The position numbers and the translations under genes were made by a program. DNA of 64,000 nt from Parafilimonas terrae (lineage in GTDB: Bacteria; Bacteroidota; Bacteroidia; Chitinophagales; Chitinophagaceae), in contig NZ_FOXQ01000005.1 in the NCBI RefSeq assembly GCF_900115755.1, positions 1 to 64,000 on the forward strand, in the 5' to 3' direction. Below the pieces are notes generated by a model. The model was not told the DNA's origin, searched no databases, and saw only the letters and a list, made by a program, of their open reading frames with translations. Every line of letters begins with the position of its first letter. Position 1 is the first letter of the stretch. This document shows, in pieces, positions 1 through 64,000 of the stretch.

Positions 1-14
1 GCGCAGGACTGAAT

Positions 15-527
15 GTGCTTTTTTTCATTTCTTACGTTTTAAAATTAAACTTTACTGTCTACTTTCAAAACGTACTGTTTTTGGGGAAGCTTACAATTGA
101 CTCCAAAGACTCTTTCATTGTTAGACTTTTTACTGACGAATACAGAAACAATGACAAGGAAATTATTCAAATAAGTTGCGACAAGAACGACTGTTCGGCT
201 AAACAAATTCTTTTCAAAGAAACTTTTGACGGCAAAAATTATGTTAGACTAAAGGCACGAGAGCAAGCACTGCAATTACGCTATGACTGGAAATCATTTT
301 ACGATACCCTCATAAATAATCATTTATTGACTTTACCCGACAATACTAATAACTCCGACTGTTTTAATGAAGCAAAGGATGGGACAATTTATTCAATTCA
401 AGTAATAAATTATTCTGGACAAAGACATTATACTTATGTTAATCCGGAGTTCTATGACAGCTCTTGCATTTCGGGATTATATTTCAATAACATTGTCAGA
501 ATGTTTAAATCTCTTGAAAATAAGTGA
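15..527 (+). CDS. hypothetical protein, possibly 5'-truncated by window edge
   Basis: I do not recognise this 170-residue product. The first usable start is a GTG, but the frame is open back to base 1, so the true start may lie outside the window. The N-terminus has a hydrophobic, aromatic stretch (LFFISYVLKLNFTVYF) and the rest is polar and mixed in composition, with no clear motif. It is followed at once by hairpin repeats and a broken transposase gene. It could be a real accessory gene or a fragment of one. Reading-frame length and ordinary composition are the only support. Confidence 0.42.
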   Translation: MLFFISYVLKLNFTVYFQNVLFLGKLTIDSKDSFIVRLFTDEYRNNDKEIIQISCDKNDCSAKQILFKETFDGKNYVRLKAREQALQLRYDWKSFYDTLINNHLLTLPDNTNNSDCFNEAKDGTIYSIQVINYSGQRHYTYVNPEFYDSSCISGLYFNNIVRMFKSLENK

Positions 528-574
528 CAAGCACTGCACATAACATATAAGGCTTAAACGAAGCTTTTCCTTCT

Positions 575-623
575 CCGCAATGTCTCTTTAGCAAAGCCAT
601 GAGCACAGGAAAGGAAATTGCGG
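575..623. repeat. REP-like hairpin, left of transposase remnant
   Basis: A 49-bp unit begins CCGCAATGTCTC and ends GAAATTGCGG, so its outer arms pair as an imperfect hairpin. A second 49-bp unit at 914-962 has the same outer arms. The two flank a REP-associated tyrosine transposase fragment, the arrangement expected of REP sequences and their transposase. The first arm is the exact inverse of the last arm of the second unit (951-962). Confidence 0.6.
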
Positions 624-665
624 CCTACGGAGTACAAAAGCCCATCTTTTCCGGTAACTTCAACC

Positions 666-911
666 ATGCCTGTACGTAAAGCCATAGCAGAAAAAGGCGG
701 AACTTATTTTATAACCTTCACTTGCAGTAATTGGCTGCCTCTATTTAAAATCTGCAATGCTTACGATGCCGTGTACAATTGGTTGGTTGAACTTCCGGAA
801 CAATATGAACATAGCTCAGCCAAATATTACTATACAGGCAATCAAGGAACCTATCCTGTTACAAGCTTTATGGAGTTAAGGGATATTGATTTAACAGCAT
901 TACATACATGA
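666..911 (+). pseudogene. REP-associated Y1 transposase, internally deleted remnant
   Basis: The product starts with a block (AEKGGTYFITFTCSNWLPLF, then NAYD) typical of the beginning of IS200-like/REP-associated tyrosine transposases. It then jumps to a block (HSSAKYYYTGNQGTYPVT, then MELRDIDL) typical of their C-terminus. The whole central part is missing, including the HUH metal-binding motif and the catalytic tyrosine, so about 82 residues remain of a normal length near 170-190. The ATG at 666 is preferred over the upstream TTG at 618, because the conserved block follows it directly and 618 lies inside the flanking hairpin. The frame is intact across the deletion, but the enzyme cannot be active. 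Confidence 0.72.
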
Positions 912-913
912 AA

Positions 914-962
914 CCGCAATGTCCTTCCCTCCGCACACAAGCAAGGCGAAGAGACATTGCGG
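914..962. repeat. REP-like hairpin, right of transposase remnant
   Basis: This 49-bp unit begins CCGCAATGTCC and ends GAGACATTGCGG. The arms pair around a variable centre, and the length equals that of the left unit at 575-623. It starts three bases after the end of the transposase remnant. Confidence 0.6.
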
Positions 963-1060
963 CAAAGAGAAAAATGTATTTCAAGCGCAGGAACAAACGC
1001 TTGTTAGCTATTTGTTAAGGTATGCTATAATAAATATTTTGCATAAACATACAGCAATAA

Positions 1061-1090
1061 AAAGAGACTGCCTGGTTTGGCAGTCTCTTT
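1061..1090 (-). terminator. rho-independent terminator of the first SusC/SusD operon
   Basis: A perfect 12-bp stem (AAAGAGACTGCC / GGCAGTCTCTTT) encloses a 6-base loop. On the minus strand it is followed by a T-rich stretch. It lies about 60 bp beyond the last gene of the minus-strand operon. A T-run on the plus side makes bidirectional action possible. Confidence 0.8.
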
Positions 1091-1152
1091 AATTTTTACC
1101 GGTTACCCATAAAAACATGGGTATTTTATTTTCACCTCGTCTGATCAGGTTC

Positions 1153-2049
1153 CTATCCTTTCTTTTTCGCCTTAAACACAAAATCGCCAAAGGAACCTGC
1201 AGACACTGTATGCACAAGCCGTACACTGAATTCCTGGTCGCAGGGCGCTACATAATTATCCGTTGAGCCATCAACTGTCTGGCAGGAAATGGCGCCATAG
1301 CCTATACCATAACCATCAGGGGAATATACCTGCTTGGCCACGGAGGTAACATTGTTGCCGGTATTAACTGTAACAATTATTGGTAACGCATCCGGGGCGC
1401 CGAGTTTAAAGGAAAACTGGTTTTCGCTAACCTTTTCAACCGTAATCACATCGCCGGGGGCGTAGTCGGCCCATTCGTCTGTTTCCACCACAAACTGGCC
1501 TTCATAAATATCCGGGTCATAAGCACAGATAGCGCCAAACCTTGCAAATGCAGAATAACCGGGCATGCCGTTAGGGCCGGAGCCCGTGCCTATGCCACCG
1601 GCAGGAAAAGCTTCGTATTTTTTGCCATTGGCATAAATATCAGCACTGAAATCATAGTTATCGCCTACCTGTATTTCACCAAAGAGATTTTGTATTTCTT
1701 CTGCGGTTACGGTATAGGTTGCCGGCAGGGTGGTAACGTCGGCTTTATATACTTTTATGTTTGTTCCGCCGGCATTCGTTTTCTTCACCACCACATCTAT
1801 TTTTTCTGGTGGCTTAGCCCCTTCAAAATAAAGCGCTACTGCAAATTTCCCCTGGAAGGAGGATAAGTTGGTAAGATCAATTGACTGGCTGCCCGCAGGG
1901 TCAATTGTTGTGGTTATAGCAGGCACCGCATCTATATCATTTAAAACATCTTCCTTTATGGGGCCATCATCCTTGGAACATCCTGCAAAGGCTCCGGCAA
2001 CAAGAAGTAATGCGGGCAAAATGGATTTATATATATTATTTATTTTCAT
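1153..2049 (-). CDS. SusC/SusD-associated surface lipoprotein, function unknown
   Basis: The 298-residue protein has a hydrophobic signal ending in AFAGC (Cys24 as lipidation site), followed by CSKDD, typical of Bacteroidota lipoproteins. The mature part is beta-rich with several cysteines; I do not recognise a named domain. It is the third gene of a minus-strand operon, 36 bp after susD. Third-position lipoproteins in such loci are often surface ligand-binding proteins (SusE/F-like in role), which is the inference here. The terminator at 1061-1090 closes the operon. Confidence 0.8.
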   Translation of the reverse strand: MKINNIYKSILPALLLVAGAFAGCSKDDGPIKEDVLNDIDAVPAITTTIDPAGSQSIDLTNLSSFQGKFAVALYFEGAKPPEKIDVVVKKTNAGGTNIKVYKADVTTLPATYTVTAEEIQNLFGEIQVGDNYDFSADIYANGKKYEAFPAGGIGTGSGPNGMPGYSAFARFGAICAYDPDIYEGQFVVETDEWADYAPGDVITVEKVSENQFSFKLGAPDALPIIVTVNTGNNVTSVAKQVYSPDGYGIGYGAISCQTVDGSTDNYVAPCDQEFSVRLVHTVSAGSFGDFVFKAKKKG

Positions 2050-2085
2050 ATTTATGTTTTATAAATTAACTGCCTTTGTTAATTA

Positions 2086-3768
2086 TTATGGTAACCAGAA
2101 TACTTTAAAAGTGGAAGGCACTTTTTGCGCAGGAGCATTGCTGTTCAGTTCAATTTCCTGTGTGCTCCATGGCAGGGAAAGCGGGTAAGGCGTTCCGTTG
2201 GAAACATTAACCACGCTTCCGTCAGGAACATTAACGCTTGTAACCGTACCCTGCGGTGCAGGGGCAAAGAGCAGCGGGTAACCTGTTCTGCGGTAATCAG
2301 TGTAATTATCAACGGAATTCCCTATTCTCGACAGCCATTTCTGGGTCATAATATATTCTAACTTCCTTGCCGGGGTGCCATTATCAAAAGCATTGAGCAC
2401 ACTGGTTTTATAAACACTGGTGGCCTGTTGGGATACCAGTGTGGGCACAGGCTGGGAAGGCTTTACATAATTGGTTATTACATAATCCACCTGTGCAAAA
2501 GATGCATCCAAAGCTTTGCTGAAAGCATCACGCTCATTGCCCGGCGCCAGTCCCTCATGAATTAATTCAGCTTCAAGGTAAAGCCTGTCGGCATAAGTGA
2601 GCGCCCTTTGCGGGGCTGCGCCGGTGCCCGCATTAATGGAAGCATATTCTCCGGTCGTGGCAGTTGCATTGATAGATTCAGCAGCCCCGTCATCATACCG
2701 GCCTCCTACCGGGTAAATACCGAGCAGTGAATAACTATTGCTGTTAGCGCCGCCCACACAGGGCCCGTTTGAGCCGAAGATGAGTGAAACAAAACCTCCG
2801 TCCCGGTAATCAGTACAGTTTTCTGTACCATCACCCGGCCCTTTTTGGTTATAGATGTAATATGGCATGCGCGGGTCTTCAACGCCATAATAAAGCTTTG
2901 GGTTAAGCCCCTTCATTATTTCATACATCCAGGGGCTCGGAAGTTCACCGCCACGCTGGGCAGCGGCATATTCGCCATAACCGGGGTACCTGTCATCAGT
3001 AGAGCTGTAGGGGCCAAACGCAAATAAAAAACTTTCATCCTGGGAATTAATAAGGGAAGACGGGTCTGCCAGCAATGCGGTGACTTCTGATTTTACATTG
3101 GCAACAAGCCGCATTTGCGTATAAAGCTTAAGCTTGATGGTATTGGCAGCTTTTTTCCATTTGGTAACATTACCGCCATAAACAATATCATCAGAAGACG
3201 GCTTCACATTATCATCCGGCGCATTGATGTCTGAAATTCCTTCATCAAGCAACGTAAATAACTGCGGGTAAATATCAGCACTTTTATCAAATGCCGGCTG
3301 CGTTATTCCCGTTTTAAAATTATCAAACTCGCTGAAGGGAATATCTCCCCACACATCCACCATCATGCTGAATGTATATGCCTTTAATATTTTGGCAACA
3401 CCGGCATAGGTGGTGCGGCCTGCTTCTGTGGCCTGCGAAATGATTACATCAAGGTTAGCAATAGAACCGTATAAACCGCCCCAGGGGCCGTCTGAAGAGC
3501 CGCCATCCATACCATAGCGGTTATAGCCGCCATATTGCATAAGCTGATGGGTATAAACGCCAAGGCCGTCGCCAAGGGTGCTGCCAATGGCAAACTGGCT
3601 TGCAATATTCACCTCTGCGGTTGTAAGCAGCGTAGCTTCCGGAACTACCGTGGGGTCATTCAGGTTCTGGTTAACATCTAAGTATTTCTTACAACCCAGC
3701 CACGGCATTACTGCTGAGACCATGAATATGGCTATAAAAATGTTTAAATATTTTTTCATCCTTGTCAT
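2086..3768 (-). CDS. SusD/RagB-family outer-membrane lipoprotein
   Basis: A surface lipoprotein that captures nutrient and closes over the partner SusC channel. The N-terminus carries a signal peptide with lipobox MPWLGC, followed by KKYLDVNQNLNDPT, a classic SusD-like start. Length (about 560 residues) and the helical TPR-like composition fit the SusD-like lipoproteins. The first ATG is at 3768; a second at 3759 (MKKYLN) would give a more typical signal peptide. It lies 20 bp after susC and 36 bp before the third lipoprotein gene, so the three are probably co-transcribed. The substrate cannot be deduced, since no hydrolase is in the operon. Confidence 0.93.
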   Translation of the reverse strand: MTRMKKYLNIFIAIFMVSAVMPWLGCKKYLDVNQNLNDPTVVPEATLLTTAEVNIASQFAIGSTLGDGLGVYTHQLMQYGGYNRYGMDGGSSDGPWGGLYGSIANLDVIISQATEAGRTTYAGVAKILKAYTFSMMVDVWGDIPFSEFDNFKTGITQPAFDKSADIYPQLFTLLDEGISDINAPDDNVKPSSDDIVYGGNVTKWKKAANTIKLKLYTQMRLVANVKSEVTALLADPSSLINSQDESFLFAFGPYSSTDDRYPGYGEYAAAQRGGELPSPWMYEIMKGLNPKLYYGVEDPRMPYYIYNQKGPGDGTENCTDYRDGGFVSLIFGSNGPCVGGANSNSYSLLGIYPVGGRYDDGAAESINATATTGEYASINAGTGAAPQRALTYADRLYLEAELIHEGLAPGNERDAFSKALDASFAQVDYVITNYVKPSQPVPTLVSQQATSVYKTSVLNAFDNGTPARKLEYIMTQKWLSRIGNSVDNYTDYRRTGYPLLFAPAPQGTVTSVNVPDGSVVNVSNGTPYPLSLPWSTQEIELNSNAPAQKVPSTFKVFWLP

Positions 3769-3788
3769 AATTATAATGATTAGATTTT

Positions 3789-6700
3789 TTAGAATGCAAC
3801 ACTAAGATTAATGCCATACCGCTTGGGGGAAGGAGCGCCTGAAATATCAAACCCCTGCGTGGTACCTGTACCAAATGAACTTACTTCAGGATCATAATGC
3901 GTGTACTTCGGCACATTGGGCGCCACAAACCACAGGTTGCGGCCACTTACTGAAATATTAACGTTGGAAAGCTTAAGCCTGCTTATCAGTTTGGAAGGAA
4001 GATCGTAGCCCAGTGTAATTTCCCTCAGGTGGTACACGGTAGCGCCATATATATTAAACTCACCGGCAGAATTGGTGGCAAACGAAGTAACATTCGCAAC
4101 CCCCGCCTGGAAATACAGGTCGTTGGTGGTGATTTTTGTTTGATTCTGCACAGGCTTCCCGTCAATCAGTAATGGAACAAAGTGGTTCTTCCCGTCATCC
4201 CCAAGCTGCTGCGTCATATTTGCATAATAACCATCAATAACGCGGTTGGTTTCCCTGTCTTTTGTATCAAGCGTTACACCGCGGCCAAGCATACTGTTGA
4301 TGGCTTCCGAGTAAAAAGAGCCACCCACCGTCATATCAAACAAAACACCTAATGTAATGCCTTTAAAAGAGAAGTTATTCGTAATGCCAAGCTTGTATTT
4401 TGGGTTAGGATTGCCTAAATAAACATTGTTGGGGTCTTCAACCGCCCATCCTGTATTTGGGTCAACAAGCAGTTTGCCCTCGTAACGGGCGGCTGCGGTG
4501 CCCCTGAAGTAGCCGTAAGGAAAACCTGCTTCAAGATACTCGCCTGCAAAATCAGTATAACCGCCGATAGGGATTCTTTCGAGGCCTTCAACCAGCTCAT
4601 TAATGGTATTTTTATTGTGCGTATAAGCACCGCGTATTTCCCACGAAAAATTCTTGGTTACCACAGGTTTCACATTAAGCCCTATTTCCCACCCGGTATT
4701 TTCTATTTCACCTATATTGGTATAGAAACTGGTATAGCCGGTGGTGGAAGGCACATCCACGCTGTAGATCAAATCAGTGGTTTTTTTATCGTACCAGGTT
4801 ATCTCTGCCCCTATGCGGTTTTTAAATAGCTGGAAATCCATGCCCGCTTCCAGTTCATGCGTAAACTCAGGGGTGAGATCGGGATCATACGTGGTGCCTG
4901 ACCTGGCCGCCCTGGGCTGGCCGAGAAAGGAAGTACTGTACAGGCCAAAAACATCCTGCCCGTTTTGAGGATTGGCATCATTGCCCACCTTGGCATAACC
5001 TATTCTTAATTTACCGTAATCTAACCAGTTGGATTGCAGGTTGAAGGCATCGGTCCATATAAATGACCCGGAAATGCCCGGGTAAATATACTGTGCGTTT
5101 TTATAAGGCAGTGTGGATGTAAGGTCAGCCCTTCCTGAAATATTCAGGTAAGCAAAATTCTTATACCCGATAGTGGCATCTCCAAAAAAACCAACCAGCC
5201 TTCTTTTATTCCTCGAATCAGAATTAAATGTTTTGGTATTGGTGTTGGTTAAATTGTATAATCCCGAAACAATGAAATCGGAACCATATACCTGCTGGTA
5301 CCTTGAAGTCCGCTGGTTGAAATCATTCCCCAGCTTAATATCGAGTGTAAAATCATTGCTGATTTTAGGTGTAATCACCGCCACTATGGTTGACTGAAGT
5401 TCCTGGTTCCTGTAAACGGTTTCTGTAATATTACCAACAGCATTGTCTGTGGAACCGTAAGAGCTTTCATCCACGATTGCATCGCGGTAAAGTGTATAAT
5501 TATTTATGCCGAATGTATAGTTAACTGTAAGGAAATTATTTACCCTGTAAGAAGCGCGGAAAGTTCCAACAGTGCGGTCATCGGTAGTGGTAATGGTATT
5601 GTGATAGGCTGCCCATACAGGGTTGGTATATTGACCCGAGTTGAAACCGATCTGGTTTCCGCTTTTATCCGTACTGGGAAAACCCGCAATATCCCAGTTC
5701 CTGGCCATGGTAAAGGTGCGGCCCCACTGGGTTAAAAAAGATTGAACCTGCCCGAAATAACCGCCTAACTGTTTTGAATGGGCATAGGATACATTGCCCC
5801 CCAGCGTTAAGTTGCCCAATTTGGTTTGGCCCCCTACCGCTACATTGTTTTTTGTATAGCTGGAATTCATAATATACCCGTTCTGGGTTATATTCGATAA
5901 GGTGGCATTAAAACTGGTATTCTCCGTTCCACCGTTAAAGTTCACGGAATTTTCTACCATGTGGCCGGTTTCAAAAAGGTCTTTTACATTATCGGGATAG
6001 GCTTTATAGGCAGCGCGGCCATTGGGAAATAATTCAGGATAAGCGGCATACATGGCGCCCCAGGTGGCTGCAGGTATGGAATCTATGCCGGAAGATGATG
6101 TGCCAATTACATTTCCGTTTCCATCATAAATAACACCCTGTCCGAACCTGGCGCCCCAGGAGCCGTTTGAACCCTGCTCTTTAAAATTGGCGCCCGCCCC
6201 GTAAATGTTTTGAAATTCTGGCAGCCTTCCTATTTTCTCAATACTGTAACTCCCCCTGTAACTAACGTTCAATGGTTTTGGGCCTTTTCCGGCTGAACCG
6301 GATTTAGTAGTGATCAGCACTACGCCGTTCGAAGCCCTTGAACCGTAAAGTGCAGCCGCAGCAGCGCCCTTTAAAACATTAATAGAGGCAATATCATTGG
6401 CATCGAGGTTGGCAAAGCCGGTACCGGAAGCGCCTCCCCCGGAAAATACACTGCCCGAACCAATTTCATCGTTACTGTAGGGCACCCCGTCCACTACAAT
6501 TAAAGGCTGTGTATTGAGCCCAATGGAGGAAATACCCCTTATCTGGATACGTGTGGCCGCACCCGGGGCGCCCTGGCCTACCCGTATATCAACACCCGGC
6601 ACCTTGCCCTGCAGGCTCTTCAGTACATCCGGTTCTGATTTTTGTACAATGGCATCCGGGTCAACTTTTGAAATGGCATACCCTACCGCCTTTTCAGACC

Positions 6701-7034
6701 TTTTAATACCTAAAGCCGTTACTACAACTTCATTAAGGTTCTGGCTGTTCCTGTTTACAACAATTGACGATAAATCGGCATCGCCCACCGTAATTTCGGT
6801 TTTATCTATGCCCACCGCAGTAATAACCAAAACGTCGCCGGTATTGGCCGTAATGGTAAAATCAGCATTTGCGTCAGCAGATACAGCCATCTTCGAACCT
6901 TTTATGTTAATGGTCGCAAATGGCACCGCCTCCCCATTCTGATCAACAACCTTTCCCCTTACGGTACGGGATTGTGAAAAGGCCGCTAATGAGCATGCTA
7001 TCATCACAAAAAGCGTGAATAGAATTTTTCTCAT
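3789..7034 (-). CDS. SusC/RagA-family TonB-linked outer-membrane transporter
   Basis: A 1081-residue TonB-dependent transporter. Order: signal peptide (about 1-22, ending AAFSQ), carboxypeptidase-regulatory-like beta domain (about 24-100, starting RTVRGKVVDQNGEAVPFA), plug domain with the SusC motifs IRGISSIG, VVDGVPYS and SRASNGVVLITTKSG, then a large beta-barrel ending in an aromatic residue (LSVAF). The ATG at 7034 is chosen over a TTG three codons upstream because it gives a standard signal peptide. It is the first gene of the susC-susD-lipoprotein operon. It imports an unidentified oligomeric nutrient together with SusD. Confidence 0.95.
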   Translation of the reverse strand: MRKILFTLFVMIACSLAAFSQSRTVRGKVVDQNGEAVPFATINIKGSKMAVSADANADFTITANTGDVLVITAVGIDKTEITVGDADLSSIVVNRNSQNLNEVVVTALGIKRSEKAVGYAISKVDPDAIVQKSEPDVLKSLQGKVPGVDIRVGQGAPGAATRIQIRGISSIGLNTQPLIVVDGVPYSNDEIGSGSVFSGGGASGTGFANLDANDIASINVLKGAAAAALYGSRASNGVVLITTKSGSAGKGPKPLNVSYRGSYSIEKIGRLPEFQNIYGAGANFKEQGSNGSWGARFGQGVIYDGNGNVIGTSSSGIDSIPAATWGAMYAAYPELFPNGRAAYKAYPDNVKDLFETGHMVENSVNFNGGTENTSFNATLSNITQNGYIMNSSYTKNNVAVGGQTKLGNLTLGGNVSYAHSKQLGGYFGQVQSFLTQWGRTFTMARNWDIAGFPSTDKSGNQIGFNSGQYTNPVWAAYHNTITTTDDRTVGTFRASYRVNNFLTVNYTFGINNYTLYRDAIVDESSYGSTDNAVGNITETVYRNQELQSTIVAVITPKISNDFTLDIKLGNDFNQRTSRYQQVYGSDFIVSGLYNLTNTNTKTFNSDSRNKRRLVGFFGDATIGYKNFAYLNISGRADLTSTLPYKNAQYIYPGISGSFIWTDAFNLQSNWLDYGKLRIGYAKVGNDANPQNGQDVFGLYSTSFLGQPRAARSGTTYDPDLTPEFTHELEAGMDFQLFKNRIGAEITWYDKKTTDLIYSVDVPSTTGYTSFYTNIGEIENTGWEIGLNVKPVVTKNFSWEIRGAYTHNKNTINELVEGLERIPIGGYTDFAGEYLEAGFPYGYFRGTAAARYEGKLLVDPNTGWAVEDPNNVYLGNPNPKYKLGITNNFSFKGITLGVLFDMTVGGSFYSEAINSMLGRGVTLDTKDRETNRVIDGYYANMTQQLGDDGKNHFVPLLIDGKPVQNQTKITTNDLYFQAGVANVTSFATNSAGEFNIYGATVYHLREITLGYDLPSKLISRLKLSNVNISVSGRNLWFVAPNVPKYTHYDPEVSSFGTGTTQGFDISGAPSPKRYGINLSVAF

Positions 7035-8027
7035 TTTAGACAATTTTAAAATGTGCTGTGATTTATATAAGAATTAAAAAAAGCAGTTTTATTCTGAAAT
7101 ATTGGTCAGCTTCCGGCCTGGTTAATTATTAGTTATCGCCTTGATTTAGTTTTCTCCGTGCTATTGTAAAAATATCAGAAAATAAACAAACGGTTAAAAA
7201 AAATAAAAAGTTTGGTTAAATTTAAATAGACTGTACAGGGTTTTTAAAAGCTGCATATAAACAATAAATAAATTTTAAATCGTTAACCAATTGATTTATA
7301 ATTCATTTTAAATGTAATAAATAGATAATTTACAAGCCTGCATTAAGATAACTATCACTTGTTAGTAAAATGTTAAAGATTTTATAATAAGTATAAATGG
7401 TCTTCATTTGCTTCACACCAGGCAAAACAACCTGTTTAAGCGCAGGCCGGCAGCCTAAAACGCTCCCCGTATCTGCGCCACTCATTTGCAGGGATGGCAT
7501 TAAATATCACCGGTATTCCAACAACTTTGTACACGCCAACAGCAATAAATAAGGGCCGTTTCAACAATGCTGTAAGGCTGCTTTGGCAAGCAGGTAGGGA
7601 TGGGGGGATCCGGATATAGCAAGCTGCTCCCTTCAGCTCTCCAACGTTACTATGACCGGAGCCCTTGCTGCCGGTGTGGCTTCCTTCATGTCTCCTCCAT
7701 ACTTCCTCCGTACTTCCTTGTACCCTCCTTCATGGCCGGGCCATTAACCACTGCCTTACTTTTTTTGGATAAAATCACAGCCGGGGTAATATTGGTGGCT
7801 GGTTCAATTAACCCTGTTACCAGTATCTGCCAATAACAATAGCTTGTTCAGGCAGTTATATTTCATTTACCGGCTGGCCGGAAGCGCCGGGCTTTTTGCC
7901 GGAACGAAAACAGCCGTCAGCCTCCCGGAAATGGCATTAATACCGCTCAAAAATGCTATCGGTGCCTGTCATCGTCAAACTGAGCCTTACTACCTTACAC
8001 TTAAGTTTTAAACATTCAGGCGAGGGC
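7035..8027. other. long intergenic region upstream of susC and mauE
   Basis: About 990 bp between the divergent susC operon and mauE. The susC-proximal 350 bp are strongly AT-rich and presumably hold its promoter, but I could not place a convincing TAnnTTTG box. The remainder is GC-richer. A 78-codon open frame at 7600-7836 has no start context or recognisable content. No repeat or RNA structure stood out. Confidence 0.5.
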
Positions 8028-8456
8028 ATGCAAACAAAAAATTATACCGGTATTTTTTTACAGGTTATCCGCGGGTTGCTCATATTGTTATGGGCTTACG
8101 CAGCTATAAACAAACTGGCAGGGCATACCGTTTTTCATGCACAGTTGCAGCAGTTTCCCTGGCTGGCGCCCGCAGCGGCATTCCTGTCATGGGCAGTACC
8201 ACTGACCGAAGTTGCAGTTGCACTGCTGTTATTCTTTCCTGCCACGGCCCCGTATGGCTTGTATGCATCAGGCACATTGCTCACTGTGTTTACACTCTAC
8301 CTGCTGGCGATGGTAATATTAAAAACCAGCCTGCCCTGCAGTTGCGGCGGCGTTATCGCCAGGCTTTCCTGGCAGCAGCATATAGCCTTTAATGTATTTT
8401 TTATGGCACTGGTTATAGCAGGGATAAGGCTGCACAGGAAGCGGGATTTTAAATGA
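8028..8456 (+). CDS. MauE/DoxX-family redox-associated membrane protein
   Basis: A 142-residue inner-membrane protein with four predicted hydrophobic helices. It carries an LPCSCGG motif between helices, the cysteine signature of the MauE-like family of disulfide-handling membrane proteins. The ATG at 8028 is preferred over an upstream frame extension because it starts just before the first helix. The neighbours are a small DUF6520-like secreted protein and, on the opposite strand, a TlpA-like thioredoxin with SusC/SusD. That context suggests periplasmic thiol-disulfide exchange. The precise substrate is unknown. Confidence 0.82.
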   Translation: MQTKNYTGIFLQVIRGLLILLWAYAAINKLAGHTVFHAQLQQFPWLAPAAAFLSWAVPLTEVAVALLLFFPATAPYGLYASGTLLTVFTLYLLAMVILKTSLPCSCGGVIARLSWQQHIAFNVFFMALVIAGIRLHRKRDFK

Positions 8457-8520
8457 AATGACATGGCCCGGATACCGGGGCTTTCAGGCCCGGGTTTAAA
8501 AAAACATTATCCAAAGGAAA

Positions 8521-8679
8521 TCATCGCTTTAAAATGTAAAACATGATGTTTTGCATGTTTTATGAGTTTTAGGGAGTCGGAAGTCCTCTCCTTTGGAGAA
8601 CCTGTCCCGGTCATCCGGGAGGATTTAGGTGAGGTTTATCGCAAGCTTTAAACATATCGCTTATCCCGGGCTCACGTTA
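8521..8679. mobile_element. MITE-like element, copy 1 (one end only)
   Basis: The right end (8660-8679) reads CTTATCCCGGGCTCACGTTA, the inverse of the family terminal repeat TAACGTGAGTTCGGGATAAG. The roughly 140 bp inside are a near-identical inverse copy of the left interior of copy 3 (31145 onward), including the aaacatatcg and aaacatgatgttttgcatg stretches. No matching left terminus is seen, so this copy is truncated. It separates mauE from the DUF6520 gene. Confidence 0.7.
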
Positions 8680-8766
8680 ACTATAAAATCTTTATTGCAA
8701 TAAACAGGAGCCGCCGAAAACCTGTGAACAGAGTAGGCAATTAATATTTCACAAAAATGCTCAATT

Positions 8767-9078
8767 ATGAAAAAGTATTTAACAGGCATCACTGCAATGG
8801 TAATTGCCGTGATCTGCTTTGCCTTTACAACCCCCCGCCCGGCTGGGAATGCTGCGGACTATTACTGGTTCTCCTATAGCGGCGACAACAGTTCCGCACA
8901 GGAGCAGCAGTTAAGCCGTTATACACAGGTACCAATGAACCCGAACTGCAACAGTGCCAACATCCTTTGTGCCATCCGCACCACAAAAGACGGTTCCGGC
9001 AACCCGGTGCTCGACCTTGATGCCAGTGGCCATGTAACCACCGGCGCCCATATTCAGCAGGTTGAATTTAAGCCGTAA
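8767..9078 (+). CDS. DUF6520-like small secreted protein
   Basis: A 103-residue protein with a clear signal peptide (about 1-20, ending in FAFTTPR) and a short mature part. The mature part holds two cysteines eight residues apart (NPNCNSANILCA) that could form a disulfide. Such proteins recur in Bacteroidota beside MauE and TlpA/SusC/SusD genes; the DUF6520 assignment is from memory of the family pattern. It is on the same strand as mauE, but a truncated mobile repeat lies between. It may be the exported thiol partner of the cluster (inference). Confidence 0.7.
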   Translation: MKKYLTGITAMVIAVICFAFTTPRPAGNAADYYWFSYSGDNSSAQEQQLSRYTQVPMNPNCNSANILCAIRTTKDGSGNPVLDLDASGHVTTGAHIQQVEFKP

Positions 9079-9098
9079 AACACAGGCAATACAATCAC

Positions 9099-9125
9099 AA
9101 AAGGGCAGCTTATAACTGCCCTTTT
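9099..9125. terminator. bidirectional terminator between convergent genes
   Basis: A 10-bp stem AAAAGGGCAG / CTGCCCTTTT encloses a 7-base loop, with A and T runs on both sides. It lies between the DUF6520 gene (ends 9078) and the convergent susD (ends 9151), so it can serve both transcripts. Confidence 0.8.
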
Positions 9126-9150
9126 TGTTACTGCTTAACCGCTCTCTTTG

Positions 9151-10494
9151 CTAACGCGGGTTTTGCGGCATACCCGATAATGCAATCACCTGCTGCGGTA
9201 TCGGCAGCGCATAATGCAGATCGCCGGGAGGGAGGCTTACCACAGTACCGTTAAGCCTGCGGTAAATGGTTACCGCCGTTTGCGGCGAAAGGTTTAATCT
9301 TTTCAGGTCAGCCCACCGCAGGTCACGGAACAGCAGCTCTTTCCTTCTCTCGGAAAGAATGATCTTCAGTGCCTCATCCGCATTGCCTGCTGCAAAAGGT
9401 ATAAAGCTGCCCTTCCTCCAGCGCTTCACCATTAATGTATTCAGGTCATCCATCGCATCGCCGGTTTTACCGGCCCTTGCTTCGCATTCCGCCCGTATAA
9501 GGTACATCTCGTCCACCGCAGGGCCGCAGAAATAATAACCGCTGTTATTATAATTACCTTTAAAGGAATGGCTGCCATCCGCATTGCTGGTGAAGTAAAT
9601 ATACCTGCGCAGGTCATCCTTGTCATAGCTGTTGTATAAAACAGTATCAATCTTTCCATAGTAAAGATTGGATGACTGTATCATGCCCAGCGCTGTCATT
9701 ACCTCTTCATTAAACAGGGGCACCGGCGCATTAGACAGGCTGTCGAGCCCGTTATAATCCATCAGGCCGGCCTGCAATGCCAGCGCCCTCGAAGCATATA
9801 CCAAAGCCGAATCGTATGCCTGCATGCTGAGAAAACACCTGGCCAGCATACCAAAGGCCGCCGCCCTGCAGGGCCGCATGGCATGCAGCGCATGCTCCGG
9901 CAATAGCATATATGCCTGCCGCAGGTCTTCCAGCACCTGCTCATAGCCCTGCTGCACACTTGCCCGCACGGAAGTTTCATTAAAATCACTGCTCAGCCTT
10001 AGCGGGATGCCCAAATCCTTATCCGCCGTTCCGGGATTATAAACAACCGCCCACCCCCACAGCACGGTTAAAAAGGAACACCCCCTGAAAAACAAAGCGC
10101 TGCCCTTCACATTATCGTAATCGCCGGTATTGCCGCCTGTTACCTTATCAATGTTTTCCAGCACCGTATTGGCATAATAAACAGCATCGTACGACCTCGA
10201 CCAGTCGTTGGGAAAATCATTATAGGTAATATCATCATCCCATATATAAAGGCTTTTGCTGCTCTCCCGGTAAAAACTGTTATAGTCTTCATCGGTGAGA
10301 TAATAGTTATCAGCGCTGCCTTCGCCCACAGCCGCCCTGTTATTGTTCATCACATCATTGTTATCCATCAACGCCTGCAGGTCAGCCGGGGAGGAAGGGA
10401 TAACGAGTGACTTATCGGGCTTCTTATCAAGGTATTTGTTACACCCTGCCAGGATGATGCCCAGGCAGGTTATTGCTATATATAAATTTTTCAT
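9151..10494 (-). CDS. SusD/RagB-family outer-membrane lipoprotein
   Basis: A 447-residue surface lipoprotein with lipobox ILAGC (Cys18), then NKYLDKKPDKSL, the standard SusD-like start. The later part has the typical family block (MYLIRAECEARAG, then LSERRKELLFRDLRWADLKRLN). It partners the SusC-like transporter that starts upstream, 10 bp away, and is the last gene of the tlpA-susC-susD operon. Its ligand is unknown. Confidence 0.94.
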   Translation of the reverse strand: MKNLYIAITCLGIILAGCNKYLDKKPDKSLVIPSSPADLQALMDNNDVMNNNRAAVGEGSADNYYLTDEDYNSFYRESSKSLYIWDDDITYNDFPNDWSRSYDAVYYANTVLENIDKVTGGNTGDYDNVKGSALFFRGCSFLTVLWGWAVVYNPGTADKDLGIPLRLSSDFNETSVRASVQQGYEQVLEDLRQAYMLLPEHALHAMRPCRAAAFGMLARCFLSMQAYDSALVYASRALALQAGLMDYNGLDSLSNAPVPLFNEEVMTALGMIQSSNLYYGKIDTVLYNSYDKDDLRRYIYFTSNADGSHSFKGNYNNSGYYFCGPAVDEMYLIRAECEARAGKTGDAMDDLNTLMVKRWRKGSFIPFAAGNADEALKIILSERRKELLFRDLRWADLKRLNLSPQTAVTIYRRLNGTVVSLPPGDLHYALPIPQQVIALSGMPQNPR

Positions 10495-10504
10495 AGCGGT
10501 TTGT

Positions 10505-13500
10505 TTAAAAAGTGATTTTTATACCTCCCGCCAGGGAGAATGGAACAGGTAGCTGGTTGGGATAATAGCGGTCGGGATCAAGCCCCTCCTTGTTGGCCCG
10601 CCATAAAATACCGGCATTCAGCACGTTCAGGTACAGTTGTGCATTGCTGAACATCCGGTGTTTTTGCCCCGGTGCCATGTTATAAACAAGGTATATGTAT
10701 TGCAGCCTTATATGGTCGCCCCGCACCACCAGCGCTTCTGAATTATTGTAAAACTGGTCCCTGAAGCTGCTGTAGGGATACACCAGCGAGGGCACGCTTG
10801 TATGCTTTTCATCCCCCGGCTGCTGCCAGCGCTTTTCAAAATCCCTGTTCATATAGCCGTAATTGTACAGTTGGCCATAGTCAACAGAAGCCTTCCGGAA
10901 CCAATATCCCAGCTTATAGCTGATGCTGATGGTAAGCGACCACTGGCGGTAACTGAAACTATTGTTGAAATAACCAAAATGCACCGGCAGCCCGGAGCCT
11001 GTATAAACAAGGTCATCCGCCATGGTCTGCTGAAGCAGGGCGGCATAATCGGTTGAAGGCTTGCCGTCCAGCCATCCCCTCGGGTCGCCGGTTTGCGGGT
11101 CAAGCCCTGCCCATTTATAACTGGCCACAGCATATAATGGCTTGCCCGGCGCAGCCGATATAATATTGCCGTCACTCACATAGTCGGAGCCTAAAGCGCT
11201 TTCTCCCCTGTAATAACGGGTGGTTTTGGAGAGGTTATAACCGTAATACAGCGTCACCTGCCATGAAAGGGGCGCCTTCAATAGCGTGCTGTTCAGCGTG
11301 GCGTCCACCCCGTCTCCTTTCATGGCGGCTGTATTTTTTATAATGGCTTGCTGGCGCAGCCCGCTGGTATAATCCAGCGGCGCATAACCCAGCAGGTCGG
11401 TGCCGTGTTTATGATAATATTCAATGCTGCCTGCAAGCAGGTTATCCTTCATGGCAAAATCAACGCCCGCATTCAGCATACCGGTTTTTTCCCACCGGAG
11501 GCCCGGGTTGGCAAACTGCGAAATATTGGCAAAGCTGTAGTTGGTATAGGAAGCTCCCGGCACAATGCTCAGGGTGGTCACGGCGCTGCGCTGCTGGTCC
11601 ACGTCACCCGTAAAACCATAGCTCGCCCGCAGCCGCAGCAGGGGCAGCCAGCCCGCCTGCCACCACGGCTCCCGGTTAAGCTGCCAGGCGCCGCCGGCGC
11701 TCCATAAAGGTGTTCCCCTGTTATTGGTAGCCGCACCAAACAGGTTGGACGCATCCTTGCGGGCGCTGGCAGAAATGGTATAACGGCTGCGGTAGCTGAG
11801 CGCCGCATTGATATAGCCCGACAGGAACCGGTCTGTATGGCTGCTTAAACCCGTACCGGGATTAATATAATCTGAATAACCGCTCACATACAGCGGGTAG
11901 CTGTTTACCACATCGGCCGGCGTATAGCTCAGGGTGGCGTCATCATAGCCATACAGCGTATAGCTGCCGGCGCCTGATGCCGTCTGGCGCACCTCCGCCC
12001 CGGCAAGCGCCGTAAGCTCCATATTGTTCCAGCGTTTATCTATATCCGCCTGCGCCCGCAGGGCATGGCCCTCCACGGCAGCATAGCTGTTTACGGCAAT
12101 ACCGCCCGGCGGCACGGCATAAAACAAAGAGCCGTCACTGCCTGCCTGCGTATAGCTGTTTACCATATTGCGGGCATAATAACTCTCCGCATCCTGCAGG
12201 GCCAGGCCGGTTGTATGCTGCTTTTCATACCGATAACTTATGCCGGCCTTAAGCCATGGCAGCAGCCTCAGTTGGGTATTTACATCCAGCAGCAGGTCTT
12301 CCACCCCGCTGGTGGTGGTATTATGCCGGTAATCGTCAAGCGGGTAATAATGCCAGTCTTTCAGCAGCCCGCCACCCGCCGTATCCACATACGGCAGCGG
12401 GTAATCTTTGGTGATGGCCAGTGGCCGGCCTTCATCATCGGCCAGCCTCGTATAAGGATAAAGCAGCCGCCCGGCGGTAGGTATAATATTATCCCATCCC
12501 GGTTTGCCACTGGTGGCTTTGGACCGGGTGTACATAAACCCTATATGCAGCGTCAGCGCCTTAAAGGGCTGCAGGTCATTCTGCCCGCTGAAGCTGTAAC
12601 GGTTATAGCCCGCGGAAAGCGCATCCGCATTGGCATTATAACCGGCGGAAAGCAGGTACCTTGCCTTGTCGCCGCCTCCCGAAAGCGAGAGGGCATACTG
12701 CTGCTGCAGCGAGCTTTTATAGATATAACGGTCAAAATCCCGCCGCACATCATTATGCCCGAGCGTATCCAGGCGCGCTGCCGCCTGTGCAGGTGTAATA
12801 AGCCCGTCACGTTGTTGTATAAGCGTTTCCACCACCGGCGACAGCGCCGGCCTGAAAGGCGAACTTTCATAGTAACTGTAAAAATCATTGTCAAAAAGCA
12901 TTTGCTCCACCTCAATATATCCCGCACTGTTCATGAAATCCTGCGCCTTATACACATCCGGCTTTGCCGTATAGGTAAGCGATGCATTCAGCTCAAGCCG
13001 CAAAGGCTGGTTGTAAGCGCCTTTTTTGGTGGTCATCACAATTACACCGTTACCGGCTTTGGCGCCCCAGATGGAGGCTGCCGCCGCATCTTTCAGCAGG
13101 GTGATGCTTTCTATATTGTTGGGATTGATGTTATTGATATCGCCCTCGTATGGAAAATTGTCGAGTATGATAAGCGGGGCGGAAGGGCCGTTGATACTGC
13201 TGATGCCACGCACATTCAGCCCGCTGCTGCTCTTCAGGCGGCCGTCAAACAGCAGGCCGGAAGCCGCCCCTTTCAGGCGGTCGGTGATGCCGGTGGTTAC
13301 CTGCCTGCCCAGGGCGGCGCTGTCAATGGTTGCAAACGAACCCGTTGCCCGCTCTTTTGGTAAAAGCTGGTAGCCGGTGGAAACAGTTACCGTCTCCAGG
13401 CTGGCCCCGGCAGGAACAAGCCGTACCTGTATATCGGTATCCGCCTGCGAAAAAGCTGCCGTTGCGGTGGCATACCCCAGCGCTTTCACCGTTATCCTGC

Positions 13501-13705
13501 CCCCCTTATCACCGGCAGGGATGCTGGCAAAACCCGAAGTATCGGTAAGGCTGTAATAACTGCTGCCGGCCACATGCACTTCTGCGCCCGCTACCGGCTG
13601 GTTATTGGAGGCATCGGTTACTTTTACCGTTAGCTGCCCGGCATGGCTGCATACACACAGCAGCAGGCATAGCAGCAAGCCTGCTGCCTTATTTATATAG
13701 CTCAT
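10505..13705 (-). CDS. SusC/RagA-family TonB-linked outer-membrane transporter
   Basis: A 1066-residue TonB-dependent transporter. Signal peptide (1-22), carboxypeptidase-regulatory-like domain (about 23-95), plug with NVRGISSI, IILDNFPYEG and IWGAKAGNGVIVMTTKKG, then a barrel ending in KITF. Its start overlaps the stop of the preceding tlpA-like gene by four bases, implying translational coupling. Codon use is GC-richer than in the defense island. Together with the SusD partner and TlpA-like protein it probably imports a ligand whose handling needs periplasmic or surface redox chemistry; this is inference from context. Confidence 0.95.
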   Translation of the reverse strand: MSYINKAAGLLLCLLLCVCSHAGQLTVKVTDASNNQPVAGAEVHVAGSSYYSLTDTSGFASIPAGDKGGRITVKALGYATATAAFSQADTDIQVRLVPAGASLETVTVSTGYQLLPKERATGSFATIDSAALGRQVTTGITDRLKGAASGLLFDGRLKSSSGLNVRGISSINGPSAPLIILDNFPYEGDINNINPNNIESITLLKDAAAASIWGAKAGNGVIVMTTKKGAYNQPLRLELNASLTYTAKPDVYKAQDFMNSAGYIEVEQMLFDNDFYSYYESSPFRPALSPVVETLIQQRDGLITPAQAAARLDTLGHNDVRRDFDRYIYKSSLQQQYALSLSGGGDKARYLLSAGYNANADALSAGYNRYSFSGQNDLQPFKALTLHIGFMYTRSKATSGKPGWDNIIPTAGRLLYPYTRLADDEGRPLAITKDYPLPYVDTAGGGLLKDWHYYPLDDYRHNTTTSGVEDLLLDVNTQLRLLPWLKAGISYRYEKQHTTGLALQDAESYYARNMVNSYTQAGSDGSLFYAVPPGGIAVNSYAAVEGHALRAQADIDKRWNNMELTALAGAEVRQTASGAGSYTLYGYDDATLSYTPADVVNSYPLYVSGYSDYINPGTGLSSHTDRFLSGYINAALSYRSRYTISASARKDASNLFGAATNNRGTPLWSAGGAWQLNREPWWQAGWLPLLRLRASYGFTGDVDQQRSAVTTLSIVPGASYTNYSFANISQFANPGLRWEKTGMLNAGVDFAMKDNLLAGSIEYYHKHGTDLLGYAPLDYTSGLRQQAIIKNTAAMKGDGVDATLNSTLLKAPLSWQVTLYYGYNLSKTTRYYRGESALGSDYVSDGNIISAAPGKPLYAVASYKWAGLDPQTGDPRGWLDGKPSTDYAALLQQTMADDLVYTGSGLPVHFGYFNNSFSYRQWSLTISISYKLGYWFRKASVDYGQLYNYGYMNRDFEKRWQQPGDEKHTSVPSLVYPYSSFRDQFYNNSEALVVRGDHIRLQYIYLVYNMAPGQKHRMFSNAQLYLNVLNAGILWRANKEGLDPDRYYPNQLPVPFSLAGGIKITF

Positions 13706-14859
13706 AGCTGTTTTTTATTGGTGTTTGGAATAAATACAAAAACCGGCAGTGGCCGCAGCGCGGCTTCCAGCCGGAAACCAAAAGGCGCCAGCGCCTCGTT
13801 TATCTCCTGCACACCTGCCGCCTGTTGTATTACCGGCAGGTTGAAGGAGGTGGCGGCCAGGGCTGAATCTTCCACAATAAGCGGCATGCCCGGCAGGCTG
13901 TTCAGGTGCGCCGTCCAGTCCTGCAGCCTTGCCTGCCGCCCCTGCTGCGCAGGGGCATGCCCACCCGCCGTTTGCCGGAGCACATAACAGGGCATTACAG
14001 TATCGCGGATGCACCCGCTGCCATTGAAAGCGCGGTCCAGGTCCTGCTTCATATATTGCTTAAGCATGGCCGGCGGTGTGCCCGCAGGCGCAGTCAGTTC
14101 ATAACAATACTGCGCATCAAGAAAAGACAGGGATGGCTGCGGCAGCCTGCTGTTGCCAATAAAGGCCTGCAGGGCCACCCCATACAGGGTGACGGCGGAG
14201 AGGTTCACGGCAAACAGCCTTACCCGGTTATCAACGGTATTGATGCCGGTACTGTGGCCTATACCGCTCACGCCGCCGCCGAAACGGCTCTCCCACAGCA
14301 TGGCTTTCTCCAGTTGTGGCTGCACTGCAAAAGGGGCCTCATAGTCAAACCCTTCAATATCCTGCTTCACCGGCAGGGAGGCCAGCCTGCCTGTTATAAA
14401 AGCTTCCACATTGGCCGCCGTTACAGCTTCCCCGGCAGTAATGGCCCGCACCCGCAGGGCGGTGTCTATCCACACCTCATGCGGCACCAGGCTGTGCGGG
14501 AACAGGCTTTCCAGTACCCTGTCCGCCGCCGTTACCGGCAGCCTGTTGCTTTTTGCCGTTTTATTGTTCCTGAAAAAAGCGCTTACGGCGGCAGGCGCTT
14601 CCCGCGCCACCAGTATCACCCGCAGGTCAGCCCCGTATTGCTGCTGCAGTTCGTTCAGGTGCGGCAGCGCGGCTATGCAGCCCCCGCAATAAATGGAAAA
14701 GAAATCAAGCAGCAGGTGTTGCTGCCCGCTGAGGTGCAGGGTTGTGCCGTCCAGGCTCTTAAGCTCCGTTAACGGCAGCCGGTCATTTACCGAAAGCGGT
14801 CGCTGCGCCCTTCCATACAGGCATAGCACCAGCAGCACCGCAAAAACTGTTGTTTTCAT
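13702..14859 (-). CDS. TlpA-like thioredoxin with extra C-terminal domain
   Basis: A 385-residue exported protein. After a signal peptide (1-18) comes a TlpA/redoxin fold (about 20-155) with the active-site motif YCGGC. The second half (about 170-385) is unlike a plain thioredoxin. Its end (WTAHLNSLPGMPLIVEDSAL, then INEALAPFGFRLE, then LPVFVF) resembles the soil-associated TIGR03435-type domain. It is first in the operon tlpA-susC-susD, with a four-base overlap to susC. Likely role: periplasmic thiol-disulfide reductase acting on a substrate delivered through the SusC/D pair. Confidence 0.85.
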   Translation of the reverse strand: MKTTVFAVLLVLCLYGRAQRPLSVNDRLPLTELKSLDGTTLHLSGQQHLLLDFFSIYCGGCIAALPHLNELQQQYGADLRVILVAREAPAAVSAFFRNNKTAKSNRLPVTAADRVLESLFPHSLVPHEVWIDTALRVRAITAGEAVTAANVEAFITGRLASLPVKQDIEGFDYEAPFAVQPQLEKAMLWESRFGGGVSGIGHSTGINTVDNRVRLFAVNLSAVTLYGVALQAFIGNSRLPQPSLSFLDAQYCYELTAPAGTPPAMLKQYMKQDLDRAFNGSGCIRDTVMPCYVLRQTAGGHAPAQQGRQARLQDWTAHLNSLPGMPLIVEDSALAATSFNLPVIQQAAGVQEINEALAPFGFRLEAALRPLPVFVFIPNTNKKQL

Positions 14860-14989
14860 TGCAGTTAAAAATTTTAAAATGAAGTAATTTGTTTGGTTGC
14901 GATGCCATCGCTTATTGCAGGGTAGAATGGTATTTGCTATACCGCCTGCAACCTTTCCGTTAGCCTATTTCAATAAGGAGGGGAAGCAG

Positions 14990-15345
14990 CCGACGGTCAA
15001 CGGTCCACAGTCAACCGTCCACAGTCCACCGTTCTCCGCTATGGACTATCGTCTGTCGACCATCGACCTTCCTCTCGGTCCACGGTCAACCGTCCACAGT
15101 CCACCGTCCATAGAACCAACGCCCGAAGCTCGCCGCTCACAGCTCGTAGCTTCTTCTCCTTGCAGCTTGTAGCCTGAGGCTTGCAGCCTTCCTCCCTGTC
15201 ATCCGTCAACGGTCAACGGTCAACGGTAAACAGTTAACGGTCAACAGTCCACAGTCCACGGTTCCCCGCCATGGCCCATCGTCTATCGACTATGGACCTC
15301 CTCTCGGTCAACGGTCAACAGTTAACGGCCAACAAACCATCGACC
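14990..15345. repeat. short-word repeat tract (TCAACGG / CCACAGT family)
   Basis: About 350 bp made largely of degenerate 7-10 bp words such as GGTCAACGG, GTCCACAGT, ATCGTCTATCGAC and GCTTGCAGC, in mixed order. No coding signal. It fills the gap upstream of the tlpA-susC-susD operon. Similar tracts with other words occur at 28.1-28.5, 33.26, 35.8-36.06, 39.15-39.3 and 40.2-40.3 kb. Confidence 0.75.
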
Positions 15346-15387
15346 TTCCCCCTTTCTTCATCCTTAAATCACGTCTTTGCTAAACCG

Positions 15388-15741
15388 TTAGATGGGATTC
15401 TTTGGTTTCTTCGCCCACTGCGTTTTAAGCAGCATAAGCCCTTTTGCCGTGAGGCGTTTACAAAAGCGGGTTGCCTGCCACGAATAGTTTTGTATGTGGT
15501 ATTTTATTTTGCCGGTGAGTGGTAGTTGCTGATAAGCTTTTTTGCAGGCTATCTCATGCATGATGCATTTATAAATAACACTGTGTATCTCCTGTTTGGT
15601 GAAGCCTTGTGCAAGGAGTTGTTCATATAGGTTACCCACATCCCCTGGAGGGGTATAATTGGTGCTGGACAGGGATGCAGCCCTGGTGCTGCCGGGAGGT
15701 GCAGTATTTGTTTTGTGTTTGGTTTTTAAATAGCGGTGCAT
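15388..15741 (-). CDS. hypothetical small basic protein
   Basis: An open frame of 117 residues that I do not recognise. The first 35 residues are low-complexity and polar; the rest is lysine-rich and predicted helical (NLYEQLLAQGFTKQEIHSVIYK). It has three cysteines and no signal peptide or membrane segment. It sits alone between a repeat tract and the structured RNA. It could be genuine or a chance frame. Confidence 0.38.
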   Translation of the reverse strand: MHRYLKTKHKTNTAPPGSTRAASLSSTNYTPPGDVGNLYEQLLAQGFTKQEIHSVIYKCIMHEIACKKAYQQLPLTGKIKYHIQNYSWQATRFCKRLTAKGLMLLKTQWAKKPKNPI

Positions 15742-15811
15742 GGCATGGGGTTTTATACATGCTGCGATTCTTTGTTATCCGCTATTGCCTTTGTAAGTTG
15801 AAATAAAGAAG

Positions 15812-15960
15812 CGTGGAACTCAACTTACCGCTTTTAGGTACCTCGGAGGACCCGCACACGAATAAGAGAGCCCACGCCGTAACGTGGGCATTCTACTTAT
15901 CGTCCCGTGTGCGTTTGAAATTTCCGAGGTTTCAAAAGCGAGACTCAAAGCGAATGCTTC
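15812..15960 (+). ncRNA. structured ncRNA, 6S RNA-like candidate
   Basis: A long nested stem structure is visible. Outer stem CGCTTTT (15829-15835) pairs with AAAAGCG (15934-15940). Next, ACCTCGGA (15840-15847) pairs with TCCGAGGT (15923-15930). Next, CGCACACG (15853-15860) pairs with CGTGTGCG (15906-15913). Then come an asymmetric open bubble and a terminal hairpin GCCCACG/CGTGGGC (15870-15889). Closing stem, central bubble and terminal stem form the architecture of 6S RNA, the RNA polymerase decoy. The plus strand is chosen because a strong terminator follows at 16020-16050. An open frame here (15813-16055) is explained by the RNA and is not called a gene. Other RNA families are possible. 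Confidence 0.6.
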
Positions 15961-16019
15961 AAATGATTTTATTGAAGAATCGCAAATTTATTGACACCAA
16001 ATATATAAGATTCAATTCA

Positions 16020-16050
16020 AATGCGGATAATAATCCGCATTATTTTTTTT
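16020..16050 (+). terminator. rho-independent terminator after the ncRNA
   Basis: A 9-bp perfect stem AATGCGGAT / ATCCGCATT with an AATA loop is followed by ATTTTTTTT. It is placed to end the plus-strand structured RNA and isolates the regulator gene that starts at 16072. Confidence 0.82.
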
Positions 16051-16071
16051 CTTAAAGATTTTATTTGTTAG

Positions 16072-16302
16072 ATGCAGAGGCTAAATGATGTGATTTGTAA
16101 TTATATCAATCGTGAATGGATTGGAAAATGGAAAGGATCCATCAGGGCTTTTGCGACTGAGTATGACGTCGATGAAAAAACTGTTAGAAGAATCATTAAT
16201 TCAGAAAACGATCCGTATTCAATAAGTCTATACACATTAGAAAAAATGTGTACCGCCCGAAAGATAACGCTTGAGCAATTTTTTGGTTTGATTAAAAGGT
16301 AA
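16072..16302 (+). CDS. Cro/C1-type helix-turn-helix regulator
   Basis: A 76-residue protein consisting of a single HTH domain. The recognition region is about SIRAFATEYDVDEKTVRRII, followed by the helix TLEKMCTARKITLEQFF typical of the Cro/C1 (XRE) family. It lies 220 bp upstream of the phosphorothioation genes on the same strand and is followed by its own terminator, so it is a plausible local regulator of the island. The target operator was not identified. Confidence 0.8.
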   Translation: MQRLNDVICNYINREWIGKWKGSIRAFATEYDVDEKTVRRIINSENDPYSISLYTLEKMCTARKITLEQFFGLIKR

Positions 16303-16343
16303 TGGAACTTTTTACATACAACAAATAAGAACAAATGATAATA

Positions 16344-16374
16344 AAAATCCCACCAAGACTGGCGGGATTTTTTT
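16344..16374 (+). terminator. terminator after the HTH regulator
   Basis: A stem AAAATCCC.CC / GG.GGGATTTT with one mismatch and a short loop is followed by a T-run. It ends the regulator transcript about 40 bp past its stop, so the dnd genes need their own promoter within 16375-16521. Confidence 0.78.
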
Positions 16375-16521
16375 CAACCCTAAAATGTAAGGGCTTAGGA
16401 TACCTAATTTATAGATGATGATTGGTGAATTATTAATAACACTTATACTTCAGTTTTTCCACCAGATTTTTTTGAACCTTATGGACTTATCCTGATAACT
16501 TATCTTGCAACCTAAAAAAGA

Positions 16522-17844
16522 GTGGCATTAAACATTCAATATTTAGAAGCAGAGATAATAGATCAATTTTTATACAGCGATGAAAGCAACACCCCTTGGA
16601 TAATAGGTTTTAGTGGCGGCAAGGACAGCACAATGGTTTTACAATTGGTATGGAATGCATTAAAAAAGATTGATCCTATATTAAGGCATAAGAGGCATGT
16701 GTATGTTGTATGCAACGATACATTAGTTGAAAACCCCAGGATCGTAAAATTTATAAACTCCACTTTAGATAAAATTCAAAAAGCTGCACCTAAACAGGAT
16801 ATGCCGATAACGGTTCATGGCACACGTCCTGTTCTGGAAGATTCATTCTGGGTTAAAGTAATTGGTTTGGGTTATCCGGCTCCCAATAAAATACATAGGT
16901 GGTGTACAGATAGGTTAAAAATTCACCCTACAACTAAGTTTATCTTAGAAACAATAAAAGACAGCAAAGAAGCTATAATACTATTAGGCACAAGAAGTGA
17001 TGAAAGTGCTAAACGTGCCGAATCAATAAAAAAACATGAAGTAAGAGGCCAGCGCTTAAGAAAACATCCGTTACCCAATACTTTTGTGTATGCACCTATA
17101 AAAGATGTAACAACTAATGAAGTATGGCAATATCTAAACCAGGTAACTCCGCCATGGGGTGGAACGCATAAAGAGTTAGTTACTTTATACCGCAACGCTA
17201 ATTCCGGCGATTGCCCATTGGTAATTGATACAACCACACCAAGCTGCGGAAATAGCCGTTTTGGATGCTGGGTGTGTACAGTAGTGAATAAAGATAAATC
17301 AATGGAAGGATTGATAGAAAACGGTGAAGAATGGATGCTGCCTTTATCTGAAATCAGGAATTTTCTTGTAGAAGCCAGGGACAATCCCGAAATTTGGAGG
17401 GATGATACTCGGCGCAATGGCCAAAAAGTTGAAGGTTCCTGGGGACCTTATAAATTTAGCACACGTGCAGAAATATTAAAACGTGTTTTGAAAGCGCAAA
17501 AGCAAATACAGGAAACAGAAGGAATAGAGCTTATAACCCACCAGGAATTAGTGTTGATTCAATATTATTGGTTCAGGGATTTATTTTTCAAAGTAAAAGT
17601 TTCCGATATTTATAACCGGGTTTATAAAAACAGGCTTGATATGGGAAAACAGGAAGAAAAATTTAAACAAGAAAACGAATTGCTGCGCAAGTCCTGCAAG
17701 GAGGAGCCAAAAGATGTAGAGTTTATTCAAAACCTGCTGGCACTGCAAAAAACCAAAACCCTGATGATGAAAAAAAGAGGCTTGCTTGATGATATTGAAA
17801 ACCGGCTTGACCAATACATTGATGAACTGAACCCAGCGAAATAA
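16522..17844 (+). CDS. dndC: DndC, DNA phosphorothioation sulfurtransferase (PAPS-reductase family)
   Basis: DndC receives sulfur from the cysteine desulfurase DndA and helps place it in the DNA backbone. It is an ATP-pyrophosphatase of the PAPS-reductase type with an iron-sulfur cluster. The 440-residue product has the PP-loop SGGKDS (31-36), a second nucleotide motif GTRSDES (156-162), and cysteines at 128, 231, 242, 249 and 252. The CGNSRFGCWVC spacing fits the Fe-S site known in DndC. The start is a GTG with an A-rich ribosome site. dndD follows after 5 bp, so the genes form one operon. Lys-rich C-terminal helices (about 370-440) may bind partners or DNA. Confidence 0.93.
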   Translation: MALNIQYLEAEIIDQFLYSDESNTPWIIGFSGGKDSTMVLQLVWNALKKIDPILRHKRHVYVVCNDTLVENPRIVKFINSTLDKIQKAAPKQDMPITVHGTRPVLEDSFWVKVIGLGYPAPNKIHRWCTDRLKIHPTTKFILETIKDSKEAIILLGTRSDESAKRAESIKKHEVRGQRLRKHPLPNTFVYAPIKDVTTNEVWQYLNQVTPPWGGTHKELVTLYRNANSGDCPLVIDTTTPSCGNSRFGCWVCTVVNKDKSMEGLIENGEEWMLPLSEIRNFLVEARDNPEIWRDDTRRNGQKVEGSWGPYKFSTRAEILKRVLKAQKQIQETEGIELITHQELVLIQYYWFRDLFFKVKVSDIYNRVYKNRLDMGKQEEKFKQENELLRKSCKEEPKDVEFIQNLLALQKTKTLMMKKRGLLDDIENRLDQYIDELNPAK

Positions 17845-17849
17845 ATACA

Positions 17850-19946
17850 ATGACTATAAAGGAAATTGAACTTTATAATTTCAGGATTTATAAAGGAGAA
17901 AATACAATTGACTTATCTACCAGCGGTAATAAAAACATATTTATTATCAGTGGGAGAAATGGTTTTGGAAAAACGACGTTCTTAATGTCCATGGTTTGGT
18001 GCTTGTATGGCCGTAACATGCAGGAGGTTGATGATTTATATAAAAAAGAAATTGAAGACCAGGGCGGATACAGCAAATACATAGCAAATTCCCTCAACCG
18101 CATGGCCCGGTCTGAAAACGATTATAAATTTCATGTTGCCATTAAGTTTGTTGATGTAAATATTCCAGAAGTTCCCTGTAAAGAAATTGTGGTTAAAAGA
18201 AGTTATAATACACTCACGAGCACCAGCGAGGATATTGAGATATTAATTGATGGATATTATAGCGAGTTAGCAAAAGATGTAGGCCAGGAAATCTTTATCA
18301 GGGAATTTATAATGCCGATTGAGATTGCTAAATTTTTCTTTTTTGATGCTGAGAAAATCGTAAACCTTGCAGAGGTTACTACCAACGAACAACGTAAACG
18401 TCTTAGCCGGGCTTATTCAGAAGTATTGGGTATAAAAAAATATGAAGACATAAAAGCAAACCTTGAAAGCCTGCAATTAAAACTTCGGCAGGAATCTGCC
18501 AGCGCAGCGGAAAGAAATATGCTGGAGCAATTGAAAGCAGATGTAAACAAAAACCTGAATTTAATTGCCGACAATGAAAATAAAATCCGAGAACTGCGCG
18601 AGTTAAGAAATGAAAAAAATAAGGAATCGAGGGACATACAGGAAAAGCTGATAAAAGAAGGCAGTTTAATAACAGTTGAAGAGTTGCAAAGGCTTAGGGA
18701 AAATGAAGATGAACTAACAAAGAGGCAAACTGCCCTACAAAATGAATTAAAAGATTCTTATGACCTAATACCTTTTGCCATTGCTGGTGATAAGTTTCTT
18801 GAAGTAAGTAAACAATTAGATAATGAAGCCAATTTTAAGGCCGCCCAGTTCAAAGATGAAAATGTAAAGGGGGTAACCAATAAAATTTTAACGGATTTAT
18901 TAAATACCCCTAAGCCTGCAAGCCTTGCTATTGATCACCAGGTGCATAAGTTTTATTCCGATACTTTTGAAAAATTAATCCGCAAGCATTTTTTTGCTGA
19001 CACGCCGCAATTGCCGGAAGATTTTAAAATGCTGCATGAATTTTCTGACACCGAGAAAAATGAAATGCATGCATTACTCAATAACATAAAGCTTTCTTTC
19101 CGAGAATCGTTTAAAAGAATTAATGGCGAATACAATCTTGTTCGCAATGAGTTGAATACCATTAAACGAAGGATAAAAGATGCCGAAGCCAACCAGGAAA
19201 ACCCGATAATATCTGAATTAAGAAAACATAAGGAGGAGTTAGATAAAGAAATTATTCGCATAGACGATACCATTGATTCCCTGAACCGCGAAATTGGCGA
19301 GTACCAGAACGAAAAAATGCAGAAAGGCAAACGTATTGATGAGCTTTCGCGGAAATTAAATGTATCAGAAAAGAATAAAGAGAAAGATGCAATTATTTCA
19401 AGGAACATCAGTAACCTGAAAGATTTTATTTCCAAATTTAAAGCAAAGAAGAAGGCTTCATTGGAAGAGCAAATATTAAAAGGGCTTGAAACCCTTATGC
19501 ATAAAAAAGGCTTTATTAAAAAAGTGGAAGTTGAAATTATTGGCGATGATATTGATATTGTATTAAAGAATAATCGTGGCGAAGAAATTAAAAAGGAATC
19601 ATTGAGTAAAGGTGAACAACAAATGTATGCAACTGCATTATTACGTGGTTTGGTTGAAGAAAGCGATATTCAATTTCCTGTGTTCATTGATTCGCCAATG
19701 CAAAAGTTTGACGAGCAACATGCAGAGAATATTGTAAAATACTTTTACCCGAATGTTTCTGAACAGGTGGTTATTTTTCCGCTTATTAATAAAGAGCTTA
19801 CAGAAAGGGAATTCAATATTTTATCAAAGCATGTTGCCAATACGTTCCTGATTAATAACATACATGAAGATAAAAGTGAGTTTTTGCCGATAAACCCTAA
19901 AGAATTTATAACTACTTATAACAGTATGTATAACCATGCTAATTAA
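17850..19946 (+). CDS. dndD: DndD, SMC/RecN-like ATPase of DNA phosphorothioation
   Basis: A 698-residue ATPase of the SMC/Rad50 type. Walker A GRNGFGKT lies at 35-42. A long coiled-coil follows (about 180-560, rich in Glu/Lys heptads), with a possible hinge around 300-400. The C-terminal head has signature LSKGEQQ and Walker B VFIDSPMQKFD. In Dnd systems DndD supplies ATP-driven DNA handling during sulfur insertion. It lies 5 bp after dndC and overlaps dndE by 11 bases, pointing to coupled translation of C, D and E. Length is close to that of known DndD. Confidence 0.94.
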   Translation: MTIKEIELYNFRIYKGENTIDLSTSGNKNIFIISGRNGFGKTTFLMSMVWCLYGRNMQEVDDLYKKEIEDQGGYSKYIANSLNRMARSENDYKFHVAIKFVDVNIPEVPCKEIVVKRSYNTLTSTSEDIEILIDGYYSELAKDVGQEIFIREFIMPIEIAKFFFFDAEKIVNLAEVTTNEQRKRLSRAYSEVLGIKKYEDIKANLESLQLKLRQESASAAERNMLEQLKADVNKNLNLIADNENKIRELRELRNEKNKESRDIQEKLIKEGSLITVEELQRLRENEDELTKRQTALQNELKDSYDLIPFAIAGDKFLEVSKQLDNEANFKAAQFKDENVKGVTNKILTDLLNTPKPASLAIDHQVHKFYSDTFEKLIRKHFFADTPQLPEDFKMLHEFSDTEKNEMHALLNNIKLSFRESFKRINGEYNLVRNELNTIKRRIKDAEANQENPIISELRKHKEELDKEIIRIDDTIDSLNREIGEYQNEKMQKGKRIDELSRKLNVSEKNKEKDAIISRNISNLKDFISKFKAKKKASLEEQILKGLETLMHKKGFIKKVEVEIIGDDIDIVLKNNRGEEIKKESLSKGEQQMYATALLRGLVEESDIQFPVFIDSPMQKFDEQHAENIVKYFYPNVSEQVVIFPLINKELTEREFNILSKHVANTFLINNIHEDKSEFLPINPKEFITTYNSMYNHAN

Positions 19947-21504
19947 TATTCGTACTTCAGAAGCTAACAAAACCGTTGTGCAGGAATTAAGCCGTAAAGT
20001 TTTTCCCGGCGCTTCTGAAAATTATATTTCCCGTGTTGCCTTTGCTTATTCCATATCAAAGGGCAATCATTTTGATGTAAACAATAAAGAACATTTGCTT
20101 GACAGTCGAGGCAAAGAATATAAAGACGATATCTTATTTGGCAATTACCGGGACTACTATATTGCTATTATTTGCCAGCATTACCAGGTTTATAAAACAG
20201 ACCCGAATATGGCAAAGTATATCAAAATGCACATTGACCATGGGTTGCAGTTGATGAATAAATTGTTCGAAGAGAATAAAAATTATTCAGGGCTCGATTT
20301 TCTTTTGGAGTACATAGAAAAAGGCATTGAATCTTTAGAAGAAAATACGGTAACAAATGAAGCTATCCTTTTTGATGAACAGATAAGAAAAAACCGTGTT
20401 ACCAGCAAAGCTTATTATGCTGAACGGATTAAAATAAAAGTGGGCAGCAGTTTTGATGATGAACCTATTTATTTCAACATCAATGATACGAGCATACATA
20501 ATAATGCCCATGTAGCCATTGCCGGTAATTCAGGAACAGGCAAAACTTATTTTGCCAACCGTTTTTTAGAACAGGTAGCGGCAGAAACAAAACACCAGGT
20601 AAATTTTATCTATCTTGATTTTAAGGGCTTGAAAAAAGAAGATGAAAAAGCGTTAGAGCCTTTCTTTAAGAAAACAAAGGCAGTTTATATTGATGCTCCT
20701 CAAAAGCCTTTTCCAATAAACCCGTTAGCTTTCATTGATAATGTAAATGAGAAAAACAAAATAATGGGCATCAACAAATTTGTTGATATCATCACCAGCT
20801 ACAGCAATATTGGAAAGGTGCAGCAGCAAACCTTAAAAGATGCCACCCGCAATGCTTTTACTGCTGCTAAAAAAGGCGAGTATCCTTCCATAAAAGACAT
20901 TTTTAATAATATTGTTTCCGTTGATAACAGGCCCAGCACTCTGATAGAAATAATGCAAACACTTAGCGAACTGGATTTATTTGAACCCAAAGTTGATTTT
21001 AAGAACAGCTTTCTCAACCAAAATTATTATTTAAGTTTATCAGGAGATTTACCAAACAACATTCGCTTTACTGCTGTTTTTTTGATAATCAATTATATTT
21101 ATAACACGTTCATGAATATGGATAATGCACCAATTGAGGGAAAGTACCAGGGAATGCGTTATGTGTTTTTGATTGATGAAGCACACGTTATATTTAAAGA
21201 AAAGAAGAGCCAGGACCTGCTTGAAAAAATTTTGCGGGAAATAAGAAGTAAAGGTGTGTCAGTTATTTTGTTATCACAAGGCATTGAAGAGTTTAACCAG
21301 CCGTCATTTGATTTCAGTAGTATGTGTGAAACGGCATTCTTGTTTGATATAAAAGATAAAACCAATCTTAAAATGATAGAAAGATTTTTAGGCATTGGTG
21401 ATAAATATTCAAGCAAGCTAAAAATGAGTATGGAGAATATTCAGAAATACCAGGTTGTAAGTAATTTGAAAGAATATAAGGTTGGAGAATTGTTTAAAGT
21501 ATAG
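19936..21504 (+). CDS. dndE: DndE domain fused to a HerA/FtsK-like ATPase
   Basis: A 522-residue protein. Residues 1-130 match a DndE domain: a short helical module starting INIRTSEANKTVV with LSRKVF and later YYIAIICQHY. DndE normally stands alone at about 110-130 residues and binds nicked DNA. Residues about 160-522 form a P-loop ATPase: Walker A GNSGTGKT (197-204), Walker B VFLIDEAH (about 410-417), then a sensor-like VILLSQG stretch, as in HerA/FtsK translocases. The gene overlaps dndD and is followed 3 bp later by a GIY-YIG gene. The fusion suggests a motor joined to the DndE subunit. It could also serve restriction, since no dndFGH genes are seen nearby. Confidence 0.88.
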   Translation: MLINIRTSEANKTVVQELSRKVFPGASENYISRVAFAYSISKGNHFDVNNKEHLLDSRGKEYKDDILFGNYRDYYIAIICQHYQVYKTDPNMAKYIKMHIDHGLQLMNKLFEENKNYSGLDFLLEYIEKGIESLEENTVTNEAILFDEQIRKNRVTSKAYYAERIKIKVGSSFDDEPIYFNINDTSIHNNAHVAIAGNSGTGKTYFANRFLEQVAAETKHQVNFIYLDFKGLKKEDEKALEPFFKKTKAVYIDAPQKPFPINPLAFIDNVNEKNKIMGINKFVDIITSYSNIGKVQQQTLKDATRNAFTAAKKGEYPSIKDIFNNIVSVDNRPSTLIEIMQTLSELDLFEPKVDFKNSFLNQNYYLSLSGDLPNNIRFTAVFLIINYIYNTFMNMDNAPIEGKYQGMRYVFLIDEAHVIFKEKKSQDLLEKILREIRSKGVSVILLSQGIEEFNQPSFDFSSMCETAFLFDIKDKTNLKMIERFLGIGDKYSSKLKMSMENIQKYQVVSNLKEYKVGELFKV

Positions 21505-21507
21505 ATA

Positions 21508-22083
21508 ATGATTACTCAAGCTACTTTGGATTTATTAGATGCCGATATTCGAAAAGATGTTCGTAGATATAATCGAATGCCATTTAAGGATAGGCACAAG
21601 ATTTTCTCACATGAGATTAGAATTGATCCCTATTGGTGTAATAAAAAATTTCAGCAAATTCCTGTTTTAAATTGGAGTGCTGACTTTAAGTTTTCATCTC
21701 ATCCTGATTTTCAACAAATAATTACTACAAATGATATAGGCGTCTATATTATGTATGTAAAACCTGTAAATTTATTAATAGACATGCCGCAATATGTAAT
21801 GTATGTTGGGATTTCAGGTGAAAACGGTTCCGCTAGGCCCCTGCGAGATAGATTAATGGATTATTTTTATATTAGTAAAATAAAGTTGCGAAACAATATA
21901 CATACGATGCTTCAACTTTATTATGATCATGTTTATATTAAATACGCTCTATTTAATGGTACTTATCAATCGCTTGAACAGTTAGAAGAAATACTTCATG
22001 AATTTTTTTATCCAAAGTTTGGAAAAAGAGATTTTGAACCTGAAACAAAGGCTGCTCACTCTGCTTGGAATACCGGGCAATAA
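21508..22083 (+). CDS. GIY-YIG-like nuclease within the dnd operon
   Basis: A 191-residue protein with a GIY-YIG-type core: GVY (78-80), YVG (99-101), an arginine in the following helix (LRDRL, about 113) and a glutamate-rich helix EEILHEFF (160-167) that could supply the metal-binding acid. The N-terminal 75 residues are unrecognised and may recognise DNA or partners. It starts 3 bp after dndE and ends 11 bp before dndB, so it is co-transcribed with the modification genes. Possible roles are sensing or cutting non-phosphorothioated DNA, or nicking during modification; neither is proven. GIY-YIG similarity is by motif reading only. Confidence 0.68.
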   Translation: MITQATLDLLDADIRKDVRRYNRMPFKDRHKIFSHEIRIDPYWCNKKFQQIPVLNWSADFKFSSHPDFQQIITTNDIGVYIMYVKPVNLLIDMPQYVMYVGISGENGSARPLRDRLMDYFYISKIKLRNNIHTMLQLYYDHVYIKYALFNGTYQSLEQLEEILHEFFYPKFGKRDFEPETKAAHSAWNTGQ

Positions 22084-22094
22084 ACTTTTTTGTA

Positions 22095-23336
22095 ATGGAA
22101 AATAAACTTGTTATTCCTTGTATTAGGTCTGTGATGGGTGATTGGGTATTTTATTCGTCTGTAATGGATGTGATGGAAATATCAATAAGAGTAAAAACTG
22201 ATAAAAAATATCGAGAGAATCCAGATTTAGATAAAATTCTCCAAAGAGACTTAAAGGAAAGAAGACAAAATATTGCAAAATATCTACTAACCAGCAAAAG
22301 CCGATTCTTTAATTCTATAATTATAGGAGTGTTTAACAGTATTCCACAGTGGCATGAGTTCAAAATTGATAAAAAATTAAACGAAATAAATGGAAGTAAT
22401 CAAAACCAAGAGTACAATCATTCAGTTGGATTGTTAGAGTTTAGCGGAGATGAAGAAATGTTTGCAATAGATGGTCAGCATAGGGTAGCAGGTATTCAAA
22501 TAGCTTTTGAACAAGAACAAAATAAACCAAATGATGAAAAGATTTTAAAAGATGATAAATTCCCTGTGATTTTTATTGCTCATATTGATGACAATTTGGG
22601 TAGAAAGAGAACAAGAAAGCTTTTTTCTGACATTAATAATACGGCACGGCCGGTTCAAGAGGGTGATAGAATAAAGGTTGATGAAGAAAATTTAAATGCA
22701 ATTGTGACCAGGAGAATTTACGCTAATTATGAACATTTTAAGAATGGAAAATTAATATCACTAACTGAAAGAGAAAAGTTAGACAGCAAAGATGAGGATC
22801 ATTTCACAAATCTTTTAGGGATTAATAATGCTAATAAAATATTGAAAAAACTTTTCAAAAAAAAACCTAAAACAAATGAATGGGAAGAAGAAAATGTGGA
22901 ACGCTTTTATAAAATTGTCAAAGAATTCTATGATTATGTTATTGAAAATGTAATCGATTATAATAGCTTTTTTGTTAAGAAAAAACTTACTATAAAGCAA
23001 GCAAGGAAAAATAATTTGTATCTTTTATTTCGCCCGATTGGCCTAAAGCTTTTAGCTCGATTATATGTTTTTTATAGCGCTAAAAAAGACGGGCTTGAAG
23101 AGTTAAAAACGAAGATCAATAAAATCAGTTTTGTCTTCCCTGATAGTCCTTTTAATAATCTTTTATGGTCCGACGGCAAAATGAAAGCAAGAGAAAAAAA
23201 TCAAGCTATAGCTTATGAGATCACTTTATATATATTTGGTGATTTACAAAACGATAAACAAAAAACTTTATTAGAAAGGTATAAGGATGTTGTTGGTAAT
23301 CCAGCGATAACATTACCGCAAAAAATTAAAGTCTAA
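22095..23336 (+). CDS. dndB: DndB-like DGQHR-domain protein
   Basis: A 413-residue protein with the defining motif DGQHR (126-130) in a FAIDGQHRVAGI context, and a family block LFSDINNTARPV. DndB proteins bind DNA and repress or tune the dnd genes, and affect modification levels. The ATG at 22095 is preferred over an upstream frame extension because the latter would overlap the previous gene. It closes the plus-strand operon dndC-dndD-dndE-GIY-dndB and meets the convergent dndA with overlapping stop codons (four-base overlap). In most Dnd loci dndB lies before dndC, so its end position is unusual. Confidence 0.88.
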   Translation: MENKLVIPCIRSVMGDWVFYSSVMDVMEISIRVKTDKKYRENPDLDKILQRDLKERRQNIAKYLLTSKSRFFNSIIIGVFNSIPQWHEFKIDKKLNEINGSNQNQEYNHSVGLLEFSGDEEMFAIDGQHRVAGIQIAFEQEQNKPNDEKILKDDKFPVIFIAHIDDNLGRKRTRKLFSDINNTARPVQEGDRIKVDEENLNAIVTRRIYANYEHFKNGKLISLTEREKLDSKDEDHFTNLLGINNANKILKKLFKKKPKTNEWEEENVERFYKIVKEFYDYVIENVIDYNSFFVKKKLTIKQARKNNLYLLFRPIGLKLLARLYVFYSAKKDGLEELKTKINKISFVFPDSPFNNLLWSDGKMKAREKNQAIAYEITLYIFGDLQNDKQKTLLERYKDVVGNPAITLPQKIKV

Positions 23337-24514
23337 ATAGGCAATATCATTTCGCGCAATTCATATATGCACTTTTTTACAACTTCAATTGTAATATAAA
23401 TTTGTTCTATTCTACTGAACTTCCCAATCGAAAACCGAATACTACTAAACGAATCAATTTCATTTAATCCCATAGCAGTTAAAACATGAGAAGGCTCGAT
23501 ACTTGCAGATGTGCAGGCGCTGCCATTACTTACAGCAATTAAAGGCAAATCATTTTCCATATTGCTTAATCCCATTATCATAGCATCGCTATCAACATCC
23601 TTAAATAAAATATTTGTGGTATTGTACAAGCGGTGTTTTTTGTTGCCATTTAAACTGGTATCTTCTATTTGTAATAATTCGTTTTCAAGATAATCCCTTA
23701 ATGCTTTAATATGTTGTTCGTTTTGCCTCATTTCTTTTTTGGCAATAGCGCAGGCAGCACCAAGCCCAACTATCCCCGGTACATTTAGAGTGCCGCTACG
23801 CAAACCCCTTTCATGGCCACCGCCATGTATTAGTGCAGGTAATTTTATACGGTTATTTCTCTGCCGTATATATAAAGCTCCAATACCCTTTGGTCCATAT
23901 AATTTATGTCCGCTCATGCACATTAAATCAATGCCCATATTATCTACATCAATCGGTATTTTTCCAACAGCCTGTGTAGCGTCTGTCATAAAATACGCAT
24001 CGGCAGCATGGGCTATCTCTGCAATTTCTTGTATGTTTTGCAATACACCTGTTTCATTATTAGCGTACATTACTGTTACGAGAATAGTATCATGCCGCAA
24101 CGCTAACTTTACATCTTCAATGTTAATTAACCCGTCATTCGCCACAGGCAGGTAGGTAACTTCAAAGCCTTTTGTTTCGAGGTATTTACAGGTATCTAAA
24201 ACAGCATAATGTTCTGTAGAAACAGTTATAATATGTTTTCCTTTCTTCTCATAATTTTCGGCAACGCCCTTTATAGCAAGATTAATAGCCTCAGTAGCAC
24301 CACTGGTAAAAACCATTTCATTTGTTTCTGCGCTAATCAAATCGGCAACTTGGCGCCTGGCTTTCTTCACCGCTTCATGGCTTTCAACCCCAAACAGGTG
24401 TGTGCTATTGGCATTGGCAAAATTATCTTTTAAAAAAGGCATCATGGCATCCAACACACGTTCGTCAATCTGCGTTGTTGCATTATTGTCAAGATAAATT
24501 ACCTGCTTGTTCAT
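23333..24514 (-). CDS. dndA: DndA/IscS-like cysteine desulfurase
   Basis: A 393-residue PLP enzyme that takes sulfur from cysteine as persulfide. It has the PLP-lysine motif SGHKLYGPKG, the cofactor motif TEHYA, and the catalytic cysteine loop GSACTSAS. Its location in the island, facing dndB with overlapping stops, supports a dedicated sulfur donor for DndC. An IscS role cannot be excluded because the family sequence is nearly the same. It is the last gene of a minus-strand set: methyltransferase, HEPN-motif protein, dndA, with gaps of 53 and 37 bp. Confidence 0.92.
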   Translation of the reverse strand: MNKQVIYLDNNATTQIDERVLDAMMPFLKDNFANANSTHLFGVESHEAVKKARRQVADLISAETNEMVFTSGATEAINLAIKGVAENYEKKGKHIITVSTEHYAVLDTCKYLETKGFEVTYLPVANDGLINIEDVKLALRHDTILVTVMYANNETGVLQNIQEIAEIAHAADAYFMTDATQAVGKIPIDVDNMGIDLMCMSGHKLYGPKGIGALYIRQRNNRIKLPALIHGGGHERGLRSGTLNVPGIVGLGAACAIAKKEMRQNEQHIKALRDYLENELLQIEDTSLNGNKKHRLYNTTNILFKDVDSDAMIMGLSNMENDLPLIAVSNGSACTSASIEPSHVLTAMGLNEIDSFSSIRFSIGKFSRIEQIYITIEVVKKCIYELREMILPI

Positions 24515-24551
24515 CTTACAAAGCTATTTACTGTTAAAAGAAATTGCAGAG

Positions 24552-25748
24552 TTAGTTTTTCACACTGTCAATTTTAATAAATGCTTGTTCAATTTTATTA
24601 TTACGCATAGCATAATGGTCAATTATGTGCCCATCAAAACCAATATAGGAAAATACAATTTTGTATATAAATGAAAGCTGCCTCTGCATGATGATTACCA
24701 TTTCCGCATCTTCTATATCTTTTATATCGCCATGCATAAAATCATTGCGCTTTTGTAATAATAAAATATCTTCATCGGTAACAGGCATAAAGCACTCAAA
24801 TACCAACTTTGATTTTTCCATATTTTTATTATTTGAATAATTTTTTGGAAGCTTAGCTTCAAACACTTTATAGAAGAACTTCCTAAGCACTTCAATTACG
24901 ATAAAAAAGCAGTTATTTCTTATTAGTAAAGATGTATCGCTGCTGTTAGCTTCATTAAACAATACTAAAGCATATTGTATTTCATTATTCTCTTGGGATA
25001 GCTGTGCCAGCTTAGATAATTGTTGAGGTAGTAAATATTTTAAAATATTCTGCTGGTAAATTTTTTCAGCAGTATCTTTTCCTAAATAATGATTATAGCC
25101 AAAAGGGTTGGCAGTAAAAGGATGATATATAGATTTATAACCCTTTCTTAATTTTTCATATTTGACAATCATTTCATCTTGATTATCTCGCGGGAAAGTA
25201 AATACCGCATCCTGGATAAATACGCCCGATACAAATCCAAGTGCTACCAGAATATTATAGGATATAACTGAAAAGTCTTCATAAAATATTTCAGCTTCAT
25301 TTTCAATAACGATATAGTCGTCAAGTTGGCGTATAGAAATAGGTTTATGATTGACGGTTAGTTGAATCTTAGATGCTTTACCAAAAACCTGAAAAAGCAA
25401 ATGTTTGGAAGAAGTGTAAAAAAAACTTCTGTATAAACCATATTCGTTCCAATTGCTGTTTTGAAAAGAAAAGACTTTGCATTCCGTATAATGCGAAACA
25501 AATTTTCGCTCAACAGATGTTTCCACGTTAACCGCAATTGCCTTGATTTGCAGGCTTAAGTCATCTGTAATGAAAAGAAAAGAATATTCATTAACATCAA
25601 GGTTTAATTCACCTTCTATTTTAAAAAGATAAGCGCCCTCCTTAAATTCTAATGCAGCGCTTTTGTTTTTATTATTGCTGCTCACATTTCCGACAAGTTC
25701 TTTCTGCAATGTTTTTATATATTCTATTTGTTTCAGGTAATTTTTCAT
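24552..25748 (-). CDS. uncharacterised protein with HEPN-type RNDFMH motif
   Basis: A 398-residue protein I cannot assign to a named family. The C-terminal third is helical and contains KRNDFMHGDI, i.e. an R-x4-H motif (Arg334, His339) preceding further helices, as in HEPN ribonucleases and ApeA-type antiphage proteins. The N-terminal 200 residues are beta-rich with many aromatics and could be a sensor. The gene is between a cytosine methyltransferase and dndA on the same strand, with short gaps, so it is likely expressed with them. A role as RNA-cutting abortive effector linked to DNA modification is inference. Confidence 0.72.
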   Translation of the reverse strand: MKNYLKQIEYIKTLQKELVGNVSSNNKNKSAALEFKEGAYLFKIEGELNLDVNEYSFLFITDDLSLQIKAIAVNVETSVERKFVSHYTECKVFSFQNSNWNEYGLYRSFFYTSSKHLLFQVFGKASKIQLTVNHKPISIRQLDDYIVIENEAEIFYEDFSVISYNILVALGFVSGVFIQDAVFTFPRDNQDEMIVKYEKLRKGYKSIYHPFTANPFGYNHYLGKDTAEKIYQQNILKYLLPQQLSKLAQLSQENNEIQYALVLFNEANSSDTSLLIRNNCFFIVIEVLRKFFYKVFEAKLPKNYSNNKNMEKSKLVFECFMPVTDEDILLLQKRNDFMHGDIKDIEDAEMVIIMQRQLSFIYKIVFSYIGFDGHIIDHYAMRNNKIEQAFIKIDSVKN

Positions 25749-25801
25749 ATTAGTTATTATTTATTTCTATAAAATAAATTCAATTTAAACCAATTTCATT
25801 A

Positions 25802-26689
25802 TCAATTAAAATACCGTACCGCCACTTCACCCACCCATTTGCCCATCTGCACCGGCACGGCATTGCCAATAAGCTTATAAGAAGAACGTTTCTCTTCAAA
25901 ATAAAAGTCATCGGGAAAGCCTTGTAGTCTTGCGTATTCGCGGATGGAGAACGGCCTTACACCATATTGTGCCTGTTTATCTTTTACCAATCTTGTGCTG
26001 AGGTCTTTTGCATAATGCGCTACACAAGTTGGTGCAAAAGCATTAGGGTTATCAGCATCTATAATTATTGGCAAATCCCTGTATTTTCCCTTAATCCTTT
26101 TTATAACATAAGCAGGTATTTCAACCTGCGGGTTTCTTTCCAAAATATCCTTTATTCTTGGGCGGTTGTTGATGGCTTTTGGTTCACTAATATTAAAAGG
26201 TTTTCTTGTTCCAATCAGTATTAAACGTTTTCTTCTTTGGGGTAACCAATTCAACGCATCTACCGGGCAAAATACATGCACATAATAACCGGGAAGCTTG
26301 GTCATTGCCTCCATTACTACTTTAAACTTTTTCATGCCGGGCACGTTTTCCACTACATACATTTCTGGCTTCTCAATAGCTATATGACGAAAGAAATGCA
26401 GGAACAAATCATCGCCGGTACGGGTGCCATGTATATCGGCAATAGGGGAATACTTAGTGCAAGGGTAAGTGCCAATGATGATATCGGAATGGGGTTGCTC
26501 CAATACCGTTTTATCTTTTATATCGGCAGTGAGGATGGCATGGCCAAAATAGTGCTTGTTAGCCTGCATGCAAGCAGTAGCTTCCGCATCCAGATCAAGC
26601 GATTGTATAATGTTGACACCGGCTTGCTGCATGCCGAGTTCCATGCCGCCGCAACCGGAAAAATAGCCTTTGGCTGTGGGTTGATACAT
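25802..26689 (-). CDS. C5-cytosine DNA methyltransferase
   Basis: A 295-residue enzyme that methylates cytosine C5 in DNA from S-adenosylmethionine. The motifs are in normal order: I (FSGCGGMELG), IV with catalytic Cys77 (TYPCTKYS, usually PPCQ), VI (ENVPG, 114-118), VIII (QRRKRLI, 151-157), IX (REYARLQGFP) and X (GNAVPVQM). The region between VIII and IX (about 160-240) is short, so the target recognition domain is small. Its start lies 43 bp from a mobile repeat. It is first in a putative operon with the HEPN-motif gene and dndA. An HNH endonuclease upstream may be its restriction partner. Confidence 0.93.
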   Translation of the reverse strand: MYQPTAKGYFSGCGGMELGMQQAGVNIIQSLDLDAEATACMQANKHYFGHAILTADIKDKTVLEQPHSDIIIGTYPCTKYSPIADIHGTRTGDDLFLHFFRHIAIEKPEMYVVENVPGMKKFKVVMEAMTKLPGYYVHVFCPVDALNWLPQRRKRLILIGTRKPFNISEPKAINNRPRIKDILERNPQVEIPAYVIKRIKGKYRDLPIIIDADNPNAFAPTCVAHYAKDLSTRLVKDKQAQYGVRPFSIREYARLQGFPDDFYFEEKRSSYKLIGNAVPVQMGKWVGEVAVRYFN

Positions 26690-26731
26690 GAGTAAGGTTT
26701 ATTTCGTTTTCATTTTAAATAAATTGATATT

Positions 26732-26958
26732 TAACATGAGTTCGGGATAAGAATTTTAATGATGAAGATGTTTGCGAATTGAACAGGGACTTGCATCGTC
26801 ATGTCGAGGCAACGAGACATCTCTTGAAATTCAGGCTGGTTGAATGCTAAGAGATTTCTCCTGTCGTCGAAATGACGTTCGAAGCGTACTATATTTTGCA
26901 ATCAGTTTTCAATTTCATAACATAACACCTCACATACGCTTATCCCGAACTCACGTTA
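26732..26958. mobile_element. MITE-like element, copy 2
   Basis: Left end TAACATGAGTTCGGGATAAG (26732-26751) and right end CTTATCCCGAACTCACGTTA (26939-26958) are inverted repeats with one mismatch. The interior (about 190 bp) has an imperfect inverted pair around TGTCGAGG and TCGAAATGACG and the word GAGATTTCTCC, also found in copy 4. No coding content. It sits in the promoter region of the cytosine methyltransferase gene, between it and the HNH gene. Confidence 0.8.
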
Positions 26959-26959
26959 T

Positions 26960-26987
26960 TTACTTTTTCCCTTGATGGAAAAAGTAA
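26960..26987. repeat. short hairpin next to MITE copy 2
   Basis: Arms TTACTTTTTCC and GGAAAAAGTAA pair perfectly around a 6-base loop (CTTGAT). It directly follows the mobile element. It could act as a weak terminator for the HNH gene on the minus strand or be another dispersed repeat. The rest of 26988-27203 shows nothing recognisable. Confidence 0.55.
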
Positions 26988-27203
26988 CAAAAAGATCAAG
27001 CACGCATGATATTGCGGCACATCCTGCACACGCCTTAATATAGCTATAGTTGTATTGCCTTTGCAACAGTTGAGCCTTGATGCTTAAATGCGGCCTGGTT
27101 ACTTAAGTTTTTAATCCCTCAATATTTTATTTCTCAAGCATCTTATCATCCTTTGATAATTTTATCTATGCAGCGGTATAAATCCTCGGGGATTATAAAA
27201 GCA

Positions 27204-27977
27204 TCATCCTTTAAAAATCACATCCATGTGGTATTGAAGAAACTTTATACCGGGTTGATATTTTTTAGGCATTACAATTTTTGAGCCTTGCAGCGGAGCA
27301 AAATGTATTTGATGATAGCCTTCATTTTGCTTCTTCTTTAATTGATTTGATAAGACGACCTCATATTTTTCAGTAATGCCAATATAGCCTTTATCATAAG
27401 CTTTATCATACAAAGGCGAAAGGCAAATGCCATTTTCGGGGTTCAACCTTTCCTCTTCATTTTTTGACCAAGGCAATATATGGCTGGCCAGCAAAAGATC
27501 GGGGATATCAATACCGGTAATGGCGCAGCGGCCATTATAGTTGGCAATAACGATCCGCCGGAAAACATTTTGGTTTACCCTTGTTTTAACTTCCCTAAGC
27601 TTGTACTCGCCTTTTAAATGGTTGATATCCTTTAAGTCCGGAGAATATTTATTTTCTATTGATGTATGTTCTTTTTCAGCCAATATCTTTTCGCTTTCAA
27701 ATAGCAGTTCGTCTTTGTTATCAATGAACTCATTCCAAATTGGTTCCACTTGTTTTATGCCGCCGGTTAAGCCAACAATACCGCGTTGCCGGTGATAAGG
27801 GTCAACCGCCGCAAAATTGTTTAAGCGCATAGCTACTGCGCTTGCTGTTCTTTCAATAAGATTGGCCAAGTGAATTATTTCCGGCGTTTTGGAATGCAGT
27901 TTTCCAAAAGGCAGTTTAAGATAAAGGTTTAAGGCAAGTACCAGTTCATCCCTTGTCCAAAGTTTTCTTTCAGCCAT
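27204..27977 (-). CDS. HNH endonuclease (COG3440-like, putative restriction enzyme)
   Basis: A 257-residue protein. The N-terminal 60 residues (WTRDELVLALNLYLKLPFG, then SAVAMRLNNFA) form a helical module common to a family of predicted restriction HNH nucleases. The C-terminal HNH core is CAITG, then ASHILPWS, then NPENGICLSPLYDKAYDKGY. The first His and the Asn are present; at the third ligand position the motif reads LYDKAYD, a Tyr variant. It lies on the same strand as the cytosine methyltransferase, 514 bp away, so it may be its partner or a reader of modified DNA, phosphorothioate included. The family match is by motif only. Confidence 0.8.
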   Translation of the reverse strand: MAERKLWTRDELVLALNLYLKLPFGKLHSKTPEIIHLANLIERTASAVAMRLNNFAAVDPYHRQRGIVGLTGGIKQVEPIWNEFIDNKDELLFESEKILAEKEHTSIENKYSPDLKDINHLKGEYKLREVKTRVNQNVFRRIVIANYNGRCAITGIDIPDLLLASHILPWSKNEEERLNPENGICLSPLYDKAYDKGYIGITEKYEVVLSNQLKKKQNEGYHQIHFAPLQGSKIVMPKKYQPGIKFLQYHMDVIFKG

Positions 27978-28067
27978 CTTTAATTGGTTTTAAACAAAGC
28001 TAATTTTATGATTGGATTTTCTTGTGTACTATAAGACACGTTGCATAAGATGTGGATAGCAGAACGG

Positions 28068-28104
28068 TAAAACCTATAAGGTTTTTGAAACCTTATAGGT
28101 TTTA
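28068..28104. repeat. 37-bp palindrome, copy 1, plus short-word tract
   Basis: Two 17-bp arms, TAAAACCTATAAGGTTT and its exact inverse, surround TTG. It is followed (to about 28205) by CAACTAACGCTCTCCCCTCAC and tandem CACAGCT/CAAAGCT words. The same module, palindrome plus tract, returns at 28361-28480. Confidence 0.8.
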
Positions 28105-28208
28105 CCCTTCCCCCAAACAACTAACGCTCTCCCCTCACAGCCCACAACTCACAGCTCAAAGCTCAAAGCTCACAGCTCACAGCTCATAGCCCAAAGCTGA
28201 CAGCTATA

Positions 28209-28295
28209 TCAGGTTCCAAAAGAGACTACAAAATACTCAGGCAGTTAACAGAACAGGAAACAGCAGCTTTACGTGCACAATATGATCTGTATTAA
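28209..28295 (+). pseudogene. antitoxin C-terminal remnant
   Basis: An open frame with no start reads SGSKRDYKILRQLTEQE, then TAALRAQYDLY and a stop. The stop overlaps the ATG of the next frame (TAATG), the usual coupling of antitoxin and toxin genes. The upstream part has been replaced by repeat DNA at about 28205. The antitoxin family is not recognisable from 28 residues; identification rests on the coupled toxin fragment. Confidence 0.55.
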
Positions 28296-28363
28296 TGCCG
28301 GAATTATATATCATTACAGGTTCTAATGGCGCCGGGAAATCCGGCATTGGCCCGGATTACTAA
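28295..28363 (+). pseudogene. zeta-toxin-like P-loop protein, N-terminal remnant
   Basis: Twenty-two codons read MPELYIITGSNGAGKSGIG, then PDY and stop. The GSNGAGKS P-loop right after a short beta strand is how zeta-toxin/AAA-type small ATPases begin in Bacteroidota. The frame ends in the TAA of the palindromic repeat at 28361, so repeat insertion or recombination cut off the rest. It cannot be functional. Confidence 0.65.
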
Positions 28364-28397
28364 AACCTATAAGGTTTTCGAAACCTTATAGGTTTTA
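28361..28397. repeat. 37-bp palindrome, copy 2, plus short-word tract
   Basis: The same 17-bp arms as at 28068-28104, here around TCG, followed to about 28480 by the same CTAACGCTCTCCCCTCACAG stretch and tandem CATAGCT words. The two modules are direct copies and bracket the toxin-antitoxin debris. Confidence 0.8.
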
Positions 28398-28575
28398 CCG
28401 TTCCCCCAACAACTAACGCTCTCCCCTCACAGCCCACAACTCACAGCTCATAGCTCATAGCTCATAGCTGACAGCTCACACCCCCTCCCCCAAAAATAGC
28501 ATCAATACCACCCACTTCTGGTATCAGTACCATTGCCCGCATGAACAGCCCTGCCTATTTTGCAAATAAAAATTT

Positions 28576-28902
28576 ATGCCGGTAACACACGAAATCACAC
28601 TGCAGCAGGCCGTTGATCTAACCACCCGCTGCCGCAACAACAAACCGTCCAGTTTACCCCTGAGCGAAACATTTGAAGCGGCAGCCATTGCCAGGCTGCT
28701 TTCCACCACAGGCTGCAGCTACCTGCGCATTTATTACGGTATGAAAGAAGATGGGAATATTGTTGCTATATTAGTAGCCGCAAATGAGGATAATGAGGAC
28801 ATGCTGCCTGCAGGTACTTCCTTAACCGGCGATGCCATTATTGTGGAAGAAGGTATTATCTGCCCGCCTATATGCCCGCCACCCTCGCCCCTGAATACTT
28901 AA
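28576..28902 (+). CDS. conserved-looking small protein upstream of two-component genes
   Basis: A 108-residue protein. It is soluble, with an alpha/beta pattern (LRIYYGMKEDGNIVAILVAA) and a Pro/Cys-rich tail (ICPPICPPPSPLNT). No enzyme motif is visible. It stops 4 bp before the start of a multi-pass membrane protein, which overlaps a histidine kinase and response regulator, so all four look like one operon. From memory, such short proteins with the CPPxCPPPSP tail recur beside similar genes in related bacteria; the function is unknown. Confidence 0.68.
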   Translation: MPVTHEITLQQAVDLTTRCRNNKPSSLPLSETFEAAAIARLLSTTGCSYLRIYYGMKEDGNIVAILVAANEDNEDMLPAGTSLTGDAIIVEEGIICPPICPPPSPLNT

Positions 28903-28906
28903 ACCC

Positions 28907-29557
28907 ATGAATATATTCAATATAAGCATTGTTTTAAGCTTTTCGGTTTTCCTGCCGGTATGCGCCGTTATTTACAGGTGGAACCATATAGAAAAAGTGT
29001 TCCGGCCATTTACATGGCTGTTATGGCTTGGCCTGTTCAACGATACGCTTAGCCTTGTTTTTGCCTATACCCTCAAAACCACGGCTATCAACACCAATAT
29101 CTATGTGCTGCTGGAGTATTTACTGGTATTATACCAGTTTGGCCGCTGGAACAATGCAGTTGTAAAAGCCTGCATCTCCTTTGCGGCACTGGGCGTAATC
29201 GTATGGGGCGCAGATAACCTGCTAATGCACCCCCTCGATAACCGTAATGGGGCATTCAGAATATTTTATTCCTTCATTATCATTTTTTTTAGCATAAATG
29301 AAGTAAATAAACTCATCGTGTACGAGCGGAGAAGCCTTTTAAAAAACCCGGTATTTTTAATTTGTTTTACATTTTTGGCTTATTACAGCTATAAGGCATT
29401 TGTAGAGGTATTTATTGCATTCGGCCTCAACCTGGGCAACAGCTTTACCCAGCATGTTTTTATGGTGCTTATTATTACGAATTTTATTTCCAATATTTTA
29501 TACACAATTGCCGTTTTATGCATTCCCCCGAAACTCGAGTTGACACTGCCATACTAA
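28907..29557 (+). CDS. multi-pass membrane protein of two-component operon
   Basis: A 216-residue hydrophobic protein with about six to seven predicted membrane helices and short loops. No family name is certain. It overlaps the start of the histidine kinase gene by 40 bases, so translation is probably coupled. It may be the membrane sensor for the kinase, which itself has only one helix and no sensory domain (inference). Confidence 0.75.
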   Translation: MNIFNISIVLSFSVFLPVCAVIYRWNHIEKVFRPFTWLLWLGLFNDTLSLVFAYTLKTTAINTNIYVLLEYLLVLYQFGRWNNAVVKACISFAALGVIVWGADNLLMHPLDNRNGAFRIFYSFIIIFFSINEVNKLIVYERRSLLKNPVFLICFTFLAYYSYKAFVEVFIAFGLNLGNSFTQHVFMVLIITNFISNILYTIAVLCIPPKLELTLPY

Positions 29558-30273
29558 CCGGCCTTGCCGCATTGGCGGTTATACTGATTTTTTTCCTGGT
29601 TACCATTATTCGTTTCCAGCGTAAGAAAACCAGCCTTTACCGCAACCGGCTTGCTGCTGAAATCGCTGCCATAGAACAGGAAAGGTCACGCATTGCCAGG
29701 GACCTGCACGACGACCTTGGCTCTGCACTTGCCGCCATAAAACTGAAACTGCATTGCCTTGAACCGGAACGGCAGGAAAATATGGCCATTGCCGAACAGT
29801 CGGGTGCCTTTGTGGATGAGGCCATGCGGAGGCTCAGGTCTATATCTTTCAATATCATGCCCGGGGTGCTGCAGCGCAACGGCCTTAAACCCGCACTGCA
29901 CGAACTGTTTAAAACCATGCAGTCCGGCAAAACAAAAATAAATGCCAGCTTGGATATTCCCCTGCCCGGAAGCAGCCGTGATATTCACATCTACCGCATT
30001 ATACAGGAAATTATAACCAACAGCCTTAAGCATGCAAATGCCACTTTAATAACCCTCACAATGAAAAGGCATAATGGCTTTTTGCTCCTGCACATAACCG
30101 ACAACGGTACCGGTTTTAATCAAAGGAAGGTACTGAAACAGGGCAGGGGGCAGGGGCTGCAGAATATTATATCACGGGCCGGCCTGCTGGATGCAACTGT
30201 TTTTTTAACCGCCGGGCCGGGCAAAGGAGTTGATTATGAAATTAAAATACCAGAATACCATGAACAACTGTAA
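29518..30273 (+). CDS. sensor histidine kinase (LiaS/NarX-type, HisKA_3)
   Basis: A 251-residue kinase with one N-terminal membrane helix (about 9-33). A HisKA_3 domain follows with phospho-acceptor His64 in ARDLHDDLG, then a HATPase domain with N-box EIITNSLKHAN and G-box DNGTGFN. It has no periplasmic sensory domain. It probably relies on the preceding membrane protein for input. It passes phosphate to the response regulator encoded by the overlapping next gene. Confidence 0.92.
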   Translation: MHSPETRVDTAILTGLAALAVILIFFLVTIIRFQRKKTSLYRNRLAAEIAAIEQERSRIARDLHDDLGSALAAIKLKLHCLEPERQENMAIAEQSGAFVDEAMRRLRSISFNIMPGVLQRNGLKPALHELFKTMQSGKTKINASLDIPLPGSSRDIHIYRIIQEIITNSLKHANATLITLTMKRHNGFLLLHITDNGTGFNQRKVLKQGRGQGLQNIISRAGLLDATVFLTAGPGKGVDYEIKIPEYHEQL

Positions 30274-30937
30274 TAAAATAACCGTAGTAATAGCCGACGA
30301 CCAGGATATATATCTCGAAGGGCTCGCCGGTTTATTAAACAGGGAACCCGGTATTAAATTGCTGGGCGGGGCCGCCGGTGGAAAAGAATTGGTGCAGCTT
30401 GTGGGGGAACTAAAACCCGATGTGGTGCTTACCGACCTTAAAATGCCGGGAATGAATGGCGTGCAGGCTATAAAGGAAATCAAAGCCTCCGGCGCCGCAA
30501 CACAGTGCATCGTACTTTCTGTTTTCGACAGCGACCAGCTTATAATAGAAGCGCTCGAAGCAGGGGCTATGGGCTATATTGTAAAAAATGCAGCCAAAGG
30601 CGAAATAGTGGAAGCGGTACATACGGTTTACCGGCAGCGCCCTTATTATTGCAGCACCACTACCACGGCGCTGGCCCGGAAAATCTCCGGCAGCAGCCAT
30701 AACCCTTATCCCAAAACCGCCCCGGCGCCTGTTTTTGATGAAAGGGAATTAAGTGTAATAAACGGGCTTTGCCGCGAATTAACCAGTGAGGAGATTGCCA
30801 GGGAACTCTTCTTAAGCAAAAAAGTAGTGGATGTTACCCGCAGCAGGATATTACAGAAATTAGATGTAAAAACAACTGTAGGAATTGTGTTGTATGCCAT
30901 GAAACATGGTATTGGCGGCGAACAGGATAAGCATTAA
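30260..30937 (+). CDS. NarL/FixJ-family response regulator
   Basis: A receiver domain (about 5-125) with phospho-acceptor Asp59 in VVLTDLKMPGMNG, acidic pocket ADDQ, and a LuxR-type HTH at the C-terminus (LTSEEIARELFLSKKVVDVT). The ATG at 30260 is preferred over 30230 because it leaves a normal receiver start and a 14-base overlap with the kinase gene. It is the last gene of the operon. Target genes are unknown. Confidence 0.92.
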   Translation: MNNCNKITVVIADDQDIYLEGLAGLLNREPGIKLLGGAAGGKELVQLVGELKPDVVLTDLKMPGMNGVQAIKEIKASGAATQCIVLSVFDSDQLIIEALEAGAMGYIVKNAAKGEIVEAVHTVYRQRPYYCSTTTTALARKISGSSHNPYPKTAPAPVFDERELSVINGLCRELTSEEIARELFLSKKVVDVTRSRILQKLDVKTTVGIVLYAMKHGIGGEQDKH

Positions 30938-31523
30938 TAAAAGCGCCTGCACACCATCTGTGCAAATCAGTGCTATCTGTGAGAAATAAAATAGCGCCTG
31001 CATACCATCTGTGCAAATCAGCGCTATCTGTGAGAAATAAAATAGCACCTGCACACCATCTGTGCAAACCAGTGCTATCTGTGAGAAATAAATAGCGCCT
31101 GCACACCATCTGTGCAAATCAGCGCTATCTGTGAGAAAATAAAATAACGTGAGTTCAGGATAAGCGATATGTTTAAAGCTTGCAGATAAACCTCACCTAA
31201 ATCCTCTCCAAAGGAGAGGACTTCCAACTCCCTAAAACTCATGAAACATGCAAAACATCATGTTTTTTTCTTGCCCTTCTCCTTTGGAGAACCTGTCCCG
31301 GTCATCCGGGAGGGTTGGGATGAGGTCGAAATAACAATCTAAGCTTATCCCCAACTCACGTTAAAATAGCGCCTGTACAAACCATCTGTGTAAATCAGTG
31401 CTATCTGTGAGAAAATAAAATAGCGCCCGCACAACATCTGTGCAAATCAGCGCTATCTGTGAGAAAATAAAATAGCGCCTGCACACCATCTGTGTAAATC
31501 AGTGCTATCTGTGAGAAATAAAA
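30936..31523. repeat. tandem array of seven 50-54 bp hairpin units, interrupted
   Basis: Units begin near 30943, 30994, 31045, 31095, 31369, 31423 and 31475. Each reads roughly TAGCGCCTGCACACCATC, TGTGCAAATCAGCGCTA, then TCTGTGAGAAATAAAA. Each folds: TAGCGC pairs with GCGCTA and GCACA with TGTGC. There are no unique spacers, so it is not a CRISPR array. Minus-strand open frames here are artefacts of the repeat. A mobile element lies between units 4 and 5. Related words occur after the GH31 gene (42340-42380). Confidence 0.85.
31145..31363. mobile_element. MITE-like element, copy 3, inserted in hairpin array
   Basis: Left end TAACGTGAGTTCAGGATAAG (31145-31164) and right end CTTATCCCCAACTCACGTTA (31344-31363). 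Deleting 222 bp here recreates the junction seen between later units (gagaaaataaaatagcgcc), so this is an insertion with a target duplication of 3, 5 or 7 bp, depending on where the ends are set. The interior contains inverted copies of ctcctttggaga and matches copy 1. Confidence 0.85.
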
Positions 31524-31560
31524 CCGGAATATATTGCTCATGTCCTAAACCATTCTGAAA

Positions 31561-32634
31561 ATGCAAACCGAAATGAAAAAACTGGCACTGCTGGCAGAGC
31601 TGGTACTGCACAAAAACACCCTGGTGCCCGTTACGCAAAAAGAATTGCTGCATACGCTGCACCAGTTGGAGGCAGCCCTTGTAAAGCAGCCCTTTTCCAA
31701 TACCAGCCCCCTCGCTGTTAAAAACAGCCTGCTGCATACTTCAGGGGTATTGGCAGGTTTGGTATATAACCTCGGCAATCATGCATGTTCCAATTATTGC
31801 GGCAAACCAGGTGTCATTATAACAAAAGCCGCAGCATTGCAAAAGAAAATTGATGACACACTTGAATGGTATTGCTATCATCACCATCTTAACCTGTTAC
31901 CTTTAAAAGTGCTCGCCAAATCCTTGCTGGAAGCAGAGATGCACCTAAAAAAGAACCCGCAGTTGGCAGCACTGCATACAGTCATCAAACCCGAAATAAT
32001 AGTACTCAGGAACAACAAAATCCTGCCTTACCACCGCTGGCTGTGGTGGTCGCAGTTTTTAACAGCCCTACTGGAGAACCCGGCGATGGATGCGGGCAGC
32101 CTTGAAAACATCCTCGTATGCTTAAATTTTAATACGCCGGGCTTCATTAACCGGCTTTGCACAAACCTGCAGCAGGCAATTGACAATTGTGAAGCTCAGG
32201 CAGAAAAAACAAAACTGGTGGCTGCGGAGCTTTCAAAATACAGCCTCATGGCAACGCCTGTTCATGCCTATTTACCGGCAGAAAAGCCGGTAAAGCAGGT
32301 AATGCTTACCCTGCTGCGGCAGCATGCCTTTTATTTAAACCATGCGCCTGCTGCCGGTGGCGCCGGCAAGCAGCAGCCATCTTCCAAACTCAGTACCACG
32401 CTGTCGGTACCGCAGCTCGCCCTTTTTATCCGCCTGCTTACAGATGCCTGCATCATCAGTGAAACCAACCAATCAGCGCTATTGAAAAATGTGGCAGCCA
32501 TTGTTTCTACCACTAAAACCGCATCCATCTCGCCCGAAAGCCTGCGCGTCAACTATTATACGCCCGGCCTCGCCGCCAAAAACATCATAAAAGACCACCT
32601 CATCAATATGATCAGCCTCCTGCGGAGATATTAA
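31561..32634 (+). CDS. hypothetical Bacteroidota protein
   Basis: A 357-residue protein that is mostly helical and Leu/Lys-rich. The C-terminal 75 residues (SVPQLALFIRLLTDACII, then SPESLRVNYYTPG) resemble an end domain I have seen in uncharacterised Bacteroidota proteins, some linked to mobile DNA regulation, but I cannot name it. It contains a His-rich patch (CYHHHLN). No signal peptide. It stands alone between two repeat regions. Confidence 0.7.
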   Translation: MQTEMKKLALLAELVLHKNTLVPVTQKELLHTLHQLEAALVKQPFSNTSPLAVKNSLLHTSGVLAGLVYNLGNHACSNYCGKPGVIITKAAALQKKIDDTLEWYCYHHHLNLLPLKVLAKSLLEAEMHLKKNPQLAALHTVIKPEIIVLRNNKILPYHRWLWWSQFLTALLENPAMDAGSLENILVCLNFNTPGFINRLCTNLQQAIDNCEAQAEKTKLVAAELSKYSLMATPVHAYLPAEKPVKQVMLTLLRQHAFYLNHAPAAGGAGKQQPSSKLSTTLSVPQLALFIRLLTDACIISETNQSALLKNVAAIVSTTKTASISPESLRVNYYTPGLAAKNIIKDHLINMISLLRRY

Positions 32635-32660
32635 TACACCGGAAATAACACTTCCAACCG

Positions 32661-32885
32661 GGTAAAATAACAGGCGGCAGGCTGCACTGTTTTCAACAGC
32701 TCATGCGTTAGGCGCCTTCTGCAGTTCGGTCACGCCGGAGGCGCGATTGAAAAAATCCGGAGGAAATTTTTTCAAAGAAGTGCAGGCAGCGCCGTCGCAT
32801 GAGCGGGGCCATGCGGCCATGAGCCATAAAAAACATAAGCGCTTGAAAAACTAACCGCGCAGTTGAATTTGATATTGTTCCCCGG
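32661..32885. repeat. 225-bp structured direct repeat, copy 1
   Basis: Nearly identical to 33011-33237. It contains nested inverted arms: GCTCATGCG with CGCATGAGC, GGCGCC-rich arms next to CTGCA/TGCAG, and TTGAAAAAAT with ATTTTTTCAA around CCGGAGGA. No open frame is supported. The overall fold would be a hairpin of about 110 nt. It may be a non-autonomous element or RNA gene. Confidence 0.8.
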
Positions 32886-33010
32886 GTTTATAATAATCAG
32901 GGGCTCAATCAACAAAAAGAGCTTAACGAAAGCAATAAAAATGAATATGTGCCCAGCCGGAACCAGGACGGGCACTTTTCCAGGAGGATTGCAGTTGCAA
33001 CCTCCAAACC

Positions 33011-33237
33011 GGTAAAATCACAGGCGGCGGGCTGCACCGTTTTCAACAGCTCATGCGTTAGGCGCCTTCTGCAGTTCGGTCACGCCGGAGGCGCGATTGA
33101 AAAAATCCGGAGGAAATTTTTTCAAAGAAGTGCAGGCAGCGCCGGCGCATGAGCGGGGGCCATGCGGCCATGAGCCATTAAAACCATAAGCCGCTTGAAA
33201 AACTAACCGCGCAGTTGAATTTGATATTGTTCCCCGG
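33011..33237. repeat. 225-bp structured direct repeat, copy 2
   Basis: The second copy, offset by 350 bp, with a few substitutions and one-base indels. One of them changes GTCGCATGAG to GGCGCATGAG and keeps the pairing. The 125 bp between the copies and the 226 bp after the second (33238-33463) hold no gene. The latter includes a short CTGTCAA word repeat at 33268-33300. Confidence 0.8.
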
Positions 33238-33463
33238 ATCAGGAAAAAAATGCAGGTTGTCACACCCTGTCATCTGTCAACTGTCAACTGTCATCCGTCC
33301 ACAAAAATCCCTACCCACCACTCACTAATAACCAATCACTTACACAGGGTACCGCTACCCCTGTTACCCTTTTTGCCTGCCCGGCTGCAGTAAGTTGCAC
33401 CCGGTTGCCAGGCATGCAGGCAGCCATTAAATCAGGTTAAATCACATTTTAAAAAATTCAATT

Positions 33464-34219
33464 ATGGCAAAGCAAAAAGGCCCTGCACCCATCCAGGGCA
33501 CCATCGGTAACCTCACCTTCTTTAAATCACAGGATGGCTTTATGGTAAAAACCAAAAGTGAGGTGTCAAAATCAAAGATCCTTTCTGATCCCGGGTTTCA
33601 GCGCACCCGTGAAAACATGGCCGAATTTGGCAGCGCGGGTAAGGCAGGTAAGATACTGCGTACTGCTTCCAACAGTGTGCTGCAGCAATCGGCAGATAAC
33701 CGCATGGTAAGCCGTCTCGCCGCACAAATGCTGAAGGTGATTAAATCCGACACAGTGGGCAAGAGAGGAGAGCGCTCGGTAACCAGCGGCAATATAGCAT
33801 TGCTCAGCGGCTTTGATTTCAATAACAAGGGCATCCTCAGCACCACCTTAATAAGCCCTTATGATGTTGTTTACACAAGGGCTTCCGGCGATCTCACTTT
33901 CAGCCTGCCTTCTTTTATTCCGGCACAGGGTATTGTAGCGCCGCAGGGCGCCACGCATTACAAACTGCAACTGGCAGCAGCGCCGGTTGATTTTGGCATT
34001 GCAAACAATATGGCGCAACTCACAGCTTCTTCTGTTTTACCCTGGGATAATGTGGCTGCCACAGCGCTGACGTTGGCCTTGTCGCTGCCGGCAGCTTCTG
34101 CATTACCGGTATTTGTACTCTTGCAGGTGCAATTTTTCATCCGGGTAAATGCAGACGATTACCCGCTGAACAACGGGGCTTATAATGCCTGTGCAATAAT
34201 CAGTATCAGCACGCCATAA
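33464..34219 (+). CDS. DUF6266-like hypothetical protein
   Basis: A 251-residue protein beginning MAKQKGPAPIQGTIGNLTFF, then KSQDGFMVKTK and RTRENMAEFG. This start is shared by a widespread Bacteroidota family that I associate with DUF6266 (from memory). The remainder is beta-rich. There is no signal peptide or catalytic motif. A small membrane protein gene follows 11 bp later, probably in the same transcript. The function is unknown. Confidence 0.78.
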   Translation: MAKQKGPAPIQGTIGNLTFFKSQDGFMVKTKSEVSKSKILSDPGFQRTRENMAEFGSAGKAGKILRTASNSVLQQSADNRMVSRLAAQMLKVIKSDTVGKRGERSVTSGNIALLSGFDFNNKGILSTTLISPYDVVYTRASGDLTFSLPSFIPAQGIVAPQGATHYKLQLAAAPVDFGIANNMAQLTASSVLPWDNVAATALTLALSLPAASALPVFVLLQVQFFIRVNADDYPLNNGAYNACAIISISTP

Positions 34220-34230
34220 AAACATATATC

Positions 34231-34401
34231 ATGGAACAGTTTAAAAACACAGGTTACCCGGCATTGGGCGGCATTATTTTAAGCATCATCGGCATCAGCG
34301 GGCAGGATATTGCAAAAACAATAGTGCTGGGTATTATCGGTACGGTGGTAAGCTTTTCGGTATCGGCCCTGCTGGCCCGCTGGCCGGGGCGAAAGCGCTA
34401 A
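34231..34401 (+). CDS. small membrane protein (56 residues)
   Basis: An ATG frame of 56 codons: a polar start (MEQFKNTGYPALGG) and two hydrophobic segments (IILSIIGISG and IVLGIIGTVVSFSVSALLA), ending in RWPGRKR. This is a typical small inner-membrane protein with a basic tail. It lies 11 bp after the DUF6266-like gene and is followed by a terminator, so the pair forms one unit. Its function is unknown. A holin-like shape is possible but not shown. Confidence 0.65.
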   Translation: MEQFKNTGYPALGGIILSIIGISGQDIAKTIVLGIIGTVVSFSVSALLARWPGRKR

Positions 34402-34413
34402 CACTTTATCACA

Positions 34414-34449
34414 GGGGCTGCTTCCGGGAAACGGAACAGCCTCATTTTA
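34414..34449 (+). terminator. terminator after the small membrane protein gene
   Basis: An imperfect stem GGGGCTG.TTCCG / CGGAACAGCCTC with a single bulge is followed by ATTTTAATAT. It ends the plus-strand pair of genes and faces the convergent MFS gene. Confidence 0.6.
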
Positions 34450-34499
34450 ATATCACCCCCGGCTTGCCGCTTGCAGCGTGAAGCTTGCAGCTTTCCTGT

Positions 34500-35741
34500 T
34501 CAGTGTAAAACATTAATGTCCACTTCTGCCTCAACGGTATTGTGCACACGGCCCTCTGTTGCCAGTAAAATAACGGCTGCAATCACTGAAGTAATAAGGA
34601 TCAACAGGGATGCCGGGAAACTGCCTTTTATTTTTATAAACCCCACTGCGGAGGATAAAAGCCCGCCAATGCCCATTTGTATAAACCCCAGCAAAGCCGA
34701 AGCGCTGCCTGCATTACGGGCAAACGGCGCCAGCGCCACCGCAGCCGCATTGGGATAGCTTAATCCTGCACAGCCTAAAATGATAAACAGGAATACAAGC
34801 GTTGCCGCAAGGCCATACCAGTTATTGATAACCCCGGTAAAAAACAATGCCGCCGTAACAATTTGTATAACAATAACTGCCCTGAAAATCTTCTGGCTTT
34901 TATACCGCCGGGTTAATGCATGGTTGAGCTGGCTGGCGCCGATAAAACCCACCGACAATAAAGCAAAGATGCCGCCGTATATTTTGGCGCTCACCGCAAA
35001 ACCATCCATGAAAATGCCCGGGGAGCCTGCCACATATACAAACAAAGCCGCAAAGGAAAACGTACCGGCCAGCGTATAAACATAAAACTGCGGCTGCGAT
35101 AAAATGTTTTTAAAATTGATGATGATCGGCTTTGGCCTGAGCGATACGGAAACATCCGGCGGTTTCGCCTGTGGAAGAAAGATGAATACGAGCAGCATAA
35201 CAATGAATGCAATGGATGCAAGGGTAATAAAAATGGAGCGCCACCCAAAAGCGGCAGCCACAAAACTGCCGGCGCCGGGCGCCAGCATAGGCGAAAGGCT
35301 TATGATTAGAATAAGGAATGAAATGATGGAGGCGCTCCTGGATGGCGGGTAAAAGTCACGCACCATGGCCAGTGCCGCCACCGCGCCCACGCTGCCGCTT
35401 AATGCCTGCAGGAAACGCATACTGAGAAATACAGCGGTGGTACCGGACAAACCGCAGGCAAGCGTTGCTATGATATAGCAGCCCAGGCCTATGTATAAAG
35501 GTATTTTCCTGCCAAACCTGTCGAGCAGCGGCCCGTATAAAATCTGCCCCGCAGCAAACCCAAGAAAATAAGTGGAAACAGACAGGGAAATGGTTTGAAT
35601 ATTTGTATGCAGTTCACCGGCTATTTCAGGGAATGCAGGCAGGTACATATCAATGGAAAAAGGGCCGATGGTGTTTAATAAACCAATTATAAAAATGAGG
35701 AGGAACTCCTGTTGTTTATTGCGGTTTGCAGCAGGTATCAT
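34500..35741 (-). CDS. Bcr/CflA-type MFS multidrug exporter
   Basis: A 413-residue inner-membrane protein with 12 predicted helices. The family marks are in place: DMYLPAFP in helix 1, the loop motif GPLLDRFGRK between helices 2 and 3, and RFLQALSGSVGA in helix 4. These fit proton-driven drug/H+ antiport of the Bcr/CflA group. It is a single gene, convergent with the small-protein unit. The exported substrate is unknown. Confidence 0.92.
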   Translation of the reverse strand: MIPAANRNKQQEFLLIFIIGLLNTIGPFSIDMYLPAFPEIAGELHTNIQTISLSVSTYFLGFAAGQILYGPLLDRFGRKIPLYIGLGCYIIATLACGLSGTTAVFLSMRFLQALSGSVGAVAALAMVRDFYPPSRSASIISFLILIISLSPMLAPGAGSFVAAAFGWRSIFITLASIAFIVMLLVFIFLPQAKPPDVSVSLRPKPIIINFKNILSQPQFYVYTLAGTFSFAALFVYVAGSPGIFMDGFAVSAKIYGGIFALLSVGFIGASQLNHALTRRYKSQKIFRAVIVIQIVTAALFFTGVINNWYGLAATLVFLFIILGCAGLSYPNAAAVALAPFARNAGSASALLGFIQMGIGGLLSSAVGFIKIKGSFPASLLILITSVIAAVILLATEGRVHNTVEAEVDINVLH

Positions 35742-35819
35742 TATTGTGTTTAATTAAAAGCGTTAAACATAAGAAATAATCAGGCAGGCTGCAGTTTAAG
35801 GTTGATAACTTCAGAGGTA

Positions 35820-36060
35820 TCCTTCCTCCTTGCAGCCTGAAGCCTGGCGCTTGCAGCTCTCAGCTCACACCCCACACCCTTCTTCCGGTTTAATCTTTCC
35901 CCAACGCTCACCTGCTGTTATTGCTACAACAAACAGCCCGCCCCCAATGCTTCTTCCTTGCAGCCTGAAGCTTGCCGCTTGCAGCTCTCAACCCACAGCT
36001 CACACCCCACACCTCACACCTCACACCTCACACCTCTCACCCCACACCTCAAAGCTTTTT
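35820..36060. repeat. short-word repeat tract upstream of folD
   Basis: Words such as CTTGCAGC, CAGCTCTCAGCTCACA and tandem CACACCT repeat in this stretch, with tandem (ACACCTC)n at 36006-36050. An open frame runs through it into folD, but its composition is repeat-derived and not coding. Confidence 0.75.
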
Positions 36061-36081
36061 TCTCAAACAATCCCAATTGAA

Positions 36082-36089
36082 TATTTTTG
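36082..36089 (+). promoter_or_regulatory. TAnnTTTG (-7) box for folD
   Basis: TATTTTTG matches the Bacteroidota -7 consensus TAnnTTTG and lies 4 bp before the folD ATG. Transcription would then start at or beside the start codon, giving a leaderless message. No clear -33 TTG was found at the usual distance. Confidence 0.4.
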
Positions 36090-36093
36090 CAGT

Positions 36094-36996
36094 ATGATAC
36101 TACTCGAGGGCAAGCCCGCAGCCGCAGCCATAAAAGCAGGTTTACAGGAACAGGTAAGCGTACTCACTCAAAAAAACATGCGTTCCCCACATCTTGTAGC
36201 CGTATTAATTGGTAATAACGGCGCCAGCGAAACCTATGTGGCCAGCAAAATAAAAAACTGCGAAGAGATTGGTTTCCAGTCGTCTCTCATACGATTTGAA
36301 ACATCTGTAACAGAAGGGGTTTTACTGCAAAAGCTGGAAGAACTGAATAATGACGATACGGTTGACGGTATCCTGGTGCAGCTTCCGCTTCCAAAACACA
36401 TCAGCGAGGAAAAGGTGATCAATGTAATCACGCCCGGCAAAGATGTGGATGGTTTCCACCCGGTAAACCTTGGCAAGCTGGCCCAGGGCACACCTACTTT
36501 TATCCCCGCAACGCCCTACGGCATCATCCTGCTCATGCAGCATTACGGCATAAATGCCAAAGGAAAACATGCCGTGGTCATTGGCCGCAGCAATATTGTA
36601 GGCAGGCCGGTAAGCATTCTTTTAAGCAGCAACCAGCCTTATGGCAATGCCACGGTAACCGTTTGCCATTCCCATACACCCAATTTAAAAGAATTAAGTT
36701 TGCAGGCCGATATACTGGTGGCAGCGCTTGGTAAACCGGGCTTTGTTAAGGCAGATATGGTAAAAGAAGGCGCAGTTGTAATTGATGTGGGCATAACAAG
36801 GGTGGATGACCCGTCAGCCAAAAAGGGTTTCCGCATAAAAGGCGATGTAAGCTTTGATGAGGTTGCGGCAAAAGCATCCTGCATAACACCGGTTCCGGGC
36901 GGGGTAGGCTTAATGACCATCGCTGCACTATTAAAAAATACCATGACCGCTTATTTAAAACGGCATGGTTTAAGTGAATCCATTTTTAGTGAATAG
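36094..36996 (+). CDS. folD: FolD, methylene-THF dehydrogenase/cyclohydrolase
   Basis: A 300-residue bifunctional folate enzyme: NADP-dependent oxidation of methylene-THF, then hydrolysis to 10-formyl-THF. Visible motifs are the catalytic region YVASKIKNCEEIGF, LVQLPLPKHI, GRSNIVGRPVS and the C-terminal PGGVGLMTIA. The ATG at 36094 is used; the frame extension upstream runs through repeats and is rejected. Its end overlaps the queE start by 23 bases. Confidence 0.97.
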   Translation: MILLEGKPAAAAIKAGLQEQVSVLTQKNMRSPHLVAVLIGNNGASETYVASKIKNCEEIGFQSSLIRFETSVTEGVLLQKLEELNNDDTVDGILVQLPLPKHISEEKVINVITPGKDVDGFHPVNLGKLAQGTPTFIPATPYGIILLMQHYGINAKGKHAVVIGRSNIVGRPVSILLSSNQPYGNATVTVCHSHTPNLKELSLQADILVAALGKPGFVKADMVKEGAVVIDVGITRVDDPSAKKGFRIKGDVSFDEVAAKASCITPVPGGVGLMTIAALLKNTMTAYLKRHGLSESIFSE

Positions 36997-37660
36997 TTTT
37001 CAAACCACATATAAACCTGTTTTAAGCAGTGAAAGCAATACCGCAACGCTACCGGTAATGGAAGCTTTTTATACGTTACAGGGAGAAGGTTTTCACCAGG
37101 GAAAGGCTGCGTATTTTATCCGCCTGGGTGGCTGCGATGTAGGCTGTTTCTGGTGCGATGTAAAGGAAAGCTGGGACGCAGCTGTGCATCCGCAAAAAAC
37201 AGTAGCGAAAATTATTGAGGAAGCGAAAAAAGCAATCAGTTTTCAGCCATCGGCAGTTAGCCCCATTTTTGTTATCACCGGCGGCGAGCCTTTGCTGCAC
37301 AACCTGGATGAACTTACACTCGGATTAAAAAATGAAGGTTTTAAAACCAATATAGAAACTTCGGGTTCCTCACCGCTTTCAGGTTATTGGGACTGGATTT
37401 GCCTTTCACCCAAAAAGTTTAAAAATCCCTTACCGGAAGTGTTTGCCGCGGCCAGCGAACTGAAAGTGGTGGTATATAATAAATCAGATTTTAAATGGGC
37501 CGAAGAAAATGCTGCGCAGGTTTCGGCAGATTGTAAACTTTACCTGCAACCCGAGTGGAGCAAAGCTCAATCAATAACACCTTCCATTATAGAATATATT
37601 AAACAACATCCCCGCTGGCAGCTAAGTTTGCAGGTGCATAAATACCTTGATATTCCATAA
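36974..37660 (+). CDS. queE: QueE, 7-carboxy-7-deazaguanine synthase
   Basis: A radical SAM enzyme of queuosine/7-deazaguanine biosynthesis. The motif CDVGCFWC gives the Cx3CxxC Fe-S site, preceded by MEAFYTLQGEGFHQGKAAYF, the family's substrate region, and followed by ITGGEPLLH. A GTG start at 36974 inside folD is used because family members have about 20 residues before the core; a GTG at 36989 or the ATG at 37058 are alternatives. It is co-transcribed with folD. Its product could serve tRNA queuosine; no DNA-deazaguanine genes are seen here. Confidence 0.94.
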   Translation: MNPFLVNSFQTTYKPVLSSESNTATLPVMEAFYTLQGEGFHQGKAAYFIRLGGCDVGCFWCDVKESWDAAVHPQKTVAKIIEEAKKAISFQPSAVSPIFVITGGEPLLHNLDELTLGLKNEGFKTNIETSGSSPLSGYWDWICLSPKKFKNPLPEVFAAASELKVVVYNKSDFKWAEENAAQVSADCKLYLQPEWSKAQSITPSIIEYIKQHPRWQLSLQVHKYLDIP

Positions 37661-37862
37661 GGGGCTAAGCATCGGCTTACCTTGCCATGCCTCTTCCAGC
37701 CAATGCTTTCCGGATGCTTTTGTTATTTTTTCCGGCAGAATTGGGCAGCAGTTTCATACCTTTTGTTTATTAGGGGTATAAGTTTGATTGTAATTTCTAC
37801 CACATTCCTGCCCTCCCCGGTGGAGCCCATTCTAAAACGATGAGCAACCGGCAGGCATATAT

Positions 37863-38050
37863 TAACGTGAGTCCGGGATAAGGAACGGGGTGCACGTTAT
37901 TTCGACGATAGGAGAAATCTCTCGGATACCAACCATCAGGAAAATCGTGAGGCCTTTCCTATCGTTGAGGTGCCGGCCCGCCTTCATAATAAAAATTGAA
38001 CAACTTTATATTCAAAATAAATCAAACCTTCTTATCCAGGGCTCACGTTA
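37863..38050. mobile_element. MITE-like element, copy 4
   Basis: Left end TAACGTGAGTCCGGGATAAG (37863-37882) and right end CTTATCCAGGGCTCACGTTA (38031-38050) are inverted repeats with few mismatches. The 188-bp element shares the interior word GGAGAAATCTC with copy 2. The right end is 2 bp from the end of the DUF4342 gene. The rest of 37661-37862 shows nothing recognisable. No clear target duplication is visible. Confidence 0.8.
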
Positions 38051-38052
38051 GG

Positions 38053-38301
38053 TTATTCTTTTTCCCCGTCCCTTTCCACTCTTATAGTGCATTCGCCCAC
38101 CAATGCTGCAACTGCGCCGATAGCCGCAAGCACAGGCGCTACCAAAGCGCCCACTACGCCAATCGTTAATGGAAAGCTCATTAACTCTTTACCGTCTTTA
38201 TCAATAATGGTTATCTTTCTTATGTTGCCCTCTTCTATTAGTTCCTTAACTTTTTTAAGCAGGTTTTCGCCGTGCACTTTAAAGGATTCCTGGAAACTCA
38301 T
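38053..38301 (-). CDS. DUF4342-family protein
   Basis: An 82-residue protein: a helical N-terminus (FKVHGENLLKKVKELIEEGN), two short strands (RKITIIDKDGKELMSFPL) and a hydrophobic hairpin (about 46-70) near the end. This pattern matches DUF4342, whose function is unknown. It is a single gene, with a mobile repeat directly after its stop. Confidence 0.85.
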   Translation of the reverse strand: MSFQESFKVHGENLLKKVKELIEEGNIRKITIIDKDGKELMSFPLTIGVVGALVAPVLAAIGAVAALVGECTIRVERDGEKE

Positions 38302-38421
38302 GGTATTTGCTTTATAGGTTGTTATTGAATAATGTTAGCCAATAATGAAATTAATGCAAATATCCTGCTTTATTAAAATTCAAAAAAACTGGTAAAACAG
38401 CGGAATACAGCGGGCTTAACT

Positions 38422-39117
38422 TCAATGGCTTATATGGATCTTTTTTATAAAGGCAAGTTCTTTTGTATTCCACAGGTACAGCATAACGAAAATGGTAAAA
38501 TGATACTTGGTCTCAAACTGCACGGCAAACTTCTTTTTTATATTGCTTTTGGTGCCGTTAACCGTAATAAGGCTCACATCAGGCTGCCATCCATAGTCAA
38601 ACCTGTATTCTGCCATTTGTATTTTTTCTAAAAACTGGCCAGGCGCTTCAATCCATATTTTGCCTTTGTACCAGTATTCATCTTCCAGCATAATCTCGTA
38701 CTCCACGTTGTAAAAGGAGTTTTCGGCAAGAACGCCCTGCATCAGCCTGAAGAAATCTATGGTGAAATTATCAGTACTGTCAAGAATCTGGTAGCTGGCT
38801 ATTTCCGGTATTATCTCAGCATAATTAAGCCGGTAAACAATCAGCTTGCGCATGCCGCTTTTCAGCTCAGATTCGCTTATCCATTTAAGCTCTTCTTTTA
38901 CGTATGGGGAATTGATTGAATTGTTGGAATGAATAAGTATGAAGAAATCGCAGGCCTTTATTTTACGCTGTAATTCTGCTTTCCAGTTGGCGCCAACATG
39001 TATGGATTTAATATCGAGGAAAACATCATGGCCTGCATCAAGTTTGTAAATATGATTGCGGATGTTGTCTGCTATCGCAGCATCTTTTCGTGAGTAGGAT
39101 ATAAAGAAGTTAGCCAT
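38422..39117 (-). CDS. TIR-domain protein with C-terminal pYEATS-like domain
   Basis: A 231-residue protein. Residues 1-120 are a TIR domain: start MANFFISYSRKDAA, then FLDIKSIHVGANW, ACDFFILIHSNNSINSPYV and KEELKWI, which holds the glutamate that acts in NAD-cleaving TIRs. Residues about 130-231 (KIWIEAPGQFLEKIQMAEYR, then GWQPD, then FTIFVMLYLWNTKEL) resemble the prokaryotic YEATS-like fold. Such TIR plus sensor proteins are often NAD-depleting defense factors; that is inference. It is monocistronic, with no partner gene beside it. The pYEATS call is by eye and less certain than the TIR call. Confidence 0.8.
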   Translation of the reverse strand: MANFFISYSRKDAAIADNIRNHIYKLDAGHDVFLDIKSIHVGANWKAELQRKIKACDFFILIHSNNSINSPYVKEELKWISESELKSGMRKLIVYRLNYAEIIPEIASYQILDSTDNFTIDFFRLMQGVLAENSFYNVEYEIMLEDEYWYKGKIWIEAPGQFLEKIQMAEYRFDYGWQPDVSLITVNGTKSNIKKKFAVQFETKYHFTIFVMLYLWNTKELAFIKKIHISH

Positions 39118-39129
39118 AATTGCAGTTGA

Positions 39130-39305
39130 AATGTTGACTGGTTAATTATTAGTAGTATAAACTTGCTTACCCGTCAACCAATCTGCCCTGGATTGCAATT
39201 GAAATGCTGACCTGCCCGGTTGACAAGTTGATTAGTTCTTACCTCCCAACCATTCAACCTATCACCCTCTCAACTAATCAACCTATCAACCAATCAACTA
39301 TTCAA
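39130..39305. repeat. short-word repeat tract (CAACCTATCAACC family)
   Basis: Degenerate words such as TGACCTGCC, CAACCATTCAACC and TATCAACCAATCAAC fill the gap between dapA and the TIR gene. A related tract lies upstream of dapA at 40205-40310 (GGTTGAATGGTTGATA, ATCAACTTATCAAC). No coding signal. Confidence 0.7.
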
Positions 39306-39309
39306 CCAT

Positions 39310-40197
39310 TCAGCCTTTAGCAACAAACGCATTCACCAGCAGCCGGTACTTTTCACTCAACGGAACCAGCGGCAGGCGCAGGTAGTTTTCTATCAACCCC
39401 ATTTCTGCCAAAAATGCCTTTACACCGGCAGGATTATTTTCGGCAAACATCAGTTCATAAGCGCCGGCCAGTTTATCATTAATTGATTTCGCTGTTTTAA
39501 AATCATGCTTTAAGCTGCTTCTCACCATGTCAGAAAATGCTTTCGGGAAAGCATTGCCTGCAACGCTTATTACACCCTGCATGCCGCAGGCAATCTGTGC
39601 CATACCCAGCGCATCATCACCGCTTACCACCAAAAAATCTTCCGGCGCATCGCGTAACACTTTAACGCATTGGGCAAAATCGCCGCCGGCTTCTTTAATG
39701 CCTTTTATATTTTCAACATCCCTGGCAAGCCTGATGATCGTATCCGCTTCTACATTTTTAGATGTTCTTCCCGGCACGTTATACAAAAGAATGGGTTTGG
39801 GCGATGCTTCTGCCAAAGTTTTATAATGCTGGTAAATGCCTTCCTGCGACGGCTTGCTGTAATACGGCGAAGCGCTCAGCACAGCAATAGCATCTTCCAA
39901 AGGAAAGGTTTCAAGATCGTGCAGCAGTTCGGCTGTGTTGTTGCCGCCAATGCCAACCACCACCGGCACGCGTTTGTTTACAACATCATACGAGAATTTA
40001 ATAATATCCTTTTTCTCTGCTGTATTCAGGGTGGGGGCTTCCCCTGTTGTGCCCAATACAACAATATATTCCACGTTGCCTTCAATTACATAATCGATCA
40101 TTTTTTTGAAGGCATCGTAATCAATATCAAAATTTTTTTTGAAAGGAGTAACCAGCGCCACACCGGTACCGGTTAATGTATCTTTTAAAGAAGCCAT
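39310..40197 (-). CDS. dapA: DapA, 4-hydroxy-tetrahydrodipicolinate synthase
   Basis: A 295-residue aldolase that condenses pyruvate with aspartate semialdehyde in lysine/diaminopimelate synthesis. The motifs are all present: GTTGEAPTL (substrate loop), YNVPGRT (catalytic Tyr) and GIKEA, whose lysine forms the Schiff base. Length is normal. It is separated from yebC (upstream on the same strand) by a short-word repeat tract. Confidence 0.97.
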   Translation of the reverse strand: MASLKDTLTGTGVALVTPFKKNFDIDYDAFKKMIDYVIEGNVEYIVVLGTTGEAPTLNTAEKKDIIKFSYDVVNKRVPVVVGIGGNNTAELLHDLETFPLEDAIAVLSASPYYSKPSQEGIYQHYKTLAEASPKPILLYNVPGRTSKNVEADTIIRLARDVENIKGIKEAGGDFAQCVKVLRDAPEDFLVVSGDDALGMAQIACGMQGVISVAGNAFPKAFSDMVRSSLKHDFKTAKSINDKLAGAYELMFAENNPAGVKAFLAEMGLIENYLRLPLVPLSEKYRLLVNAFVAKG

Positions 40198-40310
40198 GTT
40201 GCTTGTTTGTAATTGATAGTTGCTTTGTTGACAGGTTGAATGGTTGATAAGCTAAAAAGTTAACCGGGTATTTTCCCAATCAACTTATCAACAGCTCAAC
40301 CAGTCAACTT

Positions 40311-41033
40311 CTAACCCATATTATGAAATACTTTGCTTACGTCATCGTCCTGCTCCAGGCGCTCAATGAGTTTACTCACATCTTCCGCCTGCTCTTCTGT
40401 AACAGGAACAGTGGTGGTTGGAATCCATTCCAGTTCTGCGCTTAAAGGTGTAATACCCTTATCTTCCAAAGCCTTTTGCAGGTTGCCAAAATCGGTGAAA
40501 GCAGAACGTAAAACAATTATATCGTCGCCGTTTTCATCGGTGCTCTCACCCATTTCTTCCAGGCCAAAATCTATCAGCTCAAATTCCAGATCTTCCACGT
40601 TCAGGCCTTCCGGTTTTAATTTAAAAACACCCATTTTCTTAAACTGGAAGCTCACGCTGCCATTATTGCCCAGCGTGCCGCCGCCTTTATTAAAATGACT
40701 TTTTACATTGGCTACTGTGCGCACATGGTTATCGGTTGCTGTTTCTACCAATAAAGCCACACCGTGCGGCGCATAGCCTTCATATAAAATCTCTTCATAG
40801 TTATCCATTTCCTTGCCCATGGCCCGCTTTATAGCAGCTTCCACGCGGTCTTTCGGCATGTTTACACTTTTTGCGTTCTGCATGCAGCGGCGCAAGGCCG
40901 GGTTGGTGGCGGCATCAGGGCCGCCGGCCTTTACGGCAATGGCAATTTCTCTCCCTATGCGTGTAAATTGTTTGGCCATCCTGTCCCAACGGGCAAACAT
41001 GGTGGCCTTTCTAACTTCAAAAATTCTACCCAT
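40311..41033 (-). CDS. YebC/PmpR-family protein
   Basis: A 240-residue protein of the YebC/PmpR family, with the standard start [20 protein letters not shown], then [14 protein letters not shown] and [14 protein letters not shown]. Members act as transcription regulators or as translation factors that help ribosomes at proline stretches; which applies here is unknown. It is a single gene between rlmN and dapA. Confidence 0.93.
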
Positions 41034-41192
41034 AACACTTTATATAAAACTGAACCTTTTATTTAAGGGGCGTAAAGTAAATAAAACTTTGGCGGAGTTT
41101 TTTTATATCAGCAAAATTTCTCTTGTGTAAACAGGAAACTTTATCATAAGAAATAAAACTACCGGGGATAACAGCCTGTGAACCCGTAAACA

Positions 41193-42245
41193 TCAAAAAC
41201 TATCCTTATTCGCCAGTTGCCCGCAGGCGGCATCAATATCTTTACCACGGCTGCGGCGCAACCTTGCGTTTACGCGATGGCTTTCAAGGTATTTCATGAA
41301 GTGTTCAATTGTTTCTTCGTCAGGCCTGGCAAAACTGGCGCCATCAATAGGATTGTATTCAATAATATTCACCAAATCGGCGGGTACCTGCCTGTATATT
41401 TTTACCAGTTCTTCTGCATCCTGCTGCGAATCATTAAAATCCCTGAACAGGATATATTCAAACGTTACTTCATTCTTTGTTTGCTTATAGAAATAATTAA
41501 GCGCTTCAATCAACGACTTTATATTGTTTGAATCGTTAATCGGCATTATTTCATGGCGCTTTTTATCGTTGGCCGCATGCAGCGATAAAGCCAGTTTAAA
41601 CCGCACCTTATCATCGCCCAGTTTTTTTATCATCTTCGCCACGCCTGCCGTGGAAACCGTTATGCGGCGCGGGCTCATACCTAATCCATCTTCCGCAGAA
41701 ATTTTATCAATGGCTTTCAGCACGTTGCTGTAATTAAGCAAGGGCTCGCCCATGCCCATGAATACAATATTGGTAAGATGTTTATTGTAAATGCGTTCCG
41801 TTTGCTCGTTTATTAAAGCCACCTGGTCGAAAATTTCATCGAATGTGAGGTTGCGGAGGCGCTCCATTTTGCCGGTAGCGCAAAATTTGCAGCTTAAACT
41901 GCAGCCGATTTGCGAAGAAACGCAGGCCGTTTTTCTCTCTTCGGTGGGAATTAAAACGCCTTCAACAAAATGGTGGTCAAAGGTTTCAAAGCGGCTTTTC
42001 ACCGTTCCGTCTGCACTGTATTGCGTGGTATTAACGGTTAATGCAGGCAAAGAAAAATGTTCTGCCAGTTTGCTGCGCAGGTCTTTGCTGATATTGGTCA
42101 TGGCATCAAAGCTGCCGGCATGCTTCTGCCAGAGCCATTCATATACCTGTTTTGCACGAAATTTCTTTTCATCAATTTCGGCAAAGAAATTTTCGAGCTC
42201 GCTTAAACTTAAATTCCTGATATTGTTTTGCTGCGCAGAAAGCAT
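41193..42245 (-). CDS. rlmN: RlmN, 23S rRNA/tRNA adenine-C2 methyltransferase
   Basis: A 350-residue radical SAM methyltransferase that methylates A2503 of 23S rRNA and A37 of some tRNAs. Fe-S cysteines lie at 115, 119 and 122 (CSLSCKFC). A second catalytic Cys is at about 342 (DAACGQLA), near the C-terminus. MGMGEPLLNY and the SLHAAND region are also typical. It is monocistronic. A TAnnTTTG-type box lies 5 bp upstream of the start. Confidence 0.96.
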   Translation of the reverse strand: MLSAQQNNIRNLSLSELENFFAEIDEKKFRAKQVYEWLWQKHAGSFDAMTNISKDLRSKLAEHFSLPALTVNTTQYSADGTVKSRFETFDHHFVEGVLIPTEERKTACVSSQIGCSLSCKFCATGKMERLRNLTFDEIFDQVALINEQTERIYNKHLTNIVFMGMGEPLLNYSNVLKAIDKISAEDGLGMSPRRITVSTAGVAKMIKKLGDDKVRFKLALSLHAANDKKRHEIMPINDSNNIKSLIEALNYFYKQTKNEVTFEYILFRDFNDSQQDAEELVKIYRQVPADLVNIIEYNPIDGASFARPDEETIEHFMKYLESHRVNARLRRSRGKDIDAACGQLANKDSF

Positions 42246-42249
42246 TTTG

Positions 42250-42257
42250 CAAAGATA
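42250..42257 (-). promoter_or_regulatory. TAnnTTTG (-7) box for rlmN
   Basis: On the minus strand this reads TATCTTTG, an exact match to the Bacteroidota -7 consensus, four bases before the rlmN ATG at 42245. The predicted message would be leaderless or nearly so. A -33 element is not clear. Confidence 0.4.
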
Positions 42258-42385
42258 CTTTACAGCTCATTCAATAAATAACTAAGGTTATGTTTAAATT
42301 GATGCGCTATGGTTTCATGCAGATGACACGGGTTTCTGCAGCAGCAAATCCATCTGTGTTTATCTGTGCAATCTGTGAGCAAACC

Positions 42386-45244
42386 CTAATTCATCTTTAC
42401 ACTCACTGCATTGCCTTTGTATGAAACTGTTTTTTCCTTTTCATCAAAATTCAATGCAACACCCTTTTCCTTTGTTACCCAAACAATATTAAAGCTGCGT
42501 TTTGCAAGCATGCCATTGAAATTGCCTTCACGTTTTCCAATGGTGAGTGTTTTTGTTTGCTCGTTATATTGTATTGGAATGATGGAATATTTACCCTGCT
42601 CATAATTATAATTCGTGCCTTCATCTTCATACAAATCAAACTGCGCATCTTTTCCTGCATAAACAAATAATGTGATCTTATCCTGCGGCTTTTCATTCGT
42701 GTATTGCAAATCCACACCAAACGGAACAATCGAACCTTCTTTTACAAACACCGGCATTTTTTCATAAGGCGCATCTGCATTAATTGTTTGGCCGCCATTA
42801 AAATATTTTCCTGAATACAAATCATACCAGCCTTGCCCGTTTGGCAAATAAACTTTTCGTTCAGTTGCTTTATAGGTATAAACAGGATTGATTAAAAACG
42901 ATGGCCCAAACATGTATTCATCATCAATATTTTTTATTGCATTATCGTTTGCAAAATCCATTATCAATCCGCGCATAATCGTGTAATCTTTCACATAACT
43001 CCAGCCTGACAAAGAATAGATATACGGCATTAAACGATAGCGAAGCTTATCATAATACAACATGCTTGTATAAGCCGGGCTTCCTTCCGGCGCTATGTTG
43101 TAAATTTCACGGAAAGGAAACTGGCCATGCACCCTGAACAATGGACAGAACGCACCAAACTGGTACCAGCGGGTATTCATTTCCCGCCATTCAACGAGGT
43201 TCTCGTCCTGCGGGTTTTGATAACGCTGTTCTGTTGCAAAACCGCCAATATCCATCGTCCAGTAAGGAATGCCCGATAAAGAAAAGTTGATGCCCGCAGC
43301 AATCTGGTCTTTCATATTAGGCCATGTTGAAGAAATATCGCCGCTCCATGTGGCTGCGCCATAACGCTGCGAACCGGCAAACGCAGAACGGGTTAATATA
43401 AAAACCCTTTTATCAGGATTGGTTGCACGCTGGCCTTCATAAATGCCCTTTGCATTTTCCAATGGATAAGCATTCAGATAACCGGCAGAGCTGCCCAATG
43501 CAAACGGCGTCATCTGCTCTTTTCTTTTGGTTGAATTTACATTGGAAAGAATATCGGGTTCGCTGGCATCCATCCACCAGGCATCCACGCCTTTTTTATA
43601 CAATTTATCGTTCAGCAAATCCCAGAAACCCTTGCGGGCATCTGCATTAAAAGCATCATAAAAAGTGGATACATAACCTTGTGCAATCCAGTCGCGCTGG
43701 CTGTCGGCAATATTTCTTGTATATAACCAGCCATGTTTTTTGAAATCGTTATAAGAGGGGATGCCTTCATAAAACTTGGGCCACACAGAAATCATAAAAT
43801 GTGTGTTGTATTTGTTATGCAGCACATTTATCATGCTGTCCGCATTGGGAAATCTCGATTTATCAAATTCCTGGCTGCCCCATTTATCCTGCTCCCAGTA
43901 ATTCCAGTCGAGCACAATATTATCCAGCGGAATTTTTCTCTTCCTGAATTCATCAACAGTACTTAAAATCTCATCCTGTGTTTTATAACGTTCCCGGCTT
44001 TGCCAGAAACCCATCGCCCACTGCGGCGCAATAGTTGCTTTGCCGGTTAAGGTGCGGTAACCTGCAATAATATCATCTGCATTATTGCCATAAATAAAAT
44101 AGTAGTCAAGCTGTTTGCCTGCTTCGGAAGAAAAGCTGTAATCGTTTATTTGTTCAGCAGGAATGGGTGGAAGATATTTTGCAGAAACATAAGATTCGCC
44201 GCCATCGGGCATCCATTCAATTTTGATAGCATATTTTTTTCCTGCATCAAACTGCTGATGCAGCACAACAGCACCGGGGTTCCATGCCTGCCGCCAGCGG
44301 TCAACCAGCAATTTGCCATCAATCCAAACTTTAAAATAACCGGCATACGTAAAGCGGAAATTATGGTCACCGGGAATGTCAGAGCTTACCGATCCTTCCC
44401 AAACAATTTTTCCATTGGCAATATTGAAATTGGATGGCAGCCTTTGTTTGGTATCGTTGAGAAAAGCATAATCAATTACTGATTCCGCTTTTATAAAATC
44501 GGCAGTTGTGTTGTTTTTATTGTTGAAATAAGAAGCAGTTAGCCAGCCCAATTCATTATCTTTTGAAAATAATTGTAAAGCTGATAAATTTTGATAAGGC
44601 CGTATATCGCCAACCGTTGTAAGCGAAGCATTATCCCAGAGAATACCATAATTTTTACTGGAAACAAGTAAAGGAACAGCTACTTCCGTATTGTTCTGAA
44701 ACAGGTAAACCTGGTTGTTGCGATAGTTTACTATACCATCCTGGTGCTGTCCCAATCCATACAAAGCATCATCCGGCGTGGTGGTAAAAGTTTGCCTGAT
44801 ATTATAAAAAGGTTCGCCGTTAAACACAGCAGGCACAAGGCTCCTGCTATCAGTTTGCTTTTCCTGCACAATAGCTTTCCCGTTCAAATCATAAAAAGAA
44901 ACAGCGCCGGTTTGTTTATTAACAGAAACCTGGAGCGCACTGGTTTTAAGCTGAACAAAATCATTCGCTTCCTCAACCGTAAAATTTGTTTTTTGTGTTA
45001 ATGCATTATTTAAAACGATCAGGCTTTTATTCTCAAAACCATTTGTGGCGCTGGCTTCAACCCTTACAATTTTATCACTCACCGCCTGCAGCTTTACAGC
45101 CTGCACATTGCCGGAATAATTTTGATTTGGATAAACGATAACGCCATCACCTGTTTTTGTGAATGTTTGTGCAGATGTATTTGTGGAAATGAAAATGAAC
45201 GATAAGAAAACAACGGTAAAAAAATAGTTGGCAAGTTTATACAT
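42386..45244 (-). CDS. GH31 glycoside hydrolase (alpha-xylosidase-like) with PA14 insert
   Basis: A 952-residue exported enzyme. Signal peptide about 1-25 (ending NTSAQ), N-terminal beta-sandwich (about 30-220), a PA14-like insert (about 230-365, HNFRFTYAGYFKVWIDGKLL), then the (beta/alpha)8 catalytic domain with LDWNYWEQDKWG, WWMDASEPD (nucleophile Asp near 555) and DIGGF, and C-terminal beta domains. The PA14-containing architecture is known for alpha-xylosidases acting on xyloglucan oligosaccharides. It stands alone, not in a SusC/D locus, so the substrate remains inferred. A CACAGAT-type word tract follows its end. Confidence 0.94.
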   Translation of the reverse strand: MYKLANYFFTVVFLSFIFISTNTSAQTFTKTGDGVIVYPNQNYSGNVQAVKLQAVSDKIVRVEASATNGFENKSLIVLNNALTQKTNFTVEEANDFVQLKTSALQVSVNKQTGAVSFYDLNGKAIVQEKQTDSRSLVPAVFNGEPFYNIRQTFTTTPDDALYGLGQHQDGIVNYRNNQVYLFQNNTEVAVPLLVSSKNYGILWDNASLTTVGDIRPYQNLSALQLFSKDNELGWLTASYFNNKNNTTADFIKAESVIDYAFLNDTKQRLPSNFNIANGKIVWEGSVSSDIPGDHNFRFTYAGYFKVWIDGKLLVDRWRQAWNPGAVVLHQQFDAGKKYAIKIEWMPDGGESYVSAKYLPPIPAEQINDYSFSSEAGKQLDYYFIYGNNADDIIAGYRTLTGKATIAPQWAMGFWQSRERYKTQDEILSTVDEFRKRKIPLDNIVLDWNYWEQDKWGSQEFDKSRFPNADSMINVLHNKYNTHFMISVWPKFYEGIPSYNDFKKHGWLYTRNIADSQRDWIAQGYVSTFYDAFNADARKGFWDLLNDKLYKKGVDAWWMDASEPDILSNVNSTKRKEQMTPFALGSSAGYLNAYPLENAKGIYEGQRATNPDKRVFILTRSAFAGSQRYGAATWSGDISSTWPNMKDQIAAGINFSLSGIPYWTMDIGGFATEQRYQNPQDENLVEWREMNTRWYQFGAFCPLFRVHGQFPFREIYNIAPEGSPAYTSMLYYDKLRYRLMPYIYSLSGWSYVKDYTIMRGLIMDFANDNAIKNIDDEYMFGPSFLINPVYTYKATERKVYLPNGQGWYDLYSGKYFNGGQTINADAPYEKMPVFVKEGSIVPFGVDLQYTNEKPQDKITLFVYAGKDAQFDLYEDEGTNYNYEQGKYSIIPIQYNEQTKTLTIGKREGNFNGMLAKRSFNIVWVTKEKGVALNFDEKEKTVSYKGNAVSVKMN

Positions 45245-45350
45245 CGATAAAAATTAAATGATCAATTCAGGTAAAAGTAAACCAGTTCAACAAATGAAAA
45301 ATATCAAATGCCTGTACTTTTTTGCAGCAGGCGAAAGCGTAAAAGCAAAC

Positions 45351-45358
45351 TATATTTG
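45351..45358 (+). promoter_or_regulatory. TAnnTTTG (-7) box for the thiolase gene
   Basis: TATATTTG fits the -7 consensus, 15 bp upstream of the ATG at 45374. The spacing allows a short leader. The nearest TTG upstream (45322) is somewhat far for a -33 element. Confidence 0.4.
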
Positions 45359-45373
45359 CCGCCTCATTAAATC

Positions 45374-46567
45374 ATGATGAACGATTGTTATATAGTTGAT
45401 GCAGTAAGAACACCTGTTGGCAAATATGGCGGAAGGCTAAGTTCCATCCGCCCGGATGATTTGCTGGCGCACGTAATAACCGCTTTACTCAACCGCAACC
45501 CCGTTGATCCGCGGGATATAGAAGATGTGATTGCCGGCGATGCCAACCAGGCCGGTGAAGACAACCGTAATGTGGCAAGAATGGCGGCGCTGCTGGCAGG
45601 TTTGCCTGTTACTGTTGCAGGCTGCACCGTAAACCGTTTATGTGCCAGCGGGCTGGATTCCATCATGCACGCAGCACGTGCCATTATGTGCGGCGAAGGC
45701 ATGCTGTACATTGCCGGCGGCGTGGAAAGCATGAGCAGGGCTCCGTTTGTTTTGGCGAAGGCTGAAGGCGCTTTTCAGCGTAAGCAGGAAATGCACGATT
45801 CCACCATTGGCTGGCGGTTTACCAACAGGCAACTGGCTAAAATGTACCCGCCTTATTCCATGGGCGAGACTGCAGAGAATGTTGCTCATCAATTTAAAAT
45901 AAGCCGCGAAGCGCAGGATGAATTTGCCCTGCATTCGCAGGAAAAATATTTCAAAGCCCTGGCTGAAAATAAATGGGAGGCAGAAATTGTGGCAGTAGAA
46001 ATGATAGCCGATAAATTGATAACATGGTTTTCGCAGGACGAACACCCACGAAAAACATCGCTTGAAAAACTGGCGGCATTAAAACCGGCATTTGCCAAAG
46101 ATGGCTCGGTAACGGCTGGCAATTCATCCGGCATAAATGATGGCGCTGCGGCTTTACTGCTGGCAAGCGAGGAAGCGCTGAAACTGTTTAACCTCGAACC
46201 ATTAGCCAAAATTGTAAGCATGGGTGTTGCCGGCGTTGACCCGTCTATTATGGGTATTGGCCCGGTGCCTGCCACGCAAAAAGCCTTAATAAGGGCTAAC
46301 CTCAAAGTAGCTGACCTGGATTTGATTGAACTGAATGAAGCTTTCGCTGTTCAATCATTAGCTTGTATTAATGAGTTGGAATTAGACATTAATAAAGTAA
46401 ATGTAAATGGCGGCTCTATTGCCATCGGCCACCCGCTGGGTTGCAGTGGTTCGCGCATATCTGCCACTTTGCTGCACGAAATGAAAAGGCGGAATCTTAA
46501 ATATGGTTTAGCCACCATGTGTGTAGGCGTGGGGCAGGGCGCTGCCATTATTTATGAAGGATTGTAA
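45374..46567 (+). CDS. acetyl-CoA C-acyltransferase (thiolase)
   Basis: A 397-residue thiolase that cleaves or forms 3-oxoacyl-CoA. Active-site motifs: NRLCASGLDS (nucleophile Cys near 90), NGGSIAIGHPLG (His) and CVGVGQG (second Cys). The sequence leans toward 3-oxoadipyl-CoA thiolase (PcaF-like), but a fatty-acid beta-oxidation role is equally possible; no pathway neighbours are present. Start ATGATG at 45374; the second ATG at 45377 is an alternative. It is a single gene upstream of lon. Confidence 0.94.
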   Translation: MMNDCYIVDAVRTPVGKYGGRLSSIRPDDLLAHVITALLNRNPVDPRDIEDVIAGDANQAGEDNRNVARMAALLAGLPVTVAGCTVNRLCASGLDSIMHAARAIMCGEGMLYIAGGVESMSRAPFVLAKAEGAFQRKQEMHDSTIGWRFTNRQLAKMYPPYSMGETAENVAHQFKISREAQDEFALHSQEKYFKALAENKWEAEIVAVEMIADKLITWFSQDEHPRKTSLEKLAALKPAFAKDGSVTAGNSSGINDGAAALLLASEEALKLFNLEPLAKIVSMGVAGVDPSIMGIGPVPATQKALIRANLKVADLDLIELNEAFAVQSLACINELELDINKVNVNGGSIAIGHPLGCSGSRISATLLHEMKRRNLKYGLATMCVGVGQGAAIIYEGL

Positions 46568-46736
46568 GGATTTCGTTTTTTAAATACATAATTTCAGCCG
46601 GGCAAGTTCAAATTCCTACAAGTTTGTCTTAAATTAATGCCATTAAACGCAAATTCTGCTTGTGGCATTTTAATTGAACGTATCTACCTTCGCTTTTTTA
46701 GCGCTATTAAATGACAAACTGACTTTTGAAAGGAAT

Positions 46737-49127
46737 ATGAATAAATTTATGCTTAGTGATGAAGATGCAGATTTTTTGCCCATCATACCCATCAACGAAA
46801 ATGACGACCAGGATAAAAACCTGGTAGTTCCAGATACGCTTCCGCTTTTGCCCTTAAGAAATACGGTATTATTTCCGGGTGTTGTTTTGCCGATAACCGT
46901 GGGCCGCGATAAAAGCATTAAAGCGGTAAACGAAGCTTATAAAGGCGATAAACTGATTGGTGTGCTTTCCCAGAAAGATGCCAATGTGGAAGAGCCCGGG
47001 CCGGAAGATATGTGTGAAATTGGCACCGTAGCCAAAATTGTGAAGCTGATAAAAATGCCCGATGGCGGCACCACCATTATTATCCAGGGAAAGAAAAGGT
47101 TTAGCGTAACAGAAATTATTCAAACCGAACCTTATTATACCGCGTCTGTGCAGGTACTGGCCGAGAACGAAGTTTCGCCTGAAGAAAATTTTGATGCGCA
47201 CCTGGCTTCTATTAAAGACCTGGCATCGCAAATCATACAGATTTCGCCAAACATGCCGGCGGAAGCGGCTATCATCCTTAAAAATATTGAAAGCCCTTCT
47301 TTTCTCATCAATTTCGTAAGCAGCAATTTAAACAGCGATGTAAGCGAAAAGCAAAACCTGCTGGAGATTGACGATCTTACACTTCGTGCAGAAAAACTGA
47401 TAGAGTTGTTACATAAAGAACTGCAATTCGCAGAACTAAAGAATAAGGTAACCACTAAAACCCGCACGGAGATTGATAAACAGCAGCGTGAATATTTTCT
47501 GCAGCAGCAGTTAAAAAGCATAAAAGACGAACTGGGCGGCGATACCAACGAAAGGGAAATTGCCGAAATGAAGAAGAAAGCGGAAACAAAGAAATGGAGT
47601 GAAGCGGCAAAGGATATGTTTAAAAGCAATATTGCCAAGCTGGAAAGAATGCATCCTACAACGCCGGATTATTCTGTTATTTATAATCACCTCGACTTAT
47701 TGCTTGACCTGCCATGGCAGGAATATACAAAAGATAATTACGACCTGAAGCACGCCGCCAAAGTGCTGGATGCAGACCATTATGGCATGAAGAAAATTAA
47801 AGAACGCATTCTTGAATACATTGCCGTTCTTAAATTAAAAGGCGATATGAAAAGCCCGATACTTTGTTTTACCGGCGCACCAGGCATTGGCAAAACATCG
47901 CTGGGCAAAAGCATTGCGCATGCCATTGGCAGAAGATATGTGCGGGTAAGTTTAGGCGGCTTGCATGATGAAAGTGAAATACGTGGCCACCGCAAAACCT
48001 ATATCGGCGCCATGCCCGGCCGCATTATTCAAAACATAAGGAAAATAAAATCATCCAATCCTTTAATGGTATTGGACGAAATTGATAAAGTTGGCGCTGA
48101 TTTCCGGGGCGACCCTTCTTCTGCTTTGCTGGAAGTATTAGATCCCGAACAGAATAATACTTTCTATGATAATTATCTTGAACTGGAATACGATCTGAGC
48201 AAAGTATTATTCATTGCCACAGCCAATAATATTCAAAACATACAGCCTGCACTGCGCGACCGTTTGGAAATAATTGACCTGAGCGGTTACGCCGTGGAAG
48301 AAAAAATTCAGATAGCACAGCGCCATCTTGTGCCCAAGCAAAAAGAGGCGCATGGTTTAGGCAAATCCAAACTTAAAATAAGCGATAAGGTTTTACAAAA
48401 GGTTATAGAAAACTATACAAGGGAAAGCGGCGTGCGTGAATTAGACAGGCAACTGGCGGCCATTATGCGCAACAAGGCAAAGGAATTTTCGTTGCGTGGC
48501 AGGGTTTCGCCCACCATATCTTTAAATGATATTGAAAAGATATTAGGCACGCAGAAATACAGCAACGAAATTTATAAAACAGCTAATATGCCGGGCGTTG
48601 CAGTTGGCCTCGCCTGGACGTATGTGGGCGGTGATATTCTTTTTATTGAATCTATTTTAAGCGAAGGCAAAGGCGAATTAAAACTTACAGGCAACCTCGG
48701 TAATGTGATGAAAGAAAGCGCTTCAACGGCTTTTAGTTACCTGCAAGCCAATGCCAAAAAATACGGTATTGACCCAACTATTTTCAGCAAGAAAAACATT
48801 CATATACATGTGCCTGAAGGCGCGGTCCCAAAAGACGGGCCAAGCGCAGGAGTTACTATGTTGAGCTCGCTGGCATCTGCATTTACAGGCCGTAAAATAA
48901 AACCATATCTCGCCATGACGGGTGAGATTACATTACGCGGCCAGGTGCTGCCTGTGGGCGGCATAAAGGAAAAAGTGCTTGCGGCCAAACGCGCCGGGCT
49001 TCGTGAAATTTTAATGTGCTATCTTAATGAAAAAGATGTAAAGGAAATTGACAGCAATTTTATAAAAGGCATCACGTTTCATTATGTGAAAAACATGCAG
49101 CAGGTACTTGATATTGCATTGGTGTGA
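46737..49127 (+). CDS. lon: Lon, ATP-dependent serine protease
   Basis: A 796-residue cytoplasmic protease that degrades misfolded and regulatory proteins. Order: N-terminal substrate domain (about 40-240, LPLLPLRNTVLFPGVVLP), coiled linker, AAA+ domain with Walker A GAPGIGKT (near 380), and protease domain with catalytic Ser in PKDGPSAGVTM (near 702) and Lys in GGIKEKVLAAKRAG. The ATG at 46737 with the GAAAGGA ribosome site is chosen over an upstream frame extension. It is monocistronic. Confidence 0.97.
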   Translation: MNKFMLSDEDADFLPIIPINENDDQDKNLVVPDTLPLLPLRNTVLFPGVVLPITVGRDKSIKAVNEAYKGDKLIGVLSQKDANVEEPGPEDMCEIGTVAKIVKLIKMPDGGTTIIIQGKKRFSVTEIIQTEPYYTASVQVLAENEVSPEENFDAHLASIKDLASQIIQISPNMPAEAAIILKNIESPSFLINFVSSNLNSDVSEKQNLLEIDDLTLRAEKLIELLHKELQFAELKNKVTTKTRTEIDKQQREYFLQQQLKSIKDELGGDTNEREIAEMKKKAETKKWSEAAKDMFKSNIAKLERMHPTTPDYSVIYNHLDLLLDLPWQEYTKDNYDLKHAAKVLDADHYGMKKIKERILEYIAVLKLKGDMKSPILCFTGAPGIGKTSLGKSIAHAIGRRYVRVSLGGLHDESEIRGHRKTYIGAMPGRIIQNIRKIKSSNPLMVLDEIDKVGADFRGDPSSALLEVLDPEQNNTFYDNYLELEYDLSKVLFIATANNIQNIQPALRDRLEIIDLSGYAVEEKIQIAQRHLVPKQKEAHGLGKSKLKISDKVLQKVIENYTRESGVRELDRQLAAIMRNKAKEFSLRGRVSPTISLNDIEKILGTQKYSNEIYKTANMPGVAVGLAWTYVGGDILFIESILSEGKGELKLTGNLGNVMKESASTAFSYLQANAKKYGIDPTIFSKKNIHIHVPEGAVPKDGPSAGVTMLSSLASAFTGRKIKPYLAMTGEITLRGQVLPVGGIKEKVLAAKRAGLREILMCYLNEKDVKEIDSNFIKGITFHYVKNMQQVLDIALV

Positions 49128-49410
49128 TGACGTGAATTGTGAATCGTCAAACGGGAATGTAAGTTTAGGAGGGCACGCTCATTTCGCGAATTCCTTAAAG
49201 CACAAAATAAGTGCTGCGCATTTATTTTTTATTTGGATTACCGGCTATAGTATTTCATGGCATTGCCTGTTGCGTCGCAACACTTGTACTGTAGTTTCTT
49301 ACGGCAGCTCAGGCTTCACTGAAATATCAATACTACCAATATCCTTCAGCTAATTTTATGAAATTGCATTTAGCTAACATTCATTAAAAACATCAGTAAA
49401 CAGTTGTTCA

Positions 49411-51222
49411 ATGAAAATTTTACTTCAATATTTAAAACCATATAAATGGCTGGTTGCATTAGCGCTGTTGCTGGCAGCTATCAATCAAAGCTTTTCCATG
49501 CTCGATCCCTATTTCTTCGGGAAATTCTTTGATAAATTTCTTACGCACCCGTTTGATATAGGATACTTTGATGCAAAGAAAAACTTTATTAAAACTGCCA
49601 CAAGAACAACCAATGAATTTGTATGGGGCGTAATTGGTTTTCTTGGCATTTTCGTGGGCGTGGCAATGGTATCAAGAATTGCCAAAGCTTTCCAGGATTA
49701 TTTCACCAACGTTATTGTGCAAAAATTTGGCGCAAAGATTTTTACCGATGGATTAAAACATTCCATGCTATTGCCTTACCAGGATTTTGAAGACCAGCGC
49801 AGCGGTGAAACACTTTCCATCTTAACCAAAGTAAGGGCCGATACAGAGAAGTTTATCATATCATTCATCAATGTTTTATTCGCCATAATAGTAGGTGTTA
49901 TTTTCGTAAGTGTTTATGCTTTCAGTTTGCACTGGTCTATCATGCCCATTTATACGCTTGGCATTGCAGCGCTTGCATGGCTTACCAGTTTTTTAAGCAG
50001 GAAAATAAAACTCATTCAAAAAAATATTGTTACAGAAACCAATGCGCTGGCTGGTTCAACAACAGAATCGCTACGCAACATAGAACTGGTAAAAAGCCTT
50101 GGCTTAACCAACCAGGAAGTTGACCGGCTGAATAAAAACACCTATAAAATTCTTGGGCTTGAACTGCGAAAAGTAAAAAGCATAAGAACGCTGAGTTTTA
50201 TTCAAGGCACATTTGTAAACTTTTTGCGGCAGGTAATTATGTTCACTTTAGCCTGGCTTGTTTTCAGGGGACAATTAACTGCAGGACAAGTAATGACACT
50301 TACTTTTTATTCATTCTTCATTTTTGGCCCGTTGCAGGAAATAGGCAACATTATTATGTCTTACCGTGAAGCCGAAGCTTCGCTGATGAATTTTGATAAT
50401 GTAATGAAAAGGCCTGCGGAAAGAATGCCCGTTTCACCGGTACATATCGGCAACCTTGAAAGATTAAGTTTTAAAGAGGTTTCATTTAAACATCAAACAG
50501 CGCAATACAAAGCGCTTGACCACATAAGCTTTAATGCAGAAAAAGGCGAGACGATTGCTTTTGTTGGCCCTTCAGGCGCAGGTAAAAGCACTCTGGTAAA
50601 AATGCTGGTTGGCTTATATCATCCGCAAACGGGCAATGTGTTTTATAATGGTGTTGACAGTAATGATATAGCGCTGGAAGATTTAAGAAAACAAATTGGT
50701 TTTGTAACGCAGGATACACAATTGTTTGCGGGCACTATAAAAGAGAATCTTTTATTCGTAAACCCCGGTGCAAGTGATGAAGATCTGCTGGATGCGCTTT
50801 ACAAAGCAAGTTGCCAGAACTTACTGGAAAGAGCTGATAACGGCATTAGCACCATAATTGGCGAAGGCGGATTAAAATTAAGCGGTGGTGAAAAACAAAG
50901 GTTGAGCATTGCACGTTCTTTATTGCGCAAGCCACATTTGCTGATATTTGATGAAGCAACTTCTTCGCTGGATTCAATAACAGAAGAAGAAATAACTTCA
51001 ACCATAAAGCAGATATCGGAAATGAAAGAACAGGTAACTGTTTTAATTGCACACAGGTTAAGCACCATTATGCATGCCGACAGGATTTATGTGCTTGAAA
51101 AAGGCCGTATAGTTGAAACAGGCTCTCATTATGAATTGCTGGAAGAAAAAGGCTTATACTATGCCATGTGGCGCCAGCAAATTGGTGAAAGAAAATTTGC
51201 TGCTTCAAAACAGCCTGCCTAA
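49411..51222 (+). CDS. ABC exporter, fused membrane and ATPase domains (MsbA/LmrA-like)
   Basis: A 603-residue half-transporter: six membrane helices (about 15-320) and an ATPase domain with Walker A GPSGAGKST, signature LSGGEKQR and Walker B LLIFDEATSSLD. It works as a homo- or heterodimer exporting lipids, drugs or peptides; no partner gene is adjacent, so a homodimer is likely. The 283 bp before it and 296 bp after it show no gene or repeat. Confidence 0.94.
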   Translation: MKILLQYLKPYKWLVALALLLAAINQSFSMLDPYFFGKFFDKFLTHPFDIGYFDAKKNFIKTATRTTNEFVWGVIGFLGIFVGVAMVSRIAKAFQDYFTNVIVQKFGAKIFTDGLKHSMLLPYQDFEDQRSGETLSILTKVRADTEKFIISFINVLFAIIVGVIFVSVYAFSLHWSIMPIYTLGIAALAWLTSFLSRKIKLIQKNIVTETNALAGSTTESLRNIELVKSLGLTNQEVDRLNKNTYKILGLELRKVKSIRTLSFIQGTFVNFLRQVIMFTLAWLVFRGQLTAGQVMTLTFYSFFIFGPLQEIGNIIMSYREAEASLMNFDNVMKRPAERMPVSPVHIGNLERLSFKEVSFKHQTAQYKALDHISFNAEKGETIAFVGPSGAGKSTLVKMLVGLYHPQTGNVFYNGVDSNDIALEDLRKQIGFVTQDTQLFAGTIKENLLFVNPGASDEDLLDALYKASCQNLLERADNGISTIIGEGGLKLSGGEKQRLSIARSLLRKPHLLIFDEATSSLDSITEEEITSTIKQISEMKEQVTVLIAHRLSTIMHADRIYVLEKGRIVETGSHYELLEEKGLYYAMWRQQIGERKFAASKQPA

Positions 51223-51518
51223 CTTGTGTTAGCATTTCATGAAATAGTTGTTGAATGAAAAGACTTATACATACAATAGTGAGGCGATGATGAAGAGCAA
51301 ATATCTACAGATGAATTAATGCAACTTATCCCATGCTTAATCTTACCTGCTTTATTGCATGGGTGGTAATGAGACTGGTGAAACTAATATTCAAACAACT
51401 TTCAGAAATTTCAAAAAAATTCTTTATTAAAAACCACTGCGATAGGCATTAAGATTTGTGATTTGCAGCACTTTGCATTTATAATTTGTCTATCTTGGTG
51501 GGTAATTAAATTACCTGC

Positions 51519-52094
51519 ATGACGGAACAATCTATTTTAACCGGCTGTTTAAATAACGACCCGGTTGCACAGCGGGAGTTGTATAACCGGTACAGTCCCA
51601 AAATGCTTTCGGTTTGTTATCGTTTCGCACAAAAACGGGAAGATGCTGAAGACATGCTGCAGGAAGGCTTTATAAGAGTGTTTACACAAATAAAGTCTTT
51701 CCGCAATTCTGGTTCTTTTGAAGGATGGATAAGAAGAATAATAGTTCATACCTGCATCAACTTTTTGAAAAAGCATAAGAAGTTCAATGAAAGCCTCGAT
51801 CTTGCTTATGTTACAGATGTGCAGGTGAAAGAAGAAACTGTTCCTTCTTTAATGATGGTGCGCCAGGTGGTTGAATGCATAAGGCTGTTGCCAATTGGTT
51901 ACAGAACTGTTTTAAACCTATATGCAATTGAGGGTTACAGTCATAAAGAAATTGCACAGATGCTGGATATAGAAGAAAGCACAAGCCGCAGCCAATGCAC
52001 CAGGGCCAAAACAATGCTGGAAACAATTCTTATTAAAAAGAAAATTATTGAAAAGCCTGCTGAAACATATTCTCTAACCGCAGCTTTTAAGTAG
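51519..52094 (+). CDS. ECF-type RNA polymerase sigma factor
   Basis: A 191-residue sigma-70 family factor with region 2 (RYSPKMLSVCYRFAQKREDAEDMLQ) and region 4 (LPIGYRTVLNLYAIEGYSHKEIAQML, an HTH). It is 23 bp upstream of a gene with a single membrane helix and likely forms a pair with it, as sigma factor and its membrane-bound controller. Target promoters are not identified. Confidence 0.93.
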   Translation: MTEQSILTGCLNNDPVAQRELYNRYSPKMLSVCYRFAQKREDAEDMLQEGFIRVFTQIKSFRNSGSFEGWIRRIIVHTCINFLKKHKKFNESLDLAYVTDVQVKEETVPSLMMVRQVVECIRLLPIGYRTVLNLYAIEGYSHKEIAQMLDIEESTSRSQCTRAKTMLETILIKKKIIEKPAETYSLTAAFK

Positions 52095-52117
52095 TACTGA
52101 ACATTATAAAAGGAGCA

Positions 52118-53611
52118 ATGCACGACTCTAACGATAGGGACGATTTTGAAGAATACCTTAAAGATCAGGTAAGCAGCCACAGGATGTATCCTTCTGACCG
52201 TGTTTGGCAAAACATACGTGGCAAAGTGCATACACCAAAAAAATGGCCGGCGCTTTCTGTTTTTACCGTATTGATTATTTCAGGGCTTTTAATAGGCACG
52301 CTTCTTAATAAGCCGGCTCCTGATGCCATAACACCAAACTTTGCATTTTCATTGCAAAGCCCACAGGATGAAATAAGCAAAGCAAATGATCAGGCAAAAG
52401 ACAACACTCAACTCGCCAATAACTATGCAGTAGAACAGCTTACTGCCCGCTCTATAAACACCGTTGCAGAAAAAATAAGGATTGATAATGCCATTGCTTT
52501 GCAATTAGCTGCAATTGAAGATCAGATAAAAATAACAGGAACCAATATTACAGTTGCCAATATTCAACATGCTAATGCTTACTCAACGCCTGAAACTTCG
52601 GGAAGCGTAAAGCCAGTAATTATTGCTGAAAGGAACAGCGTTGCAACAAACGCCGGCACAAACGAAACTTCGCCTTCATTTACATTCAGGAATATTGACA
52701 ATTACTTTTTCAATGTTACTTCAAGGTTAAGGGGCATACTAAATTCAGACCCTTTGCCTGCTTCTACAGGCGGTGCTGCATTCTTTCTGTCCGGCAAAAA
52801 TGATTTTAATTATGATTATCTTGACCTAAGGGTTTTGCCGGAGCATAAGGACCTGCTGCCTTCTTTAAAAGATCTTGGCAAAGGCTCATCAAAATTCGAT
52901 TTCAGGTTTTATATAGCGCCTGCTGTAAGCTACCGCAGAATTAAAGAAAACAGGGAGCCCGTTAAGCAAAGTTCAAGCGCCTCTTTACAGTCTGACCTTC
53001 GCATTGATCCTTCAATTGCTATTAACCATAGTCCCGCGCTTGGTTACGAAACAGGGTTAGGCCTTGGCTATAAGCTGAACAATAAATTTACACTCACAGG
53101 AGGCTTTCAGTTTAATATAAGCCAGTATAAGATAAACGCATTTTCTTACAAAGATGAGCCTGCAGCCGTTGTATTGGACGAAGGCGCATATTCAAGTACG
53201 GTTAACACAGTATCCAGTTTAAGAAGTGTTTCAGGCACCAGGCCGCTTACTATTAAAAACCGTTATTTTCAATTATCAATGCCTGTAGGTATAGAATGGA
53301 ATATTTTAAACCGTGGCAGGTTTACCTGGGGTTTAGGAACTGCTATTCAGCCAACTTATACATTCGACAAACAACCTCTTATCATTTCTTCAAATTATAA
53401 AAATTATACTGACGGGTCTGCCTATGTGCGCAACTGGAATGTAAATGCCAATCTTGAAACATTCCTGGGTTATACTACCGGAAGTTATCGCTGGCAGATT
53501 GGCCCTCAGTTACGTTATCAAATGCTGCCTTCCCTTGTGGACAAATATCCTAACAAGGAATACCTGCTCAACTATGGTGTGAAGATCGGCGTTGTAAAAC
53601 AACTTAAATAA
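52118..53611 (+). CDS. membrane-anchored protein with outer-membrane-barrel-like C-terminus, sigma-factor partner
   Basis: A 497-residue protein. Residues 1-42 are acidic and cytoplasmic in character (HDSNDRDDFEEYLKDQVSSH), followed by one membrane helix (43-63), a low-complexity linker (about 65-230) and a C-terminal part (about 260-497) with alternating strands (LGYETGLGLGYKLNNKFTLT) like an outer-membrane beta-barrel. It directly follows the ECF sigma gene. The N-terminus could hold the sigma factor in an anti-sigma manner, with the rest spanning the envelope. That topology is inference; no zinc anti-sigma motif is seen. Confidence 0.75.
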   Translation: MHDSNDRDDFEEYLKDQVSSHRMYPSDRVWQNIRGKVHTPKKWPALSVFTVLIISGLLIGTLLNKPAPDAITPNFAFSLQSPQDEISKANDQAKDNTQLANNYAVEQLTARSINTVAEKIRIDNAIALQLAAIEDQIKITGTNITVANIQHANAYSTPETSGSVKPVIIAERNSVATNAGTNETSPSFTFRNIDNYFFNVTSRLRGILNSDPLPASTGGAAFFLSGKNDFNYDYLDLRVLPEHKDLLPSLKDLGKGSSKFDFRFYIAPAVSYRRIKENREPVKQSSSASLQSDLRIDPSIAINHSPALGYETGLGLGYKLNNKFTLTGGFQFNISQYKINAFSYKDEPAAVVLDEGAYSSTVNTVSSLRSVSGTRPLTIKNRYFQLSMPVGIEWNILNRGRFTWGLGTAIQPTYTFDKQPLIISSNYKNYTDGSAYVRNWNVNANLETFLGYTTGSYRWQIGPQLRYQMLPSLVDKYPNKEYLLNYGVKIGVVKQLK

Positions 53612-53700
53612 GTTCCGGAAAACGCTGTCAAACTTCCTGTTATTTTCAACTGCATTCAAGCCTTAACAATGCCTGTAGCATTATTCTTTATTCGGTGAAT

Positions 53701-53708
53701 TACTTTTG
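53701..53708 (+). promoter_or_regulatory. TAnnTTTG (-7) box for uvrC
   Basis: TACTTTTG matches the -7 consensus 6 bp before the uvrC ATG at 53715, again implying a leaderless or near-leaderless message. Confidence 0.4.
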
Positions 53709-53714
53709 CAAACT

Positions 53715-55511
53715 ATGGATGCAAAAGCATTTCAGGCAATTTCATCATCGCTTCCCAATAAGCCGGGTATTTATAAATACTTCGACAACGATAATGAATT
53801 GCTATATGTGGGAAAAGCAAAAAATATAAGAAAAAGGGTAAGCTCTTATTTCACTAAAACATTTACCAGCTATAAAACGCATGAACTTGTTAACCGCATT
53901 CACCGCATAGAATTTACAATTGTTCATTCTGAACAGGATGCATTCCTGCTGGAGAATTCGCTGATAAAAGAATTTCAGCCAAGGTTTAATATCAATTTAA
54001 AAGATGATAAATCTTATCCGTATATCATTATAAAAAAAGAACCTTTTCCACGCATCTTTCTTACAAGAAAAAGGATAAACGACGGCTCTGAATATTTAGG
54101 GCCCTTTACTTCAGCAGGCAAGGTAAGAGAACTTATAAACTTTATACGGCAATACATTCCGCTGCGTACCTGCAAGCTTAATCTTACCCAACAAAATATA
54201 GAAAGAAAAAAATTTAAGGTTTGTCTTGAATATCATTTAGGCAATTGTAAAGGGCCTTGCGAGGGATTGCAGTCGCAGGAAGATTATACCGAAGGCCTTA
54301 TGCAGGTGCGCCAGTTACTTAAGGGAAATATGGCGCCTGTAATTTCAAAATATAAAATCATCATGAATGAATATTCGGCTAACCTTGATTTTGAAAAAGC
54401 CGAAATGATCCGTAAAAAAATTGACCATCTTGAAAAATACCAGGCACGTTCCGTTGTGGTAAGCAGGCATTTAACCAATGTGGATGTCTTCAGTATAGTT
54501 AAAGAAGCAGATGTTGCATTTGTAAATTATTTGATGGTTCAAAACGGAACAATCATTCAAACACATACCGTAGAATTGCAGGCAAGGCTTGAAGAAACTG
54601 AAAGCGATATACTGGTTTTTGCCATTGCACAGTTAAGGGAAAATTTCAACAGTACAGCTGCAGAGATAGTAGTTCCATTTGCGATTGATTATCCCGGAGA
54701 AGATACCATTATAACAGTGCCAAAAGGCGGAGATAAACTTAAGTTGGTAGAACTGTCGCAAACGAATGTGCAATATTTCAGGCAGGAATTAAGAAGGCAA
54801 AAGACATTGCACCTTGAACAAAATAATGAAGCGCAGCATAAAGTTTTGCTGGAGCTTCAGCAAAGCCTTGGTTTAAAAGAATTGCCTGCACATATTGAAT
54901 GCTTTGATAATTCCAACTTCCAGGGAAGTTATCCTGTATCTGCAATGGTTTGTTTTAAAAACGGGTTACCAAGCAAAAAGGATTACAGGCATTTTAATGT
55001 GAAAACAGTAAAGGGCATTAATGATTTTGCTACCATGAAAGAAGTTGTTTTCAGAAGATATAGGCGTTTAATAAATGAAGAGCAGCCATTGCCGCAACTG
55101 GTGATTATTGATGGCGGCAAAGGGCAGTTAAGCGCTGCAATGGAAAGCATTCATGAATTAAACCTGGAAGGAAAACTCACTGTTGTTGGGCTTGCAAAAA
55201 ATGAGGAAGAGATTTTCTTTCCCGGCGATACAGAATCTATAAAACTTTCATGGAACAGCGAAGGCCTTAACCTTATAAGAAGAATACGCGACGAAGTGCA
55301 TCGTTTTGGCATTACATTTCATCGCAATAAACGTTCAAAAGGAACTTTTAAAAATGAATTGGAAAATATTGAAGGCATTGGTGAAAAAACAGCAACATTG
55401 CTCCTGCAGCAATTTAAATCGGTAAAGAAAATAAAAGAAGCATCGTTTGATGAATTGCAAAGTGCCGTAGGCAAATCGAAAGCTGAAATTATTAAGGCTT
55501 ATTTTAATTAA
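53715..55511 (+). CDS. uvrC: UvrC, excision nuclease subunit C
   Basis: A 598-residue subunit that makes both cuts in nucleotide excision repair after UvrA/UvrB mark damage. GIY-YIG domain (about 12-95, GIYKYFDNDNELLYVGKA), four-Cys region (CLEYHLGNCKGPCEG, with CKLN before it), UVR domain (about 205-240), RNase H-like nuclease domain (IECFDNSNFQGSYPVSAMV) and C-terminal helix-hairpin-helix (LENIEGIGEKTATLLLQQF). The ATG at 53715 is preferred over a TTG three codons earlier. It ends with a strong terminator. Confidence 0.96.
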   Translation: MDAKAFQAISSSLPNKPGIYKYFDNDNELLYVGKAKNIRKRVSSYFTKTFTSYKTHELVNRIHRIEFTIVHSEQDAFLLENSLIKEFQPRFNINLKDDKSYPYIIIKKEPFPRIFLTRKRINDGSEYLGPFTSAGKVRELINFIRQYIPLRTCKLNLTQQNIERKKFKVCLEYHLGNCKGPCEGLQSQEDYTEGLMQVRQLLKGNMAPVISKYKIIMNEYSANLDFEKAEMIRKKIDHLEKYQARSVVVSRHLTNVDVFSIVKEADVAFVNYLMVQNGTIIQTHTVELQARLEETESDILVFAIAQLRENFNSTAAEIVVPFAIDYPGEDTIITVPKGGDKLKLVELSQTNVQYFRQELRRQKTLHLEQNNEAQHKVLLELQQSLGLKELPAHIECFDNSNFQGSYPVSAMVCFKNGLPSKKDYRHFNVKTVKGINDFATMKEVVFRRYRRLINEEQPLPQLVIIDGGKGQLSAAMESIHELNLEGKLTVVGLAKNEEEIFFPGDTESIKLSWNSEGLNLIRRIRDEVHRFGITFHRNKRSKGTFKNELENIEGIGEKTATLLLQQFKSVKKIKEASFDELQSAVGKSKAEIIKAYFN

Positions 55512-55513
55512 AG

Positions 55514-55542
55514 GGGGCCGGATGAAAATCCGGCCCCGTTTT
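55514..55542. terminator. terminator between uvrC and gldN
   Basis: A perfect 10-bp stem GGGGCCGGAT / ATCCGGCCCC with a GAAA loop, followed by GTTTT, lies 3 bp after uvrC. The gldN operon converges on it from about 100 bp away, so it may serve both. Confidence 0.88.
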
Positions 55543-55634
55543 AAAATCCAATATCCTATGAAAAACCGTTACAAATGTATGTAACAACTTTCTCTTTTAT
55601 CAATTTTTTTTATAATAAGTTTAATTTTATTTTA

Positions 55635-56705
55635 TTAATAGCTCCACAGCGACTGCTCATAGTTAAATATCTTATCCTTAATCTTATCGCCCTGCAGTAA
55701 TCTGAACAAAGTATTGTTTGGATATACAGCAGATAAAGGCAGGTTATAAGGATTATCAATAGTAGATTGAACAATATAACTGGTGAACAGCCTGCTTTCA
55801 AACAGTTCTTCCCACGTCATGCCGGCACTCATGTTTTTTGCATTATATACATTATACTTGGCAAGTATCGGCCTGAGGTCGGGATAGTAAACCCACCAAA
55901 CCGGCCTGTCGCTGTTGGCAATTACATCACCGGTTGATAACTTGTAGGGAATTACCGGTGCAATTCCAATAATTCTTACATAAAGCTTGCTGCTTTCCTT
56001 ATCAAACACCCATTCTTCTTTCAGGCGGAATTTATAAATAGAATCCGGGTCTGTTGCCTTTGCACGCACCTGGTAGCCTTTAACGTTACCATCATCATCA
56101 TAAACTTTTACCGTATCAGAACCGCCGCCAAAAGCATTAATGGCATCATCGGCTGTAATAGGTGTTGTAAACCTGTCGTCATCTGCACTAAATGCAGTTA
56201 CAGTGCCGTCTTTTATAGCTTTTAAAAGAATAGAAATAAAGCGTTGGCTGCCATTATCTTCAACACCCGCATACCGGAATGTCTGGTTCATTTTTTCCCT
56301 TGCATCAATTTCCCGCCAAACCCTCACTACATAAACAGCATCATCTTCCCTTATATTCTCATAAGGAAGTGGTATTCTTTCCCTGATAAGGTTTTTTTCA
56401 AAAATGCCATCAGTACGTAAAGACATTTTTGTGCTGTCCAATAACCCGTTATTGCTGCTTTGTATAACCTCCATAGGCAATGTAGTATCAATACCAACAC
56501 CGGCATTGTTATCAGGACTGCCATAATTAGAGGGAGTTTGATTATTCCCGTTTATACTGGTATCCGGATCAGAATTATTCTGCTGAGTTGCCTGCTGCTC
56601 CGGCGCGCCATAATTGTTCCTGCGTTGAACAGGCCTTTGTGCATCGGCATAATTAGCCGCACAAAGCGCAAAGGCCAACAACAATATAACTGCAATACGC
56701 TTCAT
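55635..56705 (-). CDS. gldN: GldN, type IX secretion/gliding protein
   Basis: A 356-residue periplasmic protein with signal peptide (1-22, ending ANYADA) and an Asn/Gln-rich linker (about 25-75), then the conserved GldN part (LREDDAVYVVRVWREIDARE, then EEWVFDKES and WWVYYPDLRPI). It forms the outer-membrane-associated ring with GldK in the type IX secretion system. It is the last gene of gldK-gldL-gldM-gldN, 10 bp after gldM. Confidence 0.95.
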   Translation of the reverse strand: MKRIAVILLLAFALCAANYADAQRPVQRRNNYGAPEQQATQQNNSDPDTSINGNNQTPSNYGSPDNNAGVGIDTTLPMEVIQSSNNGLLDSTKMSLRTDGIFEKNLIRERIPLPYENIREDDAVYVVRVWREIDAREKMNQTFRYAGVEDNGSQRFISILLKAIKDGTVTAFSADDDRFTTPITADDAINAFGGGSDTVKVYDDDGNVKGYQVRAKATDPDSIYKFRLKEEWVFDKESSKLYVRIIGIAPVIPYKLSTGDVIANSDRPVWWVYYPDLRPILAKYNVYNAKNMSAGMTWEELFESRLFTSYIVQSTIDNPYNLPLSAVYPNNTLFRLLQGDKIKDKIFNYEQSLWSY

Positions 56706-56715
56706 AATATCTTAA

Positions 56716-58254
56716 TTAATATAAGTTAAACACAATTGGCGGCAATATTCTTGTTCCACCTGGACCGGCAGCAGCAATGTTATCAATCGTAACAGTAGAA
56801 CCCGGCCTGCACTTCTCAATCAAGTCTTGTATGGGAGAAAAGCTTGCACCTTTTACATCCCTGAACTGTAACTGCGGGAACCCTGCCCCGGTTAAAACAA
56901 TTGTATAACCTGTAACATTAAATTTTACTCCTTCAAATATAAAGTTCTCTAAATCTGCACGAACGCCAGGCTGCGCTTTAAAATCATTTACACGCATACG
57001 TCCGCCTTTATTTATTCCCACTTTACCGATTGGATCGGGAACATCTTTCACCTTAAATTCAAAGCTGCTTGCCTTTCCGTCTGCATTAACGGTTATAACT
57101 GCGGGCGTTCCAGCTTTTCCGGGACGAACAATATATTTTCCAGCACCTGTTTTTGTCAGGGTTCCATTGCTCATGCTCACATGTACCTTTTCATCACCAA
57201 CACTCCCGCCACTTATAGTAACTGGATTATCCAGGTCTCTATAAAATACTTTCACTGCATCTGCACTTACACTAGCACCTGTTGGAGAACCCACCGTAAT
57301 AGGTACATCATAAGTTGCCTGCTCCTGTTTGCCTGTAGCCTGGTTAAAATAAGAAATCACAACATGCTTTGTGTAAGAACCCGCGCTACCTGCAGTGAAC
57401 TTATATTCGGCTACACCATTTGCATTTAATGAGGCAGTAGCCCCATCAATCGTTACTTTAGGCTGAGTTTCAGGGCTATTATTATAAGCACCAATGCCAG
57501 CGGTAATGGTTATTTCCTGGCCAGGCATGGCATAACTTGAGCTTTGCCCAACCAGCGGCTGATAAGTATTGAACACCTGTTTTACAGCGCCAACCTGCTG
57601 GTAAAAATAATCCACCATCATGGCTTCGCTGTTCTTAACATCATTCTCAAATTTGCTGAGGATGGTTACGGCGGCTACTGCCGGTGTCATATAAAAATAA
57701 GAGGCAGACCAGTCTTTCTGATTAGCCTTATTATTTGTTTTGAAGATAGTGGTATCAATAGGTAATGATGCCTCAAACCTCTTCCTTGCCACGGGGTCTG
57801 TGATCATTCCCAATAGTTCAGACCTTAATTTTCCCAGCTCAATATGTAATGAATCGCCGGCCTTTCCCGGGTCAGTCATTACCCTTGTAGCAGCCTCCAG
57901 GTCATCTTCTTTAAAAGTACTGTCTTCCGGGTTCCATTCTGCTGCATGTAATACCCTGTCTTTCAATCCCCTTATATAATTTATTACGCTCTCGGACCTT
58001 GTTTGTGCCTGTTGTGCCAGAGGAAACCATTCATTTGCACGGGTTTTTGTACTCTCATCTTTTAAAGCCTCATTAAATGCTGCAAAAATGTTTTTATTTT
58101 TTTGTTCTATAGTTGCACTTGCTGCCGTTAAGCTATGGTCAACTGTTTTAAAAGCATTCAAAATCTCAGCCGATACATTTAGCGCCAGCAATGCTGTAAG
58201 CACTATGTACATCAGGTTGATCATTTTTTGCCGTGGCTCTTTAGGTAATGCCAT
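56716..58254 (-). CDS. gldM: GldM, type IX secretion motor protein
   Basis: A 512-residue protein with a short cytoplasmic start (MALPKEPRQKMIN), one membrane helix (about 14-33) and a long periplasmic part of helical bundle and Ig-like beta domains ending in RILPPIVFNLY. With GldL it forms the proton-driven rotary motor that powers secretion and gliding. Located between gldL and gldN in the usual order. Confidence 0.96.
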   Translation of the reverse strand: MALPKEPRQKMINLMYIVLTALLALNVSAEILNAFKTVDHSLTAASATIEQKNKNIFAAFNEALKDESTKTRANEWFPLAQQAQTRSESVINYIRGLKDRVLHAAEWNPEDSTFKEDDLEAATRVMTDPGKAGDSLHIELGKLRSELLGMITDPVARKRFEASLPIDTTIFKTNNKANQKDWSASYFYMTPAVAAVTILSKFENDVKNSEAMMVDYFYQQVGAVKQVFNTYQPLVGQSSSYAMPGQEITITAGIGAYNNSPETQPKVTIDGATASLNANGVAEYKFTAGSAGSYTKHVVISYFNQATGKQEQATYDVPITVGSPTGASVSADAVKVFYRDLDNPVTISGGSVGDEKVHVSMSNGTLTKTGAGKYIVRPGKAGTPAVITVNADGKASSFEFKVKDVPDPIGKVGINKGGRMRVNDFKAQPGVRADLENFIFEGVKFNVTGYTIVLTGAGFPQLQFRDVKGASFSPIQDLIEKCRPGSTVTIDNIAAAGPGGTRILPPIVFNLY

Positions 58255-58293
58255 AAAAAATCAGTATCTGTAATTTGTTTAAAGTTGAAATTA

Positions 58294-59070
58294 TTATGCC
58301 TTTGCACCCTGCATTGCGCTAATCATATTGCCATATATCTGGTTTAACCTGCCAAGGTTATTTGCCAGCGTTGCAATTTGCTCTTTGGCTTTTATTGCAT
58401 CCGTAGCTGTTGTATTCATGGCATTGGAGGCTTCATTCAGCTTTCCGTAAAACTGGTTAAGCGCTTTAAGATGATTATTGCTTTCCTGTAATTCCAACTC
58501 ATAAATAGTATTTAAAGAAGATAAGTTCTTCGTTAAAACCTGGATTTGTTCATGAAACACTTTAGCGCCCTCAGAAGCATTGTTGAATGAGTTAGCTGAA
58601 TTGGCCATGCCGGAATATGCGCTTTTAACGGCATCGAGCGCCTGCGCTGCTTCTTTTGTTTTTTGGGTATAATCGCCGGTGGCTTTTACCACGTCGCTTA
58701 TTTCACCCATTTTTTCAACGGTGGTGCCCAATTTCTGAAAACCGGCGCTCAGCTTGCCCAGGTTTGCAGGCGTAATATCTGCTTCTTCAAGCATTTTTTC
58801 CATCGTTTTTAATGCGGGGTTTCCCTGTGGCACCGCGGCCGCAGCGCCAGCCAGCTTTACCTGGTGATCGTCTATAGCCGGATAATACATATATAATATG
58901 CCATATACCAGGAATACCGCAGCTTCAGTGCCCAAACCCAGTTTCAGGAAGAAATCTGCTGATGCGGTATGTAATAATTTTTGTAATGCACCCCATATAA
59001 CAACTGCTGCTGCTATGGATACAAAGATGTCAACGACTCTGCTAACTTTTGGAGGAATTGCGGCTGCCAT
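58294..59070 (-). CDS. gldL: GldL, type IX secretion motor protein
   Basis: A 258-residue inner-membrane protein with two membrane helices near the N-terminus (about 12-32 and 40-60, separated by a short loop) and a helical cytoplasmic tail. GldL pairs with GldM to use proton flow. Length is in the family's range. gldM starts 39 bp after its stop; gldK is upstream. Confidence 0.95.
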   Translation of the reverse strand: MAAAIPPKVSRVVDIFVSIAAAVVIWGALQKLLHTASADFFLKLGLGTEAAVFLVYGILYMYYPAIDDHQVKLAGAAAAVPQGNPALKTMEKMLEEADITPANLGKLSAGFQKLGTTVEKMGEISDVVKATGDYTQKTKEAAQALDAVKSAYSGMANSANSFNNASEGAKVFHEQIQVLTKNLSSLNTIYELELQESNNHLKALNQFYGKLNEASNAMNTTATDAIKAKEQIATLANNLGRLNQIYGNMISAMQGAKA

Positions 59071-59123
59071 AACTTTATTTTTTATTGAAGGGTTTTACCT
59101 TTTTATATGATATTGAATTTTTA

Positions 59124-60404
59124 CTATTTCCTGTATTGTGCCGGAAGATCGATAACACACCTGAACCCTATATAAGATTTGGTGGTATCCTGATATTCAT
59201 ACTGCCGGGTGCTGGTTTGAAGATAAAAACCAACATCCTTCCAGCTTCCGCCCCTTATTACCTTGCGTTTCATGCTTGGAGGATCTGTATCCAGCGCATT
59301 CCACTGAACATCCGGGTTCATGTCGTGCTGAAAATTATACGAACCTTCATAAAACAAAGAGTTTGTCCACTCAGAAACATTACCGGCCATATTATATAAG
59401 CCAAAATCGTTTGGCCAGTAGCTATCTGCCCTAACTGTATAAAAACCACCATCTTCAGGATAATTGCCGCGGCCAGGTTTAAAATTGGCCAGCAAACACC
59501 CTTTCTTATTTCTCAAATAATAATTACCCCATGGAAACATAGATTGTGTGCGGCCGCCTCTTGCTGCATATTCCCACTCTGCTTCTGACGGCAGGCGGAA
59601 ATCGCTTTCCGGCGCTTTTTTATGACCTTCCAGATAACTGTTGAGATAATGGGTGCGCCAGTGGCAAAAAGCATTTGCCTGTTTCCAGTTTACGCCTACT
59701 ACCGGATATTCGCCGTAAGAAGGGTGGGCGAAATATCTTTTGGTCATCGGTTCATTATAGGAATAAGAGAAATCCCTCATCCAGCATAATGTATCGGGGT
59801 AAATTTTTTGATTATAGCGATAGATGAAATCTTTACGCGGACGGCCTGCATTTTCCCTTTTTGCCGCTTCTTTTAAATTAAAACCCTGAACATTGTAAAC
59901 AATCATATCAGGGTCTATATCCATTTTACCATATAACCTGTTATCAGGAGTGAGAATAAGATCGTTCAGTTTTTCGAGGGTTCCCTTATCGCCCCATTTA
60001 ATGGAGGCGGCTCTTTTCCAGTCAATTGCAGTATCGCCGCCTGTTCCCGTTTTCATAAATCCTAAGCGAACGGCTGCAAGCGAATCCCTTACCCAGTAAA
60101 CAAACTGGCGATATTCATTATTGGTAATTTCTGTTTTATCCATCCAAAACCCGCTGATAGAAACTTGTTTATTGCGTGCAGTGAAGTTATAATTCACATC
60201 TTCATCGCTGGGCCCCATGTGAAATGTACCCGGCGGAATATAAGACATGCCAAGCGGCCGCGTCATACTGCTTCTTGCAGCAGGCGCCACACCATGCAAC
60301 TGACCATCACCAGCGATTGATTTCGACTTTCCCGATTTATTACAACTAACCACAGCTGTTGATAAAGCAGCAAGAAGTAATATTACAAAGCTTTGGTTTT
60401 TCAT
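59124..60404 (-). CDS. gldK: GldK, type IX secretion lipoprotein (FGE-sulfatase fold)
   Basis: A 426-residue lipoprotein with lipobox VVSC (Cys21) and a sulfatase-modifying-factor fold: SYIPPGTFHMGPSDEDV at the start, ASRTEWEYAARGG-like block SEAEWEYAARGG, and RKVIRGGSWKD near the end. It has a structural role in the GldK/GldN ring beneath the outer membrane; an enzymatic role is not implied. It is the first gene of the gldKLMN operon. The 133-bp region upstream contains no clear -7 box. Confidence 0.95.
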   Translation of the reverse strand: MKNQSFVILLLAALSTAVVSCNKSGKSKSIAGDGQLHGVAPAARSSMTRPLGMSYIPPGTFHMGPSDEDVNYNFTARNKQVSISGFWMDKTEITNNEYRQFVYWVRDSLAAVRLGFMKTGTGGDTAIDWKRAASIKWGDKGTLEKLNDLILTPDNRLYGKMDIDPDMIVYNVQGFNLKEAAKRENAGRPRKDFIYRYNQKIYPDTLCWMRDFSYSYNEPMTKRYFAHPSYGEYPVVGVNWKQANAFCHWRTHYLNSYLEGHKKAPESDFRLPSEAEWEYAARGGRTQSMFPWGNYYLRNKKGCLLANFKPGRGNYPEDGGFYTVRADSYWPNDFGLYNMAGNVSEWTNSLFYEGSYNFQHDMNPDVQWNALDTDPPSMKRKVIRGGSWKDVGFYLQTSTRQYEYQDTTKSYIGFRCVIDLPAQYRK

Positions 60405-60537
60405 CCGTTTTCCTTGTTTCTGGCAAATTTTTGAATATGATTATCAATTGCAGATGTTAAAATTATTTTTATCCGGCTCTGCATAAGAAATATCAACGCT
60501 TAATAACACAAATTATTTTGTTGGTTGAAACTTTTTG

Positions 60538-62592
60538 TTATAAATCTTTAATTAATTGATTCTTAAATTCCTCAAAGCTGCCTGCAGGTTGAAGACAGTT
60601 ATAATCTTCACAAATATATATTTTAGTTTGATTTGGTAAAATTACTTTTCCCTTAAGCAAAGGCCATTCTTCGTCCGGCTGGCCGGCACCCTGTATAACC
60701 TTTAAAGGAATGTGCTCCCTCAAAATTTTCTTTACCAAAGTAGTATAACCTTCCGCCATTACCACAATTTCTTTCAAACCATATACTAATAAAAGCATAT
60801 TTAAATTCCATCTGGCGAAAGAAACCGGGTATTTCCCGGCGAAGTTGCCTATATACAGAATCATATCTTCCGACCGTTTCCTCCATTCGGGCAAATCAAA
60901 ATAAACGGAAAGTTTGAGCAGATTTTCAGCCATCAATGCGTTGCCGGAAGGTGTGGCGCCATCATATAACTCAATCTTTCGAAGCAGCACATCTTTTTGG
61001 TTAACAGGAGTAAAATAAAAAAAGCGGTTATCCCTGTCGCTGAAAAGCTCAATGCATTTTTCACATAAAGTTTTGGCTTTCAATAAATAATCATTATTTG
61101 CGGTTACCTGTGCCAGCAAGATATATGCTTTTATGAGTGCGGCATAATCATCTGCAAAAGCAGGTTGCGGGTTGGCCGTTTTATTCCAGCTATGCAATAA
61201 GACGCTATCGCTTGAATGAAACAGGTATTTCTCAATAAAAGCAATATTATTTTGGGCGAGATTTAAATAGGCCTCATTGCCGAATGCAGCGTAAGCTTTG
61301 CATAAAGCAGTCAACATCAACGCATTCCACGATAGCAGCACTTTATTATCCAACCCCGGCTTTACACGTTTTTGCCTTGCCTTTAATAAAGTTCCTTTCG
61401 CATTTTCAAGTAGAAATGCAAGTTTCTCTTTATTTATTCCCAGGGAAGCTGCTACTGCTTCCGGGGTTTCAGGTTGCCACAAAATATTGGCGTCTTCCCA
61501 ATTACCTGTTTCTGAAATATTAAATACCTGGCAAAATATTTCACTGTCTTCCCCCAGAAGTTCATCAATTTCCTGTTTGTTCCACACATAATATTTTCCT
61601 TCAACGCCTTCGCTGTCTGCATCAAGTGCACTGTAAAATCCACCTTCAGGATCAGTTAATTCAGTTTCAACAAAACCGATTGTTTCGGCTACAACTTTTG
61701 CGTAGGCATTATTTTTTGTGACTTGATAAGCTTCTGTATAAACATCAATCAGCAAAGCATTGTCGTACAGCATTTTTTCAAAATGCGGAATTTGCCAGCG
61801 CCTGTCGGTACTATACCGGCAAAAACCCCCGCCAAGATGATCGTAAATGCCGCCCATCATCATTTTATCAAGGGATAATAGCGCTGTTTTTAATGACCGC
61901 TCATTCCCGGAAAAGAAATAATCACGGAGCAAAAACAATATAGAAAATGTTTGCGGGAATTTTGGCGCCTGCCCAAAACCGCCCCATTCCCCATCTGCAA
62001 CTTTTATAAGGTTCTCTGCAATTGCATTTGTTGTTGTTTTACCTATTGGAGGAGCTGCATTATTTAAATCCAGGCTATTGGCTTTCTGCAAATGCTGTGT
62101 AAGCGTTTCTGCCTGTTTGGTTATATCACCGCTTCTTTCATTATAAGCCTTGGAAATGGCCAACAAAACCTGCTGCCAGCTATTGCGGTTCATCATTGGT
62201 TTTGGAGGAAAATAGGTTCCGCCATAAAATGGCATCAGGCCTGGTGTTAAAAAAACATTTAGCGGCCATCCGCCACTGCCTGTAAGCGCCTGTACGGCAT
62301 CCATATAAATATGATCAATATCCGGCCTTTCTTCCCTGTCTATCTTAATATTAATAAAGTTCTCGTTCATTATCTGCGCGGTTGCTTCATCCTCAAAACT
62401 TTCGCGTTCCATAACATGGCACCAATGGCAGGCAGAATAACCAATGCTAACCAATACCGGCTTATTTTCTTCCTTTGCTTTTTTAAGCGCTTCTTCACCC
62501 CAGGCATACCAGTTTACAGGATTGTGCGCATGCTGCAGCAGATAAGGGCTTGTTTCGTTTATAAGATTATTGGTGTATTTATGCTGAGTCAT
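60538..62592 (-). CDS. thioredoxin-domain protein, DUF255/COG1331 (YyaL-like)
   Basis: A 684-residue cytoplasmic protein. The N-terminal thioredoxin-like domain (about 5-170) has the motif [16 protein letters not shown] with the two active cysteines, and [11 protein letters not shown]. The remainder is an (alpha/alpha) barrel like that of N-acylglucosamine epimerases (about 190-560). Family members are widely conserved but of unclear function. Upstream of gldK on the same strand, with a 133-bp gap. A single-gene transcript is likely. Confidence 0.93.
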
Positions 62593-62611
62593 GTTGAATC
62601 CGTTTCTTCTA

Positions 62612-62640
62612 AAAATAAAAAATCCCGCTTTAACGGGATC
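62612..62640 (-). terminator. terminator after the uroporphyrinogen-III synthase gene
   Basis: Stem ATCCCG / CGGGAT with a 6-base loop; on the minus strand it is followed by a run of T. It lies about 20 bp past the end of the upstream gene and just before the DUF255 gene starts. Confidence 0.78.
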
Positions 62641-62661
62641 TTTTAAAGCTTTATAGAGTTC

Positions 62662-63456
62662 TTACTTCTTTTTTGATTTGGAAGAAAGATAATTATCCAA
62701 TGCAGAAATCATGCTTGGAGTTTGTGGCGCCGGAGCTTTAATCTCAACCTCCAAACCCGCCGCTTCGCCGGCTTTAACAGTGTTGTTTCCAAAGGCACCT
62801 ATTAAAGTTCCGTTTTGTATAAACTTTGGATAGTTATCAAAAAGGCTGCGAATACCGCTTGGCGTAAAAAAACAGATAATATCAAAACTATTAGAGTCCA
62901 TCACCACACGAACATCGTTGCTCACGGAGCGGTACATGAATGCAAGCTGAAAATCGCAGTTATTATTTTTCAACCAGCCTACAATTTCATTGTCCTGCTG
63001 ATTTTCACTGCACACATATAAAAATTTCTCGTTCTCTTTATGTTTATTAATTACATCAAACATGCTTTTATTGGTACCATCGGTGCCATAAAAAACCTTG
63101 CGTTTGCGGTAAAGAATAAATTTCTGAAGATAGAGTGCCACAGCCTCAGTAATGCAGAAATATTTATTGTCCTGGCTAATAGAAACCTTCATTTCATCAC
63201 ACATCCTGAAAAAATGATCTATAGCATTGCGGCTTGTAAATATTATTGCTGAATATACATTTATATCAATCTTCTGCTTACGAAACTCCCTTGCTGAAAT
63301 AGCTTCAAGTTTTATAAATGGATGGAAAGTTAACTTAACTGAATACTTGCGTTCTAATTCAAAGTAGGGAGATTTTTCGCTCTCGGGCTTTGGCTGAGTA
63401 ATTAAAACTTGTACGGATCCTTTACCAGTAGATTTCTTTTCACCGTTTTTAATCAT
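62662..63456 (-). CDS. hemD: uroporphyrinogen-III synthase
   Basis: A 264-residue enzyme closing the tetrapyrrole ring (HemD family). The two-lobe pattern is visible: VQVLITQPKPES at the start of lobe 1, IIFTSRNAIDHFF, and in lobe 2 FDIICFFTPSGIRSLFDN and IGAFGNNTVKAGEAAGL. The N-terminal 15 residues are basic and variable. Low sequence identity is normal for the family. It lies 26 bp downstream of the DUF4271 gene, a pairing common in Bacteroidota. Confidence 0.9.
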   Translation of the reverse strand: MIKNGEKKSTGKGSVQVLITQPKPESEKSPYFELERKYSVKLTFHPFIKLEAISAREFRKQKIDINVYSAIIFTSRNAIDHFFRMCDEMKVSISQDNKYFCITEAVALYLQKFILYRKRKVFYGTDGTNKSMFDVINKHKENEKFLYVCSENQQDNEIVGWLKNNNCDFQLAFMYRSVSNDVRVVMDSNSFDIICFFTPSGIRSLFDNYPKFIQNGTLIGAFGNNTVKAGEAAGLEVEIKAPAPQTPSMISALDNYLSSKSKKK

Positions 63457-63482
63457 GCGTAGTGCTCGATTTATATAATAAT

Positions 63483-63989
63483 TTATCTAATGCTGGTTTG
63501 CTGAAATAAAACCTTGTAAATGACAAGCAACGGTATTATTTCCACAGCGCAAAGGTAAACAAAAAAGTGAAACGCGGTTACACTAAGGTTTTTGCGGATG
63601 CGGGCTAATGAAACAATATATCTTACTGCCAGCGAAAAAACTACCAGGCATAACACTATTGTTATGGCTATGCTTTTTATTCCGTCGCTTGAATAAGCTA
63701 TTAAAAACAAAAGCGGTATAACCAGTATGCCAAGCAGTTTGTTTACAAGAAAAACAACAAACCTGTATTCTGTGGCCGCTTCCTTTGCATTAAATACCCA
63801 GCCTGTGAAACTTATAACAAGATATTTTACGCTGTATGCCAATAATAAAATGCCTGTAGAATAAACAAATAATTCCCAAAAAGGCAGTGATGACCATTTT
63901 TCAGACCCGGCATATAAAGTAATAAAAATGCCACCGCATAAAGCAAACAATATGTTCAGCATAAAGGCAGGAAAAAAGTTTTGCGCCAT
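63483..63989 (-). CDS. DUF4271 membrane protein, probably 5'-truncated
   Basis: 168 residues with five or six predicted membrane helices. Composition and position beside the uroporphyrinogen-III synthase gene fit the DUF4271 family (from memory). The frame stays open from the ATG at 63989 to the end of the window, and family members usually start earlier, so the true start is probably outside. The function is unknown. Confidence 0.8.
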   Translation of the reverse strand: MAQNFFPAFMLNILFALCGGIFITLYAGSEKWSSLPFWELFVYSTGILLLAYSVKYLVISFTGWVFNAKEAATEYRFVVFLVNKLLGILVIPLLFLIAYSSDGIKSIAITIVLCLVVFSLAVRYIVSLARIRKNLSVTAFHFFVYLCAVEIIPLLVIYKVLFQQTSIR

Positions 63990-64000
63990 TTGCTCCCGTG

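Follow-up and report, generated by a model that had tools for sequence, protein, structure and literature searches.

The operon examined here, from Parafilimonas terrae, carries homologues of the genes for DNA phosphorothioate (PT) modification, with a DndE domain fused to a HerA/FtsK-like ATPase and no genes for the DndFGH restriction complex. This raises the question of what acts on the mark instead. The original prediction was that the fusion and a neighbouring GIY-YIG-like protein together form a different modification-restriction or nicking module. The window, that is, the whole 64 000-nucleotide stretch analysed, contains the following features:

16522-17844, plus strand: dndC, a PAPS-reductase-like sulfurtransferase and PT writer gene (TIGR03183, 450 bits, cut-off 290; motifs)
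17850-19946, plus strand: dndD, an SMC/Rad50-like ABC ATPase (TIGR03185, 269 bits, cut-off 246; motifs)
19936-21504, plus strand: the DndE::HerA/FtsK fusion (PF08870, C-terminus of PADLOC DndH, 7x4e, motifs)
21508-22083, plus strand: a GIY-YIG/URI-family nuclease candidate, cassette gene 1 (residues invariant among homologues)
22065-23336, plus strand: a DGQHR (ParB-like) gene labelled ‘dndB’, cassette gene 2 (TIGR03187 and motif)
21508-23336, plus strand: the exchangeable effector cassette (putative effector), occupying the slot after the fusion stop codon
23333-24514, minus strand: a dndA-like cysteine desulfurase gene, converging, at the right edge of the slot (PADLOC DndA 552 bits, SspA 557 bits)

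The genes are real and form the tight plus-strand operon originally described (intergenic gaps of +5, −11, +3 and −19 bases, in order), with dndA converging on it; dndC begins downstream of 16072, the start given for the island. The operon has a G+C content of 0.338, compared with 0.482 and 0.425 for the flanks. DndC carries SGGKD at residue 31 and cysteines at 231, 242, 249 and 252, DndD has Walker A at 35, LSKGE at 585 and Walker B at 611, and inspection of the motifs showed that the catalytic motifs of DndC, DndD and DndA are intact. Across related loci, SBD-HNH genes within the operon are confined to loci whose dndD is truncated or missing (5 of 5 against 0 of 38; 4 of 4 if L069 is left out), a pattern that PT writing by the core would explain. 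From its gene content, the operon probably tags host DNA with sulfur. At least 18 of 50 fusion loci have a dndA-related gene on the opposite strand, no more than 5.2 kb away. In the window, a cytosine methylase gene is present 1.3 kb past dndA. The dcm, HNH and orf398 genes beyond dndA were considered as parts of the module and dropped, as dcm had a single distant match among 49 relatives (L051), orf398 had none, and the HNH matches belonged to different kinds.

The predicted in-frame fusion is well supported. It comprises a DndE domain (approx. residues 1–111) and an ATPase domain (approx. 160–500), with Walker A at 197 and Walker B at 410. Residues 5–111 match Pfam DndE (PF08870) with 64.9 bits (cut-off 25), the DndE part matches the solved DndE structure 7x4e (E = 3e-4), and residues 131–477 resemble the C-terminal region of PADLOC DndH (88 bits). 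The HMM check of the N-terminus proposed at the outset gave a mixed answer: the operon holds dndC, dndD and dndE homologues together with a cysteine desulfurase, and the fusion passes the Pfam DndE cut-off, but it scores only 33.5 bits against the DndE equivalog TIGR03184, below the cut-off of 71.85. A plasmid search with the fusion as query returned seven records, none with 80% query coverage, and a viral scan found no relative. The fusion is already known from PMC10853773, passages of which list it as HerA/FtsK clade 3, adjacent in PT loci to a DndD-related ABC ATPase, and also describe its separation from DndFGH.

The observation that no DndFGH accompanies the operon has likewise held up. 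A search of the genome, in which both control records matched, found no DptF, and no DndH body was detected in the genome, the whole DptH query matching only the HerA part of the fusion. A TIGR03237 (DptH) run on this genome was not counted, as no control matched, and the DptH protein query and DptF were used instead; the search for DptG covered the window and related loci. DptF is present in just 1 of 53 fusion-bearing genomes.

Assignment of the GIY gene depends on its homologues. The window's protein alone had no family match in the profile libraries searched, including Pfam GIY-YIG, and its predicted model (pLDDT 73) gave no significant Foldseek match to solved structures (best E = 0.75, unrelated). 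When the protein was used as a query, its own genome was the sole match with 296 near relatives searched. In an alignment of 16 homologues, the others being 15–45% identical to the window's protein, only G78, Y80, Y99, G101, R115 and E160 are invariant; the tyrosines and glycines of GIY and YIG, the arginine and the glutamate are thus all conserved, in line with the original GIY-YIG-like label and with the GIY-YIG/URI family. Nine of the 16 match Pfam GIY-YIG at a loose limit of E = 0.5 (best 2.4e-6), the window's protein not being among them, and a final Asn is present in 13 but, by eye, absent from the window protein, L048 and L057. The family profile matches UvrC 1yd6 (E = 0.008) and also UvrC-sized frames. 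Left out of the profile count were 23 of 27 genomes with weak matches (E 5e-7 to 1e-4), 17 of them in frames of 567–660 aa (UvrC size) and six in frames of 276–304 aa, together with G985 (match in a frame of 602 aa) and G817, the source of L120, a stretch that shares 100% identity with L023 across 10 920 bases. A tblastn search of plasmids with the GIY protein found nothing; this search was too insensitive, since the family profile later revealed GIY genes in plasmid stretches reached via DGQHR.

The neighbouring ‘dndB’ is not a canonical DndB, contrary to its first label, and belongs to the cassette. With the DndB equivalog TIGR03233 (cut-off 328) it reaches 55.7 bits, compared with 444 and 467 bits for the canonical copies in L116 and L119; the only model it passes is the general DGQHR model TIGR03187 (101 bits, cut-off 59). 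The DGQHR motif is invariant in 13 sequences. The best fold match of the predicted model was BrxU, below significance (E = 0.16), the family profile found no relevant solved chain, and neither the GIY nor the DGQHR protein had an HNH family match.

These two genes form a pair. GIY directly precedes the DGQHR gene in 19 of 19 kept GIY homologues, and a search from the DGQHR side found GIY upstream in all four loci read (six records, leaving out the H10-like Rhizobium plasmids H11 and H12). Over 13 loci, GIY and DGQHR distances are strongly correlated (Mantel r = 0.89, matched by none of 5000 permutations), whereas GIY–fusion and DGQHR–fusion correlations are −0.18 and −0.09. The pair occurs beside three kinds of writer, adjoining Ssp writer genes in five loci and, in two (L116, L119), a canonical dndBCDE set that has a separate dndB. 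As passages of PMC10853773 describe, Ssp systems have counterparts of DndA and DndC but different ATPase and DNA-binding subunits.

We compared the 50 fusion loci (L012, L013, L014, L015 and L121 were left out of this count) and found constant writer genes followed by a variable slot. In 41, the slot holds one of four two-gene cassettes, with one locus holding two: small membrane protein + DGQHR (16), GIY + DGQHR (13), ParB-like + partner (9) and GHKL + Methyltransf_35 (4). Of the 49 loci whose slot is visible, 8 contain none of the four, which means that some loci can do without a cassette. The left boundary is sharp. Among 27 locus pairs with core identity of at least 78% (range 78–96%), the 12 with different cassette labels lose homology between −13 and +41 bases from the fusion stop codon, 11 of them within 13 bases; in the same-type pairs (three of three, including the window with L022), homology also ends at the stop codon. 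Cassette type barely follows the fusion tree, with 20 changes (29 for all groups together, versus 32.1 when shuffled). In the membrane cassette, the partners are more weakly linked (r = 0.43) and the membrane protein slightly tracks the fusion (r = 0.26). Similar writers accompany different effectors in Kordia (L047/L059), Pontibacter (L040/L067) and Flavobacterium (L028/L029).

The original inference of another kind of effector is probably correct, in the form of an exchangeable GIY + DGQHR cassette behind the writer. Our best reading, which we consider moderately probable, is a constant PT writer with a portable two-subunit effector resembling SspE or DndI. In the writer, made up of dndC, dndD, dndE::HerA and dndA, the DNA-binding subunit would carry a fused translocase domain. 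The DGQHR protein would be an NTPase of ParB fold that senses whether DNA carries PT; it would license or restrain the GIY-YIG nuclease, which would then cut invading DNA lacking the mark and spare the cell's own. Cassettes may be swapped as units by recombination through the conserved sequences flanking the slot, the end of dndE::HerA (left) and dndA (right). In SspE, the arginine of DGQQR is required for PT-stimulated GTPase activity and nuclease licensing (passages of PMC13251355), and DndI has the same domain order (passages of PMC11662687, which also reports filamentation for DndI). A difficulty for our reading is how cassettes can be swapped without a change of writer if one effector has to match different PT motifs. 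ParB-like proteins also have other reported roles, including regulation, which counts against it.

One alternative gives the two proteins separate roles: GIY would act alone, as a reserve suicide nuclease, and the DGQHR protein would regulate the writer in the manner of DndB. Passages of PMC10853773 place the URI nucleases known near dnd genes at the boundaries, as likely suicide backups, and propose a regulatory role for DndB, to which the window gene is similar. Here, however, the GIY gene is internal to the operon, precedes DGQHR in every kept locus and co-varies with it, DGQHR is exchanged along with its partner, canonical dndB co-occurs with the pair in two loci, and the window protein falls far under the DndB cut-off; we regard this alternative as rather unlikely. 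The module first proposed, in which the fusion and GIY make one restriction complex replacing DndFGH, draws on their adjacency, the resemblance of the fusion ATPase to the DndH C-terminus and the rarity of DptF in fusion genomes. The neighbourhood survey, in which the constant partner of GIY is the DGQHR gene, did not support it: of the 49 fusion loci whose slot can be examined, 36 lack GIY, which is also found beside Ssp and canonical Dnd genes without the fusion and does not co-vary with it, making such a complex distinctly unlikely.

Two further possibilities appear more improbable. A loss of PT writing, or a different type of DNA modification by the operon, with the cassette acting on something else, could fit the nearby cytosine methylase gene, but is very doubtful given the intact DndC, DndD and DndA motifs, the presence of the pair alongside Ssp writers and the restriction of SBD-HNH genes to loci with truncated or missing dndD. 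Homing enzymes include GIY-YIG folds, and cassette type changes frequently, as might be expected of a selfish endonuclease driving its own insertion here with DGQHR as a passenger. Yet three GIY-free cassette types share the slot and boundary, the pair sits in other surroundings at Ssp and canonical Dnd loci, and GIY co-varies strongly with DGQHR, so that homing seems extremely improbable.

The constant writer with a portable effector can be set against known systems. SspE (of SspABCD-SspE) and DndI (of IscS-DndBCDE-DndI) combine a ParB-like NTPase domain and a nuclease with a PT writer, as proposed for the cassette; they differ in being one chain with a C-terminal DUF1524 HNH nuclease (nickase), rather than two genes with a GIY-YIG nuclease candidate, in the DGQQR of SspE where DGQHR is present here, and in that PT sensing was measured for them and is inferred here. 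GmrSD and BrxU join a DUF262 (ParB/Srx) NTPase to a nuclease, the first GmrSD described being two proteins, but target modified-cytosine DNA via an HNH-type DUF1524 domain (passages of PMC10952713). SNIPE, an antiphage GIY-YIG nuclease, is a single membrane-anchored protein with DUF4041, and the passages of PMC13190303 covered do not mention PT. Canonical DndABCDE with DndFGH shares dndC, dndD, a DndE domain and dndA homologues, and DndH resembles the fusion ATPase at its C-terminus; here DndE is fused, the operon lacks canonical dndB and the genome lacks DptF and the DndH body. What is new is the fixed writer and swap slot with exchangeable two-gene cassettes, the sharp left boundary and the GIY–DGQHR pairing; the parts of PMC10853773 covered (sections 17 and 22, and passages) describe neither a constant gene order ending in an exchange slot nor the sharp junctions or the pairing.

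Genes annotated dndB comprise at least two kinds. PT modification often occurs without DndFGH, and GIY + DGQHR is a candidate reader–nuclease pair common to different PT writers; natural strain pairs with similar writers and different effectors are now identified. More tentatively, PT immunity could be a plug-in platform, in which the writer and translocase find and present DNA and interchangeable sensor–effector pairs (nuclease, membrane, ParB-like or GHKL) respond. Neighbouring strains might then change how phage are killed or blocked by exchanging one approximately 2-kb cassette at the fusion stop codon, while keeping their DNA mark.

The operon lies in the window as part of contig 18 of a 4.99 Mb genome, and its genes are as follows.

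Genes of the operon in the window
16522-17844 (+), dndC, HMM score above cut-off
17850-19946 (+), dndD, HMM score above cut-off
19936-21504 (+), fusion of 522 aa, DndE then a HerA/FtsK-type ATPase domain (HMM libraries)
21508-22083 (+), GIY gene, a GIY-YIG-family candidate of 191 aa
22065-23336 (+), DGQHR gene of 423 aa, at first called dndB
23333-24514 (-), dndA, converging on the operon

From dndC to the DGQHR gene the intergenic spacing is +5, -11, +3 and -19 bases. As predicted, DndE and HerA/FtsK are fused in frame, both domains being recovered by HMM search of the 522-aa protein: residues 5-111 are DndE by Pfam (64.9 bits, cut-off 25; against the stricter TIGR03184, 33.5 bits, under the cut-off of 71.85), and the ATPase domain is similar in the HMM libraries to the DndH C-terminus. 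The Walker, PP-loop, cysteine and PLP-lysine motifs of the operon are in place. The G+C content of 0.338, against 0.482 and 0.425 in the two flanks, suggests that the operon was acquired from outside. Of 395 genomes drawn evenly from the phylum, 9 matched the fusion at E 1e-20 or better, five over most of its length (own genome included) and four confined to the DndE part. Beyond dndA, a 398-aa protein (24552-25748, minus strand) has no family match, its RNDFMH at residue 334 resembling by eye a HEPN RNase motif, and genes for a cytosine-5 DNA methylase and an HNH nuclease (25802-26689 and 27204-27977, minus strand) are probably a separate type II restriction-modification pair.

The DndE-HerA/FtsK fusion and its separation from DndFGH are already described in the available text of PMC10853773, which also puts forward a suicide-backup role for URI nucleases at dnd boundaries; its main text does not contain the words swap, exchange, cassette or truncat. 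No description of the GIY gene plus the following DGQHR gene (hereafter the pair), or of the site behind the fusion stop codon (the slot), was found in the titles, abstracts and passages searched in the open-access literature.

The predicted absence of DndFGH from the operon held: DptF and the DndH body were not found in the P. terrae genome, nor DptG in the window. DptF (TIGR03238) was not found in that genome, both control records being positive, and a whole DptH query matched there the HerA part of the fusion only. Across the window and the loci compared, the only matches to DptG and the DndH body came from the two control loci and from L016, a locus with stand-alone DndE (L labels denote stretches from other genomes or plasmids, with their own coordinates). 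Counted per genome, DptF was present in 1 of 53 genomes with the fusion, the F. hydatis genome of L029 (three genomes with divergent fusion versions included, that of L037 left out), and in one of four found with stand-alone DndE.

Fusion loci were collected by a pattern scan of an 84,980-species collection, biased to close relatives, which gave 70 stretches, 49 encoding the fusion, and with the window 50 loci. The order dndC-dndD-dndE::HerA (the core) is constant where the contig shows it, apart from five loci considered below, and the genes behind the fusion sort into clear families, forming exchangeable pairs, or cassettes (domain names are from one member per family). These are a small protein with 2-5 hydrophobic segments plus a different DGQHR family (16/50 loci), GIY plus DGQHR (13/50), a ParB-like protein related to PADLOC PD-Lambda-5_A plus a partner of 317-342 aa (9/50), and a GHKL-type ATPase plus Methyltransf_35 (4/50). 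L034 carries two, GIY plus DGQHR and small membrane protein plus DGQHR; eight loci have none of the four, and the contig of L049 stops 17 bases past the fusion. Six loci have, in addition, a nuclease gene of the Mrr type (weak HARE-HTH match; just 134 aa in L027), and at least 18 of the 50 have an opposite-strand dndA-like gene within 5.2 kb, a lower bound because some contigs end before it. The ParB-like cassette is exemplified by L025 6850-8920 and eight further loci, and its partner has no family assignment. The membrane type may also occur with canonical Dnd: in L070 (11660-13563, an Aliivibrio wodanis plasmid), a protein with three hydrophobic segments and a DGQHR partner lie between dptFGH and dndEDCB.

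Exchange at the slot is visible at the junctions. Among pairs of the 50 loci with core DNA at least 78% identical and homology reaching to within 120 bases of the fusion stop codon, 27 qualified: 12 with different cassettes, three of the same type and 12 with an unclassified member. In the 12 different-cassette pairs (one of which, L033/L034, has the membrane type in common), homology ends -13 to +41 bases from the stop codon, within 13 bases in 11. It also ends there in the three same-type pairs, window/L022 being one. With an unclassified member it continues in two pairs, L044/L066 (approx. 990 bases) and L043/L051 (approx. 180), and L049/L050 says nothing either way, as the contig stops there. 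In two Kordia genomes with cores 87% identical, homology breaks off at +4 and resumes, at 93.5%, past the cassette. In L034 (Arcicella aurantiaca) the stacked cassettes are separated by a second copy of the HerA coding end, its last approx. 184 bases (13416-13619), likely a scar of cassette recombination through this end. On a fusion-protein tree with 54 members (from the 50 loci plus L012-L015; four divergent rows on long branches), the four cassette states require 20 changes over 41 rows, a raw count, the shuffles having used other label sets. For all six labels the count is 29, compared with a mean of 32.1 after shuffling (22/200 shuffles as low), so cassette type is at most weakly tied to fusion ancestry; GIY alone requires 10 changes against 11.8 (56/500 as low).

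The partners of the pair vary together and apart from the fusion. The window fusion shares 85% identity with the L021 and L022 fusions, but the GIY proteins only 19% and 24%. Among the 13, the closest relative of the window GIY protein is that of L057 (45%), where the fusion is 51% identical. Over the 13 loci, distances between GIY proteins track those between their DGQHR neighbours (r=0.89, 0/5000 permutations as high), while neither correlates with fusion distances (r=-0.18 and -0.09, respectively). Corresponding values are 0.85 between ParB-like partners (nine loci; 0.17 and -0.01 against the fusion) and a looser 0.43 between membrane-type partners (10 loci; 0.26 and -0.16). Profiles run against 395 genomes from the phylum and 395 from the class, some in both, added further GIY loci. 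The 19 GIY homologues kept (the 13 loci plus L015, L107, L108, L121, L122 and L123) all lie directly before a same-family DGQHR gene; a DGQHR-side search of plasmid and phage records gave six records, with GIY directly upstream in 4/4 examined. The HerA-type dnd core accompanies 15 of 23 pair loci (13 of the 50, L121, and L015, where the DndE part was not detected), genes of Ssp, another phosphorothioate (PT) writer type, five (L107, L108, L117, L122, L123; the L122 contig ends inside sspC) and canonical dndBCDE two (L116, L119); L118 has no writer within 17 kb. Proteins of 820 and 837 aa, with N-termini alike by eye and no PADLOC match, adjoin the pair in Ssp loci L108 (7543-10002) and L122 (6437-8947).

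Across 16 GIY homologues (15-45% identity between the window protein and the rest), only G78, Y80, Y99, G101, R115 and E160 are invariant, the GIY-YIG residue set. A final Asn is present by eye in 13/16 (missing in the window, L048 and L057). Pfam GIY-YIG matches nine of the 16 at a loose limit of E 0.5 (best 2.4e-6). The family profile picks up open frames of UvrC size in other genomes, and solved UvrC with E 0.008; the window protein by itself gave no match, and its predicted model no significant fold match. The identification of the next gene as dndB was not borne out: the DndB equivalog, with a cut-off of 328 bits, gives it 55.7, and the general DGQHR domain model, with a cut-off of 59, gives it 101. 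It is not DndB, and in L116 and L119 a DGQHR gene of the same kind adjoins a true dndB scoring 444 and 467 bits.

Five loci carry mutually homologous genes with an N-terminal sulfur-binding domain (SBD) and a C-terminal HNH domain; the SBD of L057, the one compared, matches 8h0l at E 1.7e-10.

SBD-HNH genes
L033 8444-9427, follows dndC; 5' part of dndD missing
L042 7860-8924, follows dndC; 5' part of dndD missing
L057 8434-9402, follows dndC; 5' part of dndD missing
L063 8850-9863, follows dndC; all dndD and part of DndE missing
L069 1-765, begins at the contig end, runs straight into a HerA remnant

Break points in the dndD region differ among the first four. Over 43 loci (seven left out, their contigs ending in or before dndD), dndD is truncated or missing in 5/5 with SBD-HNH, which occurs in 0/38 with full-length dndD similarity, in some of which dndD is split over two frames (Fisher p 1e-6, or 9e-6 without L069, both ignoring kinship). 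In L012, which is not part of this count, dndD similarity is full-length and a mere 90-aa fragment of such an SBD lies upstream. The exclusion of SBD-HNH from loci with full-length dndD similarity is indirect evidence that the core may write PT. Co-expression of a PT-dependent enzyme with dnd was reportedly harmful in one study. According to the available text of Lutz et al. (PMC7461809), dnd genes may have less than 3.6% of the predicted PT-dependent enzymes in their vicinity, mutated clusters being suggested as one reason.

In SspE, according to the available text of PMC13251355, a ParB-like domain carrying a DGQQR motif is linked to an HNH nuclease. When PT is recognised, GTP is hydrolysed via the motif arginine, which licenses the nuclease. 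DndI, partner of IscS-DndBCDE, has the same domain order (PMC11662687, available text). Both hold sensor and HNH in one chain, whereas the pair comprises two genes with a candidate GIY-YIG nuclease in the place of HNH; by analogy, we infer that the pair in the window's operon would work similarly, splitting the two functions over two genes. Ssp and Dnd have in common the PT product and sulfur-transfer enzymes, not DNA-scanning subunits (PMC10853773, available text), and this overlap is in keeping with a pair that responds to PT itself and not to one particular writer. That the slot can also hold a DGQHR gene next to one for a membrane protein agrees with a sensor able to drive different outputs, although the two DGQHR families differ.
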